Notes: generated by a model from the letters alone, not told the origin. DNA of 21,587 nucleotides from a virus (IMGVR_UViG_3300021964_010927:1-21587); one strand, 5' to 3'. Positions 1 through 21,587 are shown, counted from the first letter of the stretch. Program-made: numbers and translations.

Positions 1-1
1 C

Positions 2-1114
2 GATGGAGATGAGGTTGATTTTCAAAGGTTTAAAAGAAAATGGGCTTCCGAATATACAGGTACAGGCTCACAAGGAAAAACAGCATGGCTCAATGGAAAA
101 TGGTCATATATCCAACTAGGATTATCAAATAAAGAGCTACAAACTATTGAGCAATCAGAACTAAATACGGAGCAAATTTTCCTAGCGCACGGAGTTCCAT
201 TATCAGTTGCTGGAATAAAAGAAGCATCGAATTACGCAACTGCTCGTCAAGAATATATAAACTTCAGGAGACATACTGTCCTACCAATGGTGAAGCTAAT
301 ATTCAGCAGAATAAACCACAATTCAGGTTTTATTAGAAATTTCAATAAAGATTGGACTTTAAGCTATAAACTTTCTGGGTTAATTGATGTAGAGCAAGCA
401 GCTAAAGATTATGAGCTTTTAGTCAAATATGGCGCAATGACTTTAAACGAATATAGAGTTGCTTGCGGTATGGATGAATCTAATGATGAAAATCATGGCA
501 GATACTATACTGAAAGCACAAGAGTACCACTTGAAATCGCAGGCGCTGAGTCAATATTAATGTCCGAGAGATTTAGACTGCCAAGCGACCAAGAACTTGA
601 TAATGAGTTGCAAGATAACGAGATACAGCTACCTGATGACCCAGAGCTTAAAGAAGACAGGGAGGAAGAAGATAAAGGATTTGGAGGAGACCCAGACAGC
701 GTATACTTCGAGAATAAAAGCGTAGTAATAATAGACCCCACTAAAGAAATTTACAAAGGTTATGAGAAATCGGCTAAAAAGAATGCAAAACGAGCATTAG
801 CTTATAAGAAATCTGGATTCACTGGTGGCACGCTAAAAATGTGGGCTATATCAAGGAGAATTGCAGATGGTAAAGATTTGTCCTTGGAGCAAGTTAAATT
901 AATTGCATCTAAAGTTGGATTAATTAGGGAAAAAACAAAATCTTATGAAGATAGCAAATTTGCAGTTCATTTAGATGCTTTTGGTGGAACTTCAGGAATT
1001 AAATGGGCTAAAAACTTAATTGATGAAATAACAAATAAATCTATAAATTGGAACAAGCTAAAAGAGAAGCAATACTACGAAGAAGTTCAAATAGATGATG
1101 ATGAATTAGAATAA
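2..1114 (+). CDS. Portal protein, HK97-type, 3' part with C-terminal repeat domain
   Basis: The reading frame is open from base 2, so the gene starts upstream of the window and 370 residues are visible. The portal forms the ring at the capsid vertex through which DNA passes. The visible N-terminal half matches the end of HK97-type portals: a segment around EQIFLAHGVPLSVAG, then FRRHTVLPMVKLIF, then a late segment with YGAMTLNEYR, which resembles the typical 'lv..G.mT.NE.R' ending. After an acidic, Glu/Asp-rich linker (about bases 590-690) comes an added C-terminal domain (761-1030) that most portals lack. It is related to two segments of the protease gene at 1422. Portal identity rests on family pattern and on its place before protease and capsid. 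The ATG at 287 is internal, not the true start. Confidence 0.85.
   Translation, partial: DGDEVDFQRFKRKWASEYTGTGSQGKTAWLNGKWSYIQLGLSNKELQTIEQSELNTEQIFLAHGVPLSVAGIKEASNYATARQEYINFRRHTVLPMVKLIFSRINHNSGFIRNFNKDWTLSYKLSGLIDVEQAAKDYELLVKYGAMTLNEYRVACGMDESNDENHGRYYTESTRVPLEIAGAESILMSERFRLPSDQELDNELQDNEIQLPDDPELKEDREEEDKGFGGDPDSVYFENKSVVIIDPTKEIYKGYEKSAKKNAKRALAYKKSGFTGGTLKMWAISRRIADGKDLSLEQVKLIASKVGLIREKTKSYEDSKFAVHLDAFGGTSGIKWAKNLIDEITNKSINWNKLKEKQYYEEVQIDDDELE
761..1030 (+). repeat. Shared domain, copy 1 (portal C-terminus)
   Basis: About 90 residues containing NAKRAL, WAISRRIADG and DAFGGTSGIKWAKNLIDEI. The same order of blocks (NAK+AL, WAI, A.G, DA.GGT.GI.WAK.L..EI) appears in the protease at 1863-2129, and more distantly at 2313-2633. 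Similarity was found by eye from the translations. The function is unknown to me. Confidence 0.8.
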
Positions 1115-1123
1115 GAAATTTAT

Positions 1124-1137
1124 TTGACTTGTATTGT
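1124..1137 (+). promoter_or_regulatory. TTGAC-N4-ATTGT motif, copy 1
   Basis: TTGAC, four bases, then ATTGT, in the gap between the portal stop and the ATG at 1160 (36 bases from motif start to ATG). The TTGAC half looks like a sigma70 -35 box, but no good -10 box follows at 16-18 bases here. The same spaced pair occurs upstream of three other genes. Confidence 0.45.
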
Positions 1138-1159
1138 AAGTTATTGATTTTTTCAATAA

Positions 1160-1381
1160 ATGAGGAGTCATTCGCAACTCCCCGAATCTATTAGAAAAAA
1201 AAATAACAATAAAAACGAGTCATTCGAAGATTTAAAAAAATTAATAGATGAAGGGTATGAGAGATTTTGGGCAGCCCCGCACAGGCGAGGTTTGAGACCA
1301 GACAAATTTAATTTTGGATATATTGATTTTTCTAATCCAAAAGAAATAACAGAAGATGAATTCCCTGATGACTTGACTTGA
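1160..1381 (+). CDS. Hypothetical protein, 73 residues
   Basis: I do not recognise this small ORF between the portal and protease genes. The product is hydrophilic and charged, with an aromatic centre (YERFWAAPHRRG) and an acidic tail (EITEDEFPDD). It has no signal peptide, membrane segment or obvious metal-binding motif. No clear Shine-Dalgarno sequence precedes the ATG. The upstream gap carries a copy of the TTGAC-N4-ATTGT motif, and the 3' end overlaps the next copy of that motif. Strand, spacing and AT-rich codon use agree with the neighbours, which favours a real gene. Its short length and missing ribosome binding site keep the call moderate. Confidence 0.55.
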   Translation: MRSHSQLPESIRKKNNNKNESFEDLKKLIDEGYERFWAAPHRRGLRPDKFNFGYIDFSNPKEITEDEFPDDLT

Positions 1382-1391
1382 CTTAAATTGT
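1378..1391 (+). promoter_or_regulatory. TTGAC-N4-ATTGT motif, copy 2, possible promoter of the protease gene
   Basis: TTGAC (itself tandem, TTGACTTGAC from 1373), four bases, ATTGT. Eighteen bases after the TTGACT hexamer is AATAAT (1402-1407), a five-of-six match to TATAAT, so this copy also reads as a sigma70-like promoter. The protease ATG is at 1422. Confidence 0.5.
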
Positions 1392-1421
1392 GATATTAGA
1401 AAATAATAAAAAGTTACTGCT

Positions 1422-3392
1422 ATGAGTATAAAAATTTCAAAAACTATAAATGTTAAGTTTGATAAGCAAAATCCAGACTTAAGGCACTCTAAATTTACTA
1501 CTCCATCAATTGGTTGGGTTGACGGAATAAGAAAAAAGTTTCCCGAAATATGGGAATCTGGAGAAAGTTCTATTTCTGATGATGCTTTTTATTCATGGGT
1601 GGAATACTCAAAAGGCATTAGAAGCGAAGCCACAGATAAATGGCTCATCAGGAGAGAGCGCTGGGCTGAGTTACATAAAAGTGATGGATTGTCATTAATT
1701 GCATCAGAAACTTCCCCTACATTAGCAAAGCAAGTAGTTAACATGCTAAAGTGGGGTGTAGTCGGAGAAATCGGTCTAGACAACATGATAGACGTCATTA
1801 GTGATATAATTGACGGAAAGGTGGAAAGTAAATCATTCTTTCTTGAAAAAACTTATGGAGAGTATCCAGATACAGCGGTCGAAAATGCGAAAAAAGCTTT
1901 AGTTTGGAAAGGTGAGCATTCAGAAAGAAACAAAGAATCTATTTGGGCAATAGCTGAAAAATTTGCATCTGGCGAAAAATTTAATTCTCATGAATTAAGG
2001 ACTATTGCTAAATTTGAATCACAAAAAGAACACGCAGGCAAAAAATACAAATCAATTGAACCTGTATTATATGATGCGGTAGGTGGAACCAATGGAATTA
2101 TTTGGGCTAAAAGATTAGTCCAAGAAATTGATTCTTCTAAAAAAAAAGTTTATAAGCAAAGGTCTGAAAGCTTAAAGTCTTCAATTGAGCAGACTAAGCA
2201 TGTACGGAATGTCGAAGAGACCGAAGACTCTTATATAATTGAATTTGGTAAATCAGATGAAATAGACGCTAAGGATGAAGATGATTACATTGAAGCTGAA
2301 AAAATAGATTCTGTACCATCTTATATCAAGAGAAACGCAAAGAGAGGATTAAGCTTACTTAAATTTGCAGGTGGTGGACTAACTGACGGAACTAAGAGCG
2401 AAGCTAGAGATATGGCTAGAGGTTTTATTTCTGATGGAAAAGTAAAAAGAATGAATGCATGGTTTCTCAGGCACGCAGATGATTTAAATTCTGCTGACGC
2501 TAGTGCTTATCTTAGGGGAGAAAAAGAAAACCCGACCGCTGGTCAAGTAGCTTGGTTGCTGTGGGGTGGTGATTTGTCAGCAAGTTCAAGAATGAGAGCG
2601 CAGAAGTGGGCAAAAAGTCAGGTTTCTAAATTAGAAAGAGAAACTGAATCGGAAAGTAGTTACCACAAAGAAGATGAAGAAAAGCGTTCTGTAATATCTT
2701 TCGACCTCAAAGGCAAAAAAACTTTTGGCATACAAGTTGATTCAGATGAGGTTGAGTTATTATATGAAAGTGAATCTGGAGAGTTTTATAAAACAGGAGC
2801 AAAAATAAATATTCCTGAAGAAGAAGTATTACAGGAAGAAATTGATTGCCCAACAAAATACGTCAGAAACTGGAACGCTCAAGCACCTATCGGAGACACC
2901 AAATCTTTTAAAGAAGTCACAAATGAAAATGGTTCAGTAGTTGATTATCTAGATGTTACTTTTAAGGGGTATGCATCTACTAATGAAAAAACAACTAAAG
3001 AAGATAGAATTGGAGATTATTTAAAAAAAGGAGCTTTTAAGAAAACAATAAATAATTTCATGCGCAATCCAGTTATGCTAATTGACCATCAAAATAGCGT
3101 AAAAGAAATTGCAGGCACATACACCAAGATGTATGAAGATAAAAATGGATTGTATGTTGAGGGTAAAATATCAAATTCCCCAGACCTCAAGAATGTAAGG
3201 TTTCTTGTAGCTGAAGGACATCTCAAGTCAATGAGTATTGGCGGAATGTTTCTTTACGGAGAAGACGGAAAAGCCATTGAAGAAGTAAATTTATACGAGA
3301 TTTCACTTGTTGCAATACCTATGAATCCAGATGCGCTATTCTCCGTCAGGGGAGTGGACGAGGAATTGTTTTTGAAAAAATTACAAAAATAG
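1422..3392 (+). CDS. Prohead maturation protease (HK97/S78-like) with a ~500-residue N-terminal extension
   Basis: Serine protease that trims the scaffold region of the capsid protein during head maturation. The catalytic domain lies at residues ~505-645. It includes FKGYAST near the start, MLIDHQ with the likely catalytic His556, KNGLYVEGKI, GHLKSMSIGG with the likely catalytic Ser605, and the closing VNLYEISLVAIPMNPDA, typical of the HK97 prohead protease family. Family members are usually about 150-250 residues, so this 656-residue protein is unusually long. Its N-terminal part holds a separate module at ~70-133 (RRERWAELH ... KWGVVGEIGLDNM), then two copies of the domain also found at the portal C-terminus (~148-236 and ~298-404), then an acidic linker. 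There is no strong Shine-Dalgarno sequence; a possible promoter lies just upstream. The extension may act in capsid assembly before cleavage, but this is inference. Confidence 0.9.
   Translation: MSIKISKTINVKFDKQNPDLRHSKFTTPSIGWVDGIRKKFPEIWESGESSISDDAFYSWVEYSKGIRSEATDKWLIRRERWAELHKSDGLSLIASETSPTLAKQVVNMLKWGVVGEIGLDNMIDVISDIIDGKVESKSFFLEKTYGEYPDTAVENAKKALVWKGEHSERNKESIWAIAEKFASGEKFNSHELRTIAKFESQKEHAGKKYKSIEPVLYDAVGGTNGIIWAKRLVQEIDSSKKKVYKQRSESLKSSIEQTKHVRNVEETEDSYIIEFGKSDEIDAKDEDDYIEAEKIDSVPSYIKRNAKRGLSLLKFAGGGLTDGTKSEARDMARGFISDGKVKRMNAWFLRHADDLNSADASAYLRGEKENPTAGQVAWLLWGGDLSASSRMRAQKWAKSQVSKLERETESESSYHKEDEEKRSVISFDLKGKKTFGIQVDSDEVELLYESESGEFYKTGAKINIPEEEVLQEEIDCPTKYVRNWNAQAPIGDTKSFKEVTNENGSVVDYLDVTFKGYASTNEKTTKEDRIGDYLKKGAFKKTINNFMRNPVMLIDHQNSVKEIAGTYTKMYEDKNGLYVEGKISNSPDLKNVRFLVAEGHLKSMSIGGMFLYGEDGKAIEEVNLYEISLVAIPMNPDALFSVRGVDEELFLKKLQK
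1863..2129 (+). repeat. Shared domain, copy 2 (protease extension)
   Basis: Protease residues ~148-236, containing NAKKAL, IWAIAEKFASG and DAVGGTNGIIWAKRLVQEI. This is the closer match to the portal copy at 761-1030. Confidence 0.8.
2313..2633 (+). repeat. Shared domain, copy 3 (protease extension), divergent
   Basis: Protease residues ~298-404, containing YIKRNAKRGL, an ARDMARGFISDG helix, NAWFLRH, QVAWLLWGGD and QKWAKSQ. The block order follows copies 1 and 2, but the middle is longer. The NA+RGL ... AWLLWGGD ... WA pattern is one I recall from structural proteins of other phages; I cannot give a family name. Confidence 0.65.
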
Positions 3393-3406
3393 TTGACGCG
3401 CATTGT
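3393..3406 (+). promoter_or_regulatory. TTGAC-N4-ATTGT motif, copy 3, capsid gene leader
   Basis: TTGAC, four bases (GCGC), ATTGT, starting one base after the protease stop. A GATATT hexamer lies 18 bases after TTGACG (3417-3422, four of six matches to TATAAT). It is at the 5' edge of the 81-base leader of the capsid gene. Confidence 0.45.
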
Positions 3407-3418
3407 TAAAACACAAGA

Positions 3419-3454
3419 TATTTGCAAATAGATTTTCACTAATAGTTATATAAA
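3419..3454 (+). promoter_or_regulatory. Palindrome and second possible promoter before the capsid gene
   Basis: TATTTGCAAATA (3419-3430) is a perfect 12-base palindrome. Inside it, TTGCAA (3423-3428) is followed after 18 bases by TATATA (3447-3452), a weak sigma70-like pair. The leader of a highly expressed capsid gene is a sensible place for a promoter or an operator. The sequence is AT-rich, so chance is a real alternative. Confidence 0.3.
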
Positions 3455-3473
3455 CAATCAAATACTGAAAAAT

Positions 3474-5138
3474 ATGAACGAGAAACAGAAGCAACGATTC
3501 TGGGAACTCAAGGGCAAAAAGTCCCTTACTGCTTCACAGCGTGAAGAGTTGGTTCAACTTGAGGAAAAAGCCCTTAAAAGCGGTTTAGACCTTGAGAACC
3601 TTGAACCTGTCTCTTCTGATTCCCAACTAACTGAAAATGAACTAGCAGAGATTGTCAAGTCTGCCGTAGAAGACCAAGTATTTGGTTTGCGCGAAGAAAT
3701 ACTTGATGAAGTCAAAAAAGCTGGTAATACTGAAGAAGTAGAAGAAATTGTAAAAAAGTACGCTACCGAAATCGACCAAGAAGAATTAATTGAAAAACTT
3801 GGCGAAAAGTTCGCTGGCAACCAAGTTAGTCAAGAAGGTCTTGTTGATGCTTTCAAGAGCGCTATTTCAGAATTTAAAACGGAGTCCAAAATGACGCACG
3901 AAGAAAAATCCTTAGACAGCACTCCATTAATTGAAATGCCATATGGTGATTCAGTTGAGACATTGACTGTTGCACAAAAACAACTTCACAACTTGCTTTG
4001 CCGTAAGCATGTGAATCAAGATATTCCTGAGTCATCACTTAAGAGTGCTGAAGCAAGAGGTCGTCAACGCATGTCTAGGCTTGAGAGCAAAGCTCTTGAA
4101 ACTCAAGGTGGTCCAACTGGTACTGTTGGTACTACTGCTGGTCTTGAGTTGTCACGTGTTAATGTTGACCTTTCTAGCCAACTGCAAGAGCGCTTGTATG
4201 CAGAATCTGCTGTAGCAAATCGCTTGATTGGTTCCGAAATCAACATGCCAACAAATCCATTTAAGCTTCCAGTCGTGACTTCACGTCCTGAGTTCAAGCT
4301 TCAAAAGGAAGCAACTGCTGGTGGATATACTAACCCAGCAGATACAGGCACGCAGAATGTAGGTACTGCAAATGTAACTCTTGATACTTTCAAGCTTGTT
4401 GGAGTTTCTGAGTATTCATACGAAGTTGATGAGGATAGCGTTCTTGCAATCCTTCCTATCATCACTAATCAGCTTGCATCTGGCGCAGCAGCTTCTTTTG
4501 AGGAAGCAATTATCAATGGTGATACGTCTGTAACACACATGGATACAGCAATTGCAAACGCTGCTGGCGCACTAGTTGGACCTCCAGTTGTTCCTGCTGT
4601 TAATAATGCAAATATTGCACAACGTGCGGTAGACGGCATGGTTCACTATGCTCTGGTTACTAACACTGCACAAGATGTTGCTGTTGGTGGCGTATTATCC
4701 GCTGCAGCAATTGGTACACTTAGGTCTGCACTTGGGCCTTATGGATTAAATCCAAGAGACCTTGCACTAATTGTCAGCATTGAGGATTACAATACTTTGT
4801 TAATTCAAGATGAAGTAATGCATAGTGAGAAGTATGGCGCTCAAGGAACTATCCAGAATGGCGTTCTTCCACAAATCTTCGGAATTGATATTGTTCCATC
4901 TGCGGCAATGAGAACTACTTGTGATGCAACTGGTGTTGATACTGGTGCTGGAGGTAAGTCTCGTTGCTCATTAATTCATGTTCCATCATGGGTTGTTGGA
5001 GTACGTCGTGAGTTTACCGTTGAGGTAGACCAAGACAAAATCGCTCAAGTTAATCAAGTTATTGCTTCCTTCCGCAGGGACTTCAAGCCAATTGGCTCGA
5101 ATTTCCCACACACTGTGTTAGGAACTAACATCGGTTAA
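3474..5138 (+). CDS. Major capsid protein, HK97 fold, with N-terminal scaffold (delta) region
   Basis: Shell-forming protein of the phage head. Residues 1 to ~210 are highly charged and helix-forming (for example LREEILDEVKKAG and EEVEEIVKKY), like the delta domain that acts as scaffold and is removed by the protease. The mature part probably starts near LESKALETQGGPTGTVGT. It continues through FKLPVVTSRPEFKLQKEAT, TFKLVGVSEYSYEV, FEEAIINGD, LNPRDLALIVS and GIDIVPSAAM, the order usual for HK97-fold capsids (N-arm, E-loop, spine helix, P-domain, A-domain). Codon use differs from its neighbours: 15 of 21 Arg codons are CGN by my count, whereas flanking genes favour AGA/AGG. This suggests selection for high expression. 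A terminator follows the gene. The first ATG has no clear ribosome binding site, while an in-frame ATG at 3891 has GGAG six bases before it. Confidence 0.92.
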   Translation: MNEKQKQRFWELKGKKSLTASQREELVQLEEKALKSGLDLENLEPVSSDSQLTENELAEIVKSAVEDQVFGLREEILDEVKKAGNTEEVEEIVKKYATEIDQEELIEKLGEKFAGNQVSQEGLVDAFKSAISEFKTESKMTHEEKSLDSTPLIEMPYGDSVETLTVAQKQLHNLLCRKHVNQDIPESSLKSAEARGRQRMSRLESKALETQGGPTGTVGTTAGLELSRVNVDLSSQLQERLYAESAVANRLIGSEINMPTNPFKLPVVTSRPEFKLQKEATAGGYTNPADTGTQNVGTANVTLDTFKLVGVSEYSYEVDEDSVLAILPIITNQLASGAAASFEEAIINGDTSVTHMDTAIANAAGALVGPPVVPAVNNANIAQRAVDGMVHYALVTNTAQDVAVGGVLSAAAIGTLRSALGPYGLNPRDLALIVSIEDYNTLLIQDEVMHSEKYGAQGTIQNGVLPQIFGIDIVPSAAMRTTCDATGVDTGAGGKSRCSLIHVPSWVVGVRREFTVEVDQDKIAQVNQVIASFRRDFKPIGSNFPHTVLGTNIG

Positions 5139-5162
5139 TAAGACTGATATTCCTTTAAAAAT

Positions 5163-5198
5163 GAGCGCGGTCTTGACAAAACAGACCGCGCTCTTTTT
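5163..5198 (+). terminator. Rho-independent terminator after the capsid gene
   Basis: A perfect 11-bp GC-rich stem, GAGCGCGGTCT (5163-5173) pairing with AGACCGCGCTC (5183-5193), has a 9-base loop and is followed directly by TTTTT. An A-tract just upstream (5157-5161) could pair with the T-tract, so it might also work in reverse. It lies 24 bases after the capsid stop and would limit read-through from strong capsid transcription. Confidence 0.92.
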
Positions 5199-5210
5199 AT
5201 TTATAAAATA

Positions 5211-5711
5211 ATGAGATTAGTAAAAAATACAGAATTAAATAATAATGAATTAATTGAGTACAAAGAGTATGACATATTATTAAACTGGAAAAATAGGCAT
5301 AAAGTATTAATTCAATATTGTGATTTACCAACGCCTGCCGTAAGGAAAGACACAGTTTGGTATAATAGAATTTTCGAATTAGATTGGAATAATCCAATTA
5401 TATTAAATTCGCTAGTATCGTTCCCAAGAAGAGTTAGGGATAAAGTAGTTAGAGAACTATTGCATCAATCAGGAATCAAAGATGATGGTAGCTGGAGAAT
5501 CAAGAAGAAAAATAACTTAGTTGCATATATATTTGAACTAGCATACAATTTAGGCTTAATGAATGGCATGCCAATTAAACAGGCAAGAAAAACTAAAAAT
5601 GTTATCAACGATGAAGATTCCAAAAAAAATAAACAAAGTATCAGCAAGAAGGTTAGTAAAGGAGAGCGACCTAGGGCCAGAAAAAAAGAAAAACCTATTG
5701 CATCTGATTAA
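5211..5711 (+). CDS. Hypothetical protein, 166 residues
   Basis: First gene after the capsid terminator; I do not recognise it. The first ~125 residues look folded, with many aromatic and hydrophobic positions (DILLNWKNRHKVLIQY, WYNRIFELDWNNP, LVAYIFELAYNLGL). The last ~45 residues are a Lys/Arg-rich, probably disordered tail. It lies between capsid and head-tail adaptor, where phages often encode head decoration or completion proteins, but no sequence match supports a role. The ATG is 13 bases after the terminator T-tract and no Shine-Dalgarno sequence is visible. The 3' third overlaps another ORF in a different frame, and that overlap coincides with the low-complexity tail. Confidence 0.7.
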   Translation: MRLVKNTELNNNELIEYKEYDILLNWKNRHKVLIQYCDLPTPAVRKDTVWYNRIFELDWNNPIILNSLVSFPRRVRDKVVRELLHQSGIKDDGSWRIKKKNNLVAYIFELAYNLGLMNGMPIKQARKTKNVINDEDSKKNKQSISKKVSKGERPRARKKEKPIASD

Positions 5712-5847
5712 TAACTTTAAAGGTGGAGATACCGCCAATGTATCCGATGTTTTGAGTTCACATTTTCAAGCAAATAAAAATAGAGAAAATAGTGAGTCAT
5801 TCAAGCAGAAGAAAATGCTTGATACTCAAAAAATGGACAAAGCTTAA
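5563..5847 (+). CDS. Hypothetical protein, up to 94 residues, overlapping the previous gene
   Basis: I do not recognise this ORF. It runs in a different frame from the gene at 5211 and overlaps it by up to 149 bases. The start is uncertain: ATG 5563 gives the longest form, ATG 5599 and 5611 are alternatives, and TTG 5698 would almost remove the overlap. None has a convincing Shine-Dalgarno sequence. The product is basic, with a plausible helical segment (SARRLVKESDLGPEKKKNLLHLINNF) [split here as SARRLVKESDL and KKKNLLHLINNF] and a polar end. The region 5712-5847 is coding only in this frame, and the ORF stops five bases before the adaptor ATG, so a real gene is likely. A +1 shift from the previous gene could also produce it as an extension, but I see no specific shift site. 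Confidence 0.58.
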   Translation: MACQLNRQEKLKMLSTMKIPKKINKVSARRLVKESDLGPEKKKNLLHLINNFKGGDTANVSDVLSSHFQANKNRENSESFKQKKMLDTQKMDKA

Positions 5848-5852
5848 TTTGT

Positions 5853-6479
5853 ATGGCTGTATACAATCCATATTGTACTACGGAAGATGTACAGCTACAT
5901 ATAAAAAATAACGACATTGCACCTTCCTTAGTAGAAAATTCTATATCTGAAGCATCTAGATATGTGGAGGAATACACAGGAAGATTTTTCCATAAGTATG
6001 ATTACACTACAGATGGCTATCAGGTTCCAGCTCTTGATTTTATAGAAGGTAAGCATATATATTTACCTTTTCCCGTAATAAGCGTCACTGAGCTATTCAT
6101 TGATGGAAATTTAATAACCTCCGATGTATATGATTTCCCACAGAAGCCAGTAAAATACAATCACAGAAGTGTAATAGAAATCACAGTAGAAAAAACCTCA
6201 GATTTCTTGGGACAGGTTTCGCAAATCAAAACATCAAATGCGTTAGTAAAAGGAATTTTTGGATTTACTGCGACTTCATCCGTAGACATTCCAGACGATA
6301 TACAATTTCCCTCAGGCATAAGAAGAGCCACTACTTTAATTGCAAGTACATTTACGGAAAACAATAGGAAAGAGCAAGTCACACTAGATGGCTCTAGAAC
6401 TAGCCTAGCTACTTTTACGATACCCGATGAGGCGCATAGTATACTAAATATGCACAAACGAAATGTAGTAGTCTGCTGA
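5853..6479 (+). CDS. Head-tail connector / adaptor protein (HK97 gp6-like)
   Basis: Predicted adaptor that docks under the portal ring to start the neck. The N-terminal region follows the gp6-like pattern: CTTEDVQLHIK, then a helix with LVENSISEASRYVEEYTGRFF, close to the usual 'li..ai..As.~ie.yTgR' motif. A beta-rich middle follows (IYLPFPVISVTELFIDG, typical 'L..~Pv.sv..v.~dG'), then a helical C-terminus (IRRATTLIASTFTE). At 208 residues it is on the long side for the family. The position after capsid and before neck genes fits. The stop overlaps the next ATG by one base (TGATG), suggesting coupled translation. Confidence 0.75.
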   Translation: MAVYNPYCTTEDVQLHIKNNDIAPSLVENSISEASRYVEEYTGRFFHKYDYTTDGYQVPALDFIEGKHIYLPFPVISVTELFIDGNLITSDVYDFPQKPVKYNHRSVIEITVEKTSDFLGQVSQIKTSNALVKGIFGFTATSSVDIPDDIQFPSGIRRATTLIASTFTENNRKEQVTLDGSRTSLATFTIPDEAHSILNMHKRNVVVC

Positions 6480-6988
6480 TGGCCTTAACAATAATCAGTC
6501 CAGGCAGTGCAAGGACAGAGAAACAGTTCCTTAGAGCATCAACAAAAGCTACAACTAGAAAAATTGGTTATGCTACAAAGCTAGCCATGAATGCCGCCAA
6601 GAAAGATATTAAGCAAAAAACCAAAAAAAGATACACTGGAAGCTTAAGAGAATCTTATGATGTTCAAAGAGTTGGCGAAGCTGAATATGCACTTCGGGTA
6701 GTAGGTTCAGAAAATTTAATAAAATGGATTGTTCACGAAGAAGGAAGAGGTCCAGTCAATGGAACAAAGGAAAGAAGATTGTATATACCGCTAAGAAAAA
6801 AAGGTTATGATGCGTATGTACGTGGTAGTTTCGAGGGATTGAAGTGGGGTAAAGATTATGTTTTTGCAATGAAAGCAAAATCAGTAAAAGGTCATAGGCT
6901 TCTATATAATGCCACAAATGTTGCGAAAGCTAGATTTAAAGCAAGATTTGAACTTCTTTTTGGAACTAAAAGGTTTTTAAGGGGATAA
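6479..6988 (+). CDS. Neck / tail-completion protein candidate (HK97 gp10-like)
   Basis: A 169-residue basic protein. A helical N-terminus (KATTRKIGYATKLAMNAAKKDI) [read as KATTRKIGYATK then LAMNAAKKDI] is followed by TGSLRESYDV, a pattern like the 'TG.Lr.si.v' of HK97 gp10-like tail-completion proteins. A beta-rich part follows (YALRVVGSENLIKWIVHEEG, then RRLYIPLRKKG), and then a basic helical C-terminus (LLYNATNVAKARFKARFEL). Such proteins join the finished head to the tail or close the neck. The call rests on that motif and on gene order between adaptor and tail-terminator candidates. The start is set by the one-base overlap with the previous stop. Confidence 0.55.
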   Translation: MALTIISPGSARTEKQFLRASTKATTRKIGYATKLAMNAAKKDIKQKTKKRYTGSLRESYDVQRVGEAEYALRVVGSENLIKWIVHEEGRGPVNGTKERRLYIPLRKKGYDAYVRGSFEGLKWGKDYVFAMKAKSVKGHRLLYNATNVAKARFKARFELLFGTKRFLRG

Positions 6989-6989
6989 T

Positions 6990-7511
6990 ATGCCTATTCC
7001 ACATATATCAGACCCGCTTAGGGAAATAATAAGCCGAATAAAAAGAGAAACGGGAGCTAGTGGCAAACTCTACCCGTGTACTTTTAGTAGAGTCCCATTC
7101 AAAAGAGTTGAAGGCGACCAGCAGCTACCAAACATTACTTTGCAGAATTTTTCCGATGAGGATGAGCCATTCATGGCAGGAAGCAAGCAGAACACAGCAT
7201 TGTCGGCAAATGTAGTTAAAACAACACAAACTCTTACTTTTTTGCTTTGTTTTAATATGGATAATGGAATTTATTCTGAAGACGGTGATTCGCAGTTAGG
7301 TCTGATGGATTGGGTCGCTAGATTTAAGGATACGATAGAAATAAATGATGAAGGCTGTCAGGACTTAACTTTGAATGGAACTTGCTTGGAACCGCTTTAT
7401 ACATCCTTACAAAATACAGAACTAGAAGAATTAAGTTGGGTTCTAGAATTTATAGTAACACTTTATCCTAAACCATTAGCTCGCGGCAGTAGAAGCTTGC
7501 CAAGCAGTTAG
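6990..7511 (+). CDS. Tail terminator candidate / minor tail protein, 173 residues
   Basis: The ATG lies one base after the previous stop and is preceded by AAGGGG, one of the clearer ribosome binding sites in the window. The protein is mixed alpha/beta: a short N-terminal helix (DPLREIISRIKRETG), a central beta region (TTQTLTFLLCFNMDNG) and a hydrophobic strand near the end (LSWVLEFIVTLYPKP). Size and position, directly before the tail tube region, fit a tail terminator, the protein that caps the growing tail tube. I see no diagnostic motif, so the role is inferred mostly from gene order. After its stop comes a 72-base gap holding a TTGAC motif. Confidence 0.5.
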   Translation: MPIPHISDPLREIISRIKRETGASGKLYPCTFSRVPFKRVEGDQQLPNITLQNFSDEDEPFMAGSKQNTALSANVVKTTQTLTFLLCFNMDNGIYSEDGDSQLGLMDWVARFKDTIEINDEGCQDLTLNGTCLEPLYTSLQNTELEELSWVLEFIVTLYPKPLARGSRSLPSS

Positions 7512-7530
7512 TAAAATTTTCTAATAAGAG

Positions 7531-7544
7531 TTGACACAAATAGT
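7531..7544 (+). promoter_or_regulatory. TTGAC-N4-ATTGT-like motif, copy 4 (one mismatch)
   Basis: TTGAC, four bases, ATAGT, in the gap between the gene ending at 7511 and the ATG at 7584. TTGACA is a perfect -35-like hexamer, but no good -10 box follows. It stands before the first gene of the tail region. Confidence 0.4.
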
Positions 7545-7583
7545 GCAGACAAGAGAACATTAACAAGTAACAATTGAAAAATC

Positions 7584-8120
7584 ATGGCAACTACAAAAAA
7601 TATTACAATTACTGATTTATTCCCAAGCGCGACAGTTGACGCTACTAGTGGTAGCGAATCTATAACTATCCCGCTTGCTGATTTAAGTTCAGCTACTACT
7701 GGTGGTCTCTCCGCAGCAGAGCTAACTACAGCTAACTCTAATAATGGAGATGGTCGTAAAGTTGGATTTGCATTGATTAGAACAATGGGTAAAGCTCTTG
7801 CTGACATTAAGTCAACATTTGATGCAATTGATAATGCAGTAAAAGCATGGGCTACGGGAACAGATTTTCTAGTAAATGACTACGTAAAAGACTCTAATAA
7901 AATTTTTAAATGTATAACTAACCACACCGCAGGCAGTACATTTGCTTTAGATGCAGCTTATTGGCAGGAGCAAAATTTAACGCAAGAGCCTGATAATTTC
8001 ACGATTACAGAAAATGCGGCAAGATATGCGTCAGGTAGTTTTGGTACATCAACAATTACTCAAATATTTTCAGTTGGTGTTACTTACGAAGGAACTAACG
8101 ATATTAAAAACGAATCTTAA
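7584..8120 (+). CDS. Phage structural protein with embedded carbohydrate-binding-like module
   Basis: A 178-residue protein in three parts. Residues 1-~85 are Ser/Thr-rich and then helical (RKVGFALIRTMGKALADIKS). Residues ~86-131 look like a small carbohydrate-binding module of the CBM5/12 type, with W89, TGTDFLVNDYV, IFKCITNHTAGSTF and a closing AAYW (W127). Residues ~136-178 form a beta-rich end (FTITENAARYAS, QIFSVGVTYEG) that seems to continue the first part, so the module looks inserted into a pre-existing protein. Carbohydrate-binding modules are frequent on phage surface proteins, where they may help attach to host or environmental glycans. The position between neck and tail tube suggests a virion component, perhaps a decoration protein. 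There is no Shine-Dalgarno sequence; a TTGAC motif lies upstream. Confidence 0.75.
   Translation: MATTKNITITDLFPSATVDATSGSESITIPLADLSSATTGGLSAAELTTANSNNGDGRKVGFALIRTMGKALADIKSTFDAIDNAVKAWATGTDFLVNDYVKDSNKIFKCITNHTAGSTFALDAAYWQEQNLTQEPDNFTITENAARYASGSFGTSTITQIFSVGVTYEGTNDIKNES
7839..7976 (+). other. Carbohydrate-binding-like module (CBM5/12 type) inside the 7584 gene
   Basis: Encodes residues ~86-131. The pattern is W..GT.(Y/F)..(G/N)DYV....K.(Y/F)KC...HTA...F..DAAYW, close to the small chitin-binding-like modules often seen in phage tail proteins. Aromatic residues W89, Y100, F108 and W127 are the likely core or binding positions. Confidence 0.65.
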
Positions 8121-8140
8121 AAAAATAGAGGAAATCAATC

Positions 8141-8497
8141 ATGGCATGTACAATTAATGTAATTTCAAATTTATTCGGAAATGATGACTGGGGTATCGGT
8201 GCTGACGAAGCTGGCTTCAAGGCAATGACCTCTGTTAGTGTTACTGAAAGAGCAGAGAAAGCTGAAGGTAAAGATTCAAAAGGATGTGTGGTAGCTATAG
8301 CTTACTACAACAAAACATCTGAAGTAAGTCTCGAAGGAATTGGAGACAATAGAAAGTCGGCAGGAGATGTTCTTTCATTAACTTCTGTTAATGTTGATAA
8401 CGGAACAGTATACTGCGAAGAAAGCTCTATTGAGTACTCAAATGAGGATTGGGTAAAAACCACCCTTAAGGGAGTAGCTTACGAAAATATAGCTTAA
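8141..8497 (+). CDS. Tail tube protein candidate, 118 residues
   Basis: A small, probably all-beta protein preceded by a good ribosome binding site (AGAGGA, about ten bases before the ATG). Segments such as NKTSEVSLEGIGD and WVKTTLKGVAYENI resemble the alternating strands of phage tail tube proteins, which stack as hexamers to form the tail lumen. It stands directly before the tail assembly chaperones and the tape measure gene, where the tube gene is expected. Most tail tube proteins are longer (about 140-250 residues), so this would be a minimal version. The 7584 product is the other candidate for a major tail protein. Confidence 0.5.
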   Translation: MACTINVISNLFGNDDWGIGADEAGFKAMTSVSVTERAEKAEGKDSKGCVVAIAYYNKTSEVSLEGIGDNRKSAGDVLSLTSVNVDNGTVYCEESSIEYSNEDWVKTTLKGVAYENIA

Positions 8498-8511
8498 CTT
8501 TAAATTAAACA

Positions 8512-8528
8512 GCACCCTTTCGTGGTGC
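8512..8528 (+). other. Small hairpin after the tail tube candidate
   Basis: GCACC (8512-8516) pairs with GGTGC (8524-8528) around a 7-base loop, 14 bases after the stop. No T-run follows, so it is not a typical terminator. It may protect the upstream mRNA end or be chance. Confidence 0.3.
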
Positions 8529-8543
8529 ATATGAACCTTCTTT

Positions 8544-8993
8544 ATGGAGCAAGAAAATATTTCAAATTTAGATGAAAGAGTCATTCGCAAGGGTGACTCT
8601 TTCTTTCGTACAAAGAACACAGACTTAGCGGTATTGCTTTTAACTATAGGCGTAAAGCCATTCAAGAGTAACCCAATAGTTAGGTCTGTAGATGCAGATG
8701 GTAAGGAAGACTTGTTCTTCAACCTTGAGACGCACAATAACGATGGGACAATAAATTGCCAGCAAGTATTAAGTGATTGGAAAAGAGGGACTGCATATAT
8801 AGAGGAGAACCCTAATGACCCAATAGCCGTTGCAATGGCTACAATATTGAACAGGAAGCATTTCATGGAAGTCATTAAGACCAAGAAGAGAACTTTTGAA
8901 TACAAGTTAGATGATGGCCCGACAGTTTTTGTAACAGAAGGAACAAAAAAACAAAAAATATTAGAAAAAAAATACGGAAAAAATAAAAAATGA
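8544..8993 (+). CDS. Hypothetical tail-region protein, 149 residues
   Basis: I do not recognise a named family. The N-terminus is helical (LAVLLLTIGVKPF), followed by an acidic, polar centre and a helix-rich part (DPIAVAMATILNRKHFMEVI). The last 15 residues are very Lys-rich. It lies between the tail tube candidate and the gpG-like chaperone, and its stop overlaps the next ATG by four bases (ATGA), so translation is probably coupled. A role in tail assembly is likely from position alone. No Shine-Dalgarno sequence precedes the ATG. Confidence 0.7.
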   Translation: MEQENISNLDERVIRKGDSFFRTKNTDLAVLLLTIGVKPFKSNPIVRSVDADGKEDLFFNLETHNNDGTINCQQVLSDWKRGTAYIEENPNDPIAVAMATILNRKHFMEVIKTKKRTFEYKLDDGPTVFVTEGTKKQKILEKKYGKNKK

Positions 8994-9475
8994 GCGAAGA
9001 TAAAAATACAAATAGCGAAGAAGAAGAACTAGAGGAAATTCTTGAGATTGCATCAGCAGGAGCTAAAAAGAATGACAAGAATGTAAAGGATGCATTATTG
9101 GGCGGTGGCACTGTTTTTAAAGGTGTAAAACTTAGACCAGTAACGCTATCAAGTTTAGCCATATTGGAAAAACTAGGCTCATCTTTAATTACTGGAGAGG
9201 AAAACGGTAATCATGTAATGGAAGCATTGATATTCCTTTGGGTTCAATCCGAAGACCAAGCAATTGTTAGGGCGGCTACGTTAACTTCTGAATTGGATGA
9301 TAAGGCAAATGTGACAGCAAAAGCCTTAGAGCTTGGAGAGCGCCTAGGAATAAGTGATATGCAGGAGTTAGTAGACTGCATGACAACAATGATGTCAGAT
9401 GCCACATCTACTAAGGTGGAAGCTATACCAAGTGAAGAAGCAAAAAAACATAACGCTAAATCAAAAAACAAGTAG
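8990..9475 (+). CDS. Tail assembly chaperone, gpG-like (unshifted product)
   Basis: Predicted chaperone that binds the tape measure protein during tail assembly, like lambda gpG. The N-terminus is acidic (EEEELEEILEIAS), followed by LRPVTLSSLAILEKLGSSL, a helical core and a Lys-rich end. It lies directly upstream of the tape measure gene, as expected. The last codons contain the slippery heptamer A AAA AAC (9463-9469), followed by AAG and the TAG stop. Most ribosomes would end here, giving 161 residues, while some shift back one base to make the longer gpGT-like protein. It overlaps the previous gene by four bases. Confidence 0.75.
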   Translation: MSEDKNTNSEEEELEEILEIASAGAKKNDKNVKDALLGGGTVFKGVKLRPVTLSSLAILEKLGSSLITGEENGNHVMEALIFLWVQSEDQAIVRAATLTSELDDKANVTAKALELGERLGISDMQELVDCMTTMMSDATSTKVEAIPSEEAKKHNAKSKNK

Positions 9476-9696
9476 AGCCTCCATTTATGATTTCGCTACT
9501 CGGCACTGTGGCGAAAGAAAGTGGAATAAAGGCTCAGGAAATATTTTGGGAGATGCCATTAATCGTAGTTTATGCGTGGGAACATTATTCCTATCGTGTC
9601 AACGGAATTGACACTAAATCAATATATGAAGATAATAATATGGGGATTGCAGGCTCAGGGGGAGCAATGCTAGACGCACTTTCAAAAATGGATTAA
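8990..9696 (+). CDS. Tail assembly chaperone gpGT-like fusion made by -1 frameshift
   Basis: Inferred product of a -1 shift at 9463-9469: 160 residues of the gpG-like protein (8990-9469), then re-reading from 9469 in the -1 frame for 75 more residues, about 235 in total. The joined T part starts QVEPPFMISLLGTV and contains IFWEMPLIVVYAWEHYSYRVNG, a tryptophan-rich pattern usual in gpT-type domains. The -1 frame is closed by stops at 9433, 9451 and 9457 but open from 9460 to 9696, so only the 9463 site can join the two. The stop is one base before the tape measure ATG. In lambda the GT form links chaperones to the tail tube. The T part could also start alone at ATG 9487, but it has no Shine-Dalgarno sequence and the shift explains the layout better. 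Confidence 0.8.
9463..9469 (+). promoter_or_regulatory. Slippery heptamer for -1 programmed frameshift
   Basis: A AAA AAC in the zero frame (tcA AAA AAC AAG TAG), of the X XXY YYZ form known from phage tail chaperones. It sits six bases before the zero-frame stop and inside the only stretch where both frames are open. Confidence 0.85.
9475..9535 (+). promoter_or_regulatory. Possible frameshift-stimulating RNA structure
   Basis: An outer stem GAGCCT (9475-9480) with AGGCTC (9530-9535) encloses an inner hairpin TTTCGCTAC (9491-9499) with GTGGCGAAA (9508-9516), nine pairs including one G-U. The outer stem starts five bases after the slippery heptamer, a usual spacer length. It was found by eye and not scored by folding. 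Confidence 0.5.
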
Positions 9697-9697
9697 A

Positions 9698-12600
9698 ATG
9701 GCAAGCACTAAACATGTAGTACAGTTCAAGGGCGAGGACGCTAACCTGAGGTCTGTATTCAGGAAGATTTCCAATGACCTTCGGGGAATAAGAAGAGATA
9801 GTGGTACATCTCTTGACCCGTGGAACAGGAAGTCTTTAATTGCCGCGCAAAATGCCAGAAGAGTATCTAGGCAATTGCAAGCCATGAGGAATAGGGCGAT
9901 TTCCCTCAGGTCAACATTTAGTAGATTAGTAACCGCAATGGCTGGAGTCGGAACTACTATTGTCCTGATGAGAACTGCCGCTCATACTGTAGTAAGATTC
10001 GAAAAAGCTATGGGTGAAGTTCTGGCAATTACTAGAGCCACAACTTCTCAATTTGCAATAATGCGAGCAGAAGCTCAAAAGCTTGGTGCTACCACTATGT
10101 TTACAGCATCACAAGCGGCTGAAGGATTGAAATTCCTTGCAATGGCAGGATTCTCTGCTGGGCAAGCAACGAAATCCTTAAGAGCAACTTTAAATTTGGC
10201 GCAAGCTGGAGCTATGGATTTAGGAACGGCTGCAGACATTGCATCTAATATTTTAACTGCATTCAGAATAAACGCAGAAGGCTTAAATGATGTAGTTGAT
10301 GATTTAGCCACAGTAGCATCTAGGTCAAATACAAGCGTTGTGCAGTTAGGCGATGCAATGAAATATGTTTCTGCATCTGCAAGTTCTTATGGAATATCCT
10401 TACAGGAGACATCCGCTGCTATTGGTGTGCTATCTGACGCAGGCATGCAAGCAAGTATGGCTGGTACGGGATTGAGGCAAGTATTTATTAGAATTGCTGG
10501 TCAATCAGCGGCTATGAGACAGGGAATGGCAGCCCTAGGCATAACTTTTGCGGAAATAAATCCTGAGGTTAATTCTTTACAGCAAATATTAGAGCGATTC
10601 GCACAGACTAGCGTGACTGCCACGCAAGTAAGTGCCATGTTTGGGGCTAGAGCTGCAAATGCATTCAATATTTTGATGCAAGGCAGAGAAAAAGTAAGGT
10701 CTCTAACAAACGAGATGGCTAACAACTCAGGCAGAGCGCAGGAAATGGCTGATGTAATGGGCAATACATTGTATGGTCAATTAAAGAAAGTTCAGTCTGC
10801 GTATGAGGATTTCTTTCAAACTTTATTTCAAACTGGAGAAGTATCAAATACAATAAGGGAAGCCCTTGAGCTAGTTTCGGGAGTTTTAAACCAAGTATCT
10901 GGAAAACTTGCAATATTTGAAGATGATTCAGTAACTGGGTGGGGTGAACAAGTATCTGAAACTTATCAAAAAGTTCAGACTTTTATAGAGTCTGCTACTA
11001 GACTAGCAGAAACTTTAGCAAAAGTGGCTATTGCTTTCATAAGCATAAAACTCATTTCTTTTTCCGCTGGAATAATTGGAATGTTAAAGCCAATAGGAGC
11101 ATTCTCACTGCAAATACTAACAGCGGTTGGTCAATTAGGTGTATTTTCGGCAAGAGCGGCAACTGCTGGTTTATCTTCAAAAAAGCTCTCAGGCTCTATA
11201 GCAGTAACTACTGCTACAATCAAAAAGAATGTTAGCGCTGTTGCTACTTCTCGTATGTCACTTCTTAAGTTAAGAATATCAAAAACTCAACTGAGAATAG
11301 CTAACACTTTACTTGGTGGTTCATTTACAAAATTAAGAAGTAGTATCCAAAGAGGCAATATGTCTCTTGGAACGAATCGAATTCAAACTACTTTAGCTAG
11401 CTTAGGAATGAAATCATTTAGCATTGCCACCAGAGGTGCGGCAATAGCTGTCACAGGATTAAGAACAGCAATACAGGCCTTGAAGTATATTATTGGTTCA
11501 ATACTAGGCCCATTGGTAGTCCTAATGGTAATAATAGACATGATTGTATTAGCATGGGATTTCTTTGGTTCATCCGCAGAAGATGGAGCGATGGCAGCTC
11601 AAAGAGCAGTTCAGCAACTAACTGATGAAGTAGAAGCATTAAAAAGAAATCTAGATAAAGCGGAATTTGCCATAGACATAGAAAAAAATGAAAGAGGTAA
11701 ATACACAGAAAAGTCAGATGATGGAGTAAAAAGGTTTCAAGGCGTAGAAATTAAAGCAATCAAAGATGTAAGCAACTTGATGGAATATCATGCTTTGCTT
11801 GGTTTAGTTGATGAAGAGCTACATAAAGCCGCGCGTACCGCAGAAAATTTGGAAGATGCAATAAGCCTTGCTAATTCGCAAGGAGACGATGGTGCGGTAT
11901 CAGCCCTACAAGCTCAAAAAGTAGAAATAAATGAAGTTATTTCAAAACTGGAGGAGAAGAAATCCACTCTAGAAGGAATGGAAGGTTACGTTAAACAACA
12001 AGTAGCTGCCGTAAAATTAAAAAGTGCAGTTGATGCTTTAGCGGAAGCAACAAGAAAATATAATTCCATAGCCGAAGGTGAAGAAACTATAAATAATTAC
12101 CTTAGGCAGAAAAATATTGTAGACCAATTACGCCTATCCATAGCCGACTTAAATGACGAAGAAAGAAAAAGAGAAACTAGAGAGGCTGACCAAGAAGTAG
12201 CGAAAGCTAAATCTGATTTACGAAAAACCCTTGATGACCCAGACGCAGATGACAAAACAAAGCAAAGAGCAAGAAATGCATTAAATAGAGCAGAAGGGAA
12301 AAGGCGTTTGCTCAATTTTTCCGATAATGTAACAGGGGTGGATAGAGGAGATAGAGAAACTAGAGCTAGAGCAGAATTATCATCAGACCAACTTGGGCTA
12401 TTAGCAGGAAAAAGTGAAGAGCTGCAGGAGTTAAGAATGAAAATAGCTCTAGATAAACCAGAAGATGCGATTGATGTATTAGAGCGCGTAAAGAAACTGC
12501 GAGAAGAGTTAAGCGAAGCTGGCATTACAACAATAACAAAAGAAGATACTGACACTAGTGAGGGAATGCTTAAGGCTATTAAAACAACTCAAAATTTACT

Positions 12601-14725
12601 AGACCTTCAGGTTGAACTTAATGAAGCATTAAGGGCTGAAGAAATAGCGAGAAAGGCAAACGATGCAGCCGCTGCAGGCGAATCAACAGACAATTTTGAT
12701 TCTCAACTAGAAAATATGGGTAAACAAAAAGAGTTGCGTGAACGTGCAAGGGCAAGACGTGACTTGAACTCAAATTTTGCGGAAGAGTCTAGAGTTGGGA
12801 CTGATATTCTTGGAAATAGATTGCAATCAGATAAAGGCGACCAAAGGAATATAAATGCTTTAGCTGAATTTTCTGGAGGTTTCCTAGGTGAAAATTTCTC
12901 CATAAGCTCAGGAGGATTTGACCAAAATATAGATAAAATATCAGAAGCCTTTAAGAAAATTTCAATGGAATATACTAACCGACTTAATGAAAAGTTGGGT
13001 AATATTGATGCCGAAATAACAGGCTTGGAGCAAAAAAGACTTGAACTGCAAGACCAAAAAATAAACACCCAAGACCCAGAAACCATAGAAGGGCTTGAAG
13101 CTACAATATCTGGTTTATCACGTGATATAGAAAATGCATTAGAAAGAAGAAAAGGTGTATCTGGTATAAAAGTAGGTGGTAATGCGGATGGTGAGAGCGA
13201 AAGAAGTACTGTTCGGTTATTTGCAGCATTTCAACAAATGTTTCAAGGCACTGGAATAATGAATACTGAAATCCAAGGAGAGAATAAAATAGGAGGTAGA
13301 AGAACATTAAAGGATATTACTCCTGAGGATATAGCAAATTCTACTGACGCGCAAAGAGTACAGCTTGAAATTCAATTAATGGAAGCAGGCAAGGCAATAT
13401 TTAGAAAAAGAAGAGAAGATTTAGAAGCAGATAAAAATGCTGAAGAGTTTCAGGAAACAGCAGAAAAAGCAACTGTTTCCAAAAATGCTGAACAAATTGT
13501 AAAAGAAATTGCATATCAAGTAGAACTTCAAAAAACAAATGAGCTAGAAGCTCAAAAATTAGAAATCCAAAAACAGCAAGTAGCTTTAAATCAATTAAAC
13601 GAAGAGAAAGCAGACCTTATATCTGTACAACCATTTTTAACTACTGATGAGGAGAAGACTGAGAACAAAGCAAGGATAGCAGATGTAGATGCGCGAGCAG
13701 GGGTAATAAAAGGTGACATTTCCGAAATGCAAGCAAACAAAAGTGCTAGAGACGCATCTAGGGATAATAGCCTAAAGGAAATGGCGGAAAGAATTACTGA
13801 CGCCATATTAGCAATTAGAGGAAAAAATATTACTGAGCAAGATAAGCAAACACAAATAAATGCAGTTATTGCACAGGAAAAAGAGACAATGCAAAACAAT
13901 GCATTGGAAGCTGGTGGTCGAGCAGAGGAAGCAAAGGAATCAGAAAATGCAGTTGCTGAAGCAAAAGCTGGTCAAAAAGGTGATAAAATGCGAAGCGACT
14001 TTGAAAAGAAGGAGAGAGACGCGCGCGCACAAGAAGCCGTAAAATTGGCAAAAGATGCCGAAAAGGATAAAACCACAGGTAAGGCAGGTGTCTCTAGTTT
14101 GGCAGCTATTGGCGGAGGCGGTGGAGTTGGAGGAGGAAGCGTGCAAGACCAGCAATTAGCTGTTCAACAAAAAACAAGAGATGTTTTAGTTAGCATGCTT
14201 AAAGTCTTAGAAACACCTGAGGGATTTGAAGGAAAAAAAGATGCTTTAGCTCAAATGGAAAAAAAGCTTACGAAGGACGAAAAGCAGGCAATGAATGCTG
14301 AGTTCACTAAGTTAGTTCAAGCCGCAAGAGCAACAAAAGACCCGCAGAAAAAAGCCGAACTCAGGCAACAAGCTCAAGGCGTATTAGATGGTTTTGGAAA
14401 AATAGCTGAAAAAAGAAATTTTGCACCAGAAGGACAGGAAGCAGGAGGTGCTGGCGGAGCGATGGCTGGTGCAGTAGGAGTTAGAGCAAATATGTTCGGA
14501 GGTGACCCTATGGCAAAGCAAGCCATAATTGCAGCTAGAGGAAAGATTGGATTTAATCAAGGTGGAGCAATTGGAGTTGCGCCTGCTATATTAGCTCAAG
14601 CACAGCAACAAGGTGTAAAAACTAAAACAATGGAAAAAATGCTTGATATTATAGCCACAAACACAAGCTCATTAAAAAATGCAGGAGGTGTAGTAGTAGT
14701 ACCCGCAGGCGGAGGCGTAGCTTAA
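9698..14725 (+). CDS. Tape measure protein (TP901-type N-terminal domain), 1675 residues
   Basis: Sets tail length and is carried in the tail tube lumen until DNA ejection. Residues ~95-390 match the conserved TP901-type core: FEKAMGEVLAITRATTSQF, AQKLGATTMFTASQAAEGL, FLAMAGFSAGQ, GTAADIASNILTAF, VGQ-like YVSASASSYGISLQETSAA and GMQASMAGTGLRQ. Hydrophobic segments that may enter membrane lie at about 441-485 and 597-623 (YIIGSILGPLVVLMVIIDM). From ~630 to ~1470 the protein is charged and coiled-coil-like, rich in Ala, Glu, Lys and Gln. A Gly-rich hinge (GGGGGVGGGS) and a Gly/Val-rich end follow. By the usual rule of about 1.5 angstrom per residue the tail would be near 250 nm. No lysozyme or peptidase motif is evident. 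Confidence 0.92.
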   Translation: MASTKHVVQFKGEDANLRSVFRKISNDLRGIRRDSGTSLDPWNRKSLIAAQNARRVSRQLQAMRNRAISLRSTFSRLVTAMAGVGTTIVLMRTAAHTVVRFEKAMGEVLAITRATTSQFAIMRAEAQKLGATTMFTASQAAEGLKFLAMAGFSAGQATKSLRATLNLAQAGAMDLGTAADIASNILTAFRINAEGLNDVVDDLATVASRSNTSVVQLGDAMKYVSASASSYGISLQETSAAIGVLSDAGMQASMAGTGLRQVFIRIAGQSAAMRQGMAALGITFAEINPEVNSLQQILERFAQTSVTATQVSAMFGARAANAFNILMQGREKVRSLTNEMANNSGRAQEMADVMGNTLYGQLKKVQSAYEDFFQTLFQTGEVSNTIREALELVSGVLNQVSGKLAIFEDDSVTGWGEQVSETYQKVQTFIESATRLAETLAKVAIAFISIKLISFSAGIIGMLKPIGAFSLQILTAVGQLGVFSARAATAGLSSKKLSGSIAVTTATIKKNVSAVATSRMSLLKLRISKTQLRIANTLLGGSFTKLRSSIQRGNMSLGTNRIQTTLASLGMKSFSIATRGAAIAVTGLRTAIQALKYIIGSILGPLVVLMVIIDMIVLAWDFFGSSAEDGAMAAQRAVQQLTDEVEALKRNLDKAEFAIDIEKNERGKYTEKSDDGVKRFQGVEIKAIKDVSNLMEYHALLGLVDEELHKAARTAENLEDAISLANSQGDDGAVSALQAQKVEINEVISKLEEKKSTLEGMEGYVKQQVAAVKLKSAVDALAEATRKYNSIAEGEETINNYLRQKNIVDQLRLSIADLNDEERKRETREADQEVAKAKSDLRKTLDDPDADDKTKQRARNALNRAEGKRRLLNFSDNVTGVDRGDRETRARAELSSDQLGLLAGKSEELQELRMKIALDKPEDAIDVLERVKKLREELSEAGITTITKEDTDTSEGMLKAIKTTQNLLDLQVELNEALRAEEIARKANDAAAAGESTDNFDSQLENMGKQKELRERARARRDLNSNFAEESRVGTDILGNRLQSDKGDQRNINALAEFSGGFLGENFSISSGGFDQNIDKISEAFKKISMEYTNRLNEKLGNIDAEITGLEQKRLELQDQKINTQDPETIEGLEATISGLSRDIENALERRKGVSGIKVGGNADGESERSTVRLFAAFQQMFQGTGIMNTEIQGENKIGGRRTLKDITPEDIANSTDAQRVQLEIQLMEAGKAIFRKRREDLEADKNAEEFQETAEKATVSKNAEQIVKEIAYQVELQKTNELEAQKLEIQKQQVALNQLNEEKADLISVQPFLTTDEEKTENKARIADVDARAGVIKGDISEMQANKSARDASRDNSLKEMAERITDAILAIRGKNITEQDKQTQINAVIAQEKETMQNNALEAGGRAEEAKESENAVAEAKAGQKGDKMRSDFEKKERDARAQEAVKLAKDAEKDKTTGKAGVSSLAAIGGGGGVGGGSVQDQQLAVQQKTRDVLVSMLKVLETPEGFEGKKDALAQMEKKLTKDEKQAMNAEFTKLVQAARATKDPQKKAELRQQAQGVLDGFGKIAEKRNFAPEGQEAGGAGGAMAGAVGVRANMFGGDPMAKQAIIAARGKIGFNQGGAIGVAPAILAQAQQQGVKTKTMEKMLDIIATNTSSLKNAGGVVVVPAGGGVA

Positions 14726-14726
14726 T

Positions 14727-15458
14727 ATGACATCAGTAATAAAACATATAGGTGAAACTAATTTTGAAACTGTAGGAAGCACTACAAAGTTAAACAATAC
14801 TGGTGTCATTTATGCTCAGTATAAATATTTATTATCAGGAGAATCTTATAGTATTAATGAAGCTCAAGATTGGGCAACTGGTCATTTTGGTGGAGATGAC
14901 GATAATCATTCTCACCTAAAATGCGTAAATGCTTCTTGTAATACTAACGGCCCCTTCCATGAAGTTACGCTTGTTTACCAAGGAATACCAAGAAATGCTA
15001 AAAATAAAATAGCAAAAGTAAGCGCATCCACAACAACCGAGCCAATTGATACGCATCCAGAATTTGAAAAATTTGCAGGAGATAAAGATGAACCTAAAAA
15101 CGAAGCAATATTTAATGATGATGGGACATTTAAAGCATTTAAGGTTCATCCTTCTTGCCCTAGACCAAGAAATAATAATAAAGCTGGAATTAAGTCTTAT
15201 TTAGCTCCAAGTATGACATATGAACTAGTTGCAGAATTAGGCTCCCCAAGTAATAACACTGAGGAAATAGGCACAATATCAATTTCCCCAGACCCACACG
15301 CGCCAGCAGGTCTTAATAGTTTAAGACCTCCCAAAATAGGCAAAAGAAATTGGCTTGTTATTGGTGTTGATGAGCAACCATTCGGAAATGGTGTAAGAGA
15401 GACAACAAAATGGAGACTCAGTGGTAGGCGAGAGTGGAATAAGGATATTTACGATTAA
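14727..15458 (+). CDS. Tail protein, 243 residues, paralogue of the next gene's C-terminal half
   Basis: First gene after the tape measure gene, so a baseplate, tail-tip or distal-tail component is likely. I do not recognise the family. Its sequence from about residue 30 to the end aligns with residues ~345-550 of the 15458 gene. Shared blocks are PIDTHPEFEKFAGDKDEPKN (next gene PIDSHPEFCDFGGDKDEPKN), GIKSYLAPS (GVKSYLSPN) and the closing WRLSGRREWNKDIYD (YRLSGKNGWDSDIYE). The pattern of a conserved Trp and 'LSG...W..DIY' at the end recalls domains near the tail tip of other phages, but this is only an impression. GGAGG lies 11 bases before the ATG, inside the end of the tape measure gene. 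The stop overlaps the next ATG by one base. Confidence 0.75.
   Translation: MTSVIKHIGETNFETVGSTTKLNNTGVIYAQYKYLLSGESYSINEAQDWATGHFGGDDDNHSHLKCVNASCNTNGPFHEVTLVYQGIPRNAKNKIAKVSASTTTEPIDTHPEFEKFAGDKDEPKNEAIFNDDGTFKAFKVHPSCPRPRNNNKAGIKSYLAPSMTYELVAELGSPSNNTEEIGTISISPDPHAPAGLNSLRPPKIGKRNWLVIGVDEQPFGNGVRETTKWRLSGRREWNKDIYD
15045..15140 (+). repeat. Direct repeat, copy A (gene 14727)
   Basis: A 96-base segment encoding the IDTHPEF ... GDKDEPKN ... block. The core from 15078 (GGAGATAAAGATGAACC) is almost unchanged at 16739 in the next gene, so the duplication is still visible in DNA as well as protein. Confidence 0.75.
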
Positions 15459-17110
15459 TGAGTGAGGAAGAAGACTATGGAGGAGGTGGAGGAGGAACTA
15501 CTACAACAACTACTACCACTACATTACCTCCATTCAATCCAGAGGATGAGTTTCCTGCGGTAATTGAGCGAACATCTGATGTAAGTCAGCCATGTACGCA
15601 GTTAGCAGAAGATTATTCTGGCCCAGAAAAATGTCACTTAATTGGAATTAGCCATTTCCAGACAACTTTTACATCAAAAACACCAAATGGTGGAACATAT
15701 AAATTAAATGGTCGGTTAGCTTATAGAAATGCATCTTGGTCAACGAAGCAGATAAGTCACTTATGGATTTATTATGATAGCCTTAGTTGCTGTTGGAGAC
15801 TAACACATAAAGGCACTATAGACTCTCCAATAGCGGAGCAAAAACAAATACAACAGTATAGTGACAATGAAGGTAATTCACTTGGTTTTTATATACCGAA
15901 TTTATTAATAGATTACACAAGAAGGGGAGTATATCTTCAGGGAGAATATGTAAACCCAAATGCAGGCTCTAGTAGCCCAGTTGGAGATTGGTTATGTAGT
16001 GCTGGTGGTAGTATTAGCGAGCAAGAAGTAAATCCCGTATTAACATGCAACGCAGGGGAAGCTCCAGATAATACATATGAGCAGATTACTGGCAGTAAAG
16101 ATTTTACTAGCTTTAGTAGTGCGCAAGGTCAGTTTAAAATAGTAGGTGATGAGAACGGAGAATGCGTAATATCTTTTTTTGAGCCAACACACAATGAAGT
16201 TACATTTGCTAAACGCAGATATGTTAAAATAATAATAAACAAAGATAATTCAGTAATATTTGACGCAGACGGCCCTCAGAAAAAAATATTAAAAGTTGGT
16301 GATACAATTAAATTCAATATGGTTAACGGCAAAGATTTCTTTCTAGTTAATTTTACATATATTGAAATTGGTAGTTTTATTGCTGGTATTAGTGTAGCTG
16401 GAGGTGCAGGAGGCATACAGATTCTTGGTCAGTTAAGTAATGACAGAACTATAGGAAGTAGTTTTTCGATGTCGGACAATAAAGTACAGCCCAAGGATAA
16501 ATATATAGTAAATGCAGGCGAAGGTGTATCATTTGCTCAAGGATTCACTGGTGGCACGCACAGTCCATACGATTATTGCTTTTTTGACTCAGCGGAAGTA
16601 ACAACTCTAGAAGGAGGCTTTGAAAGTGTTAGCATTAATTATAAAGGATTTTGGAATAATGAATATTCCACTATAACAATTCAATCATCTACAAACACAG
16701 ACCCGATTGACTCACATCCAGAATTTTGCGACTTTGGAGGAGATAAAGATGAACCCAAAAATGGAGCAATATTTAGAGATGATGAAACCTTTGATAAATT
16801 TGAGTTATACGTAGGAGATTTACTAAATGAATTTGCTGGTGTTAAAAGTTATCTTAGCCCAAATTATGTAGTTACGGAAAAAATAGAATATGCATTTGCT
16901 ACATTTGACGATTTAAAATCAATCGGAAAAGTGCAATCACCGCGCGGCTCAAGTGGGGGAGCGCAAAAAGCACGTAATTTAGCAAGAGGACAAAGAGATT
17001 TCCTTGTCACATCAGTATCATGGCAAGCATATGGCCAAGGTTGTATAGTAACCAAAAATTATAGATTAAGCGGTAAAAACGGCTGGGACTCAGATATATA
17101 TGAGAAATGA
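15458..17110 (+). CDS. Tail protein, 550 residues, with Gly6-Thr9 linker and duplicated C-terminal domain
   Basis: The protein starts with an acidic peptide, then six Gly and nine Thr (residues 8-22), a flexible linker of a kind that may be O-linked or simply unstructured. Residues ~30-190 hold a cysteine-containing, beta-rich region (ISHLWIYYDSLSCCWRLTHK). Residues ~195-340 form a second beta-rich region with a Gly-rich stretch (ISVAGGAGGIQILG). Residues ~345-550 are a paralogue of the 14727 gene product. The protein therefore looks like a fusion of an adhesin-like N-terminal part to a duplicated tail-tip domain. AAGGA lies 12 bases before the ATG; start and stop overlap the neighbours by one and four bases. 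A role in the tail tip or fibre is inferred from position and composition; I recognise no named family. Confidence 0.75.
   Translation: MSEEEDYGGGGGGTTTTTTTTTLPPFNPEDEFPAVIERTSDVSQPCTQLAEDYSGPEKCHLIGISHFQTTFTSKTPNGGTYKLNGRLAYRNASWSTKQISHLWIYYDSLSCCWRLTHKGTIDSPIAEQKQIQQYSDNEGNSLGFYIPNLLIDYTRRGVYLQGEYVNPNAGSSSPVGDWLCSAGGSISEQEVNPVLTCNAGEAPDNTYEQITGSKDFTSFSSAQGQFKIVGDENGECVISFFEPTHNEVTFAKRRYVKIIINKDNSVIFDADGPQKKILKVGDTIKFNMVNGKDFFLVNFTYIEIGSFIAGISVAGGAGGIQILGQLSNDRTIGSSFSMSDNKVQPKDKYIVNAGEGVSFAQGFTGGTHSPYDYCFFDSAEVTTLEGGFESVSINYKGFWNNEYSTITIQSSTNTDPIDSHPEFCDFGGDKDEPKNGAIFRDDETFDKFELYVGDLLNEFAGVKSYLSPNYVVTEKIEYAFATFDDLKSIGKVQSPRGSSGGAQKARNLARGQRDFLVTSVSWQAYGQGCIVTKNYRLSGKNGWDSDIYEK
15479..15523 (+). 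repeat. Low-complexity tract encoding Gly6 then Thr9
   Basis: Purine-rich GGAGGTGGAGG-like codons followed by nine ACN codons (ACT, ACA and ACC mixed). The varied third bases show the Thr run is not a simple slippage of one triplet and is probably kept at the protein level. Confidence 0.8.
16706..16801 (+). repeat. Direct repeat, copy B (gene 15458)
   Basis: Partner of the 96-base segment at 15045-15140, the same length with no gap by eye, encoding IDSHPEF ... GDKDEPKN ... . Confidence 0.75.
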
Positions 17111-17706
17111 AATCGAAAGGTCCTAAATTTAATATTCCAGCTTTTCCTGAAATTGGTGAAGCTATAAATTCTGTAGTTGATTGGGTTGAGTCTCTTCCGA
17201 CAGTTCCTGAATTTGTCGCAGGTCCTAATGTTTTAGTTTCATCCGATGAAAACACAGTAACAATTGAGGCAGCGGCAGTTCCTGAATCCACAGAAGGAAT
17301 AGGAGAATGTACATTTAAATTTGGAACTAAAGATTGTACGGATGATGATGAACCCTTATGTACATTATACGCAAAAGGTGGTTCAGTAAATGGATTATTC
17401 CCAACAAATTTTGATAACATAGGTAAAATTAAAGCCGATGATGAAAAATTTCTTTACCTAGATATAACAACTGGAAATACAGGTATTCTAACAATGGAAT
17501 ATACGTTAGCAGACAGCGTTAAGCCATTAACAGCACAATACGCAGAAGGAGCGCCCCCAACCACAGTGGAAATTTTTATAGGTCGCTTAATTGCAAAAGA
17601 AATTAATTCCAATTACTGCGATGGTATATCAATGAGACCAGAAATTGCATACGTTGAAAGTAGTTCTGCCGATTCAAGAACCTTTTATTATTGGAGCATA
17701 CAGTAG
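17107..17706 (+). CDS. Hypothetical tail-tip protein, 199 residues
   Basis: I do not recognise this protein. It starts with a short basic and proline-containing stretch (KGPKFNIPAFPEIGEA), then an acidic helix-like part and beta-rich segments (TVTIEAAAVP, FLYLDITTG, TVEIFIGRLIA). It ends with FYYWSIQ, an aromatic C-terminus. Pairs of cysteines occur around ECTFKFGTKDCTDDDEPLC. It overlaps the previous gene by four bases (ATGA) and the next by one, so it belongs to the same translated unit. Its place between two large tail proteins suggests a tip or fibre-connecting component. Confidence 0.68.
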   Translation: MKSKGPKFNIPAFPEIGEAINSVVDWVESLPTVPEFVAGPNVLVSSDENTVTIEAAAVPESTEGIGECTFKFGTKDCTDDDEPLCTLYAKGGSVNGLFPTNFDNIGKIKADDEKFLYLDITTGNTGILTMEYTLADSVKPLTAQYAEGAPPTTVEIFIGRLIAKEINSNYCDGISMRPEIAYVESSSADSRTFYYWSIQ

Positions 17707-20700
17707 TGGGTGTAAAATTATCATGCGTTGGTGAAAGAAACCAGACTTACACCGTCACAGCAAGTGAAACCTATTCATTCTCCTCGCATTTCGCTGAGAC
17801 AAGAAACATAGACGATTGTGTTGCACAGGTGGCTAATAACTTTCTCGGCAATCCATATACATTTTGTTCATGTACAGACAAGCAAACTACTGATAATGCT
17901 GCGACCTATAAGAGTTTCCTCACTGTGAAAGCAACTAGTACTCTTGGTGGACATCCTGACGAACATGCCGTAAGTGTTGAGAGTGAAGATAAGTATTCCG
18001 ATGGATTTGGAGACCGATTTCATTCTCCGAGAAATACTGCAAACGGTTGTAAAACGTTTAAATACGAGTTAGAAGGTGGTGGTGCAGGTTCAACCACAGA
18101 ATTATGGAACATAAAAGGTCATCATAGTACAGACAAGTGGTCTGACTCATGGCATACTGTTAGTGAAGATAGTAATGGATACACGAAAGGGAAGGAAGTA
18201 AATAATTATCCTCCTTATATTACTTATTATCCTGCCCACGAAGATAATTTCGTTCCTTGGTTTTCTAAAAGAATTACATCAAAAGCGGAAACTTTCACAG
18301 TTCCAGAAATTATATATAGCACAGATTTATCAGGAAAAGTTTCAGACTTAAGTACATTTTTAAATACATCAACAAGGCCATTCACTACATTTAATCGAAT
18401 ATTAACGCATGAAGAAATGTATACGAGCGTTAGTAATCATTATACAGAAATCAGTGATGATGCCCCTCGCATCTATTACAATGATACCCGAACTTTCAAG
18501 ACAGCTAGATTCCCCTTCGAAAATATCCTGACCACAATAATATGTGATGATAAAGATTTTGTCATATTTAATACAGCCGCGGCTTCTTATGCAGGAAATC
18601 ACTCTTTCACTAAAGCTAAAACAGTTGTAATAAATGAAATACCGCCAAGTCAGAATTGGCTTGGTAGGGCTTACCATGTACCAAATAAATCTAAAACTCT
18701 ATCTTGGTCAACTTTTGGTAAAGATTACAGGTTGCCGTATAATTTTGGCGAAACTGAATACCCATTATTTAAAAAGAAAACTTTAAATGTTAAAAATTGG
18801 GATGTTGGGAAATGGAGTGGTGCAAATTTTAAGCGCTATCAAATAATTGAACCTGTTAATCAAAAAGCCAATCTCAGTTATCTTTATCAGGAATCACAAG
18901 AAATAGTAGAAGCTCCTTATACATTTTCTTCCGATTGGCATGCTAGATTTAGTTTGTATAAAACTAAACAAGTTACAGTTAATTGGTTAATCCCATCCCC
19001 AGCCAAAATAAATATAGGAAATTCATATGGAGCTATACAATATCCACAAGTCGAAAACCATCTTTCCTACACAAAACTTAACATAGAAGGCTGGACACCC
19101 CTTGGTGGAGGATTCAGAAATCAATCTGCGACCTATCCAGTAAATGCTGGATACACGGCATTTGAGGTAGGAAGTAAAACTACATACACAGAACTTGGAG
19201 ACAAATCCAGGCGCAGCTCATTTAAGCATGGTGTTAGCGCTTCACCATCTAGGGATTGGGCGTATTATCAACCAAACGAAGTTACTGTTCTAGGTGACAT
19301 TTACTTACAAGCTACTAATATAGGTAAAGTCTTGCCTAGGAAATTTGGAAGTAATTTCATTCAAGGTTCCAATAGGGGTACAAATGCGGATTATTTTAAG
19401 GCAGTGCAAGGAGAGCGATGGCCCGTACATAATATATTTGGTGACACTAGGGTAGATAATAACATAGGAGCGCAAGCCTATAGGGACAATCAGGCTTTAG
19501 CTATTGGAGACATTGATGTTAGTGTCCGAAATTACAAATTTGTGACAACACGCACCAAATATCTCACAATTGCTGGCAGGAGAAAAAGGACTACAGAAAC
19601 CCATCATTTACAAAGTTTTGGTTTACCAGTAGCTAATTTCACTAACCCCGAAACTGCTAAGGAATTTTGGAGTTTTTCATATACCGATATTGTCAAGACA
19701 TCCGACCCTGAGGACTCCAATAAAACTAGTTATGTAAGTAGTCATAATAGAATAATTGAACATAATTTAGGACTTGATTACAATAGACCCCCAAATGCAT
19801 CAACTTATGCAATAACTGATTATGACGACTCAAATTGGAAAGAAGCCAAAAAACCTAAAGCTATAGAAGTATTAGATAGCTCTTGGTATGGCCCGTTAAC
19901 ACAAAATGGTGCATACCATTCTGGAAGCGGTGTAAATTCCCACGGCCATGAATCATTTAATATAGCTGATTATAGACATATTGGTAATATAAATAATTAC
20001 GATTGGAGGTATCATTCAACAAATTCTTCATCATGGCTAGAAGTTGATGATGTAGACAGAGGTGCGTATCATGGTCTAAAAGTTGCAGATTATCACTATA
20101 AAGGTATTCTTGATGCCCCCCGTGAATACCTCAAATCCCTTAAATTACAGAGAGTCGATTGGTGGGGAGGCGGAATTATTAATTATCATGCACCACCAGA
20201 CCACGGAAATTCTTTCTACTACAATAAATGGCATGATGATTATAATTATAGATTTAACGCAAAAGATGCTCTTCTAGTAGCACCTATTGGAGTTGGTGGA
20301 ATTGGTTACGATGGAAGCCCTTTTTCTGGATATATAGGTAATTATTATAAAAGTGACTTAGATATTACATCTTATGTAGAAAACTCCAATGGTTCATTTG
20401 ATTCCTCAAAAACAAAACTCTCCTTAGGCTTACATACGTATATTGGTACAGCCCAAACTTTTTTCGCAGCAAATCCATTTAGTTCTATAAATGAACCACT
20501 AGGCAGTACAAAATTAGGAGCTGGTACACCTTTTTCTGTAATTTATAACCCTTTCCAGAAAAAAAGAAATACCTTTACAGATTCTAATATATTATCTAAT
20601 AATCCTGAGTATTTTATAGAAGGAATGAGATTTCAAGACGGAGTAATAACAAAAAGAGGAAAGCCAGCCCAAACAGAAACAAAGGAGAATGAAGACGGAG

Positions 20701-20813
20701 AAAGAGTCACCTTTGTAGTGTCGATGGCCGAGATGCCCCAAACGGGAAATATCAGCGCTTACTATGAATCTTTATTCAATGTAGTTTCAAAAGCCACATG
20801 GAATGGGCAATAA
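17706..20813 (+). CDS. Large tail fibre / tail-tip protein, about 1035 residues, unrecognised
   Basis: The frame opens at TTG 17691, but GTG 17706 is the better start: it overlaps the previous TAG by one base, and GGAG lies nine bases upstream (17693-17696). The protein is very rich in Tyr, Asn, Ser, Thr, Trp and His and seems to be beta-structured throughout, with no membrane segment or coiled coil that I can see. Such composition is common in receptor-binding or fibre proteins. I find no collagen-like repeat, chaperone domain or catalytic motif. The C-terminal end is charged (QTETKENEDGERVTFVVSM). Host recognition is the likely job by place, length and composition only. It overlaps the next gene by 11 bases. 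Confidence 0.7.
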   Translation: MGVKLSCVGERNQTYTVTASETYSFSSHFAETRNIDDCVAQVANNFLGNPYTFCSCTDKQTTDNAATYKSFLTVKATSTLGGHPDEHAVSVESEDKYSDGFGDRFHSPRNTANGCKTFKYELEGGGAGSTTELWNIKGHHSTDKWSDSWHTVSEDSNGYTKGKEVNNYPPYITYYPAHEDNFVPWFSKRITSKAETFTVPEIIYSTDLSGKVSDLSTFLNTSTRPFTTFNRILTHEEMYTSVSNHYTEISDDAPRIYYNDTRTFKTARFPFENILTTIICDDKDFVIFNTAAASYAGNHSFTKAKTVVINEIPPSQNWLGRAYHVPNKSKTLSWSTFGKDYRLPYNFGETEYPLFKKKTLNVKNWDVGKWSGANFKRYQIIEPVNQKANLSYLYQESQEIVEAPYTFSSDWHARFSLYKTKQVTVNWLIPSPAKINIGNSYGAIQYPQVENHLSYTKLNIEGWTPLGGGFRNQSATYPVNAGYTAFEVGSKTTYTELGDKSRRSSFKHGVSASPSRDWAYYQPNEVTVLGDIYLQATNIGKVLPRKFGSNFIQGSNRGTNADYFKAVQGERWPVHNIFGDTRVDNNIGAQAYRDNQALAIGDIDVSVRNYKFVTTRTKYLTIAGRRKRTTETHHLQSFGLPVANFTNPETAKEFWSFSYTDIVKTSDPEDSNKTSYVSSHNRIIEHNLGLDYNRPPNASTYAITDYDDSNWKEAKKPKAIEVLDSSWYGPLTQNGAYHSGSGVNSHGHESFNIADYRHIGNINNYDWRYHSTNSSSWLEVDDVDRGAYHGLKVADYHYKGILDAPREYLKSLKLQRVDWWGGGIINYHAPPDHGNSFYYNKWHDDYNYRFNAKDALLVAPIGVGGIGYDGSPFSGYIGNYYKSDLDITSYVENSNGSFDSSKTKLSLGLHTYIGTAQTFFAANPFSSINEPLGSTKLGAGTPFSVIYNPFQKKRNTFTDSNILSNNPEYFIEGMRFQDGVITKRGKPAQTETKENEDGERVTFVVSMAEMPQTGNISAYYESLFNVVSKATWNGQ

Positions 20814-21587
20814 ACACTATATAGCTACATATGCAACAGAGCGTTATACATACGCGCTCCCAAATTTCGGAAGAAGAATCGCAGCCTCTATCGTAGATTC
20901 AGGCATAAAGAAAGGTGTCTTCCTCTTTGTTTGCGATGAAGAAGAAAACACAAAAGATTGTGCGCGAAAATATATAGAAAGTGTATTACCAAAAGGATGG
21001 ATTTTCAAGCTTATGCCGATTGCGGTAAATGATAAAGAAGTAAAAAATTACAAAGAAGATGCTCAATTATTAATAGCTCAACTTCAGTCATGTGCGTTTA
21101 CTGAAGCAAGAAAGAATAACGCTAAATCTTTTTTTAGCGTAGAGTCAGATGTCCTAGTTCAGCCAAATTCATATAGAGTAGCTATGGACTGCATTAAATT
21201 TGATAATGGATATTATGATATAGCAATGTGTTCTTATCCATCACAAGGAGGTGGACCGTTCTTAGGCGGAAGGGGGACAAAGCAATCTCAAATAGCAAAT
21301 GACGTATATGAAGATGAAAAAGATATACCAAAAGAACTTTTAAAGAAGAAAAAAACCTTAGACGATAAAATAAACAAAATTGAAAAAAAATGGCAAACTG
21401 ACAAAGACCACATTGCGGCTCAAAAATCAAGAGATGAATTAAGGGAAGAAGAGGAAGAAATTCAAAAAAAAATCAAAGATTGTCCACCTAAAGGCAATGT
21501 GTATGAGTTAAATGCCAAAAGATGGCGCAAGAGAGGATGGATGGAACATGCATATCCAGCAATAGGGAAAGGTGCTATAGTTCCTAC
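20803..21587 (+). CDS. Glycosyltransferase-like protein with coiled-coil insertion, 3' end missing
   Basis: An open frame runs from ATG 20803 to the window end (261 residues, no stop), overlapping the fibre gene by 11 bases. The first part looks like a GT-A nucleotide-sugar-binding fold: a strand GVFLFVCDEEEN, a helix with AQLQSCAFTEARKNNAKS and then the strand FFSVESDVLVQP, where E114-S115-D116 would be the DxD-like metal site. A segment ending GPFLGGRGTK follows. Residues ~175-226 are a Lys/Glu coiled coil (LDDKINKIEKKW, ELREEEEEIQKK), unusual inside such a fold. After it the GT-like pattern resumes (RWRKRGWMEHAYPAIGKG). It could modify a virion protein or a host glycan. The gene continues past the window, so the domain limits cannot be judged. 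The family is assigned from pattern only. Confidence 0.6.
   Translation, partial: MGNKHYIATYATERYTYALPNFGRRIAASIVDSGIKKGVFLFVCDEEENTKDCARKYIESVLPKGWIFKLMPIAVNDKEVKNYKEDAQLLIAQLQSCAFTEARKNNAKSFFSVESDVLVQPNSYRVAMDCIKFDNGYYDIAMCSYPSQGGGPFLGGRGTKQSQIANDVYEDEKDIPKELLKKKKTLDDKINKIEKKWQTDKDHIAAQKSRDELREEEEEIQKKIKDCPPKGNVYELNAKRWRKRGWMEHAYPAIGKGAIVP

Follow-up and report, generated by a model that had tools for sequence, protein, structure and literature searches.

In the heads of tailed phages, the portal C-terminus, MuF, the protease, the capsid propeptide and the scaffold are in general located or active in the lumen of the prohead. To our knowledge, the means by which HK97-type phages bring prohead proteases and minor proteins into the shell are understood only in part. 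Portal, MuF and other phage head proteins have been described with small domains fused to them (Iyer et al., 2017; PMC5512222). The domain reported here resembles the portal-MuF and polyvalent proteins treated in the available part of that paper in that it too occurs on portal-MuF fusions, and differs from them in having no recognised enzymatic activity and in being carried also by proteases and capsid polyproteins; that part of the paper holds no description of it. In the literature surveyed on PHROG 2859, DUF5824, DUF3721, Hva1_TUDOR and domains common to portal and protease, the domain is not described either, and no Pfam-A or NCBIfam family scored above its cut-off within the copies or within the domain part of relatives scanned singly. 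The only family found is PHROG 2859, an automatic cluster of 740 positions with 'unknown function', whose positions ~161-271 are the domain and which gives neither a function, nor domain boundaries, nor any portal/protease sharing. An earlier model-made reading of this DNA (the sequence-only reading) had stated that it knew no named family for the domain, and this stands, as there is no curated model and the PHROG cluster alone covers it.

The locus lies in a viral stretch of 21,587 nucleotides (IMGVR_UViG_3300021964_010927:1-21587), referred to here as the window. It opens inside a portal gene, whose 3' part (2..1114, plus strand, 370 residues, the 5' end lying beyond the window) passes the cut-off of Phage_portal (PF04860) with 83.6 bits against 39.1 (E 1.9e-23). 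The full 600-residue portal gene is found in L003, an 85-kb contig with portal and protease matches 100% identical to the window, and reaches E 1.9e-56. The window portal is thus a member of Phage_portal, and is unlike other such portals in that an acidic linker and an extra domain copy follow the portal fold. A 73-codon ORF separates it from the prohead protease gene (1422..3392, plus strand, 656 residues), which passes the cut-offs of Peptidase_S78 (PF04586; 60.1 bits against 21, E 3.9e-16, residues 513-640) and of TIGR01543 (73 against 59 bits, E 2.7e-20). Candidate His and Ser motifs (VMLIDHQ and LKSMSIGG) are visible in its sequence, and it is predicted to be an S78 prohead protease by its C-terminal ~130 residues. 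The S78 domain proper (2952..3356, plus strand, residues ~511-645), matched by Pfam, is the best-conserved part of the gene. The likeness to HK97-type proteases is confined to this part; what sets the window protease apart is an N-terminal extension of ~500 residues holding two domain copies. Its N-terminal region (1422..1835, plus strand, residues 1-138) lies outside the repeated domain and is kept in relatives. The putative major capsid protein gene (3474..5138, plus strand), assigned by its position downstream of the protease alone, would be the third player of the same head module.

Three copies of a domain of ~95-110 residues are present in these two genes. Copy 1 (752..1033, plus strand) occupies the portal C-terminus, at residues 251-344 out of the 370 that the window encodes and 481-574 of the full portal in L003, while copies 2 (1851..2132, plus strand) and 3 (2307..2636, plus strand) occupy protease residues 144-237 and 296-405. 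Their approximate consensus reads ENAKRALELR..(K/R)GGT.VG.ARA.QLANG..LS.DTV.RM.SFF.RHE.DK......SAG.IAW.LWGGD.G..WA. The sequence-only reading had proposed three related copies in the portal and protease genes and had placed them correctly within about four codons; the blocks NAK+AL, WAI, A.G and GGT.GI.WAK that it reported for copies 1 and 2 are present, and the longer form that it gave to copy 3 is seen as a longer loop and a 7-residue insertion following LWGGD. The relation of copy 1 to copy 2, which it had proposed to check by profile comparison, is significant (BLASTP E 2e-14, with 35% identity across 93 residues). Their Smith-Waterman score is 133, where shuffled sequences average 31 and 0 of 2000 shuffles reach it, and copy 1 is recovered by tblastn with the protease as query (E 3.4e-11).

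The evidence for copy 3 is of another kind. Compared pairwise with copy 1, its score is equalled by 48 of 2000 shuffles, and the shuffle test gave no signal between copies 2 and 3. When the profiles of the copy-1/2 and copy-3 groups (six and three rows) are compared directly, the match is weak (prob 19, E 0.0012); copies 1 and 2 against a phage subgroup give a clear one (prob 97, E 1e-11). As both the pairwise and the direct profile-profile signals are weak for copy 3, its link to the other two rests on the family profile. This profile, made from 14 phage domains and free of window sequence, finds in all six frames copy 1 at 35.0, copy 2 at 31.8 and copy 3 at 56.5 bits, the best of 17,191 reversed ORFs giving 9.9 bits. 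Only these three are found, the rest of the window scoring at most 2 bits in any frame; the six-frame search thus detected no fourth copy in the window, and likewise none in the 85-kb contig L003. Positions ~161-271 of PHROG 2859 are matched by copy 3 (E 4.8e-11) and weakly by copy 2 (E 0.013), and copy 1 as a separate segment has no match to this cluster. Likewise, gp459 of Salicola phage SCTP-2, a single-domain protein, is matched by copy 2 and by copy 3. A joint MAFFT alignment of copies 2 and 3 placed no single-domain row on copy 2. Matches of copy 2 to LANC_like and Vps52_C (E 0.02-0.09) were judged to be chance or composition. Altogether, all three segments belong to one homologous domain.

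The structures predicted by AlphaFold2 are all-helical for copy 1 (pLDDT 93.9, pTM 0.85) and for copy 3 (pLDDT 90.0, pTM 0.82). The order of elements is identical in both, being predicted as a long helix, two helices, a short helix, a second short helix ahead of the GG loop, and a long C-terminal helix. Hence, these two copies are predicted with high confidence to share one fold. The comparison of folds that the sequence-only reading had suggested therefore agrees for copies 1 and 3; both were folded on alignments with the same rows (63 related rows from the window, IMG/VR and GTDB), so that the test of a common fold is not fully independent. The fold of copy 2 would follow from its match to copy 1. 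A Foldseek search of the PDB with copies 1 and 3 gave no match at E <= 0.001, and the best VIA Z was 3.6; such an absence is not proof of a new fold. Designed helical proteins appearing in the PDB profile search were judged to be chance or composition. In BFVD, 37 structural matches to predicted viral proteins are significant (E <= 0.001, TM to 0.88) and include prohead proteases, XkdF proteins, one halovirus portal and a Dps-labelled protein.

The last of these matches is among the observations that bear on the main rival of the docking function favoured below, namely that the domain binds DNA or RNA and, carried by capsid precursors, MuF, protease and portal, would touch the genome as it enters or once it is packaged. 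A basic character is seen in copies 1 and 3 (net charge +11 and +8, pI ~10), and the copy in phage PaBG is labelled a putative DNA-binding protein, the basis of the label being obscure. However, the charge is not a property of the family, as copy 2 has only +2 and the group medians differ in sign, being -4 for halovirus-type members and +3 to +5 for three further groups. No DNA-binding fold was matched in the PDB searches, the HTH_Tnp_Tc5 match of the PaBG protein is weak and under the cut-off (E 0.044), and a 'DNA methyltransferase' label on fused Vibrio phage genes was traced to their XkdF-like protease part and not to the domain. Nucleic-acid binding, in favour of which the companion domain described next also counts, is considered unlikely.

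That companion is Hva1_TUDOR (DUF2945, PF11160), a separate family that frequently accompanies the domain, on the same polypeptide in viruses and usually as the next gene in bacteria. A TUDOR profile seeded with five such neighbours, run over 4-5 kb of flank, places it near the domain at about 48 bacterial loci out of 80, of which 39 have it as a separate ORF 13-113 bp off and 9 have both domains in one ORF; for viruses the figure is 28 loci out of 212, with a shared ORF in 27. An independent sample comprised 61 genomes from a single order; PF11160 occurs in 8 and the domain in 2, both of which also have PF11160, one of the two (G007) having been picked for its pair. The spacing is 21 bp in one of these genomes and about 13 kb in the other, and six of the 8 genomes with PF11160 lack the domain. 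The association is real and is not obligate. Under the nucleic-acid reading, the bacterial pair would be the cellular version of the module. The window itself has no TUDOR domain in a six-frame profile search.

The family is large, with hundreds of viral loci. Scans of IMG/VR gave at least 595 relatives among 600 stretches for one subgroup and 309 and 176 for two others, and a scan of GTDB genomes gave 304; these scans used subgroup alignments, the profile of the whole family being too variable, so that the sampling reflects patterns from a few subgroups. PHROG 2859 is matched by 58 of 67 representative carriers. The sequence-only reading had proposed a search for the domain in other phage portals and proteases, and it was found on many of them, the fusion partners in the 67 carriers being Peptidase_S78 (21), Phage_portal (10), Phage_capsid (9), XkdF-type S78_2 (9), Phage_Mu_F (6), DUF2213 (3), lambda-type portal (2) and ClpP (2). 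Small companion domains in the same set are DUF5824 (10), DUF3721 (9) and Hva1_TUDOR (6), and in some carriers HAD and ferritin-like domains are also joined to it. The position within the carrier may be N-terminal, internal or C-terminal. For example, the domain is N-terminal in protease-capsid polyproteins of Roseobacter phages CRP-811/406 and Synechococcus phage S-CBS1, lies on portal-MuF in haloviruses HRTV-4 and HRTV-28 and on the prohead protease in HGTV-1, and in Vibrio phage 1.122 is part of a protein encoded two genes ahead of the capsid gene. Single-domain genes occur within the head module of Synechococcus phage S-CBS4 and adjoining topoisomerase genes in PaBG, and bacteria have stand-alone genes of ~105 residues remote from phage genes. 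Since the queries were drawn from head genes, the fraction of head proteins should be read as an upper bound, and 47 short ORFs among the 80 bacterial loci represent the non-head side. The first reading is partly supported: it was right that one homologous domain is held by portal and protease, and a role specific to that pair, by which the domain would recruit the protease to the portal, finds no support; a dedicated portal-protease link does not fit a domain that is also on capsid polyproteins, MuF, DUF2213, ClpP-like and XkdF proteins and in stand-alone genes.

This range of partners may be viewed in another manner, in which the domain is an injected accessory ('polyvalent') module that is packaged with structural carriers of the head and becomes active in the host cell after injection, for instance against defences. 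The available part of the paper cited above (PMC5512222) describes polyvalent proteins whose domains are joined to MuF and portal, and the present domain joins MuF, portal, HAD and ferritin-like domains too. However, it matched no enzyme profile in Pfam or NCBIfam. The portal, moreover, remains in the virion and S78 proteases work before packaging. An injected module is accordingly regarded as quite improbable.

The pairing of portal and protease carriage is not peculiar to the window. Both proteins have the domain in the relatives L004/L005, L261 and L270, and in L305 too, in line with the proposal of the sequence-only reading that the two hold it together. Along with the host change of copy 3 described below, this gives new support to a task common to both proteins. 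The protease of L004/L005 is 71% identical to that of the window. In the S78 domain, 119 of 135 residues are identical to the window in L004 and 92 of 135 in L270, and the corresponding figures for the N-terminal protease region are 100/136 in L004, 68/138 in L261 and 42/132 in L270. In a FastTree phylogeny, whose deep branching is tentative, the window, L004 and L261 form one cluster with their portal copies, and the window, L004, L261 and L270 form another with their protease copies 2; a divergent second portal copy of L270 falls inside the copy-2 protease cluster. Comparison of the window with L004 shows less conservation in the protease linkers than in the adjoining copies 2 and 3. Dual carriage on portal and protease has been kept over a long evolutionary distance.

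Such retention bears on whether the domain is a selfish or neutral hitchhiker, that is, a small domain that folds well, tolerates fusion and is spread by recombination among late genes with no fixed function. The fusion range is very wide, the position within carriers varies, and most of the conserved polar residues of the family (R34, R51, R58, H59, D87) are absent from copies 1 and 2, all of which would be expected of a hitchhiker. Against it, positional orthologs are kept over deep divergence, from the window to L261 to L270, above the level of the protease linkers, and viral carriers are mostly head proteins rather than random late genes, in a sampling that began from head-gene queries. 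A hitchhiker without fixed function is thus judged improbable. The loss of polar residues, with R58/H59/D87 kept in copy 3 and gone from copies 1 and 2, suggests that the three copies may have specialised, and that they may not share one ligand.

Copy 3 appears to have changed its host protein. Outside the pair of the window and L004, its nearest relatives lie behind the portal fold in L270 (the same contig as L302), L301, L303, L305 and L306, being 62-64% identical with the same insertion. Where the protease lies on the contig, in L270, L303, L305 and L304 (the upstream gene of L304 being truncated), it has copy 2 without copy 3. Hence, the layout in L305, L303 and L270 is the portal followed by a copy 3-like and a further copy, with copy 2 only on the protease, and the window has the portal followed by copy 1, with copies 2 and 3 ahead of the protease. 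The total is three in both arrangements, and one copy lies on the other partner. Across viruses, the copy 3 subtype is carried by portal, portal-MuF, MuF, S78 and S78-MCP proteins, as labelled by small home-made profiles with a Pfam check on ten proteins. Its tree requires at least three host changes; for this count, contigs whose ORFs are truncated were assigned labels according to tree position, which favours fewer changes. The AU tests of a single portal clade (p 0.07) and of a single protease clade (p 0.06) are borderline, and repeated switching is therefore favoured and not proven. Ancestral double copies followed by differential loss are a possible alternative.

A partner shared by portal and protease in the lumen would best explain a domain that is found on both and is able to switch sides. 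We thus tentatively prefer, at somewhat less than even confidence, the reading in which it serves proteins of the prohead lumen as a docking module. The same binding surface would be placed on the portal and on the protease, and both would then meet one common partner in the prohead lumen; the two may bind one another, or both may bind the capsid protein in its scaffold/propeptide part. This meeting would bring the protease into a prohead started by the portal and would retain it there until maturation. The proposal builds on the computed homology, common fold, fusion range, conservation of dual carriage and host change of copy 3; the lumen location is taken from the general architecture of tailed-phage heads, and the binding of protein and the nature of the partner are inferred. 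In its favour, carriers are mostly proteins that are built into the prohead or act in it, scaffold-like proteins among them. Against it, the original function need not be head-specific, given the stand-alone bacterial genes and the PaBG gene beside topoisomerases, the polar residues lost from copies 1 and 2 may mean different ligands, and the comparison of predicted structures with the PDB gives no hint from the fold.

In a broader form of the docking proposal, which is possible though rather doubtful as a whole, the domain would be a movable 'address tag' that gathers portal, protease, capsid precursor or MuF on one lumen partner, undescribed and widespread, and would stem from, or be held in common with, a small bacterial gene working alongside a TUDOR-like partner. 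The presence of the domain on both portal and protease, with the switching of sides in relatives, points to a shared partner, and if the proposal is true, a tag that switches sides would be a general route by which proteases and cargo enter HK97-type proheads. The analysis also flags a bacterial gene pair of obscure role, the domain with TUDOR. Finally, hundreds of proteins now labelled hypothetical belong to a family that is worth a name.

A four-cysteine module (CxxC...C...C, followed by an acidic/aromatic end) is a second module common to the portal and protease proteins. In the related locus L261, it is present at the C-terminus of the portal (L261:2555-4474) and in the protease (L261:4806-6605), and in the protease of the relative L270 (L270:3587-5449) it occupies the place held by the third copy of the repeated domain in the window protease. 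A gene labelled 'high potential iron-sulfur protein' is found nearby in DSL-LC01 (L013:4009-4743). The first ~138 residues of the window protease (window 1422-1835; GWVDGIRKKFPEIWESGE...WLIRRERWAELH...) form a further conserved region, which is unrelated to the repeated domain and has no Pfam match.

In bacteria, namely Rhizobiales, Sphingomonadales, Henriciella, and Verrucomicrobia, a stand-alone repeated-domain gene of ~105 residues is paired with a Hva1_TUDOR (DUF2945) gene at a distance of 13-113 bp (loci L196-L259; L296:4778-5312). A fused Vibrio phage gene (L294:4992-5768, L267:671-2143) is labelled 'DNA methyltransferase', which looks wrong, and its phrog_1530 match is confined to the XkdF-like protease part.

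Two adjoining tail-region genes of the window (14727-15458 and 15458-17110) have related stretches at their 3' ends, PIDTHPEFEKFAGDKDEPKN...WRLSGRREWNKDIYD versus PIDSHPEFCDFGGDKDEPKN...YRLSGKNGWDSDIYE, which are likely a duplication; the latter gene starts with a low-complexity GGGGGGTTTTTTTTTLPP stretch (window 15458-15530).

Two further small domains, DUF5824 and DUF3721, recur in the same head proteins as the repeated domain (L263:1810-3648, L307:3131-5008, and L321:27-1448), and may belong with it to the same set of movable modules.
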